Assembly (NCBI RefSeq): GCF_023634865.1
Contig: NZ_JAMLJN010000004.1
Span: 124,001-188,000 of the forward strand
Reading direction: 5' to 3'
Source of the DNA: Flavobacterium fragile
GTDB taxonomy: Bacteria; Bacteroidota; Bacteroidia; Flavobacteriales; Flavobacteriaceae
DNA length: 64,000 bases
The notes beneath the pieces were generated by a model, which had not been told where the DNA came from, searched no databases, and worked only from the letters and a program-made list of their open reading frames with translations. Below are positions 1 through 64,000 of this stretch, piece by piece; the stretch's first letter is position 1, and every line of letters starts with the position of its first letter. The translations under genes were made by a program, and so were the position numbers.

Positions 1-268
1 CAACTTTTTTTCTTCTGAATAAACTGGAAAAATTCATATTTTTAAGGTTGTTTTTAATTTTTTTGAAAAACAAATATAGGATTTTATTGCTTAGTTCATA
101 CAAACAAAAACCAACCTTTATCAAATAAGTAAAAATTTTAATTTTAAAAATAATAATAAGTTTTATCTATTGTTTTATCTAAAAATATAATAAATATCAT
201 ATTATATTCGGGTTGCAATTCGTAATTTAGCGGTGTGAAAATTATTAATAACTTTTAAATAAATAATC
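1..268. other. Intergenic region upstream of peroxiredoxin
   Basis: This AT-rich stretch holds no credible open reading frame. A minus-strand -7 element lies at 71-78 (listed separately). I see no convincing -7/-33 pair for the plus-strand peroxiredoxin gene. Short repeats of TTTTATCTA occur around 163-183 and could be a regulator site, but this is weak. Confidence 0.5.
71..104 (-). promoter_or_regulatory. Leftward promoter for a gene beyond the left edge
   Basis: On the minus strand TATATTTG (78-71) matches the Bacteroidota -7 consensus TAnnTTTG. A TTTG lies 22 nt upstream (104-101), slightly further than the usual spacing. It would drive a gene that leaves the window on the left. Confidence 0.45.
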
Positions 269-904
269 ATGGCTTTAGTAGGAAAAAAATTCCCAAACAT
301 TACAGTTGACGCAATCTCTCATATGGGGGACAACTTAAGAATTAACGTTTTAGAAGAAGCGGTAAACAATAAGAAAAAAGTAGTTTTATTCTGGTATCCA
401 AAAGATTTTACTTTTGTTTGTCCAACAGAATTACATGCTTTTCAAGCTGCTTTAGGTGAGTTCGAAAAAAGAAACACCATGGTAATTGGTGCTTCTTGTG
501 ACACAAATGAAGTTCACTTTGCTTGGTTAAATACACCAAAAAATAATGGAGGTATCGAAGGTGTTACTTACCCACTTTTAGCTGATACAACAAGAAACTT
601 AGCAGCTGCTTTAGATATTTTAGATGCAGAATGGGTTTATAACGAAGATTTAAATGATGAAATCTTAGAAGGTTCTAACGTTACTTTCAGAGCTACGTAC
701 TTAATTGACGAAGATGGAAAAGTATTCCACGAAAGCGTAAACGATATGCCATTAGGAAGAAACGTAAATGAGTACATAAGATTAATTGATGCTTATACTC
801 ACGTTCAAACTAAAGGTGAAGTTTGTCCAGCTAACTGGGAAGAAGGAAAAGATGCTATGAGTGCTGATAGAAATTCTACTGCTGCTTATTTAGCTTCTCA
901 CTAA
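269..904 (+). CDS. Peroxiredoxin, typical 2-Cys (AhpC/Prx1 type)
   Basis: Thiol peroxidase that reduces hydrogen peroxide and organic hydroperoxides in the cytoplasm. At 211 residues it has the usual family length. The peroxidatic cysteine is C51 in FTFVCPTEL and the resolving cysteine is C186 in GEVCPANW near the C-terminus. The tail ends in AAYLASH and lacks the YF motif that makes eukaryotic Prx easily overoxidised, so a robust enzyme is inferred. A thioredoxin-like gene follows 78 bp downstream and is the probable electron donor. No signal peptide is seen. Confidence 0.95.
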   Translation: MALVGKKFPNITVDAISHMGDNLRINVLEEAVNNKKKVVLFWYPKDFTFVCPTELHAFQAALGEFEKRNTMVIGASCDTNEVHFAWLNTPKNNGGIEGVTYPLLADTTRNLAAALDILDAEWVYNEDLNDEILEGSNVTFRATYLIDEDGKVFHESVNDMPLGRNVNEYIRLIDAYTHVQTKGEVCPANWEEGKDAMSADRNSTAAYLASH

Positions 905-920
905 AATAATATGTCAATTA

Positions 921-955
921 TCAATGTGTCAATTAAATAAAAATTGGCACATTGA
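921..955 (+). repeat. Intergenic hairpin between peroxiredoxin and thioredoxin genes
   Basis: The left arm TCAATGTGTCAATT (921-934) pairs with AATTGGCACATTGA (942-955) with a single G-T wobble and a 7-nt loop. It has no T-tract, so it is not a classical terminator. It may set the ratio of the two transcripts, and it resembles other short repeat hairpins between genes in this window. Confidence 0.6.
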
Positions 956-982
956 CAAATTGTCTAACTAAAATCAAAGAAA

Positions 983-1291
983 ATGTTTACAGAAATTGAA
1001 CAAGATAATTTAGCCGAAATTATTGCCTCTAACGAAACAGTTGTGGTACAATATTCAGCTTCATGGTGTGGAAATTGTCGCATCATGAAACCAAAATTCA
1101 AAATGATGGCTTCTCAAAATGAATCAGTACCTTTTGTAGTTGTAGATGCTGAGAAATTTCCTGAATCTAGAAAGTTAGCTAAAGTGGATAATTTACCTAC
1201 ATTTGCTACTTTTAAAAATGGTATATTAGTGAATCAAACACAAACTAACAAAGCGGAAGTTTTAGCTGAATTAGTAAAAGAAGTAGTGTAA
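983..1291 (+). CDS. Thioredoxin-like protein (WCGNC active site)
   Basis: Small 102-residue thioredoxin-fold oxidoreductase. The redox motif WCGNC places the cysteines at 29 and 32, and the cis-proline loop is in NLPTF. The GN dipeptide between the cysteines differs from the GP of classical thioredoxin, which should shift redox potential and partner choice. It has no signal peptide. Its position directly after the 2-Cys peroxiredoxin suggests it recycles that enzyme. This link is inferred from gene order. Confidence 0.88.
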   Translation: MFTEIEQDNLAEIIASNETVVVQYSASWCGNCRIMKPKFKMMASQNESVPFVVVDAEKFPESRKLAKVDNLPTFATFKNGILVNQTQTNKAEVLAELVKEVV

Positions 1292-1298
1292 TATTATA

Positions 1299-1425
1299 GT
1301 TTAAAAGTTTAAGAGTTTAAGTGGTTAAATAGTAATGTTAATAAAATACTTAATATTTTATTCATATTACCTTGAAAACTAAAAGCAAAATACTTTTAAA
1401 CTTTTAACCTTATAAACTTTTAAAC
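1299..1425 (+). repeat. Long imperfect inverted repeat of GTTTAAAAG-type units
   Basis: The left arm (1299-1329) is built of GTTTAAAAG/GTTTAAGAG-like units. The right arm (about 1394-1425) is its near reverse complement; the first 13 bases of the left arm match the complement of the right arm exactly. About 64 nt separate the arms. It fills most of the spacer between the thioredoxin gene and the 85-residue gene. Low-complexity repeats of this style recur at 9390, 61331 and 62259. Confidence 0.55.
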
Positions 1426-1434
1426 TCAAAAAAA

Positions 1435-1692
1435 ATGAAATTACCAGTTATAAAACAATTAACTCAATTTATTGAAGATAACGATCAAGACTACATCGTT
1501 GAAACTATAGAAGTTTTAGAAAATCTTTGTGAAGTTTCATCTTTAAAAGATGAAGAATTGGACGTAATTGCCGAACTTATCTCTAATATGTACGGTGCAC
1601 TTGAAGTGAATCAAGCTGTAAAAAATGGTGCAGATAAGAAAACCGCTTTAAATGATTTTATGAAACGAGTTCTAGGCTCAATTGACAAATAA
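1435..1692 (+). CDS. Conserved small protein, DUF6952-like
   Basis: An 85-residue, acidic, probably all-helical cytoplasmic protein with one cysteine (ENLCEV) and no signal peptide. I recognise it as a small Bacteroidota family that follows peroxiredoxin and thioredoxin genes; the DUF6952 label is from memory. The function is unknown. Gene order suggests a role in thiol peroxide defence, perhaps as an adaptor or regulator. A strong terminator follows immediately, so it ends this transcription unit. Confidence 0.8.
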   Translation: MKLPVIKQLTQFIEDNDQDYIVETIEVLENLCEVSSLKDEELDVIAELISNMYGALEVNQAVKNGADKKTALNDFMKRVLGSIDK

Positions 1693-1724
1693 AAAAAACT
1701 CTCAATTTCTTGAGAGTTTTTTTA
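1692..1724. terminator. Bidirectional terminator
   Basis: Perfect stem AAAAAACTCTCA (1692-1703) and TGAGAGTTTTTT (1711-1722) with a 7-nt loop, and T-tracts on both strands. It lies between the convergent small-protein gene and the acr3 gene. Confidence 0.9.
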
Positions 1725-1727
1725 TTA

Positions 1728-2756
1728 TTAAAACCATCTTCGTTTCAGCCAATAAGCCGCATTAACTAAAATTATCAAAGCGGGAACTTCAACTAAAGGT
1801 CCAATAACACCTGCAAATGCCTGTCCGCTGTGAATTCCAAATACACCTATTGCCACTGCTATAGCTAATTCAAAATTATTTCCTGTTGCAGTGAATGCTA
1901 TTGAAGTCGTTTTGGAATAATCCGCACCAAAATATTTACCTGCGAAAAAACTCACTAAAAACATAACTCCAAAATAAATAAGTAAAGGAATTGCAATCCG
2001 AACCGCATCCATAGGAATTTGAATGATTAATTCTCCTTTTAAACTAAACATTAATACAATAGTAAAAAGTAATGCAATCAAAGTTATAGGAGAAATAAAA
2101 GGAATAAATCGATTTATAAACCAATCGTTACCTTTCCATTTTATTAAAAAAAAGCGACTTAAAAAACCTAAGACAAAAGGAATTCCCAAGTATATCCCAA
2201 CAGTTTCCGCAATTTGACCAATGCTGATATTTACAATCGAACCTTCAAAACCAAAGTAAGGTGGTAAAATCGTAATAAAAATATAAGCATAAATACTATA
2301 AAGTAAAACTTGAAAGATACTATTTAAAGCTATTAAACCTGTTGCATATTCTCGATTTCCTTCTGCTAAATCATTCCAAACAACTACCATAGCAATACAT
2401 CTGGCTAATCCAATTAAGATTACCCCAATCATATATTCTGGATAACCATTCAAAAACAACAAGGCTAAAGTAAACATCAAAATAGGTCCAATTACCCAAT
2501 TCAATAATAAAGAAACACCTAAAACTTTTGTATTTAGAAATACTTCACCCATTTTACTATAGTCGACCTTGGTTAAAGGTGGATACATCATCAAAATCAA
2601 TCCAATAGCTAACGGAATATTTGTTGTCCCTGATGAAAAGGTATTAATAAAATTGGCCGAATTAGGAATAAAATAACCAATTCCCACACCTATTAACATC
2701 GCTAAAAAAATCCAAAGCGTTAAAAATCTGTCTAAAAAACCTAATCGTTTTTTCAT
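1728..2756 (-). CDS. acr3: ACR3-family arsenite efflux permease
   Basis: Inner membrane As(III)/H+ antiporter with about ten hydrophobic segments in 342 residues, the normal family length. The essential transport cysteine is C120 in [14 protein letters not shown] and the conserved acidic residue is E323 in GPLVEVPAL. Both match the residues known to be needed in ACR3 proteins. It is the last gene of the arsenic operon, 4 bp after the arsenate reductase gene, and takes the arsenite that enzyme releases out of the cell. A bidirectional terminator follows. Confidence 0.93.
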
Positions 2757-2760
2757 ATTT

Positions 2761-3369
2761 TTATTTTATTTGAGAGAATACAAAATACATTTCGCTTGCA
2801 ATTTGCAAACTACGTTCCGCATATTTTTCGTCCTCAATATCAGTCCCATCAAACATTTTTGGATCGTCGTACATAATTGGAAATCGTGCCTCAGCACCAA
2901 AAACCATAGGACATCCTTCATCTGCATTATTACATGTCATGATAGCTGCAAAATTGCTTTTCGGATTAAAATCATCAAAATACGTTTTTGAAAAACAAAT
3001 GATAGGGTGTTGATTGTTATCAAACTTCACAGCATATACTGGATTTAGTCCTTCACTCAATTTCTGAAATTGAAATCCTTGATTTACTAACGTTTCACTC
3101 ACTTTTGGAAACATCTCCGTTGCTTCTGTTCCACCAGAATAACAATAAATATTTTGAATTCCAAAATGAAAAGTCATGGTTTGTGCCCAAATTTGCGACA
3201 AATGACTTCTTCTAGAATTATGAGTACAAATAAAGTTCAATCGAATCTCTTCATCAACATTCAATTTCCTTTGGATATAATCCATTAACGGTTGTAAAAC
3301 TACTTTACGTTCATCTGAAATTTCAATTTTAGCAATTGATTCGATAGTTTTTGATAAATTTTCTAACAT
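2761..3369 (-). CDS. Arsenate reductase, low-molecular-weight PTPase fold
   Basis: Reduces As(V) to As(III) in the cytoplasm. The phosphatase loop C-x5-R is seen in ICTHNSRRS (C48 to R54), followed by further cysteines in [10 protein letters not shown]. The [14 protein letters not shown] segment supplies the likely catalytic aspartate. At 202 residues it is longer than the classic 130-residue ArsC because of an N-terminal helical extension of about 40 residues, common in the Bacteroidota form. The neighbouring ACR3 and ArsR genes favour arsenate reductase over a tyrosine phosphatase role. Confidence 0.85.
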
Positions 3370-3370
3370 A

Positions 3371-3988
3371 CTATTTCTTTATGTAATGACAAAAAATAAA
3401 ATTCTGAATAGTATCAAAAGGTGTTTGATGATCTTCGGTAAAGCAATTTTCTAATTCGAAATCTTCGCCAAAAACCGCTTCCATTTTTTCAACTGAATAT
3501 TGTGTTATGAGTAAACCGCTACATTTTAACGGACCATCCTCTGAAAAAGTTCCAATGATTAAATGCGCATTTTGAGTGGTATTTACAATGACATTGTTTT
3601 TATATTGTTCGATTTCATTCACTTCCGTAAAAAAATGAAAAGATGCTCTATCGTGCCATACATCAAATTTTTCATCCGATTGAAAATGCAAACTGTCGGA
3701 GACTATAAAAGTCACATTCTGAGCTTTATCGCCTAATCGTTTTTTAGCACGTTCAATAGCAGCTTCTGAAATATCTAGCAAGAATAAATTTGTATAACCT
3801 AATTCCAATAAATTATCAATCAAATAGCTGTCCCCTCCACCAATATCAATAATTTTAGCATCTTTAGCCACTTTACAAGCTTGAACTAACTGAATAGATG
3901 TTTGAGGTTGTTTCTGATACCAACTTACCTCATTTTCCGCTTTTGTAGTAAAAACAGTTTCCCAATGTTGATTTTTAGTATTTTCCAT
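3371..3988 (-). CDS. Class I SAM-dependent methyltransferase of the ars operon
   Basis: A 205-residue Rossmann-fold methyltransferase. Motif I is IDIGGGDSYL (about residues 47-56), the acidic end of strand 2 is LLDIS, and EDGPLKCSGL sits in the substrate half. Cysteines occur at 38, 156, 182 and 200. It is too short for ArsM, and I cannot place the three catalytic ArsM cysteines, so arsenite methylation is possible but not shown. It is separated by one base from both neighbours and clearly co-transcribed with the arsenic genes. The substrate is unknown. Confidence 0.78.
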   Translation of the reverse strand: MENTKNQHWETVFTTKAENEVSWYQKQPQTSIQLVQACKVAKDAKIIDIGGGDSYLIDNLLELGYTNLFLLDISEAAIERAKKRLGDKAQNVTFIVSDSLHFQSDEKFDVWHDRASFHFFTEVNEIEQYKNNVIVNTTQNAHLIIGTFSEDGPLKCSGLLITQYSVEKMEAVFGEDFELENCFTEDHQTPFDTIQNFIFCHYIKK

Positions 3989-3989
3989 A

Positions 3990-4466
3990 TTAACAACAAC
4001 CTGAATCTGGTGTGCAACAAGAAGTTTGTTTTGGCTTCCACTCGCCTATTTTAACTTTTGGTTTTTCAGTTGGAATGCCGCATTTGTCTTTTGCTAAACA
4101 ATCCGTTAGTTTTGAAATTAACAAGAAATTTGTTCCATCAAAATCTAAGCTAAATTTACCGATGGTTTCCTTCATTTGATATTCGACTTCAATTTCTAAG
4201 TCGGGTAATACTAGCGTTTTTTCTGAAAGTTCGATGATGTGAATTAATTTTTCTGGATGCAATCTGTGATCATAATCATTAGCTTCCCAAAGTTGAAAAT
4301 TCACCAGTTCCTCTGTTCTAACAATTCCTCCACAATCAATAAAATGTTTAGATACTTTTCCTACTTCTGTAACATGGAAATGGTTTGGGACTAATTCACC
4401 ATTAGGTAATTGAAAAGCTATTGTGGTTAACTTTTTTAATTCAGATTTAATTTCAGATAATTTCAT
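3990..4466 (-). CDS. DUF6428-like protein with cysteine-rich tail
   Basis: A 158-residue cytoplasmic protein recognised as DUF6428-like, a family found beside arsR in Bacteroidota. It has HxH (NHFHV) and cysteines in the body (IDCGG, TDCLAKDKCG). It ends in CCTPDSGCC, giving two vicinal cysteine pairs (C150/C151 and C157/C158). Such paired cysteines bind As(III) or soft metals in other proteins such as ArsD. A role as metalloid chaperone or sink is inferred. It is the second gene of the operon, 30 bp after arsR. Confidence 0.78.
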   Translation of the reverse strand: MKLSEIKSELKKLTTIAFQLPNGELVPNHFHVTEVGKVSKHFIDCGGIVRTEELVNFQLWEANDYDHRLHPEKLIHIIELSEKTLVLPDLEIEVEYQMKETIGKFSLDFDGTNFLLISKLTDCLAKDKCGIPTEKPKVKIGEWKPKQTSCCTPDSGCC

Positions 4467-4496
4467 ATTTAAGTTTTTTTTGTTTTGATATAATTT

Positions 4497-4820
4497 TTAA
4501 CAACATTTATTTTTAAGCTGCTGATTAATGGAACCAAAATACTTTTCTATAATTTCTATAGTATCTGGATTAATACAATAACAAATTGCAGTTCCATCTA
4601 TGCTTCCTTTGATAATATTTGCGTTTTTTAATTCTTTTAAATGTTGGGAAACCGTTGGTTGCGCTAACGGCAACACTTCTACAATATCACCACAAATACA
4701 AGTATCAACCGACAACAAATATTCTACAATTGCCACCCTAGCAGGATGAGATAAAGCTTTGAACAAATTTGCCATTTCATTATGTGCTACCGAAAAAGAT
4801 TCAGATTTAGATACTCCCAT
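4497..4820 (-). CDS. arsR: ArsR/SmtB-family arsenic-responsive repressor
   Basis: A 107-residue winged-helix repressor that should release DNA when it binds As(III). The helix-turn-helix is in LAQPTVSQHLKEL (about residues 52-64). Just before it, TCICGD carries C41 and C43, the usual inducer-binding position in ArsR alpha-3. More cysteines lie at 80, 82, 106 and 107, the last two being the C-terminal residues. It heads the operon, and a partial palindrome 20 bp upstream of its start is the likely operator. Confidence 0.92.
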   Translation of the reverse strand: MGVSKSESFSVAHNEMANLFKALSHPARVAIVEYLLSVDTCICGDIVEVLPLAQPTVSQHLKELKNANIIKGSIDGTAICYCINPDTIEIIEKYFGSINQQLKNKCC

Positions 4821-4839
4821 TATTTTATAAATTATTATA

Positions 4840-4853
4840 TTGCAATATTACGA
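4840..4853. promoter_or_regulatory. Candidate ArsR operator
   Basis: TTGCAATATTACGA is an imperfect dyad around the core AATATT (10 of 14 positions symmetric) in the 5' region of arsR. ArsR-type repressors commonly bind AT-rich dyads overlapping their own promoter. This is an inference from position and symmetry. Confidence 0.45.
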
Positions 4854-4877
4854 TAAATAAATATATTATCCAATAAA

Positions 4878-4905
4878 AAATCCCGAAATTACTTTCGGGA
4901 TTTAA
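4878..4905 (-). terminator. rpsA terminator
   Basis: Stem AAATCCCGAAA (4878-4888) and TTTCGGGATTT (4893-4903) with a 4-nt loop and an A/T flank. It lies 20 bp after the rpsA stop codon and upstream of the arsR promoter region, insulating the two units. Confidence 0.85.
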
Positions 4906-4924
4906 AATATAGAGAAAATTGAGA

Positions 4925-6688
4925 TTAGTTACCTCCTTTTTCCATTTTAGCTTTTAATTCAGCAAGAATATCGTTATTATCACCTAAAGTAGATGTTTGT
5001 GCTGGAGCTGAAGTAGTTTCAGTTGCAGCTTTAACGTTTTTCTCCTCTTCTTCTCTGAAGATAGCTGTATGAGATGCTACTACTCTTTTGAATTCTTTGT
5101 TGAACTCAATTACTTTAAAGTCAGCAGTATCACCTTTTTTCAATTTTTTACCGTCTTCTTTTTCCAAGTGACGTGTAGGAATGAAAGCAACGATATCGTC
5201 ACCAAATTCTACAGTAGCTCCTTTGTCAACAATTTCAGAAATTGTTCCGTTGTGGATAGTTCCAACAGCGAAAGCATCTTCGTATTTGTCCCAAGGATTA
5301 GCAGTAGTTTGTTTGTGACCTAAAGATAATTTACGACCTTCAACGTCTAACTCTAATACAACTACATCTAATTTATCACCTACGTTTACAAATTCAGATG
5401 GGTGTTTGATTTTCTTAGTCCAAGATAAATCAGAGATGTAAACTAAACCGTCGATACCTTCTTCTAACTCTACGAAAATTCCGAAGTTAGTAAAGTTTCT
5501 CACGATTCCAGTGTGTTTAGAACCTACTGGATATTTAGCTGTAATATCTGTCCATGGATCTTGAGTCATTTGTTTGATACCTAAAGACATTTTTCTTTCT
5601 TCTCTATCAAGAGTTAAGATAACTGCCTCTACCTCATCACCAATTTTCATAAAATCTTGAGCACTTCTTAAGTGAGTAGACCAAGACATTTCAGAAACGT
5701 GTATTAAACCTTCTACACCTTCAGCTACTTCGATGAAAGCGCCGTAATCAGCTAAAACAACTACTTTACCTTTTACTTTGTCACCTACTTTTAAGTCAGC
5801 GGCTAATGCATCCCATGGGTGAGGGTGTAATTGTTTTAAGCCTAATTGAATTCTTGTTTTCTCATCATCGAAATCAAGGATTACAACGTTTAATTTTTGA
5901 TCTAATTCTAATACTTCAGATGGGTGGTTGATTCTTGACCAAGATAAGTCAGTGATGTGGATTAATCCGTCTACACCTCCTAAGTCGATGAATACCCCGT
6001 AAGAAGTAATGTTTTTAACAACACCTTCTAATACTTGACCTTTTTCTAACTGACCGATGATTTCTTTTTTCTGAACTTCGATATCAGCTTCGATAAGAGC
6101 TTTGTGAGATACAACTACGTTTTTGAATTCGTGGTTAATTTTAACTACTTTGAATTCCATAGTTTTATTCACATATTGATCGTAATCACGGATTGGTTTT
6201 ACATCAATTTGAGAACCTGGTAAGAATGCTTCGATTCCGAATACGTCAACGATCATACCACCTTTAGTTCTACATTTTACGAAACCATTAACGATTTCTC
6301 CAGACTCATTAGCAGCGATAACTCTATCCCATGCTTTGATAGTTCTAGCTTTTCTGTGAGATAATACTAACTGACCTGTTTTGTCTTCACGAACGTCGAT
6401 TAATACTTCAACTTTATCACCAACTTTTAAGTTAGGATTGTAACGGAATTCGTTTAATGAGATTACACCTTCAGATTTAGCGTTAATATCAACGATAGCA
6501 TCTCTATCAGTAATTCTTACAACAACTCCTTCAACAACTTCTTCGTCTCCAGTTGATACGAAAGTTTTCTCTACTAAAGTTTCAAATTCTTGTAAGTTTT
6601 TCTCGTCAACTGCATCGATACCTTCTGCATAGTTGTGCCAGTTAAAATTCGCTAAAAACTCTTCTTGTGTTTTGTTAATTTCAGACAT
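4925..6688 (-). CDS. rpsA: 30S ribosomal protein S1
   Basis: Ribosomal protein S1, which binds mRNA on the small subunit. Six S1 (OB-fold) repeats are visible, with typical cores such as GVVVRITDRDAIVD, GVFIDLGGVDGLIH, GAFIEVAEGVEGLIH and GIFVELEEGIDGLVY. The 587 residues exceed the E. coli protein (557) mainly through terminal extensions; the tail is rich in Glu, Thr and Ala. Bacteroidota lack Shine-Dalgarno initiation, so S1 is expected to matter more in start selection. A leader of about 110 nt separates promoter and start codon. Confidence 0.97.
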   Translation of the reverse strand: MSEINKTQEEFLANFNWHNYAEGIDAVDEKNLQEFETLVEKTFVSTGDEEVVEGVVVRITDRDAIVDINAKSEGVISLNEFRYNPNLKVGDKVEVLIDVREDKTGQLVLSHRKARTIKAWDRVIAANESGEIVNGFVKCRTKGGMIVDVFGIEAFLPGSQIDVKPIRDYDQYVNKTMEFKVVKINHEFKNVVVSHKALIEADIEVQKKEIIGQLEKGQVLEGVVKNITSYGVFIDLGGVDGLIHITDLSWSRINHPSEVLELDQKLNVVILDFDDEKTRIQLGLKQLHPHPWDALAADLKVGDKVKGKVVVLADYGAFIEVAEGVEGLIHVSEMSWSTHLRSAQDFMKIGDEVEAVILTLDREERKMSLGIKQMTQDPWTDITAKYPVGSKHTGIVRNFTNFGIFVELEEGIDGLVYISDLSWTKKIKHPSEFVNVGDKLDVVVLELDVEGRKLSLGHKQTTANPWDKYEDAFAVGTIHNGTISEIVDKGATVEFGDDIVAFIPTRHLEKEDGKKLKKGDTADFKVIEFNKEFKRVVASHTAIFREEEEKNVKAATETTSAPAQTSTLGDNNDILAELKAKMEKGGN

Positions 6689-6808
6689 GCTGATTAAAAA
6701 TTTGTATGTTGCGTTTCTTGCGTTTCTTTCTGCGAAGAGAAAACATCAACAGTGTTTTACATAAATAATTGATTACCTGATGGAAACGCTTTTTCGCCAA
6801 AAGGTGTG
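6689..6808 (-). promoter_or_regulatory. rpsA 5' leader with alternative pairings
   Basis: In the transcript, AGCGTTTCC (6790-6782) near the 5' end is complementary to two tandem copies of GAAACGC (6726-6720 and 6717-6711) just before the start codon. Only one copy can pair at a time. This would suit autogenous control of S1 synthesis, as known for S1 in other bacteria by other structures. The pairing is seen in the sequence; the control role is inferred. Confidence 0.45.
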
Positions 6809-6839
6809 CAAAATTACGACTATATTTTTGATTAACAAA
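6809..6839 (-). promoter_or_regulatory. rpsA promoter
   Basis: On the minus strand TTTG (6839-6836), 19 nt, then TAATTTTG (6816-6809). This matches the Bacteroidota -33/-7 consensus in sequence and spacing and predicts a start of transcription near 6803. Confidence 0.75.
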
Positions 6840-6934
6840 ACTTTGCTTAATCAAATTTATATTTTTCTGACATATTTTTATGTTTCATTCCTGACTTATT
6901 TTAAATACATTTGCGAAAATTTAATTAATAGAAA

Positions 6935-8059
6935 ATGAAAAAAGTCTTATTTATTTTTAGTGTTCTTATGTTCACTGTATCATGCAACAATCTTAAAGAC
7001 AACGAATTTGTAATCGAAGGAACCATTTCTGGAATTGCTGACGGCAAGAAAGTTTTTATTGAAGTTCCAACAGAAACAGGCTCAACGGTTAAAGATACGG
7101 GGATAGTAAAGAAAGGTACTTTCGAACTTAAAGGCACCGTAGAAGATATCGAGTTAGGTTTTATTAGAGTTGAAGAACAAGAGTTTAACCTCCCTGTTAT
7201 TTTGGAAAATGGCACAATAGTAACAGTAATCAACAAAGATTCTCTTCAAAATTCCTCTTTAAAGGGAACTAAAAACAATGATATTTTTCACAAATTCAAT
7301 GAAGATTCTAAAGCTATTGCAAAAAAAGGGATGAAATTTCAAAAAGAAAATGGCCCTAAAATGCTCATGGCGCAACGTAATAAAGATACAGTAGCTATTA
7401 ACGCATTGAGAAAAGAATTTCAAAAATTTCAAGAGGAAATGAATGGTTTTTCTAAGAAGTTTATTAAAAATAATCCTGATGCATTTTTATCTGTGTTATT
7501 ATTAGAGAATTTTATGATGCGTAATTACTTAAGTACAGATGAAATTAATACTTTATTCAATGGATTATCTGATGAAGTAAAGGCTACTAAAAATGCGAAA
7601 CGTCTTAAAGAAACAATTGCGGCAAAAACAGCAGTAGTAATAGGTAAAGCTGCGCCTAACTTCTCAGCTCCATCACCAGAAGGAAAAACAATCACTCTTA
7701 AAGAATCATTAGGAAAAGTTACCATTATTGACTTTTGGGCATCATGGTGTGGACCATGTAGAATGGAAAATCCAAATGTAGTCGCATTATATAAAGAATT
7801 TAACCCGCAAGGATTGAACATAATCGGAGTATCTTTAGATAAAGACGCTGCAAAATGGAAAGAAGCAATTGCAAAAGATGGTTTAACTTGGACTCAAGTT
7901 TCAAATCTTAAATTTTGGGAAGACCCTATTGCAAAACAATACAATGTACAATCAATTCCTGCAACATTCATACTTGATGCTAAAGGAAATATTGTAGCAA
8001 AAGACTTAAGAGGAGATGAATTACGAGCTAAAGTAAAAGAACTTATAGGCGTAAAATAA
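6935..8059 (+). CDS. TlpA-like thiol-disulfide lipoprotein with DUF4369 domain
   Basis: A 374-residue envelope protein. The signal peptide ends in a lipobox with C17 (FTVSC), so it is lipid-anchored. Residues about 22-120 form a beta-rich DUF4369-type domain, then a helical linker, then an AhpC/TSA thioredoxin fold from about 235 with WCGPC (C272 and C275) and cis-Pro in QSIPATF. Such proteins are thought to reduce or rearrange disulfides in periplasmic proteins or support cytochrome c maturation. Both neighbours are unrelated, and a terminator follows. Confidence 0.9.
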   Translation: MKKVLFIFSVLMFTVSCNNLKDNEFVIEGTISGIADGKKVFIEVPTETGSTVKDTGIVKKGTFELKGTVEDIELGFIRVEEQEFNLPVILENGTIVTVINKDSLQNSSLKGTKNNDIFHKFNEDSKAIAKKGMKFQKENGPKMLMAQRNKDTVAINALRKEFQKFQEEMNGFSKKFIKNNPDAFLSVLLLENFMMRNYLSTDEINTLFNGLSDEVKATKNAKRLKETIAAKTAVVIGKAAPNFSAPSPEGKTITLKESLGKVTIIDFWASWCGPCRMENPNVVALYKEFNPQGLNIIGVSLDKDAAKWKEAIAKDGLTWTQVSNLKFWEDPIAKQYNVQSIPATFILDAKGNIVAKDLRGDELRAKVKELIGVK

Positions 8060-8079
8060 TTCAATGTTCTAAATTATGT

Positions 8080-8106
8080 AAAAAATCTCCTTTAGGAGAT
8101 TTTTTT
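8080..8106 (+). terminator. Terminator after the TlpA-like gene
   Basis: Stem AAAAATCTCC (8081-8090), 4-nt loop, GGAGATTTTT (8095-8104) and a T-run. Confidence 0.9.
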
Positions 8107-8161
8107 ATGTTTTTCATTTACAGAACATTATAAAATAGTCCATAAAATAGTAGCAAAATCC

Positions 8162-8192
8162 TTTGTAAGAATAAAAAACAATTCTATATTTG
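8162..8192 (+). promoter_or_regulatory. tRNA-Tyr promoter
   Basis: TTTG (8162-8165), a 19-nt spacer and TATATTTG (8185-8192) form an ideal Bacteroidota promoter 31 bp before the mature tRNA. Confidence 0.85.
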
Positions 8193-8223
8193 CAACCGCT
8201 TAGTCAAATAAGCACGTTGGTTT

Positions 8224-8305
8224 GGGGAGATACTCAAGCGGCCAACGAGGGCGGACTGTAAATCCGCTGGTTACACCTTCGCAGGTTCGAATCCTGCTCT
8301 CCCCA
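8224..8305 (+). tRNA. tRNA-Tyr (GTA anticodon)
   Basis: The acceptor stem GGGGAGA pairs with TCTCCCC (8298-8304), with A8305 as discriminator. The anticodon stem is GCGGA/TCCGC with anticodon GTA at 8258-8260, and the T arm is GCAGG-TTCGAAT-CCTGC. The long variable arm is the class II form expected for bacterial tRNA-Tyr. The 3' CCA is not encoded and must be added. Confidence 0.97.
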
Positions 8306-8306
8306 C

Positions 8307-8335
8307 AAAAGCACTTCGGTTGAAGTGCTTTTTTT
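8307..8335 (+). terminator. tRNA-Tyr terminator
   Basis: Stem AAAAGCACTTC (8307-8317), loop GGTT, GAAGTGCTTTT (8322-8332), then a run of T. Confidence 0.9.
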
Positions 8336-8373
8336 GTTTTTATTGTCGGCCTTATCTCAGGGGTACTACAACT

Positions 8374-8417
8374 ATGGAGTATCTATGGAGTATCTATGAA
8401 GTATCTATGAAGCATCT
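8374..8417 (+). repeat. Four 11-bp tandem repeats
   Basis: The units ATGGAGTATCT, ATGGAGTATCT, ATGAAGTATCT and ATGAAGCATCT follow each other without gaps. They lie in the 145-bp spacer between the tRNA-Tyr terminator and the DUF6642-like gene. The period of 11 is near one helical turn and does not fit a coding repeat. The function is unknown. Confidence 0.85.
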
Positions 8418-8480
8418 ACGGATTAGCTCTACGAAGACTTAGATAAAACAAACGAACAACTTCAACTTTAAAAGTATTAA

Positions 8481-9038
8481 ATGTCAAATAATAGCAAACT
8501 TTTTTGTCTTGATGGTGTATCAGACAAAAACTCTGAAACTTTAAATGTAATGCTTCCATCATTGGAAAAATTGGCTTTAGAATATCACATTACAAATGTA
8601 TACCAAACCTGCTATAGCATAGAAGGATTAGAAGAAAGCTTATCTACTTTACTTTACGAAGATCGAAACTTCCGTGATTATGAAATTATCTACTTCGTGT
8701 TTCAAGGAAGAGATAACAATATCATAATTGACAATTATTTGTATAGCTTTGAAGAAATAGCAGAATTCTTTGAGGGCAAACTAACTAACAAACGCATTCA
8801 TTTTGCAAATACGCTACAATTAGATTTAGATTCCGAAACTGCTCAATATTTTTTGGATGTAACAGGAGCTATCTCGATTTCAGGATATCGCAATCCTGCT
8901 CCTATTCTGAGCACTATAATTGATAATCCGTTCTTCTCCTTATGTCAGGAATATGATGATGCAACCGATATTGTTGAAGAATTATTCGAAAAATACGGAG
9001 CTTTAGCTAAAGGAATGGGATTTGTTTTGTATTGTTAA
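8481..9038 (+). CDS. DUF6642-like protein (caspase/CHAT-like fold, catalytic pair apparently lost)
   Basis: A 185-residue cytoplasmic protein. The layout FCLDGVSD ... YEIIYFVFQGRDN ... IHFANTLQL ... TGAISISGYRN resembles DUF6642, whose members carry an AFHG histidine and an HFGSC cysteine as in CHAT proteases. Here these positions read FQG (Q75) and HFANT (N110/T111), so the His/Cys pair seems absent and the protein is likely not a protease. The family call is from recognition and the alignment is by eye. It stands alone, convergent with ytxJ 5 bp away. Confidence 0.65.
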   Translation: MSNNSKLFCLDGVSDKNSETLNVMLPSLEKLALEYHITNVYQTCYSIEGLEESLSTLLYEDRNFRDYEIIYFVFQGRDNNIIIDNYLYSFEEIAEFFEGKLTNKRIHFANTLQLDLDSETAQYFLDVTGAISISGYRNPAPILSTIIDNPFFSLCQEYDDATDIVEELFEKYGALAKGMGFVLYC

Positions 9039-9043
9039 CTTCT

Positions 9044-9379
9044 TTACAAATACTTCGCAATTTCTTCCGCTTGAATGCTGTGATGTGAAACACGATATAC
9101 TACTTCCCCATCCTTCAAAACTATAACTTGTGGAGATTGGTGTATCACATTTAATTCATCCGCTATAAAATTGGATACACTTCGATAGGAAAGTAAATCC
9201 AAATAGTTAAAATCCGCTTTCGCGGTTAATAAATCATTTCCATTAATTAAACGTTCTTTTGCATAAGCACTAATACCACAAGTTACACTATCTTTAAAAA
9301 TAATTTGTGGTTTTTCATATGATTTTTGAACAATATCTTTTACTTGTTGGTCGGTTGTAATTGGATTCCAGTTTTTCAT
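9044..9379 (-). CDS. ytxJ: YtxJ, bacillithiol-system redox protein
   Basis: A 111-residue thioredoxin-fold protein with a single active-site cysteine in SVTCGIS. It is thought to act as a monothiol bacilliredoxin, removing bacillithiol from mixed disulfides. Its presence implies that the organism uses bacillithiol rather than glutathione, as known for many Flavobacteriia. It has no signal peptide. The start is the first ATG; AT-rich repeat DNA lies upstream. Confidence 0.85.
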   Translation of the reverse strand: MKNWNPITTDQQVKDIVQKSYEKPQIIFKDSVTCGISAYAKERLINGNDLLTAKADFNYLDLLSYRSVSNFIADELNVIHQSPQVIVLKDGEVVYRVSHHSIQAEEIAKYL

Positions 9380-9389
9380 AGTTTTTTTG

Positions 9390-9414
9390 TTTCAGGTTTC
9401 AGGTTTCAAGTTTT
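9390..9414. repeat. GTTTCAG heptamer repeat
   Basis: Three GTTTCAG/GTTTCAA units run in tandem, followed by GTTT. The same family in the opposite orientation appears at 61331-61355. It sits upstream of ytxJ, in the spacer to selO. Confidence 0.7.
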
Positions 9415-9548
9415 TGGAACACAGATTATAAAAATTAGCGTAATCTTTAAAATCTTACATGAGCTTTATTCAACGTATTGCTTCACTTATTTTTTTCTTA
9501 TATGACTTACATGTTAAATTAACCTTTTTGTTACTTTTGCTAATAAAT

Positions 9549-11108
9549 CTAAGAACTACAAGACAACATCGAACACCCTACTTTATTTCGTGCCCAATCT
9601 GGTCGTTTAGCAAACCATTTCTCATTTTGTGGTTGCTCATCGTAAGGATGTTTTAGTAACTCATGAAATTCATTAATCAAAGTATAATCTTCCTTCTCAG
9701 CCGCATCGATAGCTAATTGTGCCATGTAATTTCGTAATACGTATTTTGGATTCACTTTATTCATCCTAACTTTTCTATCTGTATCAGAAATAGAATCTTC
9801 ATTTAACTTTTTAAGATAAGCTTCCATCCAATTGAACCAACTAGTTTTTATTGTTGTCACTATAGCATCCGATTGATAAAAAGCATATTCTATTTTTGAT
9901 AAGGCAATTTCGGGCGAATCTGATTTTAAAACATTAGCTAAATTGCGATAGAAAATTGTCATATCTGTTTCATAAGCCGTTAATAAGGTTGTCAATTCAT
10001 CCTGAAAATCGGAATCATATACTGAAGTTAGTCCTAATTTTTCCTGCATCATCAATGGAAATTTCGCGTCAAAATGATGACTGTAACTATTCAAAATAGT
10101 TTCCATAGCTGGAATATCTTCAATCAAAGGATATAAAGCATTTCCTAATTGAATCAAATTCCACAACGCAATATCAGGTTGGTTTCTGAATCGGTAACGT
10201 TTTCCTTCAGCATCGGTTGTGTTAGGAGTCCAATCAGGATTATAATCTTCTAACCAACCATAAGGACCGTAATCAATTGTGAGTCCTAAAATCGACATAT
10301 TATCCGTATTCATAACACCGTGAACAAAACCTACACGTTGCCATTCTACTATCATATCCACCGTTCGATTCACTACTTCTTGATAAAAAGCCAAATACTT
10401 TTCTTTTCCTGTCTCTTTAATTTGTGGATAGAAATGGTGAATCGTGTAATCTGCTAATGCCTTTAAATTTGGCAAATCTTTTCGAGCCGCTAACAATTCG
10501 AAATTTCCAAAACGAATAAACGAAGGTGCTACTCTACACACCACCGCTCCGTCTTCATATGCTGGATTACCATTATATAAAATATCACGTAGTACTTTAT
10601 CACCAGTGGTTACTAGAGACAATGAACGCGTTGTGGGAACTCCCAAATGAAACATCGCTTCACTACACAAATGTTCCCGAATAGAAGAACGTAATACTGC
10701 TAAACCATCCGCATTTCGTGAATAAGGAGTTTCTCCTGCTCCTTTTAACTGTAGTGCCCAACGTTTCTTATTGTTTATAACTTCAAACAAATTAATGGCC
10801 CTACCATCACCTAATTGTCCCGCCCAATTCCCAAATTGATGTCCGGCATACGCCATTGCAAAAGGTTGGGTTTCTGGTAATATTTTACTACCTGAAACCA
10901 CCTCTAAAAACTCTTTAGATGTAAGATCATCTTTAGATAAACCAATTAAATCAGCTACCTCAGTTGTAACATGAAGTAATTGAGGATTGCTGGGAACACG
11001 AGGCGTTACAAATGAATAACAAGCTCCAAAAACTTGTCTTCGAGTATTTGAAGTATCCGTATCAGCGGTTAACTCTTTGTTAAACGTATCGTTTAGGTGT
11101 AATTTCAT
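9549..11108 (-). CDS. selO: SelO/YdiU-family protein adenylyltransferase
   Basis: A pseudokinase that transfers AMP from ATP to Ser, Thr or Tyr of target proteins and protects against oxidative stress in other bacteria. Of its 519 residues, the kinase-like core shows LQLKGAGETPYSR, the SSIREHLCSEAM helix and the metal-binding NTDNMSILGLTIDYG. The C-terminus GCSMLSCSS has C512 and C517, matching the redox pair position where some SelO proteins carry selenocysteine. It starts 1 bp after yaaA, so the two oxidative-stress genes form an operon. Confidence 0.93.
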   Translation of the reverse strand: MKLHLNDTFNKELTADTDTSNTRRQVFGACYSFVTPRVPSNPQLLHVTTEVADLIGLSKDDLTSKEFLEVVSGSKILPETQPFAMAYAGHQFGNWAGQLGDGRAINLFEVINNKKRWALQLKGAGETPYSRNADGLAVLRSSIREHLCSEAMFHLGVPTTRSLSLVTTGDKVLRDILYNGNPAYEDGAVVCRVAPSFIRFGNFELLAARKDLPNLKALADYTIHHFYPQIKETGKEKYLAFYQEVVNRTVDMIVEWQRVGFVHGVMNTDNMSILGLTIDYGPYGWLEDYNPDWTPNTTDAEGKRYRFRNQPDIALWNLIQLGNALYPLIEDIPAMETILNSYSHHFDAKFPLMMQEKLGLTSVYDSDFQDELTTLLTAYETDMTIFYRNLANVLKSDSPEIALSKIEYAFYQSDAIVTTIKTSWFNWMEAYLKKLNEDSISDTDRKVRMNKVNPKYVLRNYMAQLAIDAAEKEDYTLINEFHELLKHPYDEQPQNEKWFAKRPDWARNKVGCSMLSCSS

Positions 11109-11109
11109 G

Positions 11110-11868
11110 TTATCGGGTAAAAACTAAGGTGTTTCCTTTAGACAAATTAGCATCAAAGGCATACCCTTCGTAATTGAATTGTTTTAAATCGTCAATCGTT
11201 TCTGCATTGGTATCAATAATATATCGAACCATCAAACCTCTTGCCTTTTTCGCATAAAAACTGATCATCTTTAGTTTTCCGTCTTTGTAATCTTTAAATT
11301 CTGGAGTAATAACTGGAACTTTTAAAGCTTTTGCATCAACCGCAGAGAAATACTCATTGCTAGCTAAATTCAAAAATAGCTCATCGGTTTCTAACTCGTC
11401 GTTTAAAGCTTTTGTGAGTTTCTTTTTCCAAAATTCATATAAGTTTTTATTTGCACTGATAGGCAATGAAGTTCCCATTTCCAATCGATACGGCTGCATT
11501 AAATCGAGCGGTTTTAATATACCATACAAACCTGATAAAATTCTTAATTTTTCTTGTAAAACAGCTATTTTATCCGCTGGAATTGAATATGCATCCAATC
11601 CCGTATACACATCACCATCAAAAGCATAAACTGCTGGGCGCGCATTTTCTGAAGTAAAAGGCAAGGCCCAATTTTGATTGCGTTCCCAATTCAAATCGGC
11701 CAACTTTTCCGAAATGTCCATTAACTCCATCAAATCTTTTGGCTTTTTCTTTTTTAGCGTTTTTTGAATGGTTTCCGCTTCTTTTAAAAACAAACTTTCG
11801 GTGAAATCTTGTACAGGAAGTGGCGATTCAAAATTTAATGATTTAGCTGGTGATACTACAATTTTCAT
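11110..11868 (-). CDS. yaaA: Peroxide stress protein YaaA
   Basis: A 252-residue cytoplasmic protein of the YaaA (DUF328) family, starting with the diagnostic MKIVVSPAKSL and containing SGLYGILKPLDLMQPYRLEMGT and FYAKKARGLMVRY. In E. coli YaaA lowers free intracellular iron during hydrogen peroxide stress and binds DNA. The length is as expected. It is followed after 1 bp by selO. A good -7 element lies 30 bp upstream. Confidence 0.95.
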   Translation of the reverse strand: MKIVVSPAKSLNFESPLPVQDFTESLFLKEAETIQKTLKKKKPKDLMELMDISEKLADLNWERNQNWALPFTSENARPAVYAFDGDVYTGLDAYSIPADKIAVLQEKLRILSGLYGILKPLDLMQPYRLEMGTSLPISANKNLYEFWKKKLTKALNDELETDELFLNLASNEYFSAVDAKALKVPVITPEFKDYKDGKLKMISFYAKKARGLMVRYIIDTNAETIDDLKQFNYEGYAFDANLSKGNTLVFTR

Positions 11869-11898
11869 AACGTTTTTAGGATATTTTACTTATACTTT

Positions 11899-11906
11899 CA
11901 AAAGTA
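11899..11906 (-). promoter_or_regulatory. yaaA-selO promoter -7 element
   Basis: TACTTTTG on the minus strand (11906-11899), about 30 bp before the yaaA start. No clear -33 TTTG is seen at the right distance. Confidence 0.55.
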
Positions 11907-11972
11907 CGAAAATTAGTGAATATGAGATTTAGTAAACCATAAATAATACTTATGATACCATTAGGAATAAAA

Positions 11973-11995
11973 AAATCCCGAATAAATCGGGATTT
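11973..11995 (-). terminator. Terminator of the lipocalin-like gene
   Basis: Stem AAATCCCGA (11973-11981) and TCGGGATTT (11987-11995) with a 5-nt loop; the minus strand continues into T-rich sequence. Confidence 0.8.
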
Positions 11996-12017
11996 AGAAT
12001 GTATGAAAAGTTTTTAA

Positions 12018-12431
12018 TTACCTTCTTGTGAAAACTTGTATAAAAGTTTCTCCAGAAAAAACAATTTTCACTTTTAAAGTTGTAGCATTCAGTGTTACAA
12101 TTTCTGCGGTTGCAATCTCGCCTCCAAAATTAACAGTTAACGAGTTTCCTGATTTAGTCCATGATCCTTGGCTCAAATCTTGAGTACAATTCGTATCAAA
12201 ATAGTAATCTTTCATTACACCACCTGCTAGAAATTCTGTGTAGTCTTTTTGTGAACTGCATTCATGCTCGTAAGGAGCTAAAACCTCTTGTCCTCCAACA
12301 ATTGCACCTTCTTGAGAGTATTCCCATCTACCTTCTAGTCCAGTTGAAGAAGATGAAGAATCATCATCTTTACTACAAGAAGTTAAACCTAACACCAATG
12401 TTGAAACGAAAAGAAATAAAATTTTTTTCAT
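12018..12431 (-). CDS. Lipocalin-like lipoprotein
   Basis: A 137-residue lipoprotein with lipobox LGLTSC (C19), then an acidic Ser-rich linker (KDDDSSSSS), then a small beta-barrel-like domain starting with LEGRWEYS, typical of lipocalin-like proteins of Bacteroidota. Two cysteines (HECSSQ and DTNCTQ) could form a disulfide. The acidic residues right after the lipobox resemble the signal for export to the cell surface in Flavobacteriia. The ligand is unknown. Confidence 0.75.
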   Translation of the reverse strand: MKKILFLFVSTLVLGLTSCSKDDDSSSSSTGLEGRWEYSQEGAIVGGQEVLAPYEHECSSQKDYTEFLAGGVMKDYYFDTNCTQDLSQGSWTKSGNSLTVNFGGEIATAEIVTLNATTLKVKIVFSGETFIQVFTRR

Positions 12432-12526
12432 GAGTAAGTAATTTTTTATAGATTAATAATTATTTGTACAAATAAAAATAAAAAAATCTTACAAACAAAA
12501 AAAAATGTAAAAAAAATAGGATTTAT

Positions 12527-12793
12527 TTAACTCATTTTTCCAATAGCACAACTTACATAGGATTTTGCTTTTGATCCAAGAGTGTTGGCTTCACCATCTT
12601 CAGGATACCCAAGTGATTTCAATTTATTTTTCACTTCGTTTAGTTGCTCTTCTGTTTCATAAGAGAATGTCACAATACTTTCCTCGACATTTACCGAAAC
12701 ATTTTGGATGTCATCAATGGCTGAAATACCTTTAGTTATAGTATTCGCGCAACCACCACATTTTAAATTTTGTATATGAATTGTTGTTTCCAT
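12527..12793 (-). CDS. Heavy-metal-associated domain protein (CopZ-like)
   Basis: An 88-residue cytoplasmic metallochaperone-like protein with one HMA domain. The metal-binding motif is LKCGGCANT (CxxC at about residues 12-15), followed by the beta-alpha-beta-beta pattern ending KLKSLGYPEDGE. Copper(I) is the usual cargo in this family. A short tail carries one more cysteine (SYVSCAIG). No copper ATPase is nearby. It follows the sulfur transporter genes by 78 bp but has its own -7 element. Confidence 0.88.
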   Translation of the reverse strand: METTIHIQNLKCGGCANTITKGISAIDDIQNVSVNVEESIVTFSYETEEQLNEVKNKLKSLGYPEDGEANTLGSKAKSYVSCAIGKMS

Positions 12794-12814
12794 TTATATT
12801 GATTTAATAAATAA

Positions 12815-12822
12815 CAAATTTA
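12815..12822 (-). promoter_or_regulatory. HMA gene promoter -7 element
   Basis: TAAATTTG on the minus strand (12822-12815), 22 bp before the start codon of the HMA gene. Confidence 0.55.
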
Positions 12823-12871
12823 CAAAATTCTAACGGTAATGCATTGAAATAAAGACTACTTTAACTTAACT

Positions 12872-13285
12872 TTAATGAGGCAATTTGTCTTTTACTAAAC
12901 CATAAATATAAGTTCCAAGTAACGCCCCAATCAGGACCAAAGCAATAGCATAAGTTCCAGTTCCTAAAAGTATGAAAATAGGTCCAGGACAGCTCCCAAC
13001 TAACGCCCAACCTAAACCGAACAAACTTCCACCAATAATGTAACGCCAAAACCCACGTTCTTTTTCAATGATATTAATAGGGAGACCATTGTAATCTTTT
13101 ACCTTATATTTTTTTATCAATTGAAGACCAACAAACCCAGTAAAAAAAGCCACTCCCATAATTCCATACATATGAAATGATTGAAAATGAAACATTTCAT
13201 AAATACGGTACCAAGAAACAGCTTCACCTTTAGTTAATGCAATTCCAAAGAAAACTCCAACTAGAAAAAAACGTACTAATTTCAT
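12872..13285 (-). CDS. YeeE/YedE-type sulfur transporter, second half (DUF6691-like)
   Basis: A 137-residue inner membrane protein with about four hydrophobic helices. The signature GSLFGLGWALVGSCPGP contains the cysteine that in YeeE (thiosulfate uptake) lines the transport path. It is one half of a split transporter, with the other half 2 bp upstream. Thiosulfate or another reactive sulfur species is the likely substrate. The substrate is inferred from family knowledge. Confidence 0.85.
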   Translation of the reverse strand: MKLVRFFLVGVFFGIALTKGEAVSWYRIYEMFHFQSFHMYGIMGVAFFTGFVGLQLIKKYKVKDYNGLPINIIEKERGFWRYIIGGSLFGLGWALVGSCPGPIFILLGTGTYAIALVLIGALLGTYIYGLVKDKLPH

Positions 13286-13287
13286 AC

Positions 13288-13854
13288 TTATATAGTTTTA
13301 AAAATTAGAGGTAGAATAAAATGAGCCATTACCAATCCACCGATGAAGAAACCAATAACTGCAATTAAAGATGGTAACTGAAAATTGCTCAAACCCGAAA
13401 TAGCATGCCCAGATGTACAACCACCGGCATATCGAGTTCCAAATCCAATTAACAATCCTCCTATCAATAAAATTGCGAATCCTTTGGGAGATTGTAGCGT
13501 TTCCACACTAAAAATAGCGTCTGGCATTAATTTTCCGTTTGGAGCATCAATTCCTAAAGTTTGTAATTGTGTAATTGTGTTAGGATTGATATTTACCCCA
13601 CTCCCATTCGAAAGAAAATAAAAGGCAATAAATCCACCTACAAAAGCACCTAAAACAACCGCTAAGCTCCATTTTTGTTCGCGCCAATCCAACTTAAAGA
13701 AATCACTAAATTTTCCAGCACCTGCCATAGTACACATGGTACGAAGATTAGATGACATCCCAAATGATTTTCCGAAATAGGTTAAAATTAGCATGGTGAT
13801 TCCGATGAAAAATCCCGAAATAGCCCAATGCCAAGTGCCATAAATTAGTTCCAT
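13288..13854 (-). CDS. YeeE/YedE-type sulfur transporter, first half
   Basis: A 188-residue inner membrane protein with about five helices. The signature GGLLIGFGTRYAGGCTSGHA carries the conserved cysteine of YeeE/YedE transporters; a second cysteine lies in MCTMAGAG. Together with the downstream half it should form a complete sulfur compound transporter. No sulfurtransferase or rhodanese gene is next to it. Confidence 0.87.
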   Translation of the reverse strand: MELIYGTWHWAISGFFIGITMLILTYFGKSFGMSSNLRTMCTMAGAGKFSDFFKLDWREQKWSLAVVLGAFVGGFIAFYFLSNGSGVNINPNTITQLQTLGIDAPNGKLMPDAIFSVETLQSPKGFAILLIGGLLIGFGTRYAGGCTSGHAISGLSNFQLPSLIAVIGFFIGGLVMAHFILPLIFKTI

Positions 13855-13861
13855 AGTAATG

Positions 13862-13880
13862 CTATTTTTGGCAAAAATAG
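13862..13880. promoter_or_regulatory. Symmetric promoter element upstream of the YeeE pair
   Basis: CTATTTTTG (13862-13870), one base, CAAAAATAG (13872-13880): a perfect 9-bp inverted repeat. Each arm contains TATTTTTG, a match to TAnnTTTG, facing opposite directions. The minus-strand copy would start the YeeE transcript about 12 nt before its ATG. It could also be a repressor site on the -7 region. Confidence 0.5.
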
Positions 13881-13921
13881 AAATTCAAATCGGGATTTGT
13901 AACTTTTGTTACATTTTATAG

Positions 13922-13929
13922 TAAATTTG
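13922..13929 (+). promoter_or_regulatory. DUF4199 gene promoter -7 element
   Basis: TAAATTTG, 24 bp before the ATG at 13954. A possible TTTG lies 22 nt upstream (13896-13899). Its position rules out translation from the TTG codon at 13906. Confidence 0.6.
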
Positions 13930-13953
13930 GGCTATCAAACTAAACCTCACCAT

Positions 13954-14439
13954 ATGAAAAAATTTACTATCGAATTCAAATGGGCCATTATTTCTGTAAT
14001 TATTTTTTTGGCTTGGATGACATTAGAAAAACAGTTGGGTTTTCACAATGAAAAAATCAAATGGCAAATGGTATTCACTTTGTTGTACATTTTTCCCTCT
14101 TTTCTATTGTATTACTTAGCCTTACGTGATAAAAAGAAAAATTACTATAAAAACAACATGAATTGGCGACAAGGATTTATTTCTTCAATCGTGATATCTT
14201 TTATCATTGCTGTTTTTTCTCCCATAACACAATTTATTACACACGAATTTATTTCACCTCAATATTTTGAAAGGTTAATATCTTTATCGGTTGAGAGCAA
14301 AAGAATGACTTTGGAACAAGCACAGAGCTATTTTAATCTTACTGCATACATTTGGCAAAATATATCAAGTGGAATTTCAATAGGCGTGGTTTTTGGTGCG
14401 ATTGTTGCTTATATGATTAAAACCAAAACAGCATCATAA
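13954..14439 (+). CDS. DUF4199-like membrane protein
   Basis: An inner membrane protein of 161 residues with four predicted helices: about residues 8-25, 37-55, 71-92 and 134-155. I recognise the DUF4199 pattern (short charged loop RDKKKNYY, then WRQGF). The function is unknown. I start it at ATG 13954 (MKKFTIEFK) rather than the TTG at 13906, because the -7 promoter element lies inside the longer version. Its stop codon overlaps the next ATG by one base, so the two genes are translationally coupled. Confidence 0.82.
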   Translation: MKKFTIEFKWAIISVIIFLAWMTLEKQLGFHNEKIKWQMVFTLLYIFPSFLLYYLALRDKKKNYYKNNMNWRQGFISSIVISFIIAVFSPITQFITHEFISPQYFERLISLSVESKRMTLEQAQSYFNLTAYIWQNISSGISIGVVFGAIVAYMIKTKTAS

Positions 14440-14894
14440 TGAAATATTTTTTAACCTTACTGTCTGTATTTTTTATGACGAGTTGTGTTAGTACAAAGTC
14501 AACCTTAAAAAACGTGGACAACACAGCTAAACGACCACTTGTTAAAGATAAAGCATATGTTATTACTGAATATGCATCTGACAACAAATATGGTTACGAC
14601 CCAGATTATCCAATTAATATTGGATTCATACATGAAAAACAAGAAGATATTAACGTAGCCTACTATTTCAATGGCTTAGAAGGTCTTAAGGGAGAAAAAA
14701 TATCATATCAAAAAATTGATATGTGTTGTCCATTCCCTACTAAAAATAGTTTAATGGGTGCCGGGACTCTCAGTATTTACGAAGTTACTATAGATGATAA
14801 TCCTGCGAAAATAACACTATACTTTAATATTTATGAAAAAGGAAAGATTCTTTGTCCAAAAGGATTTAAAATAAAAAAACACACCCTTGATTAA
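14439..14894 (+). CDS. Conserved hypothetical lipoprotein
   Basis: A 151-residue lipoprotein with lipobox FMTSC (C16). The mature part is beta-rich and contains YYFNGLEGLKGEKISY, then a DMCCPFPTK motif with vicinal cysteines, then GAGTLSIYEVTID. I have a sense of seeing this layout in Bacteroidota hypothetical proteins, but no function is known. It is coupled to the DUF4199 gene by ATG/TAA overlap. Confidence 0.75.
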   Translation: MKYFLTLLSVFFMTSCVSTKSTLKNVDNTAKRPLVKDKAYVITEYASDNKYGYDPDYPINIGFIHEKQEDINVAYYFNGLEGLKGEKISYQKIDMCCPFPTKNSLMGAGTLSIYEVTIDDNPAKITLYFNIYEKGKILCPKGFKIKKHTLD

Positions 14895-14965
14895 TATTTA
14901 AAAACTTTTTATTTAAGTGTAACATTTGTAACCTTTAAAACTGCTGTATTAAAGGTTTTTATTTT

Positions 14966-14973
14966 TATCTTTG
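14966..14973 (+). promoter_or_regulatory. kdsA promoter -7 element
   Basis: TATCTTTG, 19 bp before the kdsA ATG. No clear -33 TTTG is found at the right distance. Confidence 0.6.
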
Positions 14974-14992
14974 CATCATCAAATCAACACAA

Positions 14993-15811
14993 ATGAATTT
15001 AAAAAATATCCCCCAAATAAAGCACACCGATAGTGGTAATTTTTTCTTATTATCTGGTCCTTGCGCTATTGAAGGAGAAGAAATGGCGATGCGAATTGCT
15101 GAAAAAATTGTTGCTATAACAGACAGGCTACAAATTCCCTACGTTTTTAAAGGTTCGTTCAAAAAAGCTAATCGTTCAAGAGTAGACAGTTTTACGGGAA
15201 TCGGTGATGAGAAAGCCTTAAAAATTCTTCAGAAAGTATCCAGAGAGTTTGGTGTACCTACCGTTACTGATATCCATACCAACGAAGATGCCGCTATGGC
15301 AGCTGAATACGTTGATGTATTACAAATTCCAGCTTTTTTAGTTCGTCAAACAGACTTGGTAGTAGCTGCTGCTAATACTGGAAAAACGGTAAACTTGAAA
15401 AAAGGACAATTCATGAGTCCAGAAAGTATGAAACATGCCGTTCAAAAAGTTTTAGATAGTAATAACCAAAACGTTATGGTGACTGATAGAGGAACCATGT
15501 TTGGTTATCAAGATATGATTGTAGATTTCAGAGGAATTCCAACTATGCAACAATACGCTACAACGGTTTTAGATGTTACACACTCATTACAACAACCAAA
15601 TCAAATGACAGGTGTAACAGGTGGTCGTCCAGACATGATTGAAACTATTGCAAAAGCAGGTATCGCTGTTGGGGTAGACGGAATTTTTATTGAAACACAT
15701 TTTGATCCTGCAAATGCCAAAAGTGATGGCGCTAACATGTTACATTTAGATTATTTTGAAGGTTTAATGACAAAACTTGTGGCCATCCGTAAAACGATAA
15801 ATCAATTTTAA
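14993..15811 (+). CDS. kdsA: 3-deoxy-8-phosphooctulonate synthase
   Basis: Condenses phosphoenolpyruvate with arabinose 5-phosphate to make KDO-8-phosphate for lipopolysaccharide. The 272 residues show the DAHP synthase-like barrel motifs: SGPCAIEGEE, FKGSFKKANRSR, TDIHT, QIPAFLVRQTDL and the VTGGRPD and ETHFDPANA segments. C24 in GPCAIE aligns with the metal-binding cysteine of the metal-dependent class, so that class is inferred. It is a cytoplasmic enzyme, 29 bp upstream of an outer membrane protein gene that may be co-transcribed. Confidence 0.96.
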   Translation: MNLKNIPQIKHTDSGNFFLLSGPCAIEGEEMAMRIAEKIVAITDRLQIPYVFKGSFKKANRSRVDSFTGIGDEKALKILQKVSREFGVPTVTDIHTNEDAAMAAEYVDVLQIPAFLVRQTDLVVAAANTGKTVNLKKGQFMSPESMKHAVQKVLDSNNQNVMVTDRGTMFGYQDMIVDFRGIPTMQQYATTVLDVTHSLQQPNQMTGVTGGRPDMIETIAKAGIAVGVDGIFIETHFDPANAKSDGANMLHLDYFEGLMTKLVAIRKTINQF

Positions 15812-15840
15812 TTTTAATTATTTATTATCACTAACTTCAA

Positions 15841-16686
15841 ATGAAACATCCATTTTTAATGGCTGTACTAACTTTTTGTGTTTTTTCACAGTACACCTTT
15901 TCGCAAGAAACAGTCGAAAATCCTGAAAAATACACAGCTCGAAACAAAGGAAAATTCTATATTTTTTGGGGTGGAAACCGCGAATCGTATTCTAAATCAG
16001 ACATTCGATTTAAAGGAGCCGATTATGATTTTACGCTTCATAATGTATCCGCTCACGACAAACCAAAAGGATTTCATCTAGATTATTTTAACCCAGCCCG
16101 AATGACAATTCCACAAACAAACTTTCGAATTGGGTATTTTATTTCGGATCATTACAACATTTCTATCGGATTTGACCACATGAAATATGTAATGTATAAT
16201 GACCGAAGAGTAAATTATTCAGGTTATTATCCAAATCCGGGTACTTACAATGAAAATCCAGCTGATGGCCAATTGACCTTAGATAAAGATTTCTTATTGT
16301 TTGAACACACTGACGGATTAAATTATGTAAACACTGAAATTTCTCGTGTAGATGATATTTCAAAACTTTTCAGAATTAACAATACGGATAAAATTCAAGT
16401 AAACATTACAGAAGGTGTAGGTGGTGGATTTTTATATCCAAGAACAAATACAACCCTTCTAGGTAAAGATCGTTATGACGAATTTAACATTGCAGGTTAT
16501 GGTTTATCGGCAAAAGTAGGTCTAAACGTTACTTTCTTTAAACACTTCTTCATTCAAACCGAATTAAAAGGAGGTTACATAGAAATGAACAACATCAGAA
16601 CCACACAAGATAAAGCAGATTCAGCCGAACAAAATTTTTGGTTCTTACAAAGAATCTTAACCGTTGGAGGAATTTTTAGAATATAA
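15841..16686 (+). CDS. Predicted outer membrane beta-barrel protein
   Basis: A 281-residue protein with a signal peptide cleaved near SQYTFSQ (about residue 22). Alternating aromatic and polar strands follow (GKFYIFWGGNRES, NFRIGYFISDHYNISIGFD, FFIQTELKGGYIEM). It ends in GGIFRI, compatible with a barrel's last strand. No enzyme motif is seen. It follows kdsA by 29 bp and ends at a strong terminator, so co-transcription with kdsA is likely. The function is unknown. Confidence 0.8.
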   Translation: MKHPFLMAVLTFCVFSQYTFSQETVENPEKYTARNKGKFYIFWGGNRESYSKSDIRFKGADYDFTLHNVSAHDKPKGFHLDYFNPARMTIPQTNFRIGYFISDHYNISIGFDHMKYVMYNDRRVNYSGYYPNPGTYNENPADGQLTLDKDFLLFEHTDGLNYVNTEISRVDDISKLFRINNTDKIQVNITEGVGGGFLYPRTNTTLLGKDRYDEFNIAGYGLSAKVGLNVTFFKHFFIQTELKGGYIEMNNIRTTQDKADSAEQNFWFLQRILTVGGIFRI

Positions 16687-16690
16687 ATTA

Positions 16691-16720
16691 AAAGCTCGAA
16701 GAAAATCTTCGAGCTTTTTT
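16691..16720. terminator. Bidirectional terminator
   Basis: Stem AAAGCTCGAAGA (16691-16702), loop AAA, TCTTCGAGCTTT (16706-16717), with T-runs on both strands. It serves the convergent outer membrane protein and bcp genes. Confidence 0.92.
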
Positions 16721-17173
16721 TTATTTTAAAATCTGAGCAGCGTGTGCTTTTGTTTTCACATCCGAAATTACTTCTTCGATAATTCCGTTTTCATCAATTA
16801 CGAAAGTAGTTCGGTGAATACCATCATATTCTTTTCCCATAAATTTCTTAGGTCCCCAAACACCAAAAGCTTGAATTACAGATTTATCTTCATCAGCTAA
16901 CAACGGAAAAGGTAACTCATATTTTTCAATAAACTTTGCTTGCGCTTTAGCACTATCGGCACTAACACCTAACAAAGCATAATTATTGGCTTTAAATCTT
17001 TCAAAATTATCTCTTAAATCACAAGCTTCTGCTGTACAGCCTGGTGTGCTTGCCTTAGGATAGAAGAAAACAACTAATTTCTTTCCTTTGTAGTCGGTTA
17101 ATGTGTGAGTTGTGCCACTTTGGTCTAAACCTGAAAAATTTGGGGCTTTATCTCCAGCTTTTAATGTTGTCAT
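16721..17173 (-). CDS. bcp: Thioredoxin-dependent thiol peroxidase (Bcp/PrxQ)
   Basis: A 150-residue PrxQ-type peroxiredoxin reducing peroxides with thioredoxin. The peroxidatic C46 and resolving C51 are five residues apart in PGCTAEACDL, the two-cysteine helix type of PrxQ. It includes FFYPKASTPGC and HRTTFVID. It is cytoplasmic. It is transcribed away from nth across a 112-bp spacer that also contains GGTTAAATGTTTAAAAG-like repeat sequence. Confidence 0.95.
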   Translation of the reverse strand: MTTLKAGDKAPNFSGLDQSGTTHTLTDYKGKKLVVFFYPKASTPGCTAEACDLRDNFERFKANNYALLGVSADSAKAQAKFIEKYELPFPLLADEDKSVIQAFGVWGPKKFMGKEYDGIHRTTFVIDENGIIEEVISDVKTKAHAAQILK

Positions 17174-17285
17174 TTGTTTTTGGTTTAAAAGGTTAAATGT
17201 TTAAAAGAATCGAAACACTTTGATGAAATTGAATTTTGATATTGCGCTTTAACTTTATAACTTTACGAATCAAATTTAGTTAAAA

Positions 17286-17933
17286 ATGACCAAAAGTGAA
17301 AAGGTAACATTCGTTATAAATACGTTAAATGAATTATATCCTGAAATTCCAATTCCTCTAGACCACAAAGATCCTTATACCCTACTAATCGCTGTATTAC
17401 TTTCAGCTCAATGTACCGATATTCGTGTGAATCAAATTACACCTCTTTTATTTGCGAAAGCTGATAATCCTTATGATATGGTAAAAATGAGTGTGGAAGA
17501 AATTAAAGAAATCATTCGTCCGTGTGGTTTATCACCTATGAAATCGAAAGGAATTCACGGTTTATCCGAAATCTTAATTGAAAAATACAATGGTGAAGTA
17601 CCGCAAAGTTTTGAGGCTTTAGAAGCGTTACCTGCAGTGGGACACAAAACAGCGAGTGTGGTTATGAGTCAAGCTTTTGGAGTTCCTGCTTTTCCAGTTG
17701 ATACGCATATTCATCGATTGATGTATCGTTGGGGCTTAACAAACGGAAAAAGCGTACAACAAACAGAAAAAGATGCCAAACGTATTTTTCCTGAGGAATG
17801 TTGGAACGATTTACACTTACAAATTATTTGGTACGGAAGAGAATATTCTCCTGCTCGTGGCTGGAATTTAGAGAAAGATATAATTACGAAGACGATTGGA
17901 AGAAAGAGTATATTAAACGAAATTACGAAATAA
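17286..17933 (+). CDS. nth: Endonuclease III homolog lacking the iron-sulfur cluster ligands
   Basis: DNA glycosylase/AP lyase of base excision repair for oxidised pyrimidines. Its 215 residues contain the helix-hairpin-helix LEALPAVGHKTASVV with catalytic K121 and D139 in FPVDTHIHR. The C-terminal region that normally carries C-x6-C-x2-C-x5-C has no cysteine: the sequence is GREYSPARGWNLEKD, with S188 where the first ligand should be. The fold and active site seem intact, so this is probably a functional enzyme that has lost the 4Fe-4S cluster. A DUF2200 gene abuts its stop codon. Confidence 0.93.
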   Translation: MTKSEKVTFVINTLNELYPEIPIPLDHKDPYTLLIAVLLSAQCTDIRVNQITPLLFAKADNPYDMVKMSVEEIKEIIRPCGLSPMKSKGIHGLSEILIEKYNGEVPQSFEALEALPAVGHKTASVVMSQAFGVPAFPVDTHIHRLMYRWGLTNGKSVQQTEKDAKRIFPEECWNDLHLQIIWYGREYSPARGWNLEKDIITKTIGRKSILNEITK

Positions 17934-18284
17934 ATGGCATCAAAAAGTGTAAATCATATGATCTTTGCGAGTGTTTATCCTCATTACATAAACAAAGCGG
18001 AGAAAAAAAATCGCACAAAAGTAGAAGTTGATGAAATTATTTGTTGGTTAACCGGTTACACACAAGAAAGCCTTCAAACCCAAATTGACACAAAAGTAGA
18101 TTTCGAAACTTTTTTTGAACAAGCACCTCAATTGAACGAAAACGTTACTAAAATTACAGGTGTTATTTGCGGCTATCGCATTGAAGAAATTGAAGACCCA
18201 TTAATGAAAAAAGTGCGTTATTTGGATAAGTTAATTGACGAATTAGCGAAAGGAAAAACAATGGAAAAAATCTTGAGAAAATAA
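17934..18284 (+). CDS. DUF2200-family protein
   Basis: A 116-residue cytoplasmic protein of the DUF2200 family, recognised by [17 protein letters not shown] near the start and the helical repeat of [12 protein letters not shown], then [33 protein letters not shown] in segments. The structure looks alpha-helical. The function is unknown. It begins on the base after the nth stop codon, so the two are co-transcribed. Confidence 0.88.
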
Positions 18285-18315
18285 AAAATGCCTCAAATCT
18301 CTTTGAGGCATTTTT
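18284..18315. terminator. Bidirectional terminator
   Basis: Stem AAAAATGCCTCAAA (18284-18297), loop TCTC, TTTGAGGCATTTTT (18302-18315). It serves the DUF2200 gene and the small gene on the opposite strand. Confidence 0.9.
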
Positions 18316-18316
18316 C

Positions 18317-18460
18317 TTAATTAGCGATGATTTCAAAACTTGAATTTCCTACTTTATGTATACTCAATGCTTTTGAAAAATTGAGTAAAAACGCAATCGT
18401 TTCTTTTTTAGGTTTCATCTTTTGAGCTGCTAATTTTTTCTTAGAGTAAAGTTTTGCCAT
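18317..18460 (-). CDS. Small basic protein of 47 residues
   Basis: ATG at 18460 opens a 47-codon frame ending at TAA 18317. The product starts MAKLYSKKKLAAQKMK, is very rich in lysine in its first half, and then has ETIAFLLNFSKAL followed by a short KVGNSSFE segment. I believe similar short proteins with TIAFLLNxSKAL are conserved in Flavobacteriia, but the function is unknown. It lies directly downstream of the ECF sigma factor gene (52 bp) and ends at a shared terminator. Confidence 0.65.
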   Translation of the reverse strand: MAKLYSKKKLAAQKMKPKKETIAFLLNFSKALSIHKVGNSSFEIIAN

Positions 18461-18512
18461 GTATAGATATTTGTTTGTTTAAATCTATAACGTCAAAAAT
18501 TTACTTTTAGTA

Positions 18513-19097
18513 TTAGTTGGTCAAAATAATTTGATTTTTTTCTATAATTTTTCTCAAATTTAATAAAGCATAACGCATTCTACCTAAGGCTGTATTAATA
18601 CTAACACCTGTTAAATCAGCTATTTCTTTAAAACTTAAATCTTGATACATTCTCATCATTATAACTTCTCTTTGATCCAAAGGAAGTTGTTCTAACAATT
18701 TAGTCAAATCTAATTCAACTTGTTCCGATATCATTTGTCCTTCTACATTCAAACTATTATCAGTCATAAAACTAAAGATTGAAAATTCTTCAGAATCTCT
18801 TTGATAAGGCATTTTTTTAGCTTTTCTGTAATAATCGACAACCAAATTATGAGCAATTCGCATCACCCATGGTAAAAATTTTCCTTCTTCGTTATACGAT
18901 TGTAATTTTAGGGTTTTAATTACCTTAATAAAGGTATCTTGAAAAATATCATCTGATAAATCTCTATCATTTATTTTAGAATAAATAAACCCATAGATTT
19001 TAGATTGATGTCTTTCTATCAACGTAGCCAAAGCAGATTCATCTCCGCTTATATAATTTTTTACCAAAACCGCATCAGGAAGTACAAGATTAGCCAT
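18513..19097 (-). CDS. ECF-type RNA polymerase sigma factor
   Basis: A 194-residue sigma-70 family factor. Region 2 spans about residues 25-95 (DLSDDIFQDTFIKVIK, FLPWVMRIAHNLVVDYYRK) and region 4 about 130-185 (LPLDQREVIMMRMYQDLSFKEIADLTGVSINTALGR in segments). No anti-sigma factor gene is adjacent. The downstream 47-residue basic protein is the only close neighbour on the same strand. The regulon is unknown. Confidence 0.93.
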   Translation of the reverse strand: MANLVLPDAVLVKNYISGDESALATLIERHQSKIYGFIYSKINDRDLSDDIFQDTFIKVIKTLKLQSYNEEGKFLPWVMRIAHNLVVDYYRKAKKMPYQRDSEEFSIFSFMTDNSLNVEGQMISEQVELDLTKLLEQLPLDQREVIMMRMYQDLSFKEIADLTGVSINTALGRMRYALLNLRKIIEKNQIILTN

Positions 19098-19180
19098 AAC
19101 AATACCTTTTAGTTAATTAAGATCGAGTTCTAAAAAGTATTTTTATTGTATAGGCATTGCTGTTTTTGAGATTAATTATT

Positions 19181-19213
19181 CAAATTTAACATAAAATTTA
19201 ATTGAAATACAAA
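19181..19213 (-). promoter_or_regulatory. Promoter of the ECF sigma gene
   Basis: Minus strand: TTTG (19213-19210), 21 nt, TAAATTTG (19188-19181), about 85 bp before the sigma factor start. This would leave a leader of roughly 75 nt. Confidence 0.5.
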
Positions 19214-19257
19214 TCCTCAATTGAAATTTAACATTTTAATTGAAAAAATTTAATAAA

Positions 19258-19290
19258 AAATGCGTTTAAGGATATCTAAACGCATATTTT
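19258..19290 (-). terminator. Terminator of the polysaccharide utilization operon
   Basis: Stem ATGCGTTTA (19260-19268) and TAAACGCAT (19277-19285) with an 8-nt loop; the minus strand runs into T-rich sequence. It ends the operon after the GH16 gene. Confidence 0.8.
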
Positions 19291-19306
19291 TGAAATAAAA
19301 ATCGAA

Positions 19307-20707
19307 TTATTGATATACTTTAATGTAGTCAATTATAAATTCTTGTGGGAAAATAGCATCATTAACTTCAGGGCCTCCAAAATTTCCTCCTATTGCCATA
19401 TTTAAAATAATAAAAAATTTTTGATCAAAAGGCCAAATGTTCTCATTATAAACTTGAGGTTGGAAAGTATATACTAATAAATCGTCTACATAAAACTCCA
19501 TTTTTTGTTCGTTCCAATCTACCGCATATACATGAAATCCCTCTTCGATACTATCTATTTTAGTTTTTTTTGAATTTTTTGAATTTCCGTGACTATCATT
19601 GGTGTGCAAAGTTGTGTAGATAAAATTTGGCTCCTTACCAACATATTCAAGTATATCTATTTCGCCACATTTTGGCCAACCAACATCTGAAATATTGGCG
19701 CCTAACATCCAAAAAGCAGGCCAAATCCCTTTTCCTTGTGGTAACTTAGCTCTAGCTTCTACTCTACCATATTTAAACTCTTGCTTGTTTTTAGTAGTTA
19801 TTCTTGTAGATGTATATTTATTTTGTTCCTTTTTAGCCGTAATGATTAAATTTCCATTTTCAATCCTATGATTTGAATTGGTATACAATTGCCTTTCATT
19901 ATTTCCCCATCCACAATTAGGACAACCGTCGCCCATTTCAATATTCCATGCGGCATCATTTAATTTTGCTTCATTAAAATTTTCTTCCCAAACTAATTTT
20001 TTTGATTGCTGTTTCTGTCTGTTTTGTTCTAACATCCAATCGTAAATTTCATGATTATTGTAAACTCGCGACCAACTATCATGATTAGCATCTTCAAAAA
20101 TTTCAAATTTTATATCGTTATGACAAGCTTTCAATTTATCATAAATTGCTATAGCATAATCAACACTCACCACATCATCCTGAAGACCATGAAAAATTCT
20201 AATGGGAATCTCTTTAATTTTACAGTTTTCAACCATTGGAACTCTATCTACAAATCCTGCAATAGGAACTAGTGCTGCAAACAATTCAGGATGTTCAAAT
20301 GTTAAATTCCAAGCTCCCCAAGCCCCCATACTTAAACCTGTTAAATATATTCTAGAGCGGTCGATTTTATGTTCTTTGATTACTTTTTGAATTAATAAAT
20401 ATAATTCTTCTGAATTCCAATATTTGTCTTGTGGACATTGTGGTGCCAAAATGTAAGCATCAAGCTTGTTTGATTTTATATAATTTAGCGGACCATGTAT
20501 TTTTAGTTTATCTAAATCTGTTCCCCTTTCACCAGAGCCATGCAAAAAAACTATTAATGGTTTGGATTCCTTTGTATTATCAGGTTTAGATAAAATATAA
20601 TTCAAGGAAAATGAGTTAGAAATCTCAGATTTTATCAAACCTTTTGTTTCCGTTTGTCCAAAAATTGTAGTTACTGTAATTAAAAATAATAAAACGAGCT
20701 TATTCAT
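19307..20707 (-). CDS. Bifunctional esterase-GH16 glucanase
   Basis: A 466-residue secreted protein with a signal peptide cleaved near TIFGQ. Residues 25-235 form an alpha/beta hydrolase like COG4099 predicted peptidases/esterases: oxyanion motif HGSGERG, nucleophile S126 in GLSMG, acid D177/D178 and H209 in DANHD. Residues 238-466 form a GH16 domain with E349, D351 and E354 in GEIDILEY, the family's catalytic triplet. GH16 with these features usually cleaves beta-1,3-glucan (laminarinase). The fusion suggests removal of an acyl group and chain cleavage in one protein. It is the last gene of the PUL. Confidence 0.88.
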   Translation of the reverse strand: MNKLVLLFLITVTTIFGQTETKGLIKSEISNSFSLNYILSKPDNTKESKPLIVFLHGSGERGTDLDKLKIHGPLNYIKSNKLDAYILAPQCPQDKYWNSEELYLLIQKVIKEHKIDRSRIYLTGLSMGAWGAWNLTFEHPELFAALVPIAGFVDRVPMVENCKIKEIPIRIFHGLQDDVVSVDYAIAIYDKLKACHNDIKFEIFEDANHDSWSRVYNNHEIYDWMLEQNRQKQQSKKLVWEENFNEAKLNDAAWNIEMGDGCPNCGWGNNERQLYTNSNHRIENGNLIITAKKEQNKYTSTRITTKNKQEFKYGRVEARAKLPQGKGIWPAFWMLGANISDVGWPKCGEIDILEYVGKEPNFIYTTLHTNDSHGNSKNSKKTKIDSIEEGFHVYAVDWNEQKMEFYVDDLLVYTFQPQVYNENIWPFDQKFFIILNMAIGGNFGGPEVNDAIFPQEFIIDYIKVYQ

Positions 20708-20714
20708 TTATAAG

Positions 20715-22658
20715 TTAATTGATTTTATATTTCTCAGATTCTGTACTTAATTTCCAATCATCTGTTCTAAATGGAACAGCGGGAAAACCTTCATTGTTAA
20801 ATAAATTGCATTCAGAAGCATCACCCATCCACCCAAAACGAACTGCAATAGGATTTGCTACTTTGTTAGATGTTATAACTACATTATCATATACTATCTC
20901 TGCTTTTGCATAATGAAACACTTTATCTTCTCCAGCCACTTCAAAACCTTTTATATACCCATATTTATCCTTAGTCATTAATCCAGAACCTAAATTTTCA
21001 AAAGTCAGAATGGTTTTTCCATCACTATTTCTGAATGATTTGAAAGTTGGCCCAGAAAAACAAACCGATTTTTGATTGTAAGTATTATGCAATGAGATAG
21101 CTGCTAAACGTTTTCCAACATCTTGTTTGTTGGTTGGGTGTATATCGAATGGATTAACCACTAAATCAGTTGATACAGCCATTCCAGTATTTTTAAGTTT
21201 TAAAGTTTGAGTTTGTGCTTCTCTAAGTTCAGCCCATGCACATCCTTCGTTACTGTTTCCTTTTGTTACAAAACTTGCTAACTGCACAAAATAAAATGGA
21301 AAATCTGACTTAAATTTAGAACGCCAATCCTCAATCAACAAAGGAAAAGCTTTTTTATATTGATAGGCTCTTTGCTCATTACTTTCACCTTGATACCATA
21401 TAACTCCTTTAAATGCGAAAGGAATCAATGGATGAATCATGGCATTGTAACACAAGGATGGAAATTCGTTTTGGTTAACGTTATTTAAGATAGATTCTAC
21501 TTGAAATTTCCATAATCCACTCAAAGGAATTTCTTCTTTATCTGTCACAATTTTTAGAGATTTACTCTGACCATGCATTCCTCCCCCGGCACCTGTATCT
21601 GTAACTCTGACAGCAATTACATTGTCGCCAATATTTAAGATTTCTGTTGGAATTAAATAACTTCTTTTTGCATCCCAACCATTGGTTTTGCCAACTCTTA
21701 TTCCATTAACAAAAGTTTCGTCATTATCGTCGATTGCAGGAATTTCCAATGCAACAGATTTTGGTTTTTCATTTAATGTAAAGTGTTTTCGAAGCCAAAC
21801 AACTCCATCAAAATTTCCTAGAATTTGCTCTTCCCATGGTTGTGGTTGGTTCAACGTTAACCATTGACTATCATCAAAATTTAAATCTTTGTAAAAAGGA
21901 ACATTATCCGTTGTAAATTTTGATTTTTGTAATGTTTCAATATCTTTTTTAGCTACAATCATTTTGCTTTCTAACAAAGAATCGATATTGACTTTTGGCA
22001 TTTGAGCAATCATTTCTTTAAATTCATTACTATTTTCAAAACCTTCTCTACTGATCCAAGTTTCAATATTCGTACCTCCCCAGGTAGCATTAATTAAACC
22101 TATTGGAATGTTTAATTTTTGTGTTAACTCTTTTGCAAAATAATAACCCACACCCGTAAAATCAGCTACAGTTTCAGGTGAGCAAATTTGCCAAAAAGCA
22201 TCTTTAAAATCTGTATTGGGTACAGAATTTATTTGCTTAGGTATTTTTATATGTCTAATAGTTGGAAAATTTGCTTTTAAAATCTCCTCTTTTGAATTAT
22301 CAGACTGACCTACAGACCATTCCATATTTGATTGTCCGGAACAAATCCAAACTTCACCAACTAAAACATTTTTAATTTCTATTGAATGACTTCCTTTAAC
22401 ACTCAAAGTGTAAGGTCCGCCAGCATTTTCATTATTTAGATAGATAGTCCATTTTCCGTCTTTACTAGCTTTTACTTTTTTAACTTGATGATGAAACTTA
22501 ACGGTAACCGTTGTATTAGGTTTATCATATCCCCAAACTGGAATTTTTGTATTACGTTGTAATACCATGTTATCCGAAAAAATTGAAGCTAAAGAAGTTT
22601 GAGCATTTGTTATTACTGTTGAAAGTAATAAAACAATAAGGCTGTATTTTAATTTCAT
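20715..22658 (-). CDS. Sialate O-acetylesterase-like carbohydrate esterase
   Basis: A 647-residue secreted SGNH-type esterase with a signal peptide ending TNAQ. The nucleophile motif is SGQSNMEW (S110), further blocks are ATWGGTNIETW and VIWYQGESN, and the catalytic His is in IHPTNKQD. A beta-galactosidase-like jelly-roll is inserted around residues 265-380 (WLRKHFTL, IPAIDDNDETFVNG). It probably removes acetyl groups from glycans in the periplasm. Its start overlaps the GH3 stop by one base. Despite the family name, no sialic acid genes are nearby. Confidence 0.9.
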   Translation of the reverse strand: MKLKYSLIVLLLSTVITNAQTSLASIFSDNMVLQRNTKIPVWGYDKPNTTVTVKFHHQVKKVKASKDGKWTIYLNNENAGGPYTLSVKGSHSIEIKNVLVGEVWICSGQSNMEWSVGQSDNSKEEILKANFPTIRHIKIPKQINSVPNTDFKDAFWQICSPETVADFTGVGYYFAKELTQKLNIPIGLINATWGGTNIETWISREGFENSNEFKEMIAQMPKVNIDSLLESKMIVAKKDIETLQKSKFTTDNVPFYKDLNFDDSQWLTLNQPQPWEEQILGNFDGVVWLRKHFTLNEKPKSVALEIPAIDDNDETFVNGIRVGKTNGWDAKRSYLIPTEILNIGDNVIAVRVTDTGAGGGMHGQSKSLKIVTDKEEIPLSGLWKFQVESILNNVNQNEFPSLCYNAMIHPLIPFAFKGVIWYQGESNEQRAYQYKKAFPLLIEDWRSKFKSDFPFYFVQLASFVTKGNSNEGCAWAELREAQTQTLKLKNTGMAVSTDLVVNPFDIHPTNKQDVGKRLAAISLHNTYNQKSVCFSGPTFKSFRNSDGKTILTFENLGSGLMTKDKYGYIKGFEVAGEDKVFHYAKAEIVYDNVVITSNKVANPIAVRFGWMGDASECNLFNNEGFPAVPFRTDDWKLSTESEKYKIN

Positions 22659-24883
22659 TATTCTACTAATTCAAAATTATCTTTTAATCGAATGTCTTCA
22701 GAAGAAGCTCCAATCATTAATTCAAATTCTCCAGGTTCTGTGATGTAGTCTAGGTTATCATTATAAAATGAAAGTTTACTTTTATCAATTGTAAATTTAA
22801 TTATTTTCGTTTCACCTACATTTAAATGCACTTTGATAAAATCTTTCAATTCCTTAATTGGTCTTACTACTGAACCCACTTTATCACGAAGATATAACTG
22901 AACCACTTCTTCCCCAGCATATTTTCCTGAATTAGTAACATTTAAACTCACCTCAATTATTTCTAAACTATTGATTTTATGAGATGATAATTTTAAGTTT
23001 GAATACTGAAAAGTAGTATAACTTATTCCATAACCAAATGGAAATTTAGGTGAATTTGACAAATCAATATAAGCAGATTTATAATTTTTATCATCATTAA
23101 TCGATGGTCTTCCTGTATTAAAATGGTTGTAATAAATAGGGATTTGTCCTTCATCTCTTGGAAAAGTCATAGGCAATTTTCCAGAAGGATTATAATCTCC
23201 AAAAAGTACATCTGCAATAGCATTTCCTGCCTCAGAACCTAACCACCAAGTATATACAATTGTTGGCATATTATCTGCTGTCCAATCAAAAATTAACGGA
23301 CGACCTGCATTAATTAAAATGACAATTGGCTTACCTGTTTTTTGCAATTCTTTGATTAAGTCTTCTTGAACACCTGGCAGATGAATATTACTTTTACTTT
23401 TGGCTTCCCCGCTCATATTCCATGCTTCCCCAATACTCAAAATTACAATATCAGATTTATTTGCTACAGCAATTGCTTCTTGAAAACCCGACTTATCATC
23501 ACCTTCAATATTGCATCCTTTAGCATATAACAATTTCGTGTTTTTACCAACTTTTCTCTCAAGACCTTCCCATTGAGAAACTATATAAGTAGAATCTACA
23601 TCTTTCAAATCAACCGCCCAAAAACCATGATTTATTCGCTTTGGTTTCACCATAGGACCGATAAAAGCTATTGTTTTTAATTCTTTAGAAAGTGGCAAAA
23701 CATTGTTCTCGTTTTTAAGTAAAACAATACTTTTCGACGCAACATCACGTGCTATTTTTGTGTGTTCTGGATTATTTAGAGCTGCTTTTTGTCTTTTTGG
23801 ATTGGAGAATTTATAGGGATCATCAAACAGACCTAATTCAAATTTTTTATAAAGAATACGCCTAACAGCATCATCAATAAGTTCAATTGAGACTTTATTT
23901 TCCTTAACTAACTCCGCTAAATTATTACGATAAGCATTACTTTCCATATCCATATCAGATCCAGCTGTAATTGCCTGCAAAGCTGCTTCTTTACTATCTT
24001 TAGAATATCCGTGAGCGACCATCTCTCCTATTGAACCCCAATCAGAAACTACAAAACCTTTAAAGTTCCATTTTCCTTTCAAGATATCTCGTTGAAGATA
24101 GCTATTACCAGTGGCAGGAATTCCGTTTAAATCATTAAATGAATTCATAAAAGTTGCTGCACCAGCGTCTAAAGCTGACTTAAAAGGAGGTAAATAAGTT
24201 TCCCATAACATTCTGTAACTCATATCTACCGAATTATAATCTCTTCCTCCAACTGCAGCTCCATAAGCAACTAAATGTTTAGCGCAAGCCATTACTGCAT
24301 CTACATCGCCTAATTTTTTACCTTGAAAACCTTTCACGCGGGCAAATGCGATTTTTGAACCTAAATAAGTATCTTCTCCAGCACCTTCCATAACTCTACC
24401 CCATCTAGGATCTCTGCTTATATCTACCATAGGAGCAAAAGTCCAATGAATACCCGAAGCTGATGCTTCAACTGCAGCAATTCTAGCACTTAATTCTATT
24501 GCATTTAAATCCCAACTAGCAGCTTCAGCTAAAGGAATTGGAAATGTAGTTTTATAACCATGAACAACATCTTGACCAAATAATAATGGAATTTTCAATC
24601 TAGATTGCATGGCTAATTCCTGATATTGTCGGGTATATTTTACTCCTAAAATATTAAGCATTGAGCCCAATTGCCCACTCTTAATTTCGTTTTGCTTATT
24701 TGGGTTTATCGTAATTGGTCCCGTTACTGTATTATCTCCTGAGTATTGATTTAATTGTCCTATTTTCTCATCAAGTGTCATCTTTTTGATTAACTCATCA
24801 ACTTTTATATCAATGTCATTTTGCTGCGAAAACACAGGAAGAAAACAAAGAAACAGAATAAACTTTAGGATGTAATTTTTCAT
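22658..24883 (-). CDS. GH3 beta-glucosidase (BglX-like)
   Basis: A 741-residue secreted glycoside hydrolase with a signal peptide ending PVFSQ. The N-terminal barrel holds the nucleophile D281 in GFVVSDWGS. The second domain holds the likely acid/base Glu in MSGEAKSKSNIHLPG, and a fibronectin III-like domain closes the protein (VSLNVTNSGKYAGEEVVQLY). It should release glucose from oligosaccharides produced by the GH30 and GH16 enzymes in the periplasm. It starts 2 bp after the upstream GH30 gene, within the operon. Confidence 0.95.
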   Translation of the reverse strand: MKNYILKFILFLCFLPVFSQQNDIDIKVDELIKKMTLDEKIGQLNQYSGDNTVTGPITINPNKQNEIKSGQLGSMLNILGVKYTRQYQELAMQSRLKIPLLFGQDVVHGYKTTFPIPLAEAASWDLNAIELSARIAAVEASASGIHWTFAPMVDISRDPRWGRVMEGAGEDTYLGSKIAFARVKGFQGKKLGDVDAVMACAKHLVAYGAAVGGRDYNSVDMSYRMLWETYLPPFKSALDAGAATFMNSFNDLNGIPATGNSYLQRDILKGKWNFKGFVVSDWGSIGEMVAHGYSKDSKEAALQAITAGSDMDMESNAYRNNLAELVKENKVSIELIDDAVRRILYKKFELGLFDDPYKFSNPKRQKAALNNPEHTKIARDVASKSIVLLKNENNVLPLSKELKTIAFIGPMVKPKRINHGFWAVDLKDVDSTYIVSQWEGLERKVGKNTKLLYAKGCNIEGDDKSGFQEAIAVANKSDIVILSIGEAWNMSGEAKSKSNIHLPGVQEDLIKELQKTGKPIVILINAGRPLIFDWTADNMPTIVYTWWLGSEAGNAIADVLFGDYNPSGKLPMTFPRDEGQIPIYYNHFNTGRPSINDDKNYKSAYIDLSNSPKFPFGYGISYTTFQYSNLKLSSHKINSLEIIEVSLNVTNSGKYAGEEVVQLYLRDKVGSVVRPIKELKDFIKVHLNVGETKIIKFTIDKSKLSFYNDNLDYITEPGEFELMIGASSEDIRLKDNFELVE

Positions 24884-24885
24884 TA

Positions 24886-26325
24886 TTAATGTATTATTGT
24901 TTGAATTGCTTTTGGTAAAATTATAATTTCTGTAGCATTAGTTCCAACACTTAAGAAATATTTAATCTCTTTATCCGTATGATTCATAACTACTGTTACA
25001 ATTTCTCCATTTGGATTCATGAATGAAGTTGTTAACAAATTACTTCTACTAGCAGAACTAGCAATTCTTTTAGCTCCTTTGTCTATAAATTTAGAAAAAT
25101 GTCCTATAAAATAATAAGAAGGTGTATAAATCAGTTCTCCAGTTTTCAAATCTGCATGAATTGGAGCGAAACAAAAGTTTTTAACATGATTTGGCCCACC
25201 ATTTTCATCTAACAAGATATTCCAATCAGTCCATCCCACCGTTCCATTATTAAAGTCATTAATCATTGATTTGCCATAGCGCTCGCCATTAGCCCATAAT
25301 TGGTAATTTTTAGCATCAAATTTTTCAACACAACCTTCTGTGAATAGTAAGTTTTTATCTGGATACATTTCATTTACTTTTCCAATGTTATCATACATTT
25401 GATCGCCTCCACTCCAATTTTCATACCAGTGAAATCCTATTCCCCAAACATATTTACTGGCTTCTTTATCATCTAAAACTGCACTAGCTCTTTGCGTAAT
25501 TAAATCTCTGTTATGATCCCAAATAGTGATTTTTTTGTCTCCAAAACCTGCTTTTTTAAGGGTAGGTCCAAGAAAATTTTTCAAGAAATCTCTTTCTTCT
25601 TCAGCCGTATAAATACAAGATTCCCAAATTTGAGTGGCCATTGGCTCATTTTGAACAGTTAATCCCCATACTGGTAATCCTTCATTTTGAATTGCATCAA
25701 TATATTTCACATAATAATTTGCCCATGATTGATAATACTGAGGTAACAATTTTCCACCTTTTAACATGTTATTATTGTCTTTCATGAAAGCTGGAGGCGA
25801 CCAAGGACTAATGTAAAAAGTGGCTTTAGAACCTATCAAATTCATTGCTCTTTTTAGCATTGGTATTTTGAATTTTTTATCAACTGAAATATCAAAAGAT
25901 TTCAAATCTATATCACCGTCTTGAATATAAGTATAGCTTGATGAACTAAAATCGCAGCTATTCATGTTTGTTCTAAGAATTGAATACCCAATACCTTCAT
26001 TTTTACTAAAATAAGCATTTAAAAATTCTTGTTGCTTTTCTGATGACAGTTTGGAAAAGACTTCGGCAGAAGCATCTGTAATAGCACCACCAATTCCTAA
26101 AAAAGTTTGAAATTTTTTATTTGGATTCACAAAAACACAAACTTGTGTCTCCAAAGGCTGTTTCATTTCTTTAAAATAGTATGTTTGGTCAGATTTATCT
26201 AACCTAAGATTGGTTTCATTTGCGGATGTATATACTTGTATATTTTTTCTTGAAGTCGTCTCCTTTACAGAAGAACATCCTAAAATGACAAAATAGCTGA
26301 AAAGTAAAATTACTGATTTATTCAT
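24886..26325 (-). CDS. GH30 glucanase lipoprotein (second)
   Basis: A 479-residue lipoprotein with lipobox VILGC (C17) and a GH30 catalytic domain. The acid/base is E227 in LTVQNEP and the nucleophile is E330 in LLFTEGC; the block YISPWSPPAFMKDN is typical. A short C-terminal beta-sheet domain follows (about residues 410-479). GH30 enzymes of this kind act on beta-1,6-glucan or other beta-glucosides. It differs clearly from the other GH30 of this locus, so the two probably attack different linkages or chain lengths. Confidence 0.92.
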   Translation of the reverse strand: MNKSVILLFSYFVILGCSSVKETTSRKNIQVYTSANETNLRLDKSDQTYYFKEMKQPLETQVCVFVNPNKKFQTFLGIGGAITDASAEVFSKLSSEKQQEFLNAYFSKNEGIGYSILRTNMNSCDFSSSSYTYIQDGDIDLKSFDISVDKKFKIPMLKRAMNLIGSKATFYISPWSPPAFMKDNNNMLKGGKLLPQYYQSWANYYVKYIDAIQNEGLPVWGLTVQNEPMATQIWESCIYTAEEERDFLKNFLGPTLKKAGFGDKKITIWDHNRDLITQRASAVLDDKEASKYVWGIGFHWYENWSGGDQMYDNIGKVNEMYPDKNLLFTEGCVEKFDAKNYQLWANGERYGKSMINDFNNGTVGWTDWNILLDENGGPNHVKNFCFAPIHADLKTGELIYTPSYYFIGHFSKFIDKGAKRIASSASRSNLLTTSFMNPNGEIVTVVMNHTDKEIKYFLSVGTNATEIIILPKAIQTIIH

Positions 26326-26438
26326 AATATTGTTTAATTTAAAATGTGTAAGCTACAAGTGATACACCATATCGTGAAATTGTAACCTATTTTGTGTTTG
26401 ATTGTGGTAAAAAATGTTCTTTATTGTGAGCTATATTT

Positions 26439-27287
26439 TCATTGTTCAAATTTAATTTCTACCAAAATCGGAAAATGATCTGACGGATACTTTAAGTTTC
26501 GTGAATCAATCAAAATTCCATATTTTTTTACTCGTATATTACTAGATCTCGATATAAAAATATAATCGATTAATTCTGTAACAGGTTCGTTGTAATTAAA
26601 ATTATTAAAAGTTCCAACTGGTCCAAATGCTACTTGCTCAGAAATATCTCTGGAATCATGCATAACCTTTTTAATGTCAATTATTCTTTTATCTGTAGGA
26701 TTCAAATTAAAATCTCCCATAAAAATAACTGGATAATTTTTTGAGTTTAGTTCTTTTATTTTGCGAATGATTAATTGAATTCCATTCGTTCTTGCTTCTT
26801 CTCCAATATGATCTAAATGCGTATTAAAAACCCAAAAATTTGTTTTCCGTTTTTTATCTTTAAATAAAGCATAAGTACATATTCTATTGTATGCTGCATC
26901 CCAACCTTTTGAAATAGTATCGGGTGTGTTTGAAAGCCAAAATGTATTTGTTTCAAGTACGTCAAATTTTTCTTTTTTAAAAAAAATAGCGGAAGATTCT
27001 CCTTTGCCAATTCCTTCTCTAGCAATTCCTACCTTATCATATTGCTTAAGAGAATTTATTATATCAACTTCTTGATTAGGTCTAGCTTCTTGAATTCCCA
27101 TAACATCAGGTTCATAAAACTGAATTTGAGAAATTAAAAATTCTTTTCTATTAGCCCAACTATTATCTCCATCGGAAGCAACATCTAATCGAATATTGTA
27201 AGTCATAAACTCATACGTTTGAGCCTTAACTTGAAAGCAAATAATAAATAAGAATGAAGCTAAAATTATTTTTGAACAATTTTTCAT
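26439..27287 (-). CDS. Secreted endonuclease/exonuclease/phosphatase (EEP) family protein
   Basis: A 282-residue secreted protein with a signal peptide ending QVKAQ. All EEP metal and catalytic motifs are present: YNIRLD, GIQEAR, FNTHLDH, GDFNLNPTD and SDHFPIL. The family includes nucleases, sphingomyelinases and phosphodiesterases. EEP proteins are often found in Bacteroidota glycan loci, where the substrate is not known. Here a phosphodiester linked to the glycan or its carrier is possible. It sits between the two GH30 genes. Confidence 0.88.
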   Translation of the reverse strand: MKNCSKIILASFLFIICFQVKAQTYEFMTYNIRLDVASDGDNSWANRKEFLISQIQFYEPDVMGIQEARPNQEVDIINSLKQYDKVGIAREGIGKGESSAIFFKKEKFDVLETNTFWLSNTPDTISKGWDAAYNRICTYALFKDKKRKTNFWVFNTHLDHIGEEARTNGIQLIIRKIKELNSKNYPVIFMGDFNLNPTDKRIIDIKKVMHDSRDISEQVAFGPVGTFNNFNYNEPVTELIDYIFISRSSNIRVKKYGILIDSRNLKYPSDHFPILVEIKFEQ

Positions 27288-27612
27288 ATTTCTTTTAAAA
27301 TTAAATAGAGTTTCTATTGAACCAAAACAGAAACTCTATTTTGAATAAACTAACTAAAAAAATAAACTATAATCTTTTAATCTTAATACAATCGACTTCA
27401 AATGTTGCTGATGTTAAATTTAAATCTATAGTTTTTACAGAATTATTGCTAATTCAGCTAAATCTTAATAAAGATTAAACTTCAATTTTTGTAAATGTGT
27501 AAAAACAATAAATTGTCAACTTAAAAATTATAAAATACAATTCACAATCCCTTGAACAAATTACTACAGTTAAAACGCTAAAAAATAAATCCTTTATTCA
27601 TTTGTGATTACA
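27288..27612. other. PUL spacer with a decayed coding remnant
   Basis: This 325-bp gap between the EEP gene and the upstream GH30 gene is unusually long for the operon. It holds the coding remnant at 27367-27453. The rest is AT-rich with no promoter match that I trust. Confidence 0.6.
27367..27453 (-). pseudogene. C-terminal remnant of a lost PUL gene
   Basis: On the minus strand a 28-codon stretch ends at TAG 27367. It reads like the end of a secreted beta-sandwich protein: NNSVKTIDLNLTS then TFEVDCIKIKRL. There is no start codon, and a TGA stands just upstream in this frame, while an adjacent frame continues with DLAE, hinting at a frameshift. It may be the tail of a surface glycan-binding protein or a carbohydrate-binding module. 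This is my reading of a short segment. Confidence 0.45.
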
Positions 27613-29028
27613 TTAAAAGACATAGGTTGCAACGGTTCTTCCATCTAAAGAAGTTGAAACCGATTTATCATTTATTTTAATATTAAAATTTTCTGATGTA
27701 GAATTTTCATTTAAAACGATTACCACTGTTTTTCTATCAGGAGTTTTAAAAGCTACATTTGGTAAATTAGAAATTTGCTTAGAGGCTATTCTTACTGAAT
27801 TCGCAGGAACAAATTTTGAAGCATGTGCTATAATATAATAACCTACATTTCTTTTAAAAGTCTGACTGTTTTCAATAGTAATGGCACCCTTACATTGTGT
27901 ACATCCTCCCGGAGTGTGGGGTCCAAAATTAACATCATTTGCTAAGTTCCATTCTAAAGCAGTTTTACTCCAATTTAACATTGAACCAATAATAACGTTT
28001 TTCATGTGCCAAATTAAATCTCCTGAAAAAGTCCCATCAGAACCTGTCCATTGCTCCGTGAAATAAACATTTTTTGTTGGATGTGCATCATGTAAAACAG
28101 ATAGTGCTGAAATATCACCTTCATATAAATGAAAAGCGGAACCATCAACAAAAGAATTTGCAATTGGATCATTTAAAACTTCCAAAGGATATTCTGGCTT
28201 ATTACAATTATGATCGTAAGCTATAATTTTTGTTTTAATATTAGCATCACGAAATGCGGGACCTAAATGATTTTTAATAAAATCTGTTTGCTCCGTAGCC
28301 GACATGCTTAAACTTGGATTATTTCCAGCATGTAATGGCTCATTTTGTGGTGTAATAGCATCAATAGTAATTCCTAATGATTGCATTTTTTTGATATATT
28401 TTACAAAATATTGTGCATAAACATTGTAATATTTTGGTTGTAATTTACCACCAATACTGCTATTGTTGTCTTTCATCCATATAGGTGGTGACCATGGTGT
28501 TGCAATAATTTTAATGTTAGGATTTATCACTAAAATCTCTTGTACCATTTTAATCAACTCCTCGTCTGGTTTTAAGCTGAATTTTGATAACGTAACATCT
28601 GTCTCACCTTCAGGAATATCATTATAGGAAAAAACACGAGCATTTAAATCAGAAGCGCCAATACTTAATCTCAAATAATTAATTGCTATAGATTGAGTTG
28701 AATTTCCAAAAAGTTCTTGTAGTAACTGTTTTTTCTTTTCTGGGACCAATTGATTTATAACCTCAACACTTCCTCCTGTTAAAGTATATCCAAAACCATC
28801 TATACTTTGAAAGGTTTTAGAAGTATCAATCTCTATACTAGGATAAGAATTGTTGTTAATACCAAATTTTAGATTTAACGTTTGTTTATGTAGTTTTACT
28901 GACTCGTCTGCTTTAGTTATCCAAACATCAACATTTTTAGTTTTGCTAGAAATGTTTTGTGTTGAACAAGAAACAGATAGAGTTACAGGTAAAAATATAT
29001 ATATCAATATTTTTATAAGTTTAACCAT
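27613..29028 (-). CDS. GH30 glucanase lipoprotein (first)
   Basis: A 471-residue lipoprotein with lipobox LSVSC (C21). The GH30 barrel has acid/base E230 in ITPQNEP and nucleophile E325 in VYFTEQW, plus ATPWSPPIWMKDNN. A beta-sheet side domain occupies the N-terminus and about residues 395-471. The motifs resemble beta-1,6-glucanase members, as in known Bacteroides beta-1,6-glucan loci. As a lipoprotein directly after susD it may act at the cell surface. A long inverted repeat lies between susD and this gene. Confidence 0.92.
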   Translation of the reverse strand: MVKLIKILIYIFLPVTLSVSCSTQNISSKTKNVDVWITKADESVKLHKQTLNLKFGINNNSYPSIEIDTSKTFQSIDGFGYTLTGGSVEVINQLVPEKKKQLLQELFGNSTQSIAINYLRLSIGASDLNARVFSYNDIPEGETDVTLSKFSLKPDEELIKMVQEILVINPNIKIIATPWSPPIWMKDNNSSIGGKLQPKYYNVYAQYFVKYIKKMQSLGITIDAITPQNEPLHAGNNPSLSMSATEQTDFIKNHLGPAFRDANIKTKIIAYDHNCNKPEYPLEVLNDPIANSFVDGSAFHLYEGDISALSVLHDAHPTKNVYFTEQWTGSDGTFSGDLIWHMKNVIIGSMLNWSKTALEWNLANDVNFGPHTPGGCTQCKGAITIENSQTFKRNVGYYIIAHASKFVPANSVRIASKQISNLPNVAFKTPDRKTVVIVLNENSTSENFNIKINDKSVSTSLDGRTVATYVF

Positions 29029-29158
29029 TTTATTTAATTCAAAAAGAACATTGTAACTGCTTGAAATTTAAATTTATTAGATATTAAGTAGCTGAACTAA
29101 CAATTGTAATATGTTAAGCTAGCTACTTTTCATTCTAATCTTTACATCAAAAAAATAA

Positions 29159-29220
29159 AATCCATTAATGAAAACTACAATTTAAATGAATTTTTCAAAA
29201 AGAGTTATCATTAATGGATT
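29159..29220. repeat. Inverted repeat between susD and GH30 genes
   Basis: AATCCATTAATGA (29159-29171) and TCATTAATGGATT (29208-29220) are perfect complements separated by 36 nt. It lies just after the susD stop codon (minus strand). A stem here could stabilise the susCD part of the transcript or reduce read-through. No strong T-run follows. Confidence 0.65.
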
Positions 29221-29233
29221 ATGATTTTAAATA

Positions 29234-30685
29234 TTAATATCCAGGATTTTGTGTTAATAATGGATTTGCATCTAATTTATCTTGTGGTATAGGCCACAAA
29301 AGTCTATTTTGATTGATATTTGAAGCTGTTGGTAAAACCACTCCGTTTCCGTCTCTTTGTTGAGATAATACTTCAACTGCTTTACCCATTCTTTTAAGAT
29401 CAAACCAACGATCTCCTTCAAAAGCTAACTCCATGAATCTTTCTTTAAGGATTTTGTTAATTGCATCTGTTTGATTAGTAGCGGTAATTGTGCTAATTCC
29501 AGCTCTAGTTCTTACTTGATTAACTAAAGCCATTGCTCCTGATACATCTCCTAAAGTAGCTAAAGCTTCAGCTTTTAATAATAAAATATCAGCTAAACGA
29601 GCGATGTAAAAATTTTGATTTCCGTTAGTATCTCTCATTTTGTAAGCAAAAGGATAATTAGTTGAAGACCAATAATTATCAGCCCAACCAACATTTGCTA
29701 CAGTTATTGTTGATGCTCTTCTTTGAGTATCACCATTTTCAATAAATGCTTGAACTAAATCGTGAGAAGGAGCATTAAATTTTTTCCAATCAGTACCTAA
29801 AAACATAAATGTATTCCATGCACCAATAGGGCTACCCCATCCGCCACCATTCACTTCCCAAATAGACTCATCATTACCTTCATGAGCACTATCAAAAAGA
29901 TGATCAAAAGTAGTCATTAGAGAATAACCACCTGCAATAACTTCATTACAATATTGAACCGTTTTTGTCCAATCTGGATTTGGCATTGTAGCGTAAACTT
30001 TAGCTAAAAGTGCCTTTGCTCCCATTTTATTCGCTTTAAACTTATTAGATCCATCAGGAGCTTTATCTATTGCTACTAAACAGTCTAAGATAATTTGGTC
30101 ATAAACTTCTGCAACAGGTTTTCTTACTGGAAATAATTCATTAAAAGCTTGCTCAAAGTTAGCACTTGAAATTGAAAAAACAGCTGTTGTTGCTATAGGA
30201 CAATCTCCCCATAATTGAGCTGCTTGAAAATGATTTAAAGCTCTAATTAATGACGCTTCACCTATCATTTCATCTTTACGAGTTTGACTTAAATCAGAAG
30301 CTTGATTAACATAATTAATAACAATATTACATGTATTGATATTATTATAAATGTCATTCCAATCTCCTCTCATTTGAGAATTTGTAGATAACATTTGAAA
30401 AGCTTCATATTGAAAAATAGCAGGATTATCTGCTCCAATATAAGCATTATCAGACTGTCCATCACCCGCTAATAAAAAGTCTAATTGCCAATAGCCAGAA
30501 CCAAAAGTCCCATAAACTGCATTCATTCTAGACTCAGCAGCAGCTGCATCTTCAATTACAATTCCATTATTTAAAGACGTTGCTTCTTCAGTTATTGGCT
30601 CTGTATCTAAATAATCTGAACATGATGATAAAAACAATACCATTAAAAGGGTTATTGCTTTTAAATAATTTTTAACTAATTTCAT
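29234..30685 (-). CDS. susD: SusD/RagB-family glycan-binding lipoprotein
   Basis: A 483-residue outer membrane lipoprotein with lipobox FLSSC (C22) and the typical SCSDYLDTEP start. It is helical with TPR-like repeats and ends WPIPQDKLDANPLLTQNPGY, the normal SusD C-terminus. It caps the SusC channel on the cell surface and captures oligosaccharides. It is 20 bp downstream of susC. The substrate is inferred from the enzymes of the operon. Confidence 0.95.
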   Translation of the reverse strand: MKLVKNYLKAITLLMVLFLSSCSDYLDTEPITEEATSLNNGIVIEDAAAAESRMNAVYGTFGSGYWQLDFLLAGDGQSDNAYIGADNPAIFQYEAFQMLSTNSQMRGDWNDIYNNINTCNIVINYVNQASDLSQTRKDEMIGEASLIRALNHFQAAQLWGDCPIATTAVFSISSANFEQAFNELFPVRKPVAEVYDQIILDCLVAIDKAPDGSNKFKANKMGAKALLAKVYATMPNPDWTKTVQYCNEVIAGGYSLMTTFDHLFDSAHEGNDESIWEVNGGGWGSPIGAWNTFMFLGTDWKKFNAPSHDLVQAFIENGDTQRRASTITVANVGWADNYWSSTNYPFAYKMRDTNGNQNFYIARLADILLLKAEALATLGDVSGAMALVNQVRTRAGISTITATNQTDAINKILKERFMELAFEGDRWFDLKRMGKAVEVLSQQRDGNGVVLPTASNINQNRLLWPIPQDKLDANPLLTQNPGY

Positions 30686-30705
30686 AATTATATAGTATTT
30701 TAATT

Positions 30706-33700
30706 TTAAAAGTTTGCTTTAAGTCCAAAAATGAATGTTTTAACTTGAGGATACGTTCCTAAATCAATTCCTTGTCCTATACCTGTAGCATTATTGAACG
30801 CTCCAACTTCTGGATCAAAACCTTTATAATTTGTGATGGTATATAAATTTTGTCCTGTAACATACAATTTCACAGAATTCAATTTCAAATTTTCTAATTT
30901 AAATTCATATCCTAAAGTAACCGCTTTCAATCTTACATAAGAACCATCTTCAACGTATCTATCAGAAACGTGTAATGCATTTGGATCATTAGCTCTTGGT
31001 ACATCGGTAACTTGCCCTGGAGTAGTCCATCTATTTAAAACTTCAGTAGATTGATTGTTGTAATTACTCATTAATGTTAAATCCATTCTTGAAGCATTAA
31101 AGATATCACCACCTTGAGAACCCGTAATTAAAGCATCAAGTGTAAATCCTTTATAGCTAAAATTATTACTAAATCCGAATGTATAATCTGGATTAGGGTT
31201 TCCAATAATTGTTCTATCATCTGTAGTAATTTGTCCGTCTCCATCAATATCTTGATACATTAAAGAACCTGAAGCTGGATCAACTCCGTCTACTTTATAA
31301 CCATAGAAACTTCCTAATGGAATTCCTTCAGCTAATAAAATTACACTTTCTCCTACTGATGTTAAATTTTGAAATTGTATTTTCTTAAGTAAACCTAGAG
31401 CTACAACTTCGTTTTTGTTGAAGGAAATATTAAAATTCGAATTCCACTTAAAGTCTCCAGTTAAATTTCTAGTATTTAAACTTAACTCTAAACCTTTATT
31501 TTCAATTTCTCCTGCATTATAATAATATGGTTTTGAAAAACCTGGGAAATAAATGATTTGTAAAAGATCTTTTGTATTCTTTTTATAGATATCTGCAGAA
31601 AATTTTACTCTATCTTCAAATAATCCTAAATCAAATCCAAGATTAAGATCTGTTGTAGTTTCCCATTTTAAATCTGGATTACCAATTTGATCTAATGTGG
31701 TAGAATTGGTTAAAGGATTTGTATAATTTAAATCGAAACTAGAATATGCTGGTAAGCCTGATAAATTACCCGTTTTACCCCATCCTGCTCTTAATTTTAA
31801 TTCGCTAACAGACGTAAAACTTTCTAAGAAATCTTCGTTAGAGATAATCCATGCCGCTGAGACACCTGGGAAAAATCCCCATTTATTACCCGAAGCTAAT
31901 TGTGAAGCTCCACTTTCTCTAAATACTCCATTAAAAATGTATTTATTATTCAAAGTGTACGTAACTCTACCAAAATAAGACAAGCTTCTTACTTTGTTTT
32001 CTCTTAATTCAAAAGACTTGTTAGTAGCAGCATCATAATCATAATGAGTTTGATTAACATTGAATCCAGTTCCTGAATTTGCATCTTTATAATAATTATT
32101 ACTCTGCATCGACATACCTCCTAATAATTTTAAATCTGAGTTATCAAATTTTAAAGAATAATTAAGTGTATTTTCAAAATTTAAGTTCTCATATTTTTCA
32201 AGAGTGTTACTTCCTCTACCTTTTATTGTAGTAGGATCATTTTCGCCATTTCTACCCCATACATTGCTATATGGATCTACAAATTGAACATTTTCAGATC
32301 TTGTTATATCAGATGAAAACATAGGTTTCCAAATTAAACCCGGTAAAATATTAACATCAAAACTTACACTACTTAAATATCTATTAACAGCTGTTTCATT
32401 TTGTCTTGCTAATAAAGAAACTGGATTCTCCCACCCAGATTGATATGGGTTTACAGCATATTGTCCATCTTTAAATCCATCTCTAAACGATCCATCAGGA
32501 TTAGTATCTCTTATCATCAATTCAGAACCCCAAACAGGTAAAAATGAAGGAGTAACCAAAGCACTCATAACAGCTCCACCTTGTCCAACACTGTTATTAT
32601 CACTAATATACGATCCATCTGATTGAATTACGTTCATACTTACATCCGTTTTCAACCAAGATGTTAGATTTGCATTCAAATTAATTTTACCCGAAAATCT
32701 TTTGTAATTAGAGGGACTGATAATACCGTCCATAACTTGATAGCCTAGTGCACTATAAAATTTTAATTTTTCGGTACCGCCTGCATAAGAAAAATTATAA
32801 TTTTGATCAACACCTGTTCTTAAAATTTTATCTTGCCAATCAGTATAAATTCCTGCATATCTAGGATCATTAGCTGTAGTTAAATAGCTCGGATTTATCT
32901 CTCCTAATAAAGTTTTATAATCTGATAAATTTAACACATCTACATTACTAACCGCTTTAGAAAAACCTAAATAAGAACTAAACTGATAGTCATTTTTATT
33001 AGCCTTTCCTTTTTTTGTTGTAATGATTACCACACCCGTAGAACCATTAACACCATAGATAGCTGTTGCAGTTGCATCTTTTAAGATTACCATATCAATG
33101 ATGTCTTCTGTATTTAAACCCGTAATATCTTTGGTTTGAATTCCATCAACCACATATAATGGCGTGTTTCCAGAATTAATTGAGCTAAGACCTCTAATAC
33201 GAACATCAAAACTAGCTCCTGGCTTCCCTGAAGTTTGTACAACATTAACACCTGTTGCATTTCCTTGTATTGCTTGAGCAACATTTAAGATAGGACGACT
33301 CTCAAAAGCATCAGATTTGATCGTTGAAATAGCATTTGATACATTTTTACTTTTTTGAGTGCCATAACCAACGTTTACAACTACCTCTTTTAGTTGATTA
33401 ATATCCTCAACTAAATTAATAATCATTTCTCCATTAGTAATTTGCACTTCTTTTGTCGCATATCCTACATAAGAAACAACTAGTTTATCAGCATTATTAG
33501 AAACTGATAATTTAAATTTTCCATCAAAATCGGTAATTGTTAGTGTATTAGTACCTTTTACTAACACATTTGCACCAATTAATGGAATCCCATCTGACAC
33601 CACTTTACCAGAAACTGATTTCTGAGCTTGTGCAGATGTAATAAAGACGAATAACATAGAAATAAGAAAAATATTTTCCCTAAATCTGTTTAATTGTGGC

Positions 33701-33711
33701 TTTAATTTCAT
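30706..33711 (-). CDS. susC: SusC/RagA-family TonB-dependent transporter
   Basis: A 1001-residue outer membrane transporter. After the signal peptide (ITSAQAQ), residues about 32-115 form a carboxypeptidase-regulatory-like domain (SGKVVSDGIPLIGANV). The plug domain follows with VVNVGYGTQKSKNVSNA and DGIQTKDITGLNTEDI, and then the 22-strand barrel. The protein imports oligosaccharides powered by TonB-ExbBD. It is the first structural gene of the PUL. A 16-bp perfect palindrome lies about 50 bp before its start. Confidence 0.96.
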   Translation of the reverse strand: MKLKPQLNRFRENIFLISMLFVFITSAQAQKSVSGKVVSDGIPLIGANVLVKGTNTLTITDFDGKFKLSVSNNADKLVVSYVGYATKEVQITNGEMIINLVEDINQLKEVVVNVGYGTQKSKNVSNAISTIKSDAFESRPILNVAQAIQGNATGVNVVQTSGKPGASFDVRIRGLSSINSGNTPLYVVDGIQTKDITGLNTEDIIDMVILKDATATAIYGVNGSTGVVIITTKKGKANKNDYQFSSYLGFSKAVSNVDVLNLSDYKTLLGEINPSYLTTANDPRYAGIYTDWQDKILRTGVDQNYNFSYAGGTEKLKFYSALGYQVMDGIISPSNYKRFSGKINLNANLTSWLKTDVSMNVIQSDGSYISDNNSVGQGGAVMSALVTPSFLPVWGSELMIRDTNPDGSFRDGFKDGQYAVNPYQSGWENPVSLLARQNETAVNRYLSSVSFDVNILPGLIWKPMFSSDITRSENVQFVDPYSNVWGRNGENDPTTIKGRGSNTLEKYENLNFENTLNYSLKFDNSDLKLLGGMSMQSNNYYKDANSGTGFNVNQTHYDYDAATNKSFELRENKVRSLSYFGRVTYTLNNKYIFNGVFRESGASQLASGNKWGFFPGVSAAWIISNEDFLESFTSVSELKLRAGWGKTGNLSGLPAYSSFDLNYTNPLTNSTTLDQIGNPDLKWETTTDLNLGFDLGLFEDRVKFSADIYKKNTKDLLQIIYFPGFSKPYYYNAGEIENKGLELSLNTRNLTGDFKWNSNFNISFNKNEVVALGLLKKIQFQNLTSVGESVILLAEGIPLGSFYGYKVDGVDPASGSLMYQDIDGDGQITTDDRTIIGNPNPDYTFGFSNNFSYKGFTLDALITGSQGGDIFNASRMDLTLMSNYNNQSTEVLNRWTTPGQVTDVPRANDPNALHVSDRYVEDGSYVRLKAVTLGYEFKLENLKLNSVKLYVTGQNLYTITNYKGFDPEVGAFNNATGIGQGIDLGTYPQVKTFIFGLKANF

Positions 33712-33757
33712 AAGTGAATAAAATTTAGTTTGGTTAATTCTTACAAGACCTATTTAT

Positions 33758-33773
33758 ATCTTGTTAACAAGAT
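33758..33773. promoter_or_regulatory. 16-bp perfect palindrome upstream of susC
   Basis: ATCTTGTTAACAAGAT is a perfect dyad 47 bp before the susC ATG. A weak promoter (TATATTTT near 33830-33820 on the minus strand) would place it in the leader or just after the start of transcription. It is a candidate operator for the adjacent LuxR-HTH regulator. The function is inferred. Confidence 0.45.
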
Positions 33774-33990
33774 GTTAAATTATTCAATAAACCCATAACT
33801 CCTAACCTATCAACCACAACAAAAAATATACAATGACATAATTTTTACAAACAAATAAAAGAATATCGCAAAAAATGTTTTGATTCTTGAGAAAATGAAA
33901 AAATAATTACTTGTTAAATCTTGAATATAAGCGATATAAAACCACGCCTTGTTGAGGTAATGTTGTAGTAAAAGTATACAAATTGTATAG

Positions 33991-36807
33991 TTACAATCCT
34001 AAAATATAATCTACAAGACCATTATCATGCATCAAATTAAGCTTTTTACGCAAACGATAGCGTTTTATTTCAACACTTCTAATCGAAATATTTAGCATAG
34101 GAGCAATCTCTTTTGAAGTAAGATTTAATCTCAAATAAGCACATAATTTTAAATCACTCGACGTTAAGTTTGGATGAAGTAATTTAATTCTCTTCAAAAA
34201 ATCTTTATCAACATTATCAAAAGCTTCTTTGAATACATTCCAAGAATCATCTTCATTTATATTTCTGGAAATTGTAGTAATGACAGATTTTAGGTTTTTA
34301 TTATCGCTTGTTTCAGCAGATTTTTTTAAATCCTCTTTTATAATAGCTAATAGTTCATCTTTTTTAATCAAACTCATGTTAGATACTGCTAATTCTTTAT
34401 TTTTTGCATCTACATCTTGAGCGAGCTGTTCGTTCTTAAGTTTAATGATTTGCTTTTCGCTTTCTAATGCTGCTATTTCTAATAATAAATTATTCTCTTC
34501 AATTAATTTCTCTTCTTGCTTTCTAAAATAATTATGGTAAGATTTATTAATGTAAAAAACTGAAATAATAAAAATAACTATGTAAATAATCCATGCAAAA
34601 CCTGATGCATACCATGGTTTATTGATTTCAAATTTATAAACGATACTATTAGATACTAATGTATTAGCAACTTTGGCTCTAACTTTTAATGTATAAACCC
34701 CGGGAGATAAATTTTTAAAATTAGCACTAGACTTTGTACTCCAACCACTCCATTGCTCCTGAAAGCCTTCTAATAAATATTGATATTCTACATCTATAAA
34801 TTTATCGTATTGAGGTACCGAATAATTAAAAACAATATTATTCTCTGAATGATGCAACTCAATTTCTTTTGATAATGAAATATTCTTTGGTGAATTTTCT
34901 AATTTGTTGACAGAAACTGAATTTAATATTATACTATGCGTTTTAACTTTAAAATCAGATAAATTAATAATGAAATACCCATCTGTTTTTCCTATTAAAT
35001 ATTCATTGTCTCCTATTTGAGAAACATTTTCGTAACCTGTCATTGGATTAGTAATCGAAAATGGTATTGAAATTTTATGTGTTTTAAGTTGAGAATCAAA
35101 ATTTCCAGAAGTAAAATAATAAATTGAATTTTTAGTAAAAAACCACATTTTGTTTGATTTATCTACATTTATTTTTCCAGAAATATATCCTCCTTTTGAT
35201 AATATTTCACTCAAATGGTTATCCTTTTCAAACTTATTTGATTTTGAATTCAATTTATAAACTCCTTGTTTTCCGGCAAAGTAAATCGTGTTGTTATACT
35301 TTGCTAATCCAATGTTTTTACCTTTTCTAGGTGAGTTTAGTATCGTAAATCGATTTACTTTTGATAATTCTTTATTTAGTTCAACTTTTATAACCCCTTT
35401 ATATTCATGACCAACATATAAAACATTATTATTCGCCATTTCAAAATATCGTGATGATATATCAAAACCTTTAATTTTGTTTTTAAAAACCCAACCATTG
35501 TTTGTTTTTTCTAAAATTGATAATCCATCATAATTTCCTTGAATTATGCAGTTTTTATTATTTGGATTAACGTTGAACTTCCAAGTTCCTGATTCTTTAT
35601 AAATTAATTTGATTTTATCCTCTTTAACTATGAAAGTTCCTAAATCATGCCCACAAAATAATTGATTATCATATTCAAATAAAGCCCAAACCTGACCTTT
35701 TGTTCCGTTGATAAAACTAAATCTACTATTTTCGTCTGAATTTTTATAAAACAAGCCTTGATTCGTTCCTAAATAAATTTTGTTATCAAATTTGATTGAT
35801 GTGTATACGGTCCCCAAGTAGCCATCATCATCTTTATAATTTTTAATAGGTGATTGTAAATTAACACAATCAATCCCATTATCTAGACCTAACCATAAAT
35901 TATTATCGGAATCTTCTTTGATAGACAAAATTGTATTGTTACTTAAACCCGTATTTTGTGTGATATGATTTTTTATTTCCCCATTGGAATCTAAAATATA
36001 AATCCCGTTTGAAATCGTACCTAAAGCAAAACCTCCATTAGATAACTTTTGAGCACTAAAAATTGTATTCATTTCTATTTCTGCTTCAGACAAGAAATGA
36101 AATTTTGATAATTTTTTATCTTCTAATTTAAAAATCCCAGCTCTCTCTGTTTGAAGCAAAACACCCTCTTTATCTTTAAAAATTTCAACAATTCTGTTAT
36201 TTTGAATTCTAGAATCATCTGATACCAATACAGATTTTCCGTTTATAATTTCATACAGACCCTCACCAATTGCTTGAAAATATATAGAATTTTCAACCTT
36301 ATAACATTTAAAAATATACTGTTGTTTGTCAATAAAATTAAAACTACCATCTTTAGTATTATAAACATAAATTCTATCAAAAGATTGGAATAAAACCCAA
36401 TAATCTACTGTGATTATATTCCAAAAATGTTCATCTTCTATTAATTTGTTTTTAATTTTATTACTAATTGAGGTATACTTCAACAACCCATTTACTTGTC
36501 TTTTCCAATACCCAAATTCCATATAACAACCTGTGTATATTTTATCACCAACTACTTTTACCGAACGAATAATAGTTTCATTTGGTGATGGATACAAACT
36601 CCAATTAGATCCATTAAATTCTAATAAGCCTTCATTATTAGCAAAATAAATAAAATGATTTTTATCTTGAGAAATCATCCAATTTTGATTACCCGCATGA
36701 TATACACTTGATGGATATTTAACTATTGGAGGGAGTTCTTGTGCAACACTACATATACCTGTAAGAAGAAGTATTAAATATATATTATTTTTAATAAAAG
36801 AGACCAT
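33991..36807 (-). CDS. PUL regulator: beta-propeller sensor with LuxR-type HTH
   Basis: A 938-residue membrane protein. A signal peptide is followed by periplasmic Reg_prop/two-component propeller repeats (to about residue 620), then a Y_Y_Y domain (about 655-725, NIVFNYSVPQYDKFIDVEYQYLLEG in segments) and one membrane helix (about 735-755). A cytoplasmic coiled coil (about 765-825) and a C-terminal LuxR/NarL-like HTH (LTSSDLKLCAYLRLNLTSKEIA, then SIRSVEIKRYRLRKKL) follow. There is no histidine kinase or receiver domain, so it is not a hybrid two-component system. It should sense oligosaccharide in the periplasm and switch on susC directly downstream. Confidence 0.92.
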   Translation of the reverse strand: MVSFIKNNIYLILLLTGICSVAQELPPIVKYPSSVYHAGNQNWMISQDKNHFIYFANNEGLLEFNGSNWSLYPSPNETIIRSVKVVGDKIYTGCYMEFGYWKRQVNGLLKYTSISNKIKNKLIEDEHFWNIITVDYWVLFQSFDRIYVYNTKDGSFNFIDKQQYIFKCYKVENSIYFQAIGEGLYEIINGKSVLVSDDSRIQNNRIVEIFKDKEGVLLQTERAGIFKLEDKKLSKFHFLSEAEIEMNTIFSAQKLSNGGFALGTISNGIYILDSNGEIKNHITQNTGLSNNTILSIKEDSDNNLWLGLDNGIDCVNLQSPIKNYKDDDGYLGTVYTSIKFDNKIYLGTNQGLFYKNSDENSRFSFINGTKGQVWALFEYDNQLFCGHDLGTFIVKEDKIKLIYKESGTWKFNVNPNNKNCIIQGNYDGLSILEKTNNGWVFKNKIKGFDISSRYFEMANNNVLYVGHEYKGVIKVELNKELSKVNRFTILNSPRKGKNIGLAKYNNTIYFAGKQGVYKLNSKSNKFEKDNHLSEILSKGGYISGKINVDKSNKMWFFTKNSIYYFTSGNFDSQLKTHKISIPFSITNPMTGYENVSQIGDNEYLIGKTDGYFIINLSDFKVKTHSIILNSVSVNKLENSPKNISLSKEIELHHSENNIVFNYSVPQYDKFIDVEYQYLLEGFQEQWSGWSTKSSANFKNLSPGVYTLKVRAKVANTLVSNSIVYKFEINKPWYASGFAWIIYIVIFIISVFYINKSYHNYFRKQEEKLIEENNLLLEIAALESEKQIIKLKNEQLAQDVDAKNKELAVSNMSLIKKDELLAIIKEDLKKSAETSDNKNLKSVITTISRNINEDDSWNVFKEAFDNVDKDFLKRIKLLHPNLTSSDLKLCAYLRLNLTSKEIAPMLNISIRSVEIKRYRLRKKLNLMHDNGLVDYILGL

Positions 36808-36856
36808 ATGGCTATAGTAATTTATGGGTAAAAATATTGTATTATTACCAATAGTT

Positions 36857-36864
36857 CAAATTTA
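36857..36864 (-). promoter_or_regulatory. Promoter -7 element of the PUL regulator
   Basis: TAAATTTG on the minus strand (36864-36857), about 50 bp before the regulator's start codon. Confidence 0.5.
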
Positions 36865-36905
36865 AATCCACTTTATATTTTGATGCTTGTCACATTATAA
36901 ATTAT

Positions 36906-36913
36906 TATCTTTG
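36906..36913 (+). promoter_or_regulatory. uvrA promoter -7 element
   Basis: TATCTTTG, 20 bp before the uvrA ATG. TTTG lies 23 nt upstream (36879-36882), rather far for a -33 element. Confidence 0.6.
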
Positions 36914-36933
36914 CAAATCTTTTAAAAACAACC

Positions 36934-39723
36934 ATGAAACAACCCAATATTGCTACTTTAGATCCTAAAAAAAACATTATAATTAAGGGAGCTCAATTGC
37001 ATAACCTTAAAAATTTAGATGTTGCAATTCCAAGAAATAAATTAGTCGTAGTTACAGGACTTTCCGGGTCTGGAAAGTCGAGTTTGGCATTTGATACTTT
37101 ATATGCTGAAGGACAACGTAGATATGTTGAAAGTTTATCATCATACGCACGCCAGTTTTTAGGGAGATTAGACAAACCAAAAGTAGAATACATTAAAGGA
37201 ATTGCACCCGCAATCGCAATTGAACAAAAAGTAAATACCAGTAATGCACGTTCCACCGTTGGAACTTCTACCGAAATCTATGATTATTTAAAACTTTTGT
37301 TTGCAAGAATAGGAAAAACATACTCGCCTATTTCGGGTAAAGAAGTCAAAAAAGATACAGTTTCCGATGTTATCAATGAAGTAAAAGACTTGCCGTTAGA
37401 AAGCCGTTGGTTATTGCTTGCCCCTATTCATTTAGAGGATGGAAGAGCTTTGGAAGACAAATTAAAAGTCTTATTACAACAAGGTTTTGCACGTATTTTA
37501 GTAGATAACGAAATGGTTCGTTTGGATACCATCGACCAACACCAATTAGACAATAAAGACATTCTACTTATCGTTGATCGAATTGTCGTTAAAGACGAAG
37601 AAGAATTCTATAACAGATTAGCCGATGCTGTTCAAACTGCTTTTTATGAAGGAAAAGGTATTTGTTATTTGCAAGAAGTTGATTCAAAAAAACGTCTAGA
37701 ATTCAGTTCTAATTTTGAATTGGATGGCATTACGTTTTTAGAACCCAATATTCATTTGTTCAGTTTTAACAATCCTTACGGAGCTTGTCCAACCTGCGAA
37801 GGCTATGGAAGTGTTATCGGAATTGACGAAGATTTAGTGATTCCAAATACCGCTTTATCCGTTTATGAAAATGCTATATTTCCTTGGCGTGGTGAAAGTA
37901 TGGGATGGTATCGCGATCAATTAGTAAACAACGCTTATAAATTTGATTTTCCAATTCACAAACCCTTTTTCGAACTTTCAGACGAACAAAAGCAATTAAT
38001 TTGGGATGGAAATTCGTACTTCACTGGATTACATGATTTCTTTGCAGAATTAGAAGAGAAAAATTATAAAATTCAAAACCGTGTTTTACTTTCGAGATAT
38101 CGTGGAAAAACAAAATGTACCACTTGTAAAGGCAAACGTTTACGTTACGAAGCTAATTTTATAAAAGTAGGCGGAAAAACGATTTCTGATTTGGTCGATT
38201 TACCAATAGTAAACTTAATTGATTTCTTTAAAAAATTAGAATTAAACGAATACGATGCTAAAGTGGCTAAGCGCTTATTAATCGAAATCAATAATCGTTT
38301 AGACTTTTTGTACAATGTGGGATTGAGTTATTTGACTTTAAACCGAAATTCTAACTCGCTTTCTGGAGGAGAATCGCAACGAATTAACTTAGCCACTTCG
38401 CTAGGAAGTAGTTTGGTAGGTTCGATGTACATTTTAGATGAGCCGAGCATCGGTTTGCATCCAAAAGACACCGAAAGATTAATTGATGTTTTAAAAAATC
38501 TTCGCGATTTAGGCAACACCGTAATTGTAGTAGAACACGACGAAGATATCATGAAAGCTGCCGATATGATTATCGATATTGGTCCAGAAGCCGGAACGCA
38601 TGGCGGTGAATTAGTCGCACAAGGAACGTATGATGAAATTATAAAAGCCGATTCGCTTACTGCGAAATATCTAAACGGAAAAGAAGAGATTTCGGTACCT
38701 AAATCTAGAAGAAAATTCAAGAATCATATCGAAGTTATAGGCGCCAGAGAAAATAACTTAAAGAACGAAAACTTCACTTTCCCATTAGAATGTCTAACAG
38801 TGATTACAGGTGTTTCGGGAAGTGGAAAAAGTACCTTGGTTAAGAAAATTTTGTTCCCAGCGATTCAAAAGAAATTAGAAGGTGTTGGAGAAAAAGCAGG
38901 ACAATTTACTGAATTAGCCGGAAGCTTTTCACACATCAAACATATCGAATACGTAGATCAAAATCCGATTGGAAGAAGTTCGCGTTCGAATCCGGTTACG
39001 TATATCAAAGCTTACGATGATATTCGTGATTTATTTGCGAAACAAAACGTTTCTAAACTACGAAATTATCAAGCCAAACATTTCTCTTTTAACGTGGATG
39101 GCGGAAGATGTGAAGTGTGTAAAGGCGATGGAGAAGTAACCATCGAAATGCAATTCATGGCGGATGTTCATTTAGAATGTGAAGCTTGTAACGGAAAACG
39201 TTTCAAAAAAGAAGTCTTAGAAGTTACTTTCGAAAACAAAAACATCGACGACATTTTAAAAATGACCATTGATGAAGCTTTATTATTCTTTACCGAACAC
39301 AAACAAACCAAAATCACGCAAAAATTACAACCTTTGCAAGACGTTGGTTTGGGTTATGTACAATTAGGGCAATCCTCTTCTACCCTTTCTGGTGGCGAGG
39401 CGCAACGTATTAAATTGGCTTCATTTTTAGTAAAAGGAACCATTAAAGACCGAGCTCTATTTGTTTTTGACGAACCTACAACGGGATTGCATTTTCACGA
39501 TATTAAAAAATTATTAGCTTCGTTTGATGCGTTATTGGAAAAAGGACATTCAATAATTGTAATTGAGCACAATTTGGATTTAATAAAATGTGCCGATTAT
39601 ATTCTTGATATTGGTCCTGAAGGTGGTGAAAATGGAGGAAAGTTAATTGCTTTTGGAACGCCAGAAGAAGTAGCAAAAAATAAAAATTCGGTTACAGGAA
39701 AATACCTAAAAGAGAAATTATAA
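36934..39723 (+). CDS. uvrA: Excinuclease ABC subunit A
   Basis: Damage-recognition ATPase of nucleotide excision repair. Its 929 residues contain two ABC modules: Walker [10 protein letters not shown] (N-terminal) and [10 protein letters not shown] (about residue 630), with signature motifs [10 protein letters not shown] and [10 protein letters not shown]. Zinc modules are visible in [24 protein letters not shown] and CEACNGKRF. The DNA-binding regions lie between. It is followed after 2 bp by the LETM1-like gene, forming an operon. Confidence 0.98.
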
Positions 39724-39725
39724 AG

Positions 39726-40922
39726 ATGATAAACCCATCTGCAAACGGTTGGATTGACAAATTTTTTGCTGAAAATAATGACAATTTCATTGATTTTCAA
39801 GGCAATACATTGTCTTTTTATGAAGATTGTAGAACCACAGGGTTTATTTATGGTTATGTAGTACGTTACCAACTTCAAAATCAAATCAATACTACAAAAT
39901 GGTCGTATGATGAAGTAACGAAGGTGGGATTTTTAAATACGCTTTTTTCTTTATATCGCATTGAAAATTCAAACGGAACAAAAGAAAATTTTATTAATTC
40001 GGTTTACCAATTTTATAAAATCATTCAGCCAGAAAATCTGAACTTTATCAAAAAATTACTTCCCGAAGGAACATACAGTTCTCGCTTGGAAAAAATTATA
40101 GACGACCGAATTCAGACAAATAACAATACCATTAGCAAGAATTTCTCGCACATCATTACTAATGCCCTTTTGTTTATTGATGTTTTGGCGTTCGAGCATT
40201 TTTTAAAAAATGAAATATTACCATCAGATTACTTAAAAAATGTAGAATCGGATTGTATTAAAATTGTCTCATTAGCGTTAAAAATTAAAGAGCGAAAATC
40301 AAAATATGATGAATTATTGGTGAAATTGTTCGAAAATTCAATTCGTTATACCAAATTCAATACTATTGAAAATATCGAATTATCCGAGATCAAATTGATA
40401 CGTCATACTTCGTTATTGGAAAAATTATATTTGTTAGATATTGCGCAAATGGCACTTTGGAGCGATGAAAAATTAGAAACTAACGAAGAAAATTTCTTGA
40501 AACAATTGTGTTTAGAATTGGATTTGGAACCTTCACTATTAAATAAAAGTTCCTTGGAAATCAATGAATTTATTGGTAAATACCATTCGGAAATTCCATT
40601 TTTCAACTATTCGAATCCAATTAAACATTTTTACGATCAAGCCAATAAAAATGTCACGAAACTAATCATTCGCAACAAAGACCGATTAACCAAAGAAATT
40701 AAAGAAAGTGGTGAATTGATGCAGCTTTTAGCCAAATCTACTACTAAAGATTTAAGTAAAGAGGAAAAAAAGAAAGTAAAAAAACAAATACTTGACATCT
40801 GTAAAACAGTTCCGTCGTTGACTATTTTTTTACTTCCTGGTGGCGGCTTATTATTGCCTATTTTGATAAAATTTATTCCTCAGTTGCTACCATCTGCTTT
40901 TAATGAAAATTTAGATGATTAA
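39726..40922 (+). CDS. LETM1-related protein, TerB-like
   Basis: A 398-residue protein that I recognise as the LETM1-related, biofilm-associated family of Flavobacteriia. The middle (about residues 230-290) has a TerB-like helical segment (MALWSDEKLETNEENFLKQL). The end (about 330-390) has a LETM1-like region: TKDLSKEEKKKVKKQILD, KTVPSLTIFLLPGGGLLLPIL and LIKFIPQLLPSAF. The hydrophobic stretch may insert in a membrane. The biological role is unclear. Its stop overlaps the convergent carbonic anhydrase gene by 4 bp. Confidence 0.82.
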   Translation: MINPSANGWIDKFFAENNDNFIDFQGNTLSFYEDCRTTGFIYGYVVRYQLQNQINTTKWSYDEVTKVGFLNTLFSLYRIENSNGTKENFINSVYQFYKIIQPENLNFIKKLLPEGTYSSRLEKIIDDRIQTNNNTISKNFSHIITNALLFIDVLAFEHFLKNEILPSDYLKNVESDCIKIVSLALKIKERKSKYDELLVKLFENSIRYTKFNTIENIELSEIKLIRHTSLLEKLYLLDIAQMALWSDEKLETNEENFLKQLCLELDLEPSLLNKSSLEINEFIGKYHSEIPFFNYSNPIKHFYDQANKNVTKLIIRNKDRLTKEIKESGELMQLLAKSTTKDLSKEEKKKVKKQILDICKTVPSLTIFLLPGGGLLLPILIKFIPQLLPSAFNENLDD

Positions 40923-41554
40923 AGTTTCAACTGATATACATCATCAAGATCCTTATCACAACTAAAGTTAACATCTAAATCCGTTACATAACCATCGTTA
41001 AGACCATAAACCCATCCGTGTAAGGTTAATTCCTGACCATTTTTCCATGCATTTTGAACTATGGATGTTTTAGCCAAATCCATAACTTGTTCTCTCACAT
41101 TGATTTCTACAAATTTATTAAATCGTTCGTTTTCATCTTCAATAGCATCTAATTCTTGTTGATGAAAACGATACGTGTCTTTTATATGACGTATCCAATT
41201 GTCTATAATTCCAACTGAGGTATTACCCATTGCAGCTTTAACTCCTCCACAACCATAATGTCCGCAAACAATGACATGCTTTACTTTTAACACATTAACT
41301 GCATAATCCAAAACGCTTAACATATTCATATCGGAGTGTACTACCATATTGGCGATATTTCGATGCACAAATACTTCACCCGGTTCCGCTCCAATTATTT
41401 CATTTGCAGGAACACGGCTATCGGAACAACCAATCCAGAGCAATGGTGGATTTTGTTTTTCAGCTAAACGTTTAAAAAAATTAGGATTCATAGCTAATTT
41501 GCTCTCAACCCACTTTTTGTTGTTGTCTAATATTTTTTTATAAAAATCGCTCAT
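40919..41554 (-). CDS. can: Beta-carbonic anhydrase (Can type)
   Basis: Zinc enzyme interconverting CO2 and bicarbonate in the cytoplasm. From the ATG at 41554 the protein has 211 residues. Zinc ligands are C43 and D45 in CSDSR and H99 and C102 in GHYGCGG, followed by the DNWIRHIKD segment typical of the Can group. The longer frame to 41575 is rejected because the -7 promoter element lies within it. Convergent overlap of 4 bp with the LETM1-like gene leaves no room for a terminator between them. Confidence 0.93.
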   Translation of the reverse strand: MSDFYKKILDNNKKWVESKLAMNPNFFKRLAEKQNPPLLWIGCSDSRVPANEIIGAEPGEVFVHRNIANMVVHSDMNMLSVLDYAVNVLKVKHVIVCGHYGCGGVKAAMGNTSVGIIDNWIRHIKDTYRFHQQELDAIEDENERFNKFVEINVREQVMDLAKTSIVQNAWKNGQELTLHGWVYGLNDGYVTDLDVNFSCDKDLDDVYQLKL

Positions 41555-41572
41555 GATACAATTGTATAAATT

Positions 41573-41580
41573 CAAATATA
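41573..41580 (-). promoter_or_regulatory. Promoter -7 element of the carbonic anhydrase gene
   Basis: TATATTTG on the minus strand (41580-41573), 18 bp before the ATG at 41554. Confidence 0.6.
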
Positions 41581-41583
41581 AAA

Positions 41584-41629
41584 AAAAGCTTTCAATTCAA
41601 GTCTATTTTTTTATGAATTGAAAGCTTTT
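41584..41629 (-). terminator. Terminator after the second carbonic anhydrase gene
   Basis: A 16-bp perfect stem AAAAGCTTTCAATTCA (41584-41599) and TGAATTGAAAGCTTTT (41614-41629). The minus strand continues with a T-run. It separates this unit from the first carbonic anhydrase gene. Confidence 0.85.
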
Positions 41630-41649
41630 AAATTTTAATAAATTAAAAA

Positions 41650-42333
41650 TTAATGTCGTAATTCTGCTACTGTAAATTCGGGATTAAGATCATCCTTAAT
41701 GTACATCACCTCATCATAGAATGATACAACACCAGTTTCTATGTCGTGCATGGCTCCAACAATTCCAATTTGACCATTTTCTAACATTTGTTCTAAAACA
41801 TAACTTCTTTCGATAATACTTTTAACGCTTCGCTTGACGTTAATTTCAGCAACATTTTCAACAAATTCACTATTTTTTGAACTTCTCTCAACAGTAGTTT
41901 GCTTTTCTTCGTAAACTGCAGGTTGAATTTTAGATAATAATTCGGTTAAATTACCCATTTCTACATGATCGCAAGCTCCTTTGACTGCTCCACATTTGGA
42001 ATGACCTAAAACCACTATCAATTTAGAACCAGCAACTTTACAAGCAAATTCCATACTTCCTAAGATATCGGTATTAACAATATTTCCGGCAATTCGAACA
42101 GAAAAAATATCTCCTAATCCTTGATCAAAAATTAACTCAGCCGAAGTTCTACTATCAATACAGCTCAAAATCGTAGCAAAGGGCCACTGACCATCACGCG
42201 TTTCGTTAACTTGTTCTAATAAATTTCGATTAGCTTTGAGGTTATTTATAAACCTATTATTCCCTTGTTGTAAAAACTGTAATGCTTTACGAGGAGTCAT
42301 TTGGGCTTGAGTTTCTTTATTATGTGCTTTCAT
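41650..42333 (-). CDS. Beta-carbonic anhydrase, second type
   Basis: A 227-residue beta-class carbonic anhydrase, distinct from the neighbour at 40919. Ligands are C58 and D60 in SCIDSRTS and H111 and C114 in GHSKCGA. It starts MTPRKALQFLQQGN in the N-terminal helix, typical of the SulP-linked group. The SulP transporter gene ends 9 bp upstream, so the two are co-transcribed and probably couple bicarbonate transport with CO2 hydration. No signal peptide is obvious. Confidence 0.92.
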   Translation of the reverse strand: MKAHNKETQAQMTPRKALQFLQQGNNRFINNLKANRNLLEQVNETRDGQWPFATILSCIDSRTSAELIFDQGLGDIFSVRIAGNIVNTDILGSMEFACKVAGSKLIVVLGHSKCGAVKGACDHVEMGNLTELLSKIQPAVYEEKQTTVERSSKNSEFVENVAEINVKRSVKSIIERSYVLEQMLENGQIGIVGAMHDIETGVVSFYDEVMYIKDDLNPEFTVAELRH

Positions 42334-42342
42334 GATTCTTGA

Positions 42343-43935
42343 TTATATTGCTTCTTTTGCTTCTTTAATTTTAATATGTTTGAATTCAACTGTATCTAGA
42401 TTGTATTGTTCTTTAAAACCTTTCAAAGTTAAATCTATTTCTTTGTCATCGGCCTTTATGTTTCTAAAATCTTTTATGAGTTCGACTACATCAAAATCGA
42501 TATATTTTGTATTGGAAGCATCGATAATTAACTTTGAACCTCTAGGAATACTCGCCAAAGTATTTTTTATAGCTGCTTTGTTTAAAAAGGAAACTTCTTG
42601 AGCCAATTTCATGGTAATTATATCTCCATCTTTGAAAGACTCCTTTTTGAAAGAATAGGCAATTTTTAGATTTTGATATAATATAAAAATAATACTTATT
42701 CCTAATCCAATACCAACACCTTTTAACAAATCGATAAACACAACTGCTAAAACCGTGACTAAAAAGGGTATAAACTGGGAATATCCATTTTGCCATAAAT
42801 GCACAAAAACACTTGGTTTTGCCAATTTATACCCAACCATTAATAAAACCGCTGCTAAAGCCGCTAAAGGGATTTTATTTAAAATAAACGGAATAGAAAG
42901 TGCAAAACTAATTAAAAGAAATCCATGAAAAATAGTGGATAATTTAGTTCTTCCACCCGAATTAATATTAGCAGACGAACGAACCACTACCGAAGTCATT
43001 GGTAATCCACCTAATAATCCACTCAATAAATTTCCAATTCCTTGTGCTTTTAATTCTCTATTAGTATCTGTGAATCTTTTATAAGGATCTAATTTATCGG
43101 TAGCCTCAACACATAATAAGGTTTCTATAGAGGCTACCACGGCTATCGTTAAAGCTACTATCCAAACTTTTTCGTTTGTTAATGCAGAAAAATTAGGTAA
43201 AGAAAATTCGTTTTGAATTTCCGCAAAAGTGGGAAGATTTACAAGATGATTTTGGGTAATAATCGCTAAACTTGAACCGGATTGAATGAAAAATTCGTTC
43301 AATAAAATACTAATAACAACGACCACTAAAGCTCCTGGAATTACTTTTAACTTTTTTAAAGCAGGAACTTTTTCCCATGTAATTAAAATGGCCAACGATA
43401 ATAAAGTAATTATTAAAGCTCCATTATGAATGTAATTTACAGACTCAATTAAAGTGTCTAAAGTGGAATTTCCAGACTTCTCTATGTAAAAAAAGTCACC
43501 TTCATTATTAATATCGTAACCAAAAGCATGAGGAATTTGTTTTAGAATTATAATGATTCCAATCGCTGTCAGCATACCTTCAATTACACTTGTAGGAAAA
43601 TAATTTGAAAAACTACCTGCTTTTAAAAATCCCAAAGCAATTTGAATTAAACCTGCCAAAATTACAGCAACTAAGAAAATATCGAAACTTCCCAAATCTG
43701 TAATCGCGGTTAAAACAATAGCAGTTAATCCAGCTGCTGGACCGGTAACACTTAAAGACGAATTACTTAAAAAGCCTACCACTACACCTCCAATTACTCC
43801 TGAAACTATACCTGAAAAAAGGGGCGCACCAGAAGCTAAAGCAATACCTAGACACAATGGTAATGCTACTAAAAAAACAACAAGACCCGCTGCAAGATCT
43901 CCTCTTACATTGGAAAAAATAGAATGATTATTCAT
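42343..43935 (-). CDS. SulP-family anion transporter with STAS domain
   Basis: A 530-residue inner membrane transporter with about 14 membrane segments and the SulP core (AAGLVVFLVALPLCLGIALASGAP in segments, GPAAGLTAIV). A C-terminal STAS domain spans about residues 445-525 (LIIDASNTKYIDFDVVELI). SulP proteins carry sulfate or bicarbonate. The gene pair with a carbonic anhydrase favours bicarbonate. A small exported protein gene lies 70 bp upstream on the same strand. Confidence 0.92.
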   Translation of the reverse strand: MNNHSIFSNVRGDLAAGLVVFLVALPLCLGIALASGAPLFSGIVSGVIGGVVVGFLSNSSLSVTGPAAGLTAIVLTAITDLGSFDIFLVAVILAGLIQIALGFLKAGSFSNYFPTSVIEGMLTAIGIIIILKQIPHAFGYDINNEGDFFYIEKSGNSTLDTLIESVNYIHNGALIITLLSLAILITWEKVPALKKLKVIPGALVVVVISILLNEFFIQSGSSLAIITQNHLVNLPTFAEIQNEFSLPNFSALTNEKVWIVALTIAVVASIETLLCVEATDKLDPYKRFTDTNRELKAQGIGNLLSGLLGGLPMTSVVVRSSANINSGGRTKLSTIFHGFLLISFALSIPFILNKIPLAALAAVLLMVGYKLAKPSVFVHLWQNGYSQFIPFLVTVLAVVFIDLLKGVGIGLGISIIFILYQNLKIAYSFKKESFKDGDIITMKLAQEVSFLNKAAIKNTLASIPRGSKLIIDASNTKYIDFDVVELIKDFRNIKADDKEIDLTLKGFKEQYNLDTVEFKHIKIKEAKEAI

Positions 43936-44005
43936 GGATAATTTTATAATACGTTAATAGAAGAGCATCCCTCTTTATAAGAGTGATGAAAAAAAATTAT
44001 TAGTA

Positions 44006-44296
44006 TTATAAAATGTTTGGAGGCGGAGAAAAAATTTGATGTGCTAGATTATCAAAACTAATTATATGTTCCACTACAAAATCTAGTCTTTCAATATATG
44101 ATGTTGAAAAAACTAAAAAAGAATAATTAGCAAAAGGTACAGTTTTTATTTCATTAAATGGAGCGTGATTTTCCTCTTCTTCACACATATTGTAGAAGTA
44201 AGAAATATTAACTTCTTTATTAACTATCCCTATAATTGTTGGGGTCGATAAAAAAGAAATAAATATAAATAGAAATAAATTCACAAATAATTTCAT
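44006..44296 (-). CDS. Small secreted or membrane-anchored protein
   Basis: A 96-residue protein with a hydrophobic N-terminus (MKLFVNLFLFIFISFLSTPT) that is a signal peptide or anchor. An acidic MCEEEENHA stretch follows, then a hydrophobic segment and a proline-rich end FSPPPNIL. I believe related small proteins with an SPPP tail exist in Flavobacteriia, sometimes near this transporter. The function is unknown. It is upstream of the SulP gene and may share its transcript. Confidence 0.7.
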   Translation of the reverse strand: MKLFVNLFLFIFISFLSTPTIIGIVNKEVNISYFYNMCEEEENHAPFNEIKTVPFANYSFLVFSTSYIERLDFVVEHIISFDNLAHQIFSPPPNIL

Positions 44297-44371
44297 ATCG
44301 CGAATTTAGTATTTCAAAAAAAACTTTTTCTTAATTTTTTTATAAAAAACCACGCTAAGGCGATAGTTTTT

Positions 44372-44851
44372 TTAAATATCTTCTTCCATCCAAGCTTTTA
44401 ACATCCAATTGGTCTTTTCTTGCTCGCTGATAAAATCGCTCATCATAGAATTAGTTCCCTCATCATTAATTTCTGATGCTTTATTTAGAATGGATCGCTC
44501 TATTTGTAAAAGTATACTTAACGATTCTAATATCAACTCAATGGCCTCAACATCATTTGATATATCTTTACCTACTCGAAGTTTACTATTTGCAACATAA
44601 TCTGAAAAAGTGTGTAATGGTGTTCCTCCTAAAGTTAAAACACGTTCGGCAATTAAATCAATCTTTAACTGACTATCATTATACAACTCCTCAAATTTTA
44701 GATGTAAATCGAAGAAACGTTTACCTCTTATATTCCAATGCAACCCTCTCAAATTTTGATAATAAACCTGAAAATTAGAAAGCAAACCATTTAATTCTTT
44801 TATCAATTCATTAGTTTGTTCAACTGGAAAACCTAGACTATTTAACTTCAT
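44372..44851 (-). CDS. dps: Dps-family ferritin-like protein
   Basis: A 159-residue dodecameric mini-ferritin that stores iron and protects DNA from peroxide. The ferroxidase residues are visible in LRGLHWNIRG, FFDLHLKFEELYND and DLIAERVLTLGG. It has no lysine-rich DNA-binding tail. It is transcribed away from oxyR across a 95-bp region to the oxyR ATG that holds both promoters and a candidate OxyR site, so control by OxyR is likely. Confidence 0.95.
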   Translation of the reverse strand: MKLNSLGFPVEQTNELIKELNGLLSNFQVYYQNLRGLHWNIRGKRFFDLHLKFEELYNDSQLKIDLIAERVLTLGGTPLHTFSDYVANSKLRVGKDISNDVEAIELILESLSILLQIERSILNKASEINDEGTNSMMSDFISEQEKTNWMLKAWMEEDI

Positions 44852-44870
44852 AAATTTTAATTTTATATGT

Positions 44871-44878
44871 CAAATTTA
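44871..44878 (-). promoter_or_regulatory. dps promoter -7 element
   Basis: TAAATTTG on the minus strand (44878-44871), 19 bp before the dps ATG. Confidence 0.6.
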
Positions 44879-44910
44879 CAAATTTTAATACCTTTAAGCT
44901 ATAAATTTAA

Positions 44911-44935
44911 TTGATAGTTTTTATATTTGTATCAA
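44911..44935. promoter_or_regulatory. Candidate OxyR binding site overlapping the oxyR promoter
   Basis: TTGATA (44911-44916), 13 nt, TATCAA (44930-44935) form a perfect interrupted dyad of LysR type. The oxyR -7 element TATATTTG (44922-44929) lies inside it, so binding could repress oxyR while activating dps. The dyad and the overlap are seen; the binding is inferred. Confidence 0.5.
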
Positions 44936-44946
44936 ATTATCTAATA

Positions 44947-45885
44947 ATGACAATTACTCAACTTTATTACGTACTAGCAGTTGCCGAACACAAAAATTTT
45001 ACTTTAGCAGCTGAAAAATGTTTTGTTACTCAACCCACTTTAAGTATGCAAATACAAAAATTAGAAGATGAACTTGACATCTTGATTTTTGATAGAAGCA
45101 AAAAACCGATATTACTAACTGAGGTTGGAGAAAAAATTGTAAATCAAGCAAAAAATATAGTAAATGAAGCTGGACGTATAAAAGATATTGTAGATCAACA
45201 GAAAGGCTACATTGGTGGAGAATTTAAAGTGGGTATCATACCGACAATAATGCCTACTTTATTGCCGATGTTTTTAAATAATTTTATCAAAAAATATCCT
45301 AAAGTTAATCTCATTATTGAAGAACAAACTACTGAAGAAATAATAAAGAAATTAAAGAATGGTCATTTGGATTGTGCGATTGCAGCAACCCCACTTGAAG
45401 AGGATAATTTAAAAGAAATTGTTCTTTACTACGAGCCTTTTGTAGCCTATGTTCCTTCCAATCATGCATCTATTGACAAAAAAGAAATCGAAATTTCAGA
45501 TTTAGATTTAGACAAAATACTGCTACTTCAAGATGGTCATTGCTTCAGAAATGGAATATTAAATTTATGTAAAAACAATAAATTCATTGCAGATAGTCAT
45601 TTTCAACTTGAAAGTGGAAGCTTTGAAACATTAATTAAATTGGCCGACGAAGGATTGGGTACTACATTACTTCCCTATTTACATACTTTAGACATGAACG
45701 ATAAAAGTAAAACTAAATTAAAATCATTTAAAGATCCAAAGCCAGCTAGAGAAGTTAGTTTAATTTATCCAAAAAACGAATTAAAAATTCATATCATAAA
45801 TGCGCTTCGTGATACCATATCTGGAGTTGTTCGAGGAGCTATAGCTTTCAGTGATGTAGAAATTATAAGTCCAAAATCTAAATAA
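44947..45885 (+). CDS. oxyR: Hydrogen peroxide-sensing regulator OxyR
   Basis: A LysR-family regulator of 312 residues. The N-terminal HTH is in LAAEKCFVTQPTLSMQIQKLE. The redox cysteines in DGHCFRNGILNLCKN fall at C199 and C208 when counted from the ATG at 44947, the same numbers as in E. coli OxyR. The TTG start at 44911 is rejected because the -7 element TATATTTG (44922-44929) lies downstream of it. Hydrogen peroxide should form the C199-C208 disulfide and activate target genes such as the divergent dps. Confidence 0.95.
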   Translation: MTITQLYYVLAVAEHKNFTLAAEKCFVTQPTLSMQIQKLEDELDILIFDRSKKPILLTEVGEKIVNQAKNIVNEAGRIKDIVDQQKGYIGGEFKVGIIPTIMPTLLPMFLNNFIKKYPKVNLIIEEQTTEEIIKKLKNGHLDCAIAATPLEEDNLKEIVLYYEPFVAYVPSNHASIDKKEIEISDLDLDKILLLQDGHCFRNGILNLCKNNKFIADSHFQLESGSFETLIKLADEGLGTTLLPYLHTLDMNDKSKTKLKSFKDPKPAREVSLIYPKNELKIHIINALRDTISGVVRGAIAFSDVEIISPKSK

Positions 45886-45888
45886 AAA

Positions 45889-45914
45889 AAGTCCCGATAA
45901 TAATATCGGGACTT
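45889..45914. terminator. Bidirectional terminator after oxyR
   Basis: Stem AAGTCCCGATA (45889-45899) and TATCGGGACTT (45904-45914) with a 4-nt loop, preceded by an A-run. Confidence 0.85.
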
Positions 45915-45919
45915 GTATT

Positions 45920-46114
45920 TTAATTAATGTAGATTAAACATTGTCTTAATTCAGGCTTTTCTTTTGTAAACTGTAAAAGCCATTCTCTTAATTGATCTAT
46001 TTCATAAGGCAATAAAGTTCTAACGGCTTTCTCTAATTCTTTACAAAATAATTTGGGGTCAAAACTAACACGTTCCAAAATTGACTTGGTGTAAGAAAAC
46101 ATTGGTCTGGGCAT
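45920..46114 (-). CDS. Conserved small protein of 64 residues
   Basis: A small cytoplasmic, probably helical protein: FSYTKSILERVSFDP, then FCKELEKAVRTLLPYEIDQL and REWLLQF, ending LRQCLIYIN. I recognise it as conserved in Flavobacteriia. The true start may be the fifth codon (MFSYTK). The function is unknown. It is convergent with oxyR across a terminator. Confidence 0.75.
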   Translation of the reverse strand: MPRPMFSYTKSILERVSFDPKLFCKELEKAVRTLLPYEIDQLREWLLQFTKEKPELRQCLIYIN

Positions 46115-46245
46115 AACTCTTTTAGTTAAATGATTAGACTTGTGGGTAAGAACATATTGTAAAATTAATCAAAAATGGCATTAAAAAAAATTAATTGCAT
46201 AAAAAAAATGCTAAAATTTTACTAAAATATTATTTTCCAGAAGGA

Positions 46246-46911
46246 TTATATACTCTTTGTTCCTCGTAACATTTCTCTTTTACCTGGAGCTCCAGGTAAT
46301 TTTTCAACTGAAAATCCGGCACTTAACATCGCTTTTTTAATAGGTGTACGACAAGCATAGGTAACCAATACACCATTAGGTAAAAGCGCTTTATACATTT
46401 TCTTAAATATAGTTTCACTCCATAATTCTGGCTGTAGTTGAAAACCAAATGCGTCAAAATAAATCAAATCAAATTTTTCTTTATCACCTATATCTTGAAA
46501 AAACTGTTTTCTCTTGGTAAGTGTAAAATCTTTAGCAATATTTTGTTCGATTTCCCATTCACTAGAATGCATAATTCCAAAAATGTTTTGATATTCAAAA
46601 ACTCCTAATTCAGAAACATAATTTAATTGCTCTATCTCTTCAATAGATACCGGATACGCCTCTACTCCTACATAGTTTACTGTTTTTTTATTCCATGTTT
46701 CCAAAAAAGTTATAAAAGCATTCAATCCCGTTCCAAAACCTATTTCTAAAATCGAAATTGATTTGTGATTTTGAAATAAATCCAGTCCATTTTTAATGAA
46801 AACATGTTTTGCCTCTTGTATGGCTCCATGAGTAGAATGATAATTCTCATCCCAATCTGGAATTCGAATTGTGGTTGAACCATCATTAGTAACTATAATC
46901 TCTCTTTTCAT
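46246..46911 (-). CDS. mnmD: tRNA 5-methylaminomethyl-2-thiouridine methyltransferase (MnmD)
   Basis: The MnmD half of MnmC, which methylates nm5s2U at the wobble position of tRNA using SAM. The 221 residues show the family start DENYHSTHGAIQEAKHVFI, the SAM motif LEIGFGTGLNAF, YVGVEAYP, FDLIYFDAFGFQLQPELWS and ACRTPIKKAMLSAGF. The FAD-dependent MnmC oxidase domain is absent, as in many bacteria with a stand-alone MnmD. A terminator lies just upstream. Confidence 0.93.
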   Translation of the reverse strand: MKREIIVTNDGSTTIRIPDWDENYHSTHGAIQEAKHVFIKNGLDLFQNHKSISILEIGFGTGLNAFITFLETWNKKTVNYVGVEAYPVSIEEIEQLNYVSELGVFEYQNIFGIMHSSEWEIEQNIAKDFTLTKRKQFFQDIGDKEKFDLIYFDAFGFQLQPELWSETIFKKMYKALLPNGVLVTYACRTPIKKAMLSAGFSVEKLPGAPGKREMLRGTKSI

Positions 46912-46913
46912 AT

Positions 46914-46942
46914 CATAAAAAAAAGGGTTTTAATAAACCCTT
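46914..46942 (-). terminator. Terminator of the cytochrome-like operon
   Basis: Stem AAGGGTTT (46923-46930), loop TAAT, AAACCCTT (46935-46942); the minus strand then runs through eight T. Confidence 0.85.
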
Positions 46943-46949
46943 CCTATAT

Positions 46950-47414
46950 TTATTTAATGTATAATTTTTTTATCCTAGGTATTGGTCCACTACATTTCAC
47001 TTGATGACATTGTATACAGGCATCCACACCCTTATTAAAATGTTCCTTAACGTTTTTAGGATCTTTATAAATCATTTCCTGTGCTTGAATAAATTTTTGA
47101 GCTTGCTCATCAAAAAAAGCATCTTTATCATGCTCGTCTGTCATAACAGCTTTGTGAATCTTGACGAAATGCTGAGGGAACTTACCAACAGTATCACCAT
47201 TTATAATTCTGTCTTTTAAACGTTGATTATCTACATACATTTGCTCCATTAAAGCTGCCATTTCTGACATTTCGTACATTTCAAATTCTTCATTTTCAGA
47301 AGAATCAACAGATTCCTCCACAAGATTTTCATTCGTGTTTTCTATTTGTTTATCTTTCTGACAAGATTGAAATCCAAGAATAACAAGTAAAAAAGCTACT
47401 TTAATTAATTTCAT
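46950..47414 (-). CDS. Class II (c'-like) cytochrome lipoprotein
   Basis: A 154-residue lipoprotein with lipobox LGFQSC (C18) and an acidic linker. The body looks like a helical bundle. A single heme-binding motif CIQCH (C133, C136, H137) sits near the C-terminus, the arrangement of class II cytochromes c such as cytochrome c'. A third cysteine follows in QVKCSGP. Periplasmic electron transfer or gas binding is possible. It is 3 bp downstream of the DUF4920 gene. Confidence 0.78.
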   Translation of the reverse strand: MKLIKVAFLLVILGFQSCQKDKQIENTNENLVEESVDSSENEEFEMYEMSEMAALMEQMYVDNQRLKDRIINGDTVGKFPQHFVKIHKAVMTDEHDKDAFFDEQAQKFIQAQEMIYKDPKNVKEHFNKGVDACIQCHQVKCSGPIPRIKKLYIK

Positions 47415-47417
47415 AAA

Positions 47418-47918
47418 TTACTTTTTAATGTAAACACCAGTAGCTGTAAAAGAATAAGTTACTTCTGGTTTTTTAATTTTTGCAATTTCTTCTTTTGATT
47501 TTCCACCATCTTTAGCATAATGCTTTAATTCATCAACAGTTACGATATCAACAAAAGCATATCCGTTAACAATAACTTCATTACCGTCAGCATTTAAAGG
47601 AACGAAAAAACCGTAATCTTTAAATTTAACAAATGATGACTCACCTTTTCCTAAATCTAATTTCATCCAACATCCTTTTTTCTTGCAAACTGAATTAATA
47701 GTAGTCTTAAATTGAACCGGAATAGAATCTCCTTTTTTCAAATTTTTATATTTTTTCAACATAGCATCTTTTGAAAGAACTTTGTTAGGAGTAAATTTCT
47801 CTCCAAATGACGCATATCCAGGAAGATTATTAACCGTTGATTTATTAGGTTTTTGGGCTTCAACTTGAAAAGTTAATAAAATAGCTAAAATAGCTAAAAT
47901 GAATTTAATTTTTTTCAT
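47418..47918 (-). CDS. DUF4920-family secreted protein
   Basis: A 166-residue exported protein with a signal peptide ending TFQVEAQ. It carries the DUF4920 layout: SVCKKKGCWMKLDLGKGE, VKFKDYGFFVPLNADG and VTYSFTATGVYI. The CxxxxGCWM motif is a likely metal- or redox-active site. The function is unknown. It is co-transcribed with the c-type cytochrome lipoprotein, which suggests a shared envelope electron transfer or copper-related role (inferred). Confidence 0.85.
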   Translation of the reverse strand: MKKIKFILAILAILLTFQVEAQKPNKSTVNNLPGYASFGEKFTPNKVLSKDAMLKKYKNLKKGDSIPVQFKTTINSVCKKKGCWMKLDLGKGESSFVKFKDYGFFVPLNADGNEVIVNGYAFVDIVTVDELKHYAKDGGKSKEEIAKIKKPEVTYSFTATGVYIKK

Positions 47919-48098
47919 GATTATAAAGATTACGCAACAAAAATAACCATTTTTTTAATTTTCTACCATAACTACATGTTTTTAAAATGATGTATTATCA
48001 AAATTAAATATAATTTCGAAGAAAAATATTCATCACAACTAATTGGTGACCTGATAATATTTTTTCTACTAACCCAAATAAAAACTTCTTTTTTTTAG

Positions 48099-48106
48099 TA
48101 AATTTG
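48099..48106 (+). promoter_or_regulatory. ilvE promoter -7 element
   Basis: TAAATTTG, 73 bp before the ilvE ATG, leaving an AT-rich leader of about 65 nt with no attenuator structure that I can see. Confidence 0.5.
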
Positions 48107-48179
48107 CAACCAAAATGTATGATTCATCTCTTTTTTTATAGAATATACAAAAATTAAACAACATAACTGTTTGAACCTA

Positions 48180-49247
48180 ATGGAATTAAAAACTTTAAAC
48201 GATATCGAAATTATTTCGGTTCCTGAATCAAAAATTAATCAAATCGATTTTGAAAACTTAACTTTTGGAAATGTATTTACTGACCACATGTTAGTTTGTG
48301 ATTATACAGATGGAAAGTGGCAAAAGCCTGTTATTGAACCTTATGCGCCTTTTATGATTGATCCGTCTTCTAAAGTTTTTCATTACGGTCAAGCTATATT
48401 TGAAGGAATGAAAGCATATAAAGATCAAAACGATGATGTTTGGTTATTTAGACCTGATGAAAACTTTCATCGTTTCAATAAAAGTGCAACAAGAATGGCA
48501 ATGCCGGAAGTTCCTGAAGATGTATTTTTAGGAGGCTTACACCGTTTATTAGAAATCGAAAAAGAATGGGTAAAAAAAGGAAAAGGGAATAGCTTATACA
48601 TACGTCCTTTCATGATAGCTACTGGTCATGGGGTAATTGCCGCTCCTTCTCAAGAATATAGATTCATGATCATTTTGTCGCCTGCAAGAGCTTACTATTC
48701 AGGTGAAGTAAAAGTTATTATTGCAGATTATTACAGTAGAGCCGCAAACGGTGGAATTGGTGCTGCCAAAGCTGCTGGAAACTATTCTGCTCAGTTCTAT
48801 CCAACAAAATTAGCTAACGATCAAGGTTTCCAACAAATTATTTGGACTGACGACGCTACACATACCAAGCTAGAGGAAGCTGGAACTATGAACGTTTTCT
48901 TCAGAATTGATGATACTTTATACACGGCTCCTACAAGTGAAAGAATTTTAGATGGTGTAACTCGTAAAAGTGTTATCGAATTAGCAAAAAGAGAAAATAT
49001 TAGAGTTGAAGTTAGACCAATTTTAGTGGATGAAATTGTAGAAGCTGCTAAAAACGGCACTCTAAAAGAAATTTTTGGAGCAGGAACTGCTGCTGTAATT
49101 AATCCAATTGTCGGATTTTCATTCCAAGACCACTATTACGAATTACCTAAATTAGAAAATTCAATGGCGCTTGAAATCAAAGAAAAATTAACTAATATTC
49201 AATATAAATTAGCAGAAGACACTTTCGGGTGGACTGTTAAAATATAA
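48180..49247 (+). CDS. ilvE: Branched-chain amino acid aminotransferase
   Basis: PLP enzyme for the last step of leucine, isoleucine and valine synthesis and the first of their breakdown. From the ATG at 48180 it has 355 residues, as in the long (fold IV, class II) BCAT group. The PLP lysine is K197 in GIGAAKAAGNY. Other marks are HYGQAIFEGMKAY and LEEAGTMNVFF. The TTG at 48171 is only 9 bp upstream and unlikely to be used. A strong terminator follows. Confidence 0.95.
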   Translation: MELKTLNDIEIISVPESKINQIDFENLTFGNVFTDHMLVCDYTDGKWQKPVIEPYAPFMIDPSSKVFHYGQAIFEGMKAYKDQNDDVWLFRPDENFHRFNKSATRMAMPEVPEDVFLGGLHRLLEIEKEWVKKGKGNSLYIRPFMIATGHGVIAAPSQEYRFMIILSPARAYYSGEVKVIIADYYSRAANGGIGAAKAAGNYSAQFYPTKLANDQGFQQIIWTDDATHTKLEEAGTMNVFFRIDDTLYTAPTSERILDGVTRKSVIELAKRENIRVEVRPILVDEIVEAAKNGTLKEIFGAGTAAVINPIVGFSFQDHYYELPKLENSMALEIKEKLTNIQYKLAEDTFGWTVKI

Positions 49248-49264
49248 GAAGTTAGAAATATTTA

Positions 49265-49299
49265 AAAAAGGCGATTTCAAAATTGAAATCGCCTTTTTT
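49265..49299. terminator. Bidirectional terminator after ilvE
   Basis: Stem AAAAAGGCGATTTCAA (49265-49280) and TTGAAATCGCCTTTTT (49283-49298) with T-runs on both sides. Confidence 0.93.
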
Positions 49300-49683
49300 T
49301 TATTTTAAAATATCCAAAAAATTAGGCTTGAAGTAATTGGGACCTTTCATAACTTTTCCGTCTTCACGGTAAATAGGTTTACCATCTTCGCCCAATTTAC
49401 TCATATTAGAACGTTGAATTTCATCAAAAACTTCTTCAATTTTATGTTGTAAGCCGTGTTCTAAAATTGTTCCACATAAAATATACAACATATCACCTAA
49501 AGCATCGGCTACTTCAACAATATCATTATTTTGAACTGCTTCTAAATATTCCTCATTTTCCTCTTTCATTAAATTGAAACGAAGTTCGTTTTTTAAAGCT
49601 CCTAAATCGGCTATTATTTCTTCACTCACCCCTAAACCATAGGTTTCGTGAAATAACTTTACTGCTTTTAATTGTTTTTGCAT
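49300..49683 (-). CDS. MazG-like nucleoside triphosphate pyrophosphohydrolase
   Basis: A 127-residue all-alpha NTP pyrophosphatase like DR2231. The metal-binding pattern EENEEYLEA then EVADALGDMLYIL matches the EExxE...ExxD motif. It should remove non-canonical or excess NTPs or dNTPs. I start at the ATG at 49683 (MQKQLKAVK) rather than the TTG at 49704. It is divergent from a short membrane protein gene. Confidence 0.87.
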   Translation of the reverse strand: MQKQLKAVKLFHETYGLGVSEEIIADLGALKNELRFNLMKEENEEYLEAVQNNDIVEVADALGDMLYILCGTILEHGLQHKIEEVFDEIQRSNMSKLGEDGKPIYREDGKVMKGPNYFKPNFLDILK

Positions 49684-49736
49684 AATTAGATGTGTAATTT
49701 TCAATAAAAATAGAAAAAATGATATTATATAATTCT

Positions 49737-49744
49737 TACTTTTG
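49737..49744 (+). promoter_or_regulatory. Promoter -7 element of the small membrane protein gene
   Basis: TACTTTTG, 14 bp before the ATG at 49759. Its last base overlaps the GTG codon at 49744, so that GTG cannot be the start. Confidence 0.6.
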
Positions 49745-49758
49745 TGAAAATTTTCAAT

Positions 49759-49947
49759 ATGTTTTCAACAGGCCAAATGTACTTTGCTATTTTCTTTGTT
49801 ATAACATTTATAACAACAATGATAATTGTATATCGAAAAGATTTAAAACAAATGAAACCGTTCTATAAAGGAACATATTGGGTATTTTTAGGTTTTTTAG
49901 GCTTCATTGGCTTACTATTTTTGATAAAAGTTTTGATGAAAGATTAA
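49759..49947 (+). CDS. Small two-helix membrane protein
   Basis: A 62-residue protein with two hydrophobic helices: FAIFFVITFITTMIIVY and VFLGFLGFIGLLFLIKVL. They are separated by a basic loop YRKDLKQMKPFYKGTYW. The start at ATG 49759 is set by the promoter. Similar short membrane proteins seem common in Flavobacteriia. The function is unknown. Confidence 0.75.
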   Translation: MFSTGQMYFAIFFVITFITTMIIVYRKDLKQMKPFYKGTYWVFLGFLGFIGLLFLIKVLMKD

Positions 49948-49953
49948 ATTACT

Positions 49954-49961
49954 TACTTTTG
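49954..49961 (+). promoter_or_regulatory. Promoter -7 element of the SRPBCC-GyrI gene
   Basis: TACTTTTG, 20 bp before the ATG at 49982. Confidence 0.55.
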
Positions 49962-49981
49962 AAAAAACACAACGCCCTAAA

Positions 49982-50998
49982 ATGAGAATTTTAAAATACA
50001 TATTACTTCTTTTACTTCTTTTTAGTGTAGCCTTTATGGTCTTTGTTGCTACTCAAAAAGGAGATTATAAAATCACACGTTCAAAAGAAATTAAAGTTTC
50101 CAAGGATATTGTTTTTTCCTTTGTTTCAGATTCTACCTCGTTCCAAGATTGGTCGCCATGGAAATCTAACGCAACTCTGAAAAATTTAACATTAACCTCT
50201 AATGACAGTTTATCGCAACTTATAAATATTTCAGGGATTGCAAATAAATCTTCAATGCGTTTTCAAAAAACTAAAGATGGAGTCTTGGTTACTTGGGAAA
50301 TAAAAGGGAGTTTAAATTTTAAACTTAAATTCTTAAGCGTAGTACAAGGAGGGGTTGGAAGCGTTTTAGGTAAAGAATTAAATAATGGCCTTCAAAATAT
50401 TGATAACTACTTGATTAAAGAGCTTACATCATATGAAATAAAAGTAAATGGTGCTGTAACAAAACACATGACCAATTATATCCAGCAAATAGATACTTGT
50501 AACACGGAAGACTTTCATAAAGTTTCTAAAAAAATGTTGCAAAACATGATGCAATTTGTAAAAAAGAATGAAATTGTCATTTTAGGATTACCATTTATAA
50601 CATACGAAAACATAAATCTTAATAAAAAAGAAATTGTTTTTGCTATGTGTGTTCCTGTAGAAGAGGAAATTTTAACCACTCCTGGAAGTGAGATTTCTGG
50701 TGGACATTTTGATGAATTCTTAGCCGTTAAAACAACTTTAGTAGGTGATTATTCACATCGTAAAGAGGCTTGGAGTAAAGCACGTGCATTTGCTAAAAAA
50801 AATAAACTAAAAGAAGAACCTTCATTAGGAAAATTCATCGAAATCTATAAAGTTAGCTTACCGAATGAGCGTAAACCATCTAAGTGGGTCACAGAACTTT
50901 ATCTTCCTGTAAGGAGAATAGAATACGCTCCCAAATCAAAAACAGACACATCAAATGAAGTTACATCAACTTCTACTGAAGTAACTTCAAAACAATAA
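49982..50998 (+). CDS. Membrane-anchored SRPBCC and GyrI-like two-domain protein
   Basis: A 338-residue protein. An N-terminal membrane helix (about residues 5-24) is followed by a polyketide cyclase/SRPBCC domain (about 30-145, VFSFVSDSTSFQDWSPW). A GyrI-like effector-binding domain follows (about 160-315, with ISGGHFDEFLAVKTTLVGDYSH and WVTELYLPV). Both are hydrophobic ligand-binding folds. There is no DNA-binding domain, so it is not a regulator like BmrR. The Thr/Ser-rich tail is disordered. The ligand is unknown. Confidence 0.85.
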   Translation: MRILKYILLLLLLFSVAFMVFVATQKGDYKITRSKEIKVSKDIVFSFVSDSTSFQDWSPWKSNATLKNLTLTSNDSLSQLINISGIANKSSMRFQKTKDGVLVTWEIKGSLNFKLKFLSVVQGGVGSVLGKELNNGLQNIDNYLIKELTSYEIKVNGAVTKHMTNYIQQIDTCNTEDFHKVSKKMLQNMMQFVKKNEIVILGLPFITYENINLNKKEIVFAMCVPVEEEILTTPGSEISGGHFDEFLAVKTTLVGDYSHRKEAWSKARAFAKKNKLKEEPSLGKFIEIYKVSLPNERKPSKWVTELYLPVRRIEYAPKSKTDTSNEVTSTSTEVTSKQ

Positions 50999-51006
50999 AA
51001 CAAAAA

Positions 51007-51036
51007 AATCCCGATTTTCATCGGGATTCTTTTTTA
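51007..51036. terminator. Bidirectional terminator
   Basis: Stem AATCCCGAT (51007-51015) and ATCGGGATT (51020-51028), then CTTTTTT; the other side has an A-run. Confidence 0.88.
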
Positions 51037-51756
51037 TTTATTTTTTCCTATTAAATGCTTAACAACTGTTTCTGCAGCATGCAAACCAAATAAAGCGGGC
51101 ATCCAACTATTCGTTCCATAAAACGACTTTTTAAAATTAGAACCATCTGTCATTTTTACACTATCATAATCGGGTCTTTCAAAAGAATAAACCACTTTAA
51201 CCCCGCTAGAAATTCCTTCCATCTTTAAGCGCTTTCTTACTTGCTTTGCCAACGGACAATAATCGGTTTTGCTGATGTCTTTTACACGCACTTTTTCGGC
51301 TTCAAACTTACCTCCTGCTCCCATATTACTTATTACTTTGACTTTTTTGCGTTTACAAGCCACAATCAAATTGATTTTTGGTGTTAAGCTATCGATACAA
51401 TCTAAAACATAATCAAAATCTGGTGTTACCAATTCAAAAGCGCGTTCTGGTGATAAAAACTCTTCAATACGAGTTAATCTTAAATCGGGATTAATATCCA
51501 TCAATCGATCCCCTACAATTTTTACTTTTGGTTGCCCAACTGTACTATGCAAAGCAGGCAATTGACGATTAATATTGGTAATATCCACAACATCTCCATC
51601 TACAATTGTCATTTTCCCTACACCAGCACGAGCTAAAAATTCAGCAGCAAAACTCCCTACTCCACCTAATCCAACTACCAAAACATTGGCGTTTTCTAAT
51701 CGTTGAATACCTTCTTCTTTAAATAATAACACTGCTCTTTCTTTCCACTTAGCCAT
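51034..51756 (-). CDS. tcdA: tRNA threonylcarbamoyladenosine dehydratase
   Basis: E1-like enzyme that cyclises t6A37 in tRNA to ct6A using ATP. The 240 residues include the nucleotide-binding GLGGVGSFAAEFLARAG, the NRQLPAL block and SNMGAGGKFE. The end MPALFGLHAAETVVKHLIG matches TcdA. It is the last gene of a three-gene set with a TatD-like hydrolase (12 bp upstream) and a DUF1684 protein. Confidence 0.94.
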   Translation of the reverse strand: MAKWKERAVLLFKEEGIQRLENANVLVVGLGGVGSFAAEFLARAGVGKMTIVDGDVVDITNINRQLPALHSTVGQPKVKIVGDRLMDINPDLRLTRIEEFLSPERAFELVTPDFDYVLDCIDSLTPKINLIVACKRKKVKVISNMGAGGKFEAEKVRVKDISKTDYCPLAKQVRKRLKMEGISSGVKVVYSFERPDYDSVKMTDGSNFKKSFYGTNSWMPALFGLHAAETVVKHLIGKNK

Positions 51757-51768
51757 TTTTTTTATTTA

Positions 51769-52422
51769 TTATTTGTAGTTAAAAATTGTTGAGAAATTAT
51801 TAAAAACAATTGATTTCATTTCTTCTAAAGAAATTTCTTTTATTGAAGCCGCTTTGTCATACACTTGATAAATGGATTCTTCAATCGTATCCGTTTCTAA
51901 TAAAATTTGATTTTTGGGTGCAAAAGTAAACACTTTTTCTAAATCTGGATTACGAAGTAAGTATTTTCCAAACGAAAGATAAAATCCATTTTTCAGTAGT
52001 GTTTGCGCAACTTGTTCATTTTTTGAAAATCCGTGAATAATCATCGGGTTCTCAATTTTCATTTCTTTCTTGATAGCAATCACCTCGTCATAAGCCGCAA
52101 CACAATGTAAAATAATTGGTTTATTAGTCTGCTTTACGATTTCCAATTGTTTCTTAAAAACTGAAATTTGTAAGTCTAATGGAATTTCAATTCGTTTATC
52201 TAATCCGCATTCTCCTAATGCTAAACATTCATCTAATTGAAGTTTTTGTTTAATAATTTTCAAATCAGCTTCCAAACGATTTTTATCGATATACCAAGGA
52301 TGAATCCCAATAGAATAGTTTGGAATTGAAGTATCAAATTCCCACGGATATTGATTAACGATTTCCATCACGTCTGGAAGATTTGAAAATTTGTGCGTGT
52401 GTAGGTTAATGAATTTAGTCAT
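51769..52422 (-). CDS. TatD-family hydrolase
   Basis: Metal-dependent hydrolase of 217 residues, shorter than E. coli TatD (about 260). Metal ligands are visible in NLHTHKF, GECGLD, ILHCVAAYDE, IIHGFS and LLETDTIEE. TatD proteins act as 3'-5' DNA exonucleases or D-aminoacyl-tRNA deacylase-like enzymes. Its start overlaps the end of the DUF1684 gene by 8 bp, and it precedes tcdA. Confidence 0.88.
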   Translation of the reverse strand: MTKFINLHTHKFSNLPDVMEIVNQYPWEFDTSIPNYSIGIHPWYIDKNRLEADLKIIKQKLQLDECLALGECGLDKRIEIPLDLQISVFKKQLEIVKQTNKPIILHCVAAYDEVIAIKKEMKIENPMIIHGFSKNEQVAQTLLKNGFYLSFGKYLLRNPDLEKVFTFAPKNQILLETDTIEESIYQVYDKAASIKEISLEEMKSIVFNNFSTIFNYK

Positions 52423-53005
52423 GAAATTTCTTTACTCCTGCTAATATTTCGACATCCAAATCATTTTCTAAAGGCACAATCGGACACGAATATTCATAAT
52501 TATAGGCACAATACGGATTGTAAGCTTTGTTGAAGTCAATAGTCCAAGTTTTCCCCTTTTGTACTTTCATATCTACGTATCTCCCACCAATGTAGCTTTC
52601 TTTTCCGCAAGTTAAATCGGAAAAAGGTAGAAACAAATAGTCTTCATAACCCAATTTTTTTGATAAATCTAGGTTCTTGTAAACATTTAATTTTAAGTTT
52701 TTACCTTCGATAGTAAAATGAAGTTCACCATATTTCACATACAATGGCGTTCTAGAAGTTGTGGTTTTCATTCTAAAAGCTTTCTCCTTTTTAGTTCGGA
52801 TAAAAGTAGCTTCTACAATATATTTTTCATTCAAAGGAAAGAAATCTAAACCTTTAAAAGATTTGAAATCTTCTTTCATTAAAGGACTTTTCAATGAATC
52901 CGCAAAACTTTGATTCAGTTCCGCTTGAAATTTTTCAGCATAAGTCAAGTCTTTTTGTGCAAACGCAAAAGCCGAACAGAATAGGAAAATCAAAAGTTTT
53001 TTCAT
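52415..53005 (-). CDS. DUF1684-family secreted protein
   Basis: A 196-residue exported protein with a signal peptide MKKLLIFLFCSAFAFAQ. It carries the DUF1684 pattern: DFKSFKGLDFFPLNEKY, LYVKYGELHF, LFLPFSDLTCGKESYIGGRY and YNPYCAYNYEYSCPIVP. I start at the ATG at 53005, which begins the signal peptide, not at 53014. A -7 element (TATTTTTG, 53028-53021 minus) fits this choice. The function is unknown. Confidence 0.9.
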   Translation of the reverse strand: MKKLLIFLFCSAFAFAQKDLTYAEKFQAELNQSFADSLKSPLMKEDFKSFKGLDFFPLNEKYIVEATFIRTKKEKAFRMKTTTSRTPLYVKYGELHFTIEGKNLKLNVYKNLDLSKKLGYEDYLFLPFSDLTCGKESYIGGRYVDMKVQKGKTWTIDFNKAYNPYCAYNYEYSCPIVPLENDLDVEILAGVKKFHD

Positions 53006-53065
53006 AGAATTCATTTTTTACAAAAATATATAATTTCTATAACATTTTATTGCGTATCGCTTTCG

Positions 53066-53073
53066 TAATTTTG
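53066..53073 (+). promoter_or_regulatory. MFS gene promoter -7 element
   Basis: TAATTTTG, 16 bp before the ATG at 53090. Confidence 0.55.
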
Positions 53074-53089
53074 CAACAGAAACAAAGTC

Positions 53090-54316
53090 ATGTTAAAACG
53101 CGCTTTCCATAAATATATCGATAATTTCAGAGGCTTTTCTCGCGAAATTTGGATTCTTACCTTAATAACTTTCATCAATCGTGCCGGAACTATGGTGCTT
53201 CCTTTCTTGTCAAAATACTTGAAAGAAGATTTACATTTTTCGTACAGCCAAGTCGGATGGATTATGGTGAGTTTTGGTTGTGGTTCCATTTTAGGATCTT
53301 GGTTAGGCGGAAAATTATCAGATAAAATCGGGTTTTACAAAATCATGATTTTCAGTTTATTAACTAGTGGATTTGCTTTTTTTGGTTTACAATTTATAAC
53401 GAGCTTCGAAGGTTTAATAATCGCCATGTTTTTAATCATGACCGTTGCCGACATGTTTCGTCCCGCCATGTTTGTATCTTTAGGAGCTTACGCCAAACCC
53501 GAAAATAGAACGCGCGCTTTAACGTTAGTGCGATTAGCCATTAATTTAGGTTTTGCAGCAGGTCCAGCACTTGGAGGCTTGTTAATTATGAGTGTTGGCT
53601 ATAAAGGATTGTTCTGGGTAGATGGTGCCAGTTGTATTTTGGCGATATTAATTTTTTGGATTAAAGTCAAAGAAAAGAAAAAATCAAAATACACAGATAA
53701 GGAACATCCTGGCGAAGTGTTAACCCATTCGGTTTTTAAAGACACCCCTTTTTGGATTTTCTTAACGGGAACTTTAATTACAGGAATTTTATTTTTCCAA
53801 TTGTTTACAACTATTCCTTTATATCACAAAGAACAATTCAACTTAAGTGAATTTCAAACTGGATTGTTATTGACATTAAATGGTGTTTTGGTCTTCTTAC
53901 TAGAAATGCCAATCGTGAGTTATATCGAAAAACATAAAATCAACAAACTAAAAGTCATTACGTATGGTTGTTTGGCAATGGCGATAAGTATTTATTTGCT
54001 ATTAGTAAACAATTGGGCTGGCATTTTAATTATCATGATGATTTTCATGACATTTGCTGAAATGTTCGCTTTTCCATTTTCGAATTCTTTTGCCATGAGT
54101 CGCGCTCCTAAAGGTCACGAAGGTCGTTACATGGCCATTTTTACGATGAGTTATAGTTTGGCTCATATTTTAAGTGCCAAAACAGGAATGGAAATTATTT
54201 CTTTATTCAGTTATCAAACCAACTGGTTTTTTATGGGAACTCTTGGTGTTATTGGTGTTTTACTTTTCATTTGGACCAAAAAAATAGTAGCAAAAGAACC
54301 TCCAAGAAATCTTTAA
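53090..54316 (+). CDS. MFS transporter
   Basis: A 408-residue inner membrane transporter with 12 predicted helices. The conserved loop 2-3 motif is GGKLSDKIGFYK. The N-terminus has FINRAGTMVLPFLSKYL, the middle loop is short and charged (VKEKKKSKYTDKEHPGE), and the C-terminus ends TKKIVAKEPP. It belongs to the drug/peptide-type MFS of Bacteroidota; the substrate cannot be read from the sequence. Its stop codon abuts the first BlaI-type operator of the next gene. Confidence 0.92.
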   Translation: MLKRAFHKYIDNFRGFSREIWILTLITFINRAGTMVLPFLSKYLKEDLHFSYSQVGWIMVSFGCGSILGSWLGGKLSDKIGFYKIMIFSLLTSGFAFFGLQFITSFEGLIIAMFLIMTVADMFRPAMFVSLGAYAKPENRTRALTLVRLAINLGFAAGPALGGLLIMSVGYKGLFWVDGASCILAILIFWIKVKEKKKSKYTDKEHPGEVLTHSVFKDTPFWIFLTGTLITGILFFQLFTTIPLYHKEQFNLSEFQTGLLLTLNGVLVFLLEMPIVSYIEKHKINKLKVITYGCLAMAISIYLLLVNNWAGILIIMMIFMTFAEMFAFPFSNSFAMSRAPKGHEGRYMAIFTMSYSLAHILSAKTGMEIISLFSYQTNWFFMGTLGVIGVLLFIWTKKIVAKEPPRNL

Positions 54317-54372
54317 AACTAAAAATTTAGTTAAATAACTATAAAAACAGTTGTGAAACTAAAAATATAGTT
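54317..54372. promoter_or_regulatory. Three tandem BlaI-type operators
   Basis: Three copies of AACT-N8-AGTT lie at 54317-54332, 54337-54352 and 54357-54372, starting exactly 20 bp apart. The inner eight bases are A/T-rich. BlaI/MecI proteins bind similar dyads. The sites cover the -33 region and reach into the spacer of the promoter for the BlaI-like gene, so autorepression is likely. Confidence 0.75.
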
Positions 54373-54381
54373 ATAGATTTG
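54351..54381 (+). promoter_or_regulatory. Promoter of the BlaI-BlaR1-type operon
   Basis: TTG (54351-54353), 20 nt, TAGATTTG (54374-54381), 20 bp before the ATG at 54402. The second and third operators overlap it. Confidence 0.65.
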
Positions 54382-54401
54382 ATTTATCAAAACGATAAGT
54401 C

Positions 54402-54761
54402 ATGCAAAAACTAACCAACAAAGAAGAAGAAATCATGCATATTTTATGGAAGCTTAAAAAAGCTTTTGTAAAAGATATCATGGAAGAAATCACTGATGAT
54501 AAACCTCATTACAACACGCTTTCTACTATTGTTCGTAATTTAGAGGAAAAAGGATATGTAAGTCATAATGCTTACGGAAAAACGCATCAGTACTTTCCTA
54601 TCGTTAAATTGGAAGATTACCGAAAAACCTTCATGAATACCGCTATTGAAAATTATTTCAATAGTTCGTACAAAAATTTAGTTTCCTTTTTTGCTGAAGA
54701 AGAAAAGATTTCGGCAGATGAACTTCGTGAAATTTTAGCATTAATCGAAAAAAAGAAATAG
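54402..54761 (+). CDS. BlaI/MecI/CopY-family repressor
   Basis: A 119-residue winged-helix repressor. It starts LTNKEEEIMHILWKLKKAFVKDIMEE, with the recognition helix in HYNTLSTIVRNLEEKGYV and a dimerising helical end FFAEEEKISADELREIL. Members are inactivated when a partner membrane protease (BlaR1 type) triggers their cleavage. The partner gene starts 1 bp downstream. Three operator-like dyads precede the gene. Confidence 0.93.
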   Translation: MQKLTNKEEEIMHILWKLKKAFVKDIMEEITDDKPHYNTLSTIVRNLEEKGYVSHNAYGKTHQYFPIVKLEDYRKTFMNTAIENYFNSSYKNLVSFFAEEEKISADELREILALIEKKK

Positions 54762-54762
54762 C

Positions 54763-56787
54763 ATGGAAAATCTACTGCTCTATTTTGTAAAAGCAAACGG
54801 ACTCATCATTCTGTTTTATTTGATGTACGTTTTATTTCTCCGAAAAGAAACCTTTTTTACCACCAATCGTTGGTATTTGATTAGCGGTTTGGTATTGTCT
54901 TTGATTTTACCTTTGATTACGTTTACAAAAACGATTTGGATGGAACCAACACCAATTCCAGTGGTATATGAAGAGGTATTTTATGCTAATAACAATGCGT
55001 TTGAATCTCCTATTCAGGAAACAACTTTAGATTGGACTTTAATTTTAACTACAGTTTATACAGTAATTTCAATCTTACTATTGATGAAAATTACTTTTGA
55101 ATTGGCATCCTTTTTTAATAGAATCCGTAAAAATGAAAAGCAAAAAGAAACCAATTATATCTTAATTCATTCTGATACAACGGAAAATCCATTTTCGTTT
55201 TTTCATTACATTGTGATTAATCCGAATCGATTCTCTAAAGAAGAATTCCAACATATTTTAACGCACGAAAGCATTCATGTGAAGCAAAAACATTCCATTG
55301 ATGTATTGCTTTCAAAACTGTTTTGTGCTTTCTTTTGGGCAAACCCAATCGTTTGGTTGTATCGAAAAGCGATGTTACAAAACTTAGAATTTATTGCCGA
55401 TAACGAAACTTTTCAGCAAATCGAAAACAAATACAAATATCAAAGAACCTTATTAAAAGTAGTGACTCATCAACACGACTTAAGTATTACAAATCAATTT
55501 TATCAATCATTAATCAAAAAACGAATCGTTATGTTACACACAAATCAATCCCACAAAAGAAATGCTTGGAAGTACGGAATTATTCTTCCGCTATTAGTAG
55601 GTTTCATCTTATTATTCCAAATTGAAACAGTGGCGCAAGTAAAAGAAAATTCAAAAGTAACAGCTTATGCTGTTGAAGTGGATTATTCTCATATTGTTAC
55701 CTCTAAAACTTCAGATACTGAAATTAAAGAAATTGAAAATGCATTTAAAGGTGATGAGTTCACTTTAAAAATCAGCAATTTAAAACGTAATAAAGAAGGA
55801 GAAATCATCGAAATTAAATTAGAATTTTCCTCTAAAAAGAATTCTAAATCTAAAAATATAAAAATTGTAAAAGGTGACAAACCAATTCAACCAATTAAAA
55901 TTTTCATAAAAGAGGACAAGAATGAAGAAAAAAGTGTTGGATTTGAAGAAGTTTCAAATTTAGTTACTGGAAAATATATTTCTTTAGATGAATCAATTGA
56001 AGCCGATTCAAATTCCGAAGGCTATACAATTGATAATATGGTTAAAAATGGAAAAAAAGTAAAAATGATTATCAACGGAAAACTACAATCAGAAAATGAC
56101 AAAATTAAAATTCCATTAGATCAAGAATTAGATGTTTTAAAAGAACTAGATGAAAAAGAATTAAAATCAAAATACAACATTGATAAAAAAGAAGGCGAAA
56201 TTTATTATGAATTATTGACTAAAAAAGAAGAAGACAAAATCGCTAATACTAGTTGGGGAATAAGTTATCAAGCAGGTCCACCAAGTACTGAAAAATTTAT
56301 TGAAGATTTAGCTAAAGACCAAAATATAGATCTTTCAAAATCAAAAATAATATTTAATGGGGTTGAATATAAACAATCAGAATTAAACAATATTGATTAT
56401 AAAGATTTAAAAAAAATAAACATAACCATTAATAAAAGTCAGAATAAAACTGAAAATGATATCATTATTTTAGAAACTAAGAATGAAAATTTAAAACCAT
56501 TTGAATTCAAAAAGATTAGTAGCGATAAACCAAAACCAAGAGTTATAACCATAAAAAATGGTGATGATGTTGTTGTTTTTGATGGTGACAAAATTAAGTT
56601 CCCAGGCTATCCTACGCACTATTTAAAACAACTGAAATTAGAATTAAAAGGTAAAATTCTGGAAGACAATATTGATTTCTTTAAAAATTATGAGTTTGAA
56701 AAAATTAAAGACCTAATCATTATTGAAGATGAAATGTCACCAAAAGAAAAGAAAAGAATAAAAAAAATAATTATTGAAACCAAATAA
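54763..56787 (+). CDS. BlaR1-like M56-family membrane metalloprotease
   Basis: A 674-residue membrane protein with four N-terminal helices (about residues 5-25, 36-55, 92-115 and 270-285). Its cytoplasmic zinc site is HESIH (H168, E169, H172) followed by FIADNETF, which holds the third ligand. From about residue 290 a long Lys/Glu-rich periplasmic region contains repeated beta segments. It lacks the penicillin-binding domain of BlaR1, so the signal is not evidently a beta-lactam. No beta-lactamase gene is nearby. It pairs with the BlaI-like repressor. Confidence 0.9.
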   Translation: MENLLLYFVKANGLIILFYLMYVLFLRKETFFTTNRWYLISGLVLSLILPLITFTKTIWMEPTPIPVVYEEVFYANNNAFESPIQETTLDWTLILTTVYTVISILLLMKITFELASFFNRIRKNEKQKETNYILIHSDTTENPFSFFHYIVINPNRFSKEEFQHILTHESIHVKQKHSIDVLLSKLFCAFFWANPIVWLYRKAMLQNLEFIADNETFQQIENKYKYQRTLLKVVTHQHDLSITNQFYQSLIKKRIVMLHTNQSHKRNAWKYGIILPLLVGFILLFQIETVAQVKENSKVTAYAVEVDYSHIVTSKTSDTEIKEIENAFKGDEFTLKISNLKRNKEGEIIEIKLEFSSKKNSKSKNIKIVKGDKPIQPIKIFIKEDKNEEKSVGFEEVSNLVTGKYISLDESIEADSNSEGYTIDNMVKNGKKVKMIINGKLQSENDKIKIPLDQELDVLKELDEKELKSKYNIDKKEGEIYYELLTKKEEDKIANTSWGISYQAGPPSTEKFIEDLAKDQNIDLSKSKIIFNGVEYKQSELNNIDYKDLKKINITINKSQNKTENDIIILETKNENLKPFEFKKISSDKPKPRVITIKNGDDVVVFDGDKIKFPGYPTHYLKQLKLELKGKILEDNIDFFKNYEFEKIKDLIIIEDEMSPKEKKRIKKIIIETK

Positions 56788-56790
56788 CAA

Positions 56791-56819
56791 AAAAATCCCA
56801 AGTCAATCGGGATTTTTTA
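56791..56819. terminator. Terminator after the BlaR1-like gene
   Basis: Stem AAAAATCCC (56791-56799) and GGGATTTTT (56809-56817) with a 9-nt loop that can extend the pairing imperfectly. Confidence 0.75.
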
Positions 56820-56825
56820 TTTTTA

Positions 56826-56833
56826 TATCTTTG
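56826..56833 (+). promoter_or_regulatory. Promoter -7 element of the 46-residue gene
   Basis: TATCTTTG, 15 bp before the ATG at 56849. Confidence 0.6.
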
Positions 56834-56848
56834 TCAAAAATTTAAAAG

Positions 56849-56989
56849 ATGTTCAAACTATTAGCCAAGCTAAACAAAGCGCTTTTACCGAGTTTCACTA
56901 AACAAGGATTAGATCCTATTAAAGCAAAAAAATGGCAAAAGGCAATTATTGCTTATCGCTACTGGGTTACGGTTAATTCTTTGAACTAA
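56849..56989 (+). CDS. Conserved small basic protein of 46 residues
   Basis: A short frame from ATG 56849 to TAA 56989 with its own -7 element. The product is basic: MFKLLAKLNKALLPSFTKQG, then KAKKWQKAIIAYRYWVTVNSLN. I recognise similar 46-residue proteins in Flavobacteriia, some of which carry an SsrA-binding protein label that I think is an error. The function is unknown. Confidence 0.75.
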   Translation: MFKLLAKLNKALLPSFTKQGLDPIKAKKWQKAIIAYRYWVTVNSLN

Positions 56990-57064
56990 ATAAATTCAAA
57001 TTATATTTTCTTAATTCATAATTCAATCTTTGGTTTTGAAAATTTTTTTGAACACCATTAATTT

Positions 57065-57475
57065 CTAATCTTCTTTATCCTCGTTATAAGCTTTCTTAAC
57101 TTTCTTTTCTGAAGTTTTCACTTTAGCTTCAGCTTTGTTGCTTTCAGATTTTGCTTTTCCTTCAGCAGATTTTACTTGTCCTCTTTCAGAAGCACTATTA
57201 GATTTCACTTCTTTTTTTGTTTTAGCTACTTTTTCGTCTGACTCTTTTTTTGCTTTTAAAACATCTTCTTTAGCTTCTTTATTTTTTTTCTTGTTTTCTT
57301 TTTTTTCAGATTCAGATTTTGCTTTTATCTCTTTTTTTCTATCTTCAAACTTTTTCTTGTTTTTTTCAAGTTGTTCTTCCTTAGCTTTTTTTGCTTCTTT
57401 AGTTTCCTTTGGTTCTTGAGCTAATGCTCCTAAACTTAACATTAACGATAATCCAAAAAGTGCGATTTTTTTCAT
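57065..57475 (-). CDS. Secreted Lys/Glu-rich coiled-coil protein
   Basis: A 136-residue exported protein with signal peptide MKKIALFGLSLMLSLGALAQ. The mature part is almost only Lys, Glu, Ala, Ser and Asp and should form a long charged helix or be disordered. It has no cysteine or enzyme motif. It may act as a periplasmic spacer or polyelectrolyte, but this is a guess. It lies 18 bp after a 91-residue gene on the same strand. Confidence 0.72.
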   Translation of the reverse strand: MKKIALFGLSLMLSLGALAQEPKETKEAKKAKEEQLEKNKKKFEDRKKEIKAKSESEKKENKKKNKEAKEDVLKAKKESDEKVAKTKKEVKSNSASERGQVKSAEGKAKSESNKAEAKVKTSEKKVKKAYNEDKED

Positions 57476-57493
57476 TTTAATCTATATAAATTA

Positions 57494-57769
57494 TTAAACA
57501 ATTTTGTGAATTCTTTTAACTGGTATAACTACTCCTTGTTTTAAAATTACTCGTTCATCTGTTACGCCCCATATGGTTGTTTCTACCATCTTTTTTGAAG
57601 CATCATCTTCAAAATAAATTTTAATTTTAACGTGCTCTAAATTCCCCAATGAAAGAGCTCTATCTAAATCATTCTTACGACTCAAAATAGCATCTTTATC
57701 TTCTAGTACTTCAACTTTAGGAAAATTTAAATTGGGTATTAATTCTTTGTCTATTAATTCAAAATCCAT
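57494..57769 (-). CDS. Conserved hypothetical protein of 91 residues
   Basis: A small cytoplasmic protein: MDFELIDKELIPNLNFPKVEVLEDKD in segments, then DLDRALSLGNLEHVKIKI and a closing beta part TIWGVTDERVILKQGVVIPVKRIHKI. The end resembles a small SH3-like beta-barrel. I recognise it as conserved in Flavobacteriia. I favour the ATG at 57769 (MDFELI) over that at 57775. The function is unknown. Confidence 0.75.
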   Translation of the reverse strand: MDFELIDKELIPNLNFPKVEVLEDKDAILSRKNDLDRALSLGNLEHVKIKIYFEDDASKKMVETTIWGVTDERVILKQGVVIPVKRIHKIV

Positions 57770-57892
57770 ATACATATTTCAATTAGTTAGGTTAATTCCA
57801 TAAAATTATAAAAAAAACATCATAAAGTGTATTTTAGTAAGTTTATTTTAAGTTAAAATTCTTATAATTTTGAATCAAAATATATGCCAAAA

Positions 57893-57916
57893 AAAAGAGG
57901 CTTAATAGCCTCTTTT
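57893..57916 (-). terminator. Terminator of the OmpW-like gene
   Basis: Stem AAAAGAGGCT (57893-57902), loop TAAT, AGCCTCTTTT (57907-57916); the minus strand continues into a T-run. Confidence 0.88.
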
Positions 57917-57940
57917 CTCTTAAAACCAACCAATAAACTG

Positions 57941-58603
57941 TTAAAACTTCATTCCAACACCTACTCCAAGTAACCAAGGATTGATATCTACATCAGCGGG
58001 AACAATTAAACCAGGCGCTAAATTAGAAGCATCAACTGTAACATCTGTATTTAAAAATAATCTTTTTGCATCTACGTTAATGAAAAATTTATCATCCAAC
58101 ATTAAGTCAAAACCTAATTGAGCAGCAAATCCGAAAGCATTATCATATTTAACATCTGCAACTGCACCTGATTTTACATTGTAGAAAAATGTATAATTTA
58201 CACCAGCTCCTACATAAGGTTTAAAAACTTTACTATCTGATGTGTAAAAATGATACTGACCAGTTAATGTTGGAGGTAATAACCAAACACTTCCTAAGTC
58301 AACATTTCCAGCTACTGTATTAACAGCTTCTACATTATGTTTTGTAGTCCCAAGGATTAATTCAGCTGCAAAATTTTTGGTAAAGAAATAAGTGAAGTCT
58401 AACTCTGGAACAATGGTATTAGAAATATTAACATCACCTCCAATTACACCAATTGTAGCGCTTTCATCAGGAGCTACACCAAGTGCTCTAACACGAACTT
58501 GCCATTTTTTAAAATCATTTGATTTTTCTTCTTTATCTTGTGCATTTACAAAATTTACTGTCATCAAAGACATAGCCATTAAAGCAAAAACTATTTTTTT
58601 CAT
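57941..58603 (-). CDS. OmpW-family outer membrane protein
   Basis: A 220-residue outer membrane eight-strand barrel with signal peptide MKKIVFALMAMSLMTVNFVNAQ. Motifs of the family are KWQVRVRALGVAPDE, VPELDFTYFFTKNFAAELI, LPPTLTGQYHF and PYVGAGVNYTFFY. It ends GVGVGMKF with the terminal aromatic needed for assembly. I use the ATG at 58603 because the -7 element TATCTTTG (58635-58628) overlaps the longer start at 58630. OmpW proteins form narrow hydrophobic channels. Confidence 0.92.
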   Translation of the reverse strand: MKKIVFALMAMSLMTVNFVNAQDKEEKSNDFKKWQVRVRALGVAPDESATIGVIGGDVNISNTIVPELDFTYFFTKNFAAELILGTTKHNVEAVNTVAGNVDLGSVWLLPPTLTGQYHFYTSDSKVFKPYVGAGVNYTFFYNVKSGAVADVKYDNAFGFAAQLGFDLMLDDKFFINVDAKRLFLNTDVTVDASNLAPGLIVPADVDINPWLLGVGVGMKF

Positions 58604-58627
58604 TTTGTTTAGTTTAAAATTATAAGT

Positions 58628-58635
58628 CAAAGATA
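58628..58635 (-). promoter_or_regulatory. Promoter -7 element of the OmpW-like gene
   Basis: TATCTTTG on the minus strand (58635-58628), 24 bp before the ATG at 58603. Confidence 0.6.
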
Positions 58636-58725
58636 TAGGGAGTAAAAAACATAAAAACTGATATAAATCATTGTTTAAAAATTATTAATCGCTAATTATC
58701 ATTTTAAAATGCTATAATTTTGATT

Positions 58726-58733
58726 TACATTTG
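58726..58733 (+). promoter_or_regulatory. smpB promoter -7 element
   Basis: TACATTTG ends only 8 bp before the smpB ATG, so the transcript should have almost no leader. Confidence 0.6.
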
Positions 58734-58741
58734 TAGTCGCT

Positions 58742-59194
58742 ATGCAAAAAACAGTTAACATACTTAACAAAAGAGCTAAATTCGATTACGAAATTTTAGA
58801 CAGATATACCGCTGGAATCGTTTTAACCGGAACCGAAATCAAATCGATTCGTCTCGGAAAAGCTTCTATTGCTGAAAGTTTTTGCGAATTTCATGACGGT
58901 GAATTATTCGTAATTAACTCCCATATTGAAGAATATTTATATGGAACGCATTACAATCACAAAGCTAAAAGTGAACGTAAATTGCTATTGAACAAACGCG
59001 AACTTAAAAAGTTAAATAAAGATTCGGATAACAAAGGTTTGACGATTGTACCGCTTCGTTTGTTTACCAATGAAAAAGGATTGGCTAAATTAGACATTGC
59101 CTTATGCAGAGGTAAGAAAAACTATGACAAACGCGAATCATTAAAAGAACAAGATACTAAGCGCGATTTAGATCGAATTAAGAAAAGTTTCTAA
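58742..59194 (+). CDS. smpB: SsrA-binding protein SmpB
   Basis: Partner of tmRNA in rescuing stalled ribosomes. The 150 residues show the OB-fold core [38 protein letters not shown], and the basic C-terminal tail [20 protein letters not shown], which reads the empty mRNA channel. It is normal in length. An XRE regulator gene follows 10 bp downstream. The tmRNA gene is not in this window. Confidence 0.97.
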
Positions 59195-59204
59195 TCATTA
59201 TTTC

Positions 59205-59567
59205 ATGAAGGAAATTTTAAAGCAAGCCCGAATAGATAAAGAACTTTCAACTCGAAAATTAGCCGAAATCGCGAAAATCGATCAAGCCTTAATCAGTAAG
59301 TTTGAAAACGGATTTCGTATTCCAACCAAAAAACAAATTCAAGCCCTTGCCCAAATTTTAGAAATTGATTTGAAACCATTACTAGTCGCTTGGTATAAAG
59401 TAAAACTAGACCATAACTTCGATTTGAATCCTTTTGCCATTCAAGCTATTACCGAAATTCTTCAAGAAAAAGGCATTGAAGTCGGCAATTCCTCGAAAGA
59501 AAAAGAAATTACTTCCATTTTAGACGAATTGGAAATTTTAAAACAAAAATTAACGAATCTTCGCTAA
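59205..59567 (+). CDS. XRE-family helix-turn-helix protein
   Basis: A 120-residue protein with a Cro/C1-type HTH at about residues 5-60 (LSTRKLAEIAKIDQALISKFENG) and a helical C-terminal half of unknown role. The wording IDQALISKFENGFRIPTKKQ is common in regulators attached to restriction or toxin systems, but no such genes are nearby. It is close to smpB and may be co-transcribed with it. It ends on the base before the convergent pcm gene ends. Confidence 0.88.
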   Translation: MKEILKQARIDKELSTRKLAEIAKIDQALISKFENGFRIPTKKQIQALAQILEIDLKPLLVAWYKVKLDHNFDLNPFAIQAITEILQEKGIEVGNSSKEKEITSILDELEILKQKLTNLR

Positions 59568-60221
59568 TTAGTTTTTATTTTCTAAAAGTGGTACAAAACG
59601 GAAATCTCCAAATTCATGTTTTTCAAATTGCGTTTCGTTTTTACGAATCAACAATGTCATGATTTGCTCTTTTTCGCCGACAGGAATCACTAACCTACCT
59701 CCTATTTTTAATTGCGCCATCAAAGGTTGTGGAATAAACGGAGCTCCGGCAGTCACAATAATTCCATCAAAAGGAGCAAAATTTGGAAGTCCTTTATACC
59801 CATCTCCAAAGGTTAAATGCTTGGGTCTAATATTTAGTTTTGGTAATAAAACAGTTGTAGATTTAAAGAGTTCATTCTGACGTTCTACCGAATACACTTT
59901 AGCACCCATAGCACACAAAACTGCAGTTTGATACCCACTTCCGGTACCAATTTCTAATATTTTATGATCTTTTTGTACTTCTAACAATTGTGATTGAAAT
60001 GCAACTGTATAAGGTTGGGAAATGGTTTGCCCAGCTCCAATAGGAAATGCTTTGTCTTGATAAGCAAAATCTTCAAAACTAGAATTCAAAAAGAGATGAC
60101 GCGGAACTTTACTAATAGCCGCCAACACATTTTTGTCGGTAATTCCTTTTTCTTCCAATTGCTTTACCAACTGATTTCGAAGTCCTTGATGTTTATTAGT
60201 ATCTTTCAATTTGGGTACCAT
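59568..60221 (-). CDS. pcm: Protein-L-isoaspartate O-methyltransferase
   Basis: Repairs isoaspartyl residues in aged proteins using SAM. The 217 residues show the PCMT marks: AFPIGAGQTISQPYTVA, the SAM motif LEIGTGSGYQTAVL, VYSVERQ, FDGIIVTAGAPFIPQPL and GGRLVIPVG. It is cytoplasmic. It is convergent with the XRE gene with no base between the two stop codons. Confidence 0.94.
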   Translation of the reverse strand: MVPKLKDTNKHQGLRNQLVKQLEEKGITDKNVLAAISKVPRHLFLNSSFEDFAYQDKAFPIGAGQTISQPYTVAFQSQLLEVQKDHKILEIGTGSGYQTAVLCAMGAKVYSVERQNELFKSTTVLLPKLNIRPKHLTFGDGYKGLPNFAPFDGIIVTAGAPFIPQPLMAQLKIGGRLVIPVGEKEQIMTLLIRKNETQFEKHEFGDFRFVPLLENKN

Positions 60222-60307
60222 TTTAGTTGGGTAAAAATAGCTTTAAAATCTCAAAAAACAAATCGAAATACGAAGTAACTTTTTAATAAACTTTCGGAAT
60301 TTAAACT

Positions 60308-60337
60308 TTTGCACTTTCAACTAAAATCGTACTTTTG
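60308..60337 (+). promoter_or_regulatory. Promoter of the Gfo/Idh/MocA gene
   Basis: TTTG (60308-60311), 18 nt, TACTTTTG (60330-60337), 15 bp before the ATG at 60353. Confidence 0.7.
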
Positions 60338-60352
60338 ATAAAATTATTTTTT

Positions 60353-61318
60353 ATGCTAAAAGTTGGAGTTTTAGGTGCCGGTCACTTAGGAAAAATACAT
60401 TTGCGATTATTAAATCAATCTGAAAAATACGAATTAGTAGGCTTTTATGACGCTTTTGAAGAAAACGCCAACAAAGTAGCAGCTGAATTTGGCTATAAAA
60501 AATTCGATTCTATTGCCGACTTAATCGCTGCAGTTGATGTAGTAGATATCGTAACACCTACGATGCAACATTTTGAATGTGCCAAACAAGTTATCGAAGC
60601 TGGAAAGCACATTTTCATCGAGAAACCAATTTCAAATACTGTTGCCGAAGCAGAAGAAATCATCACTTTAGCAAAAAAACACAACGTAAAAGGTCAAGTT
60701 GGACACGTGGAAAGATTCAATCCAGCATTTACTGCCGTGAAAGATAAAATCAACAATCCAATGTTTATTGAAACCCATCGTTTGGCGGAATTCAATCCTC
60801 GTGGAACTGATGTTCCAGTGGTTTTGGATTTGATGATTCACGATATTGATGCCATTTTGAGCGTTGTAAAATCGAAAGTAAAATCAGTTAATGCAAGTGG
60901 TGTTGCTGTAATTTCAGATTCACCGGATATTTCAAATGCACGAATTGAGTTCGAAAACGGTTGTGTAGCCAACATTACTTCGAGCAGAATTTCAATGAAA
61001 AACATGCGTAAATCGCGTTTCTTCCAAAAAGACGCTTACATTTCAGTAGATTATTTAGATAAAGTGTGCGAAGTGGTTCGCATGAAAGACGCACCCGAAG
61101 TTCCAGGTGATTTCGATATGATTTTACAAAATGCTGAAGGTGTTAAAAAACAAATCTATTTTGATAATCCGCAAGTGGATGCTAACAACGCGATTTTGGA
61201 CGAATTAGAAACCTTCGCGGATGCTATCAACAATAATACCACTCCAATCGTAACTTTAGAAGATGGTACTGAGGCTTTAAGAGTAGCCCATATGATTATT
61301 CAATCAATGGAGAAATAA
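60353..61318 (+). CDS. Gfo/Idh/MocA-family oxidoreductase
   Basis: A 321-residue NAD(P)-dependent oxidoreductase. The Rossmann start is VGVLGAGHLGKIHLR, followed by FIEKPISNTVAEAEEII with the conserved EKP lysine and the second-domain motif VLDLMIHDIDAILS. I start it at the ATG at 60353, since the TTG at 60335 overlaps the -7 element. The substrate, probably a sugar or inositol derivative, cannot be read from sequence. It precedes the 3-hydroxybutyryl-CoA dehydrogenase gene. Confidence 0.92.
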   Translation: MLKVGVLGAGHLGKIHLRLLNQSEKYELVGFYDAFEENANKVAAEFGYKKFDSIADLIAAVDVVDIVTPTMQHFECAKQVIEAGKHIFIEKPISNTVAEAEEIITLAKKHNVKGQVGHVERFNPAFTAVKDKINNPMFIETHRLAEFNPRGTDVPVVLDLMIHDIDAILSVVKSKVKSVNASGVAVISDSPDISNARIEFENGCVANITSSRISMKNMRKSRFFQKDAYISVDYLDKVCEVVRMKDAPEVPGDFDMILQNAEGVKKQIYFDNPQVDANNAILDELETFADAINNNTTPIVTLEDGTEALRVAHMIIQSMEK

Positions 61319-61330
61319 GCAACAAAAACT

Positions 61331-61355
61331 AACTTGAAACTTTAAACTTGAAACC
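61331..61355. repeat. AACTTGAAAC repeat
   Basis: AACTTGAAAC, TTTA, AACTTGAAACC: the same repeat family as at 9390-9414 in the opposite orientation, here in the 48-bp spacer before the 3-hydroxybutyryl-CoA dehydrogenase gene. Confidence 0.6.
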
Positions 61356-61366
61356 AAAATAATATA

Positions 61367-62257
61367 ATGAACACAATCGCAGTAATCGGAGCAGGAACTA
61401 TGGGTAACGGAATTGCTCATACGTTCGCGCAAAGCGGATTCACCGTAAAATTAATCGATATTTCAGAAAAATCATTAGAAAAAGGAATGGCAACTATCGC
61501 TGCTAACCTTGACCGTATGGTAGCAAAAGGAAGTATCACCGAAGAAGACAAACACAAAACAATCGGAAATATTATCACGTATACTGACGTTAAAGACGGC
61601 GTTGTAGGTTGTGATTTAGTAGTGGAAGCCGCTACAGAAAACGTACAATTGAAATTCAATATTTTTAAACAATTAAGCGAAGTTTGTGATCATAACGTAA
61701 TTTTAGCTACGAATACTTCTTCGATTTCAATTACACAAATCGCAGCTAACGTAGTGCATCCAGAACGTGTAATCGGAATGCACTTTATGAATCCGGTGCC
61801 GATTATGAAATTGGTTGAAATTATCCGTGGTTATAATACTTCAGATGAAGTAACTAAAATCATCATGGATTTATCAGTGAAATTAGGAAAAGTTCCAACA
61901 GAAGTTAACGATTATCCAGGTTTCGTAGCTAACCGAATTTTAATGCCTATGATTAACGAAGCTATCGAAACGTTATACAACGGTGTTGGTGGTGTTTACG
62001 AAATTGATACGGTAATGAAATTAGGAATGGCACACCCAATGGGACCATTACAATTAGCTGACTTCATCGGATTAGACGTTTGTTTATCTATCTTAAACGT
62101 AATGTACGACGGATTCAAAAATCCAAAATATGCTCCATGTCCTTTATTAGTAAACATGGTAATGGCAGGGAAATTAGGAGTAAAATCAGGAGAAGGTTTC
62201 TACGATTACTCAGAAAGCAAAAAAGCAGAGAAAGTTTCGAAACAATTTACAAAGTAA
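61367..62257 (+). CDS. hbd: 3-hydroxybutyryl-CoA dehydrogenase
   Basis: NAD(P)-dependent enzyme interconverting acetoacetyl-CoA and 3-hydroxybutyryl-CoA. Its 296 residues include the dinucleotide motif VIGAGTMGNGIAHTFAQ, the catalytic histidine region VIGMHFMNPVPIMKLVE, and the C-terminal NRILMPMINEA with GMAHPMGPLQLADFIGLD. The length is normal. Flavobacteria use such enzymes in fatty acid and amino acid breakdown. No other beta-oxidation genes are adjacent. Confidence 0.95.
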   Translation: MNTIAVIGAGTMGNGIAHTFAQSGFTVKLIDISEKSLEKGMATIAANLDRMVAKGSITEEDKHKTIGNIITYTDVKDGVVGCDLVVEAATENVQLKFNIFKQLSEVCDHNVILATNTSSISITQIAANVVHPERVIGMHFMNPVPIMKLVEIIRGYNTSDEVTKIIMDLSVKLGKVPTEVNDYPGFVANRILMPMINEAIETLYNGVGGVYEIDTVMKLGMAHPMGPLQLADFIGLDVCLSILNVMYDGFKNPKYAPCPLLVNMVMAGKLGVKSGEGFYDYSESKKAEKVSKQFTK

Positions 62258-62258
62258 T

Positions 62259-62301
62259 CAGTCGCAGTTTCCAGTCGCAGTTAATCTGAATACTGCGACT
62301 G
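62259..62301. repeat. Repeat hairpin with two alternative left arms
   Basis: CAGTCGCAGT occurs twice (62259-62268 and 62272-62281), followed by its exact complement ACTGCGACTG (62292-62301). Either left copy can pair with the right arm. It fills the short spacer between the dehydrogenase and DUF1015 genes. Confidence 0.75.
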
Positions 62302-62320
62302 AGACTGTAAACTAAACAAA

Positions 62321-63541
62321 ATGGCCAAAATAAAACCTTTCAAAGCAGTACGACCAGCGCAAGATAAAGTGGCATTGGTAACCTGTAGAACGTATGACGA
62401 TTATAGTTCGGCTGAGCTTGCTGCTTGGTTGGATTTCAATCCCTATTCGTTTTTGCATGTGATTCATCCTGCTTATGCTAATGCACAAAAAGTGTCATTA
62501 GAAAAGCGTTTTAAAGCCGTTGCCAATAAATATCAAGATTTTAAACACGACCAAATTCTGATTGAAGAAGAACATCCTGTTTTTTATTTGTACGAAATCC
62601 AGTCAAAAGGACAAACTTTTACGGGAATTATTGCGGGAACTTCGGTGAAAGATTACCAAAATAACGTTATCAAAAAGCACGAAGACACCTTGCAATACCG
62701 AGTGGAATTGTTCAAAGATTATTTGCATCAAACCAATTTTAATACGGAACCAGTTTTGATTACGTATCCCGATAGTGTGGAAATCAATACGTTTATTGCG
62801 TTAAGAAAAAAGAGTAAACCTGTTTACGAATATTCGACAACCAATAAAGAAAAACACACGCTTTGGAAAATTGATACGCAATCAGAAATCGATTGGTTGC
62901 AAGAACATTTCGAAAACATTCCAAATTTATACATAGCCGATGGACACCATCGTTCGGCTTCGGCGGAATTGTTGTTCAAGCAAGACAAACATTTGGGCAA
63001 CGAAAATATAAATTATTTCATGAGTTTCTTAATTGCCGAAAGCAACGTAAAAATCTACGAATTCAACCGATTAATTCGCGATTTGAATGGATTATCGAAA
63101 GATACTTTCATTAAAAAATTATCAGAACATTTCGTTATCATAGCAAAAGACCAAGAAATTTGGAAACCTCAAAATAAGTTTGAATTTGGGATGTACTTAG
63201 ACGGAAGTTTTTATGCGTTGTTCTACAAAAAAGAAAATCACCAACAAGCTTCTATTTTAGACAATTTAGACGCCCAAATTTTATACGACAAAGTCCTTTT
63301 CCCATTATTAGGAATCGAAGATTTAAGAAACGACGAACGTATCGATTACATTCCGGGAAAGCAATCGATATCCGTTATAAAAGATTTAATCGACGAAGGT
63401 GAATTTGAAGTGGGCTTCATGCTCTACCCTTCCGATATTAACGAAATCAAAGCATTAGCTGATAACAACTTAATCATGCCTCCTAAATCAACGTATATCG
63501 AACCGAAGTTTAGAAGTGGTTTGGTGGTGTATGAGTTGTAG
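62321..63541 (+). CDS. DUF1015-family protein
   Basis: A 406-residue cytoplasmic protein of DUF1015 (SerC-associated family). Marks are MAKIKPFKAVRPAQDKV, the middle IADGHHRSASAELL with a paired histidine motif, and the closing GEFEVGFMLYPSDINEIKALAD and MPPKSTYIEPKFRSGLVVYEL in segments. In many Bacteroidota it lies beside serA and serC; here it follows the 3-hydroxybutyryl-CoA dehydrogenase gene by 63 bp. The biochemical function is unknown. Confidence 0.92.
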   Translation: MAKIKPFKAVRPAQDKVALVTCRTYDDYSSAELAAWLDFNPYSFLHVIHPAYANAQKVSLEKRFKAVANKYQDFKHDQILIEEEHPVFYLYEIQSKGQTFTGIIAGTSVKDYQNNVIKKHEDTLQYRVELFKDYLHQTNFNTEPVLITYPDSVEINTFIALRKKSKPVYEYSTTNKEKHTLWKIDTQSEIDWLQEHFENIPNLYIADGHHRSASAELLFKQDKHLGNENINYFMSFLIAESNVKIYEFNRLIRDLNGLSKDTFIKKLSEHFVIIAKDQEIWKPQNKFEFGMYLDGSFYALFYKKENHQQASILDNLDAQILYDKVLFPLLGIEDLRNDERIDYIPGKQSISVIKDLIDEGEFEVGFMLYPSDINEIKALADNNLIMPPKSTYIEPKFRSGLVVYEL

Positions 63542-63588
63542 GTTTTTTAGAAAAAAGAAGCAAGAGAAAAGAAAAAAGACACAACTTT

Positions 63589-63613
63589 GTCATTTCGACA
63601 GAGGAGAAATCAC
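63589..63613. repeat. GTCATTTCGAC-type dispersed repeat
   Basis: GTCATTTCGAC then AGAGGAGAAATCAC. I recognise this as a REP-like intergenic element common in Bacteroidota genomes (GTCATTTCGAC...GGAGAAATCTC). Only one copy is visible here, so the repeat nature rests on knowledge, not on this window. Confidence 0.55.
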
Positions 63614-63619
63614 ATAAAA

Positions 63620-64000
63620 ATGAAAAAAATAATATTCTTTTTATTGTTTGTTAACTTTTGTTTTTCGCAAGAGAAAGAATTAACTATTCATAAAATTGAC
63701 AGTATTGCTAAAACTTCAAAAAACAAAATTCAATCGAGTGGAGTTATAAAAAAAAACAAAAAAACAATTGGAGGTTTCAATAGTACAGAGATTTTTTCTA
63801 ATGATAAATTAGTTTATTCAACATATGAAGAAAATTCTAGTGATAAAGAGACGAAATTAAATTATTTCTTCGAATTCTATTTTTCTAATGATAACCCAAT
63901 CTTAATAAATATTTACATTGTAAAAACGGATATAAAAACTAAAATTGAAGAAAGATTTGAAACTAATTTGAATGAAAATAAAATTCATTCTTTCAAAGAA
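63620..64000 (+). CDS. Secreted protein, truncated by the window end
   Basis: An open frame from ATG 63620 runs to the window edge (127 codons seen). It begins with a signal peptide MKKIIFFLLFVNFCFSQ. The mature part is rich in Lys, Asn and Ser with beta-type stretches (LNYFFEFYFSNDNPILINIYIVK). I see no known domain in the visible part. Confidence 0.75.
   Translation, partial: MKKIIFFLLFVNFCFSQEKELTIHKIDSIAKTSKNKIQSSGVIKKNKKTIGGFNSTEIFSNDKLVYSTYEENSSDKETKLNYFFEFYFSNDNPILINIYIVKTDIKTKIEERFETNLNENKIHSFKE

Follow-up and report, generated by a model that had tools for sequence, protein, structure and literature searches.

A ladder of three putative BlaI operators with 20-bp spacing on the promoter of a blaI-M56 gene pair in Flavobacterium fragile

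In the stretch of Flavobacterium fragile DNA analysed here (64,000 nucleotides, below called the window) a gene for a BlaI-like repressor and a gene for an M56 membrane metallopeptidase are preceded by three dyads of the form AACT-N8-AGTT which follow each other at intervals of 20 bp. Comparison with related sequences points to an array which most likely serves the autorepression of blaI and M56 by up to three BlaI dimers. Because the exact layout is kept in many related bacteria, we regard this self-repression switch as very probably real.

The operator array and its promoter

The three dyads, which are listed without strand, lie at 54317-54332 (site 1, AACTAAAAATTTAGTT), 54337-54352 (site 2, AACTATAAAAACAGTT) and 54357-54372 (site 3, AACTAAAAATATAGTT). 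Direct reading of the sequence confirmed what the sequence-only reading had reported, namely AACT-N8-AGTT at 54317, 54337 and 54357 with a length of 16 bp each, 4-bp gaps and an exact phasing of 20 bp; the gaps read AAAT between sites 1 and 2 and GTGA between sites 2 and 3. The control region is bounded upstream by an MFS transporter gene (53090-54316, plus strand), the stop codon of which directly precedes site 1.

Downstream of the array the sequence TAGATTTG (54374-54381, plus strand) matches the -7 element TAnnTTTG, and the TTG at 54351-54353 (plus strand) is the putative -33 element, TTG being what we take to be the consensus for it. The last two T of site 2 are the first bases of this TTG, and site 3 occupies the spacer between the two elements with one nucleotide separating its end from TAGATTTG. 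The array as a whole had been said to overlap the -33 element and the spacer; this holds for sites 2 and 3, whereas site 1 does not reach the -33 element and is situated upstream of it. TAnnTTTG covers -12 to -5 in F. psychrophilum (PMC9723704, in part). We therefore predict that transcription starts at about 54386, which would place sites 1, 2 and 3 at -69 to -54, -49 to -34 and -29 to -14, respectively. A plasmid search with the promoter gave no match.

As evidence the lone loose motif is weak. It occurs six times in the window versus 2.17 expected, a number reached by 3 of 100 shuffles, and 135 times in the whole genome versus 150 times for the reversed-pattern control; a single occurrence is nothing unusual in this genome. 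The tandem pair at 20 bp is very far from random: when the 85-bp array region was shuffled 100,000 times with its dinucleotides preserved, not even one pair arose, and with two mismatches permitted the window holds two pairs versus 0.11 expected. The exact pair is found in the 2.69-Mb genome only at this array (two overlapping pairs; reversed control 0), and the same is true of a tighter pattern with three mismatches (reversed control 1). The array could in principle be a chance repeat in DNA which is 81% A+T in this region, or a repeat kept for hairpins or by a mobile element. The absence of enrichment of the single motif in the genome would be in keeping with this, while the shuffling result speaks against it.

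A search of the genome for AACT-N8-AGTT had been suggested as a way to find the regulon. This search yielded no signal, the tight form of the motif being found 10 times versus 14 times for the control and the loose form being likewise no more frequent than its control. Eight tight sites lie outside the array; the three which were inspected (L161, L162, L163) are all inside open reading frames. The exact dyad was not found at the GLPGLI genes of this genome (L187-L190) either, and searches of the genome with the exact pair, the tighter pattern and the tight motif revealed no targets beyond the putative blaI-M56 operon itself.

The blaI-like gene and its M56 partner

The gene which starts with the ATG at 54402 (54402-54761, plus strand) encodes a protein of 119 amino acids matching PF03965 over its full length (residues 4-116; E 2.9e-31, 108.6 bits versus a cut-off of 22.6), and its earlier designation as BlaI-like is thereby upheld. 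The protein stays below the cut-offs of the NCBIfam models for CopY/TcrY, MecI (mecA or mecC) and BlaI (BCL or MRSA), the best score being 48.7 bits versus 121.95 and the other four models also being far from their cut-offs. By sequence the nearest solved structures are MecI and BlaI, and the nearest named relatives belong to Flavobacterium, for example F. cucumis with 99% identity. Elsewhere in the same genome a weak PF03965 match (G000:C22:218295-218468) lies within an open frame of 821 amino acids.

The next gene (54763-56787, plus strand) encodes an M56 membrane metallopeptidase of 674 amino acids with a BlaR1-like protease part (PF05569, E 3.3e-14), and the HExxH motif is present as HESIH at residue 168. 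A penicillin-binding sensor of the transpeptidase type was not matched in Pfam, neither with the whole protein (E up to 0.001) nor with residues 301-674 (E up to 1). Residues 301-674 gave no Pfam match over the cut-off at all, the check for a sensor domain against the sequences of the PDB gave no match, and the blaR1_generic model reached 46.7 of 400 bits, far below its cut-off. As no domain of the penicillin-sensor type was found, a beta-lactam bound by M56 is unlikely to be the signal. With respect to a beta-lactam regulon the neighbours tested were the MFS and M56 genes, and the exact 20-bp pair occurs in the genome only at the blaI-M56 genes. Among orthologs of M56 (L208-L226) the C-terminal part differs strongly, with plug-like motifs (KYGEKGKNGVIEI) in some and long charged or coiled-coil-like repeats in others.

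Conservation of the array in related bacteria

Conservation of the sites upstream of orthologs was the point on which the sequence-only reading had staked its proposal, and such conservation is indeed observed. Among 199 genomes of the genus 152 contain the exact 20-bp pair (reversed-pattern control 1 of 199), and the pair precedes 85 of 111 BlaI genes of the genus which were selected independently of the motif. A family sample of 149 genomes, two of them of the same genus, contains the pair in 83 genomes and in 82 of 148 genera (reversed control 0), which also argues against a chance repeat. In the phylum sample 32 of 296 genomes have the pair (reversed control 2); by relationship they comprise 17 of the 18 genomes sampled from the genus, 3 others from the family and 12 from other families of the class, with none related at the phylum level only.

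The 111 loci were picked with the protein profile as the best by E-value (30, the window's own and 80 more), and weaker paralogs are therefore under-represented among them. Besides the 85 genes with the exact 20-bp pair, 5 have an 18-bp pair and 21 neither. For 16 of the 21 a further open frame whose tail is plug-like ends 11-82 nt before the gene; these frames were seen in part only, and the 16 genes are apparently second copies in blaI-M56-blaI-M56 operons. As to the remaining misses, in L032 the contig end falls inside site 3, L143 has a ladder in which both outer sites deviate at one position each, L119 and L126 each combine an exact site with a single-mismatch site 20 bp away, and in L091 no ladder was found within its 105 nt upstream. 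Apparent tandem operons in which the second blaI is without an array of its own were seen at L099, L106, L113-L115, L117, L118, L120-L125, L133, L137, L141 and L292.

A second set of 80 loci, found by similarity to BlaI and overlapping with the first set in its genomes, has the pair in 77 cases, and wherever one exact site follows another (127 instances) the spacing is 20 bp. Fifty of the 77 have three exact sites, 26 have the third site in register within two mismatches and one has two sites only. The locus of the F. cucumis type strain (L229) carries the same three sites as the window. The pair is missing at L247 (43 nt upstream), at L266 (a ladder with single mismatches) and at L292, a second copy whose ATG follows the end of a 604-codon frame by 26 nt, with the array 2,280 nt upstream.

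The array also goes along with the presence of BlaI. It is found in 151 of the 166 genus genomes with a PF03965 match versus 1 of the 33 without (odds ratio 322, Fisher p 2e-24 for the 199 genomes, kinship not being corrected for), the sole exception being G034, a genome which is 60% complete. Fifteen genomes have a PF03965 match and no array: six with weak matches only (E above 1e-5), six with a paralog of the EEQLM type as the only strong match, two with a paralog of the 18-bp type and one with a mismatched ladder.

Spacing and register of the sites

When the upstream regions of both sets were pooled (166 distinct regions) and a second dyad with at most one mismatch was looked for, the lag of 20 was found 232 times and the lag of 40 was found 91 times. 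Lags of 18 and 27 were found five and four times, respectively, and any other lag between 8 and 45 at most twice.

The register relative to the promoter was analyzed with 138 distinct BlaI genes, found by profile or by pattern, of which 110 have the exact pair; for 106 of these TAnnTTTG could serve as the anchor. Between the last site and TAnnTTTG there is 1 nt in 99 and 0 nt in 7 of the 106 anchored promoters. Counted from site 3, which is exact in 103 of the 106, the rung at -20 (site 2) is exact in all 106, a set chosen for the exact 20-bp pair, and the rung at -40 (site 1) is exact in 59 and has at most one mismatch in 88. The ladder does not extend further, exact sites being present at -60 in 0 of 106 and at +20 in 0 of 104 promoters, and at offsets other than multiples of 20 a site within one mismatch is present in no more than 2 of 106 promoters. 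A G directly follows site 2 in 68% of 62 aligned promoters.

The distance between the array and the ATG ranges from 13 to 193 nt across the BlaI genes and the internal spacing hardly varies; insertions and deletions therefore occur outside the array and hardly ever within it. Several positions of N8 and N4 vary while the spacing holds, in a set which was chosen for exact arms. This is a further point against a chance repeat, and together with the shuffles the conservation tests lead us to reject that explanation as extremely improbable.

The spacing of sites 2 and 3 could be dictated by the promoter. That of sites 1 and 2 could not, yet it is also 20 bp, and this is for us the main sequence argument for a contact between neighbouring dimers. 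One may object that the sites act independently and that the 20 bp are set by the geometry from TTG to TAnnTTTG along with the history of duplication, without any contact between dimers. We consider this objection, which opposes cooperativity and not the binding of BlaI, as possible although somewhat doubtful. Sites 2 and 3 do keep a fixed position relative to the -33 and -7 boxes, and the 18-bp paralogs indicate that another spacing works. Moreover, a second operator on the DNA did not raise the affinity of CopY significantly (PMC7253601, in part), and several operators therefore need not mean cooperative binding. However, site 1, upstream of the promoter elements, nevertheless keeps to 20 bp with hardly any other offset, and the arrays of two sites across the class have the same spacing.

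Operators of other BlaI genes

The predicted operator type is different among BlaI paralogs. Paralogs of the LTNKEEEIM type have 20-bp ladders, and those of the LTKAEEEIM type (five loci in this genus) have 18-bp pairs and a third site 29-34 bp further on. The nine genus loci of the EEQLM type include two with a pair of TACA-N2-TGTA sites at a distance of 27 bp and one with a single such site; upstream of the other six neither operator type was found. More distant paralogs with PTESELEIL-like starts (L342, L361, L362, L370, L375, L376, L377) are preceded by dyads with TACGA arms 24-30 bp apart.

PF03965 is present in 59 of 149 genomes of the class. For 76 BlaI genes from outside the genus the last 100 nt before the gene were searched for pairs of dyads, whatever the sequence of the arms. 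The lag of 20 ranked first with 26 of the 76 genes, the next lag reaching 5; in 200 shuffles the lag of 20 was found at most 4 times and any lag at most 6 times. No 20-bp dyad pair was found in the last 100 nt before the other 50 genes. With respect to similarity to the BlaI protein of the window, 23 of 47 genes with at least 131 bits have the lag of 20 versus 1 of 29 below this value, the cut having been chosen after the list was seen. Three exact 20-bp sites are rarer outside the genus (L327, L354; weaker sites in L356 and L379). The 20-bp phasing thus seems to be an old feature of a single branch of the BlaI proteins, many BlaI genes of the class being without it.

Arrays without an adjoining BlaI gene

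At least three pair hits are present in 4 of the 199 genus genomes, and two hits can also be due to two separate arrays. We chose 17 regions which either came from genomes with more than one array or had flanks not yet seen. Seven of these have a BlaI gene and in eight the array precedes a gene of the exported type; of the other two, L156 is at a contig end and L159 has neither kind of gene. With two loci from the family sample (L035, L044) there are ten arrays before genes with starts which by eye resemble signal peptides, the others being L145, L146, L148, L149, L150, L152, L154 and L155. The Pfam matches of these ten genes are CarboxypepD_reg (3), Porph_ging (2), S41 peptidase, an OMP barrel (below cut-off), ChaN-like and DUF6624, and one gene has none. 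In another family of the same class an array precedes a MacB/FtsX permease gene (L193), and the other 16 new loci of the phylum sample have a BlaI gene in 15 cases and none at L197. Near L159:1519 the 20-bp pair adjoins an antiporter-like gene without a BlaI gene being seen, and similar genes neighbour blaI in L144, L153 and L157. It is possible that the genes for exported, outer-membrane and MacB-like proteins at L193 and the ten other loci are candidates for a BlaI regulon in other species.

The same ten arrays, which come from other genera and species, would also be expected if another regulator or a nucleoid protein bound the array and BlaI were a mere target gene, and the array of the incomplete genome G034 would fit as well. 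We regard this as very unlikely in view of the absence of the array from 32 of the 33 genus genomes without a PF03965 match, the different operator types of the BlaI paralogs and the binding of BlaI elsewhere to the similar half-site GACTAT (PMC8457756, in part).

Discussion

From these comparisons we infer BlaI binding, repression, cooperativity, cleavage, a signal and the organization of the two genes as one operon. In the proposed mechanism the region would be the operator-promoter of a two-gene blaI-M56 operon, and BlaI dimers would bind the three 16-bp dyads. The dimer at site 2 would reach the TTG of the -33 element, the dimer at site 3 would occupy the spacer next to the -7 box, and a third dimer, at site 1, would lie immediately upstream and almost on the same face of the helix (20 bp being about 1.9 turns). 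BlaI bound in this way would hide the -33 element and the spacer, block the RNA polymerase and keep the expression of blaI and M56 low. By analogy with BlaR1 a signal might be felt by the periplasmic part of M56, the zinc protease would become active and cut BlaI, and the operon would be derepressed. In S. aureus BlaR1 cleaves BlaI at Asn101-Phe102 (PMC9834060, in part). The stretch which aligns with this site is LVSFFA in the BlaI protein of the window, and SFF is present in 117 of 140 sequences; a similar cut is therefore plausible.

Ordered arrays of BlaI operators are known from C. thermocellum, where BlaI_0696 and BlaI_1845 have ordered dyad pairs for up to four protomers with signs of self-regulation and where the half-site GACTAT is close to AACTAT (PMC8457756, in part). 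There, however, two dyads are described versus three here, and the sections concerned give no 20-bp constant; the authors limit the regulons to operons with paired sites and propose a response to beta-lactams. The bla divergon of B. licheniformis likewise has three BlaI operators (OP1, OP2 and OP3; the OP1 probe contains TTACATATGTAA) and a BlaI-BlaR1 pair corresponding to BlaI and M56, but its operators lie between two divergent operons which include the beta-lactamase gene, whereas here all three are located in one promoter (PMC3305447, in part). The BlaI-BlaR1 system of S. aureus has in common with ours a repressor and an M56 metalloprotease and differs in the penicillin-binding sensor domain of BlaR1, which was not found in the M56 protein of the window (PMC9834060, in part).

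CopR/CopY, a related repressor family, often uses two operators with the 16-base frame RNYKACANNTGTMRNY (PMC7253601, in part). Sites 1, 2 and 3 fit 10, 8 and 10 of its 12 specified positions and all three match the RNYK and MRNY ends of the frame, but the inner CA/TG is incomplete. The core TACA-N2-TGTA of classical BlaI/CopY operators is absent from the three sites, the window having four matches with the nearest at 58726. According to the same excerpts, paired CopR/CopY operators are mostly 24-39 bases apart with a mode of 26, in contrast to 20 bp here, and CopY senses metal with Cys-X-Cys motifs, whereas the translated BlaI gene of the window is without cysteine.

Among the matches listed in our literature search, which covered mostly openly accessible papers, we found no study of BlaI operators in Bacteroidota. 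The rigid 20-bp ladder, the half-site without the full inner CA/TG, the depth of conservation in the class and the partner without a penicillin sensor appear to be new. A wider interpretation, which we put forward tentatively, is a class-wide switch for envelope surveillance by BlaI and M56 which would be independent of beta-lactams. The 20-bp-phased ladder would sit on the promoter and M56 would be both the sensor and the main output, with the loop closed in Flavobacterium; the ladder would in some relatives have spread to genes for outer-membrane or exported proteins (CarboxypepD_reg, GLPGLI, S41 peptidase).

It is above all for drug resistance in Firmicutes that repressors of the BlaI type are known. 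The finding provides a precise operator code along with a testable spacing rule, and the array is usable as bait for what these widespread sensor-proteases control.
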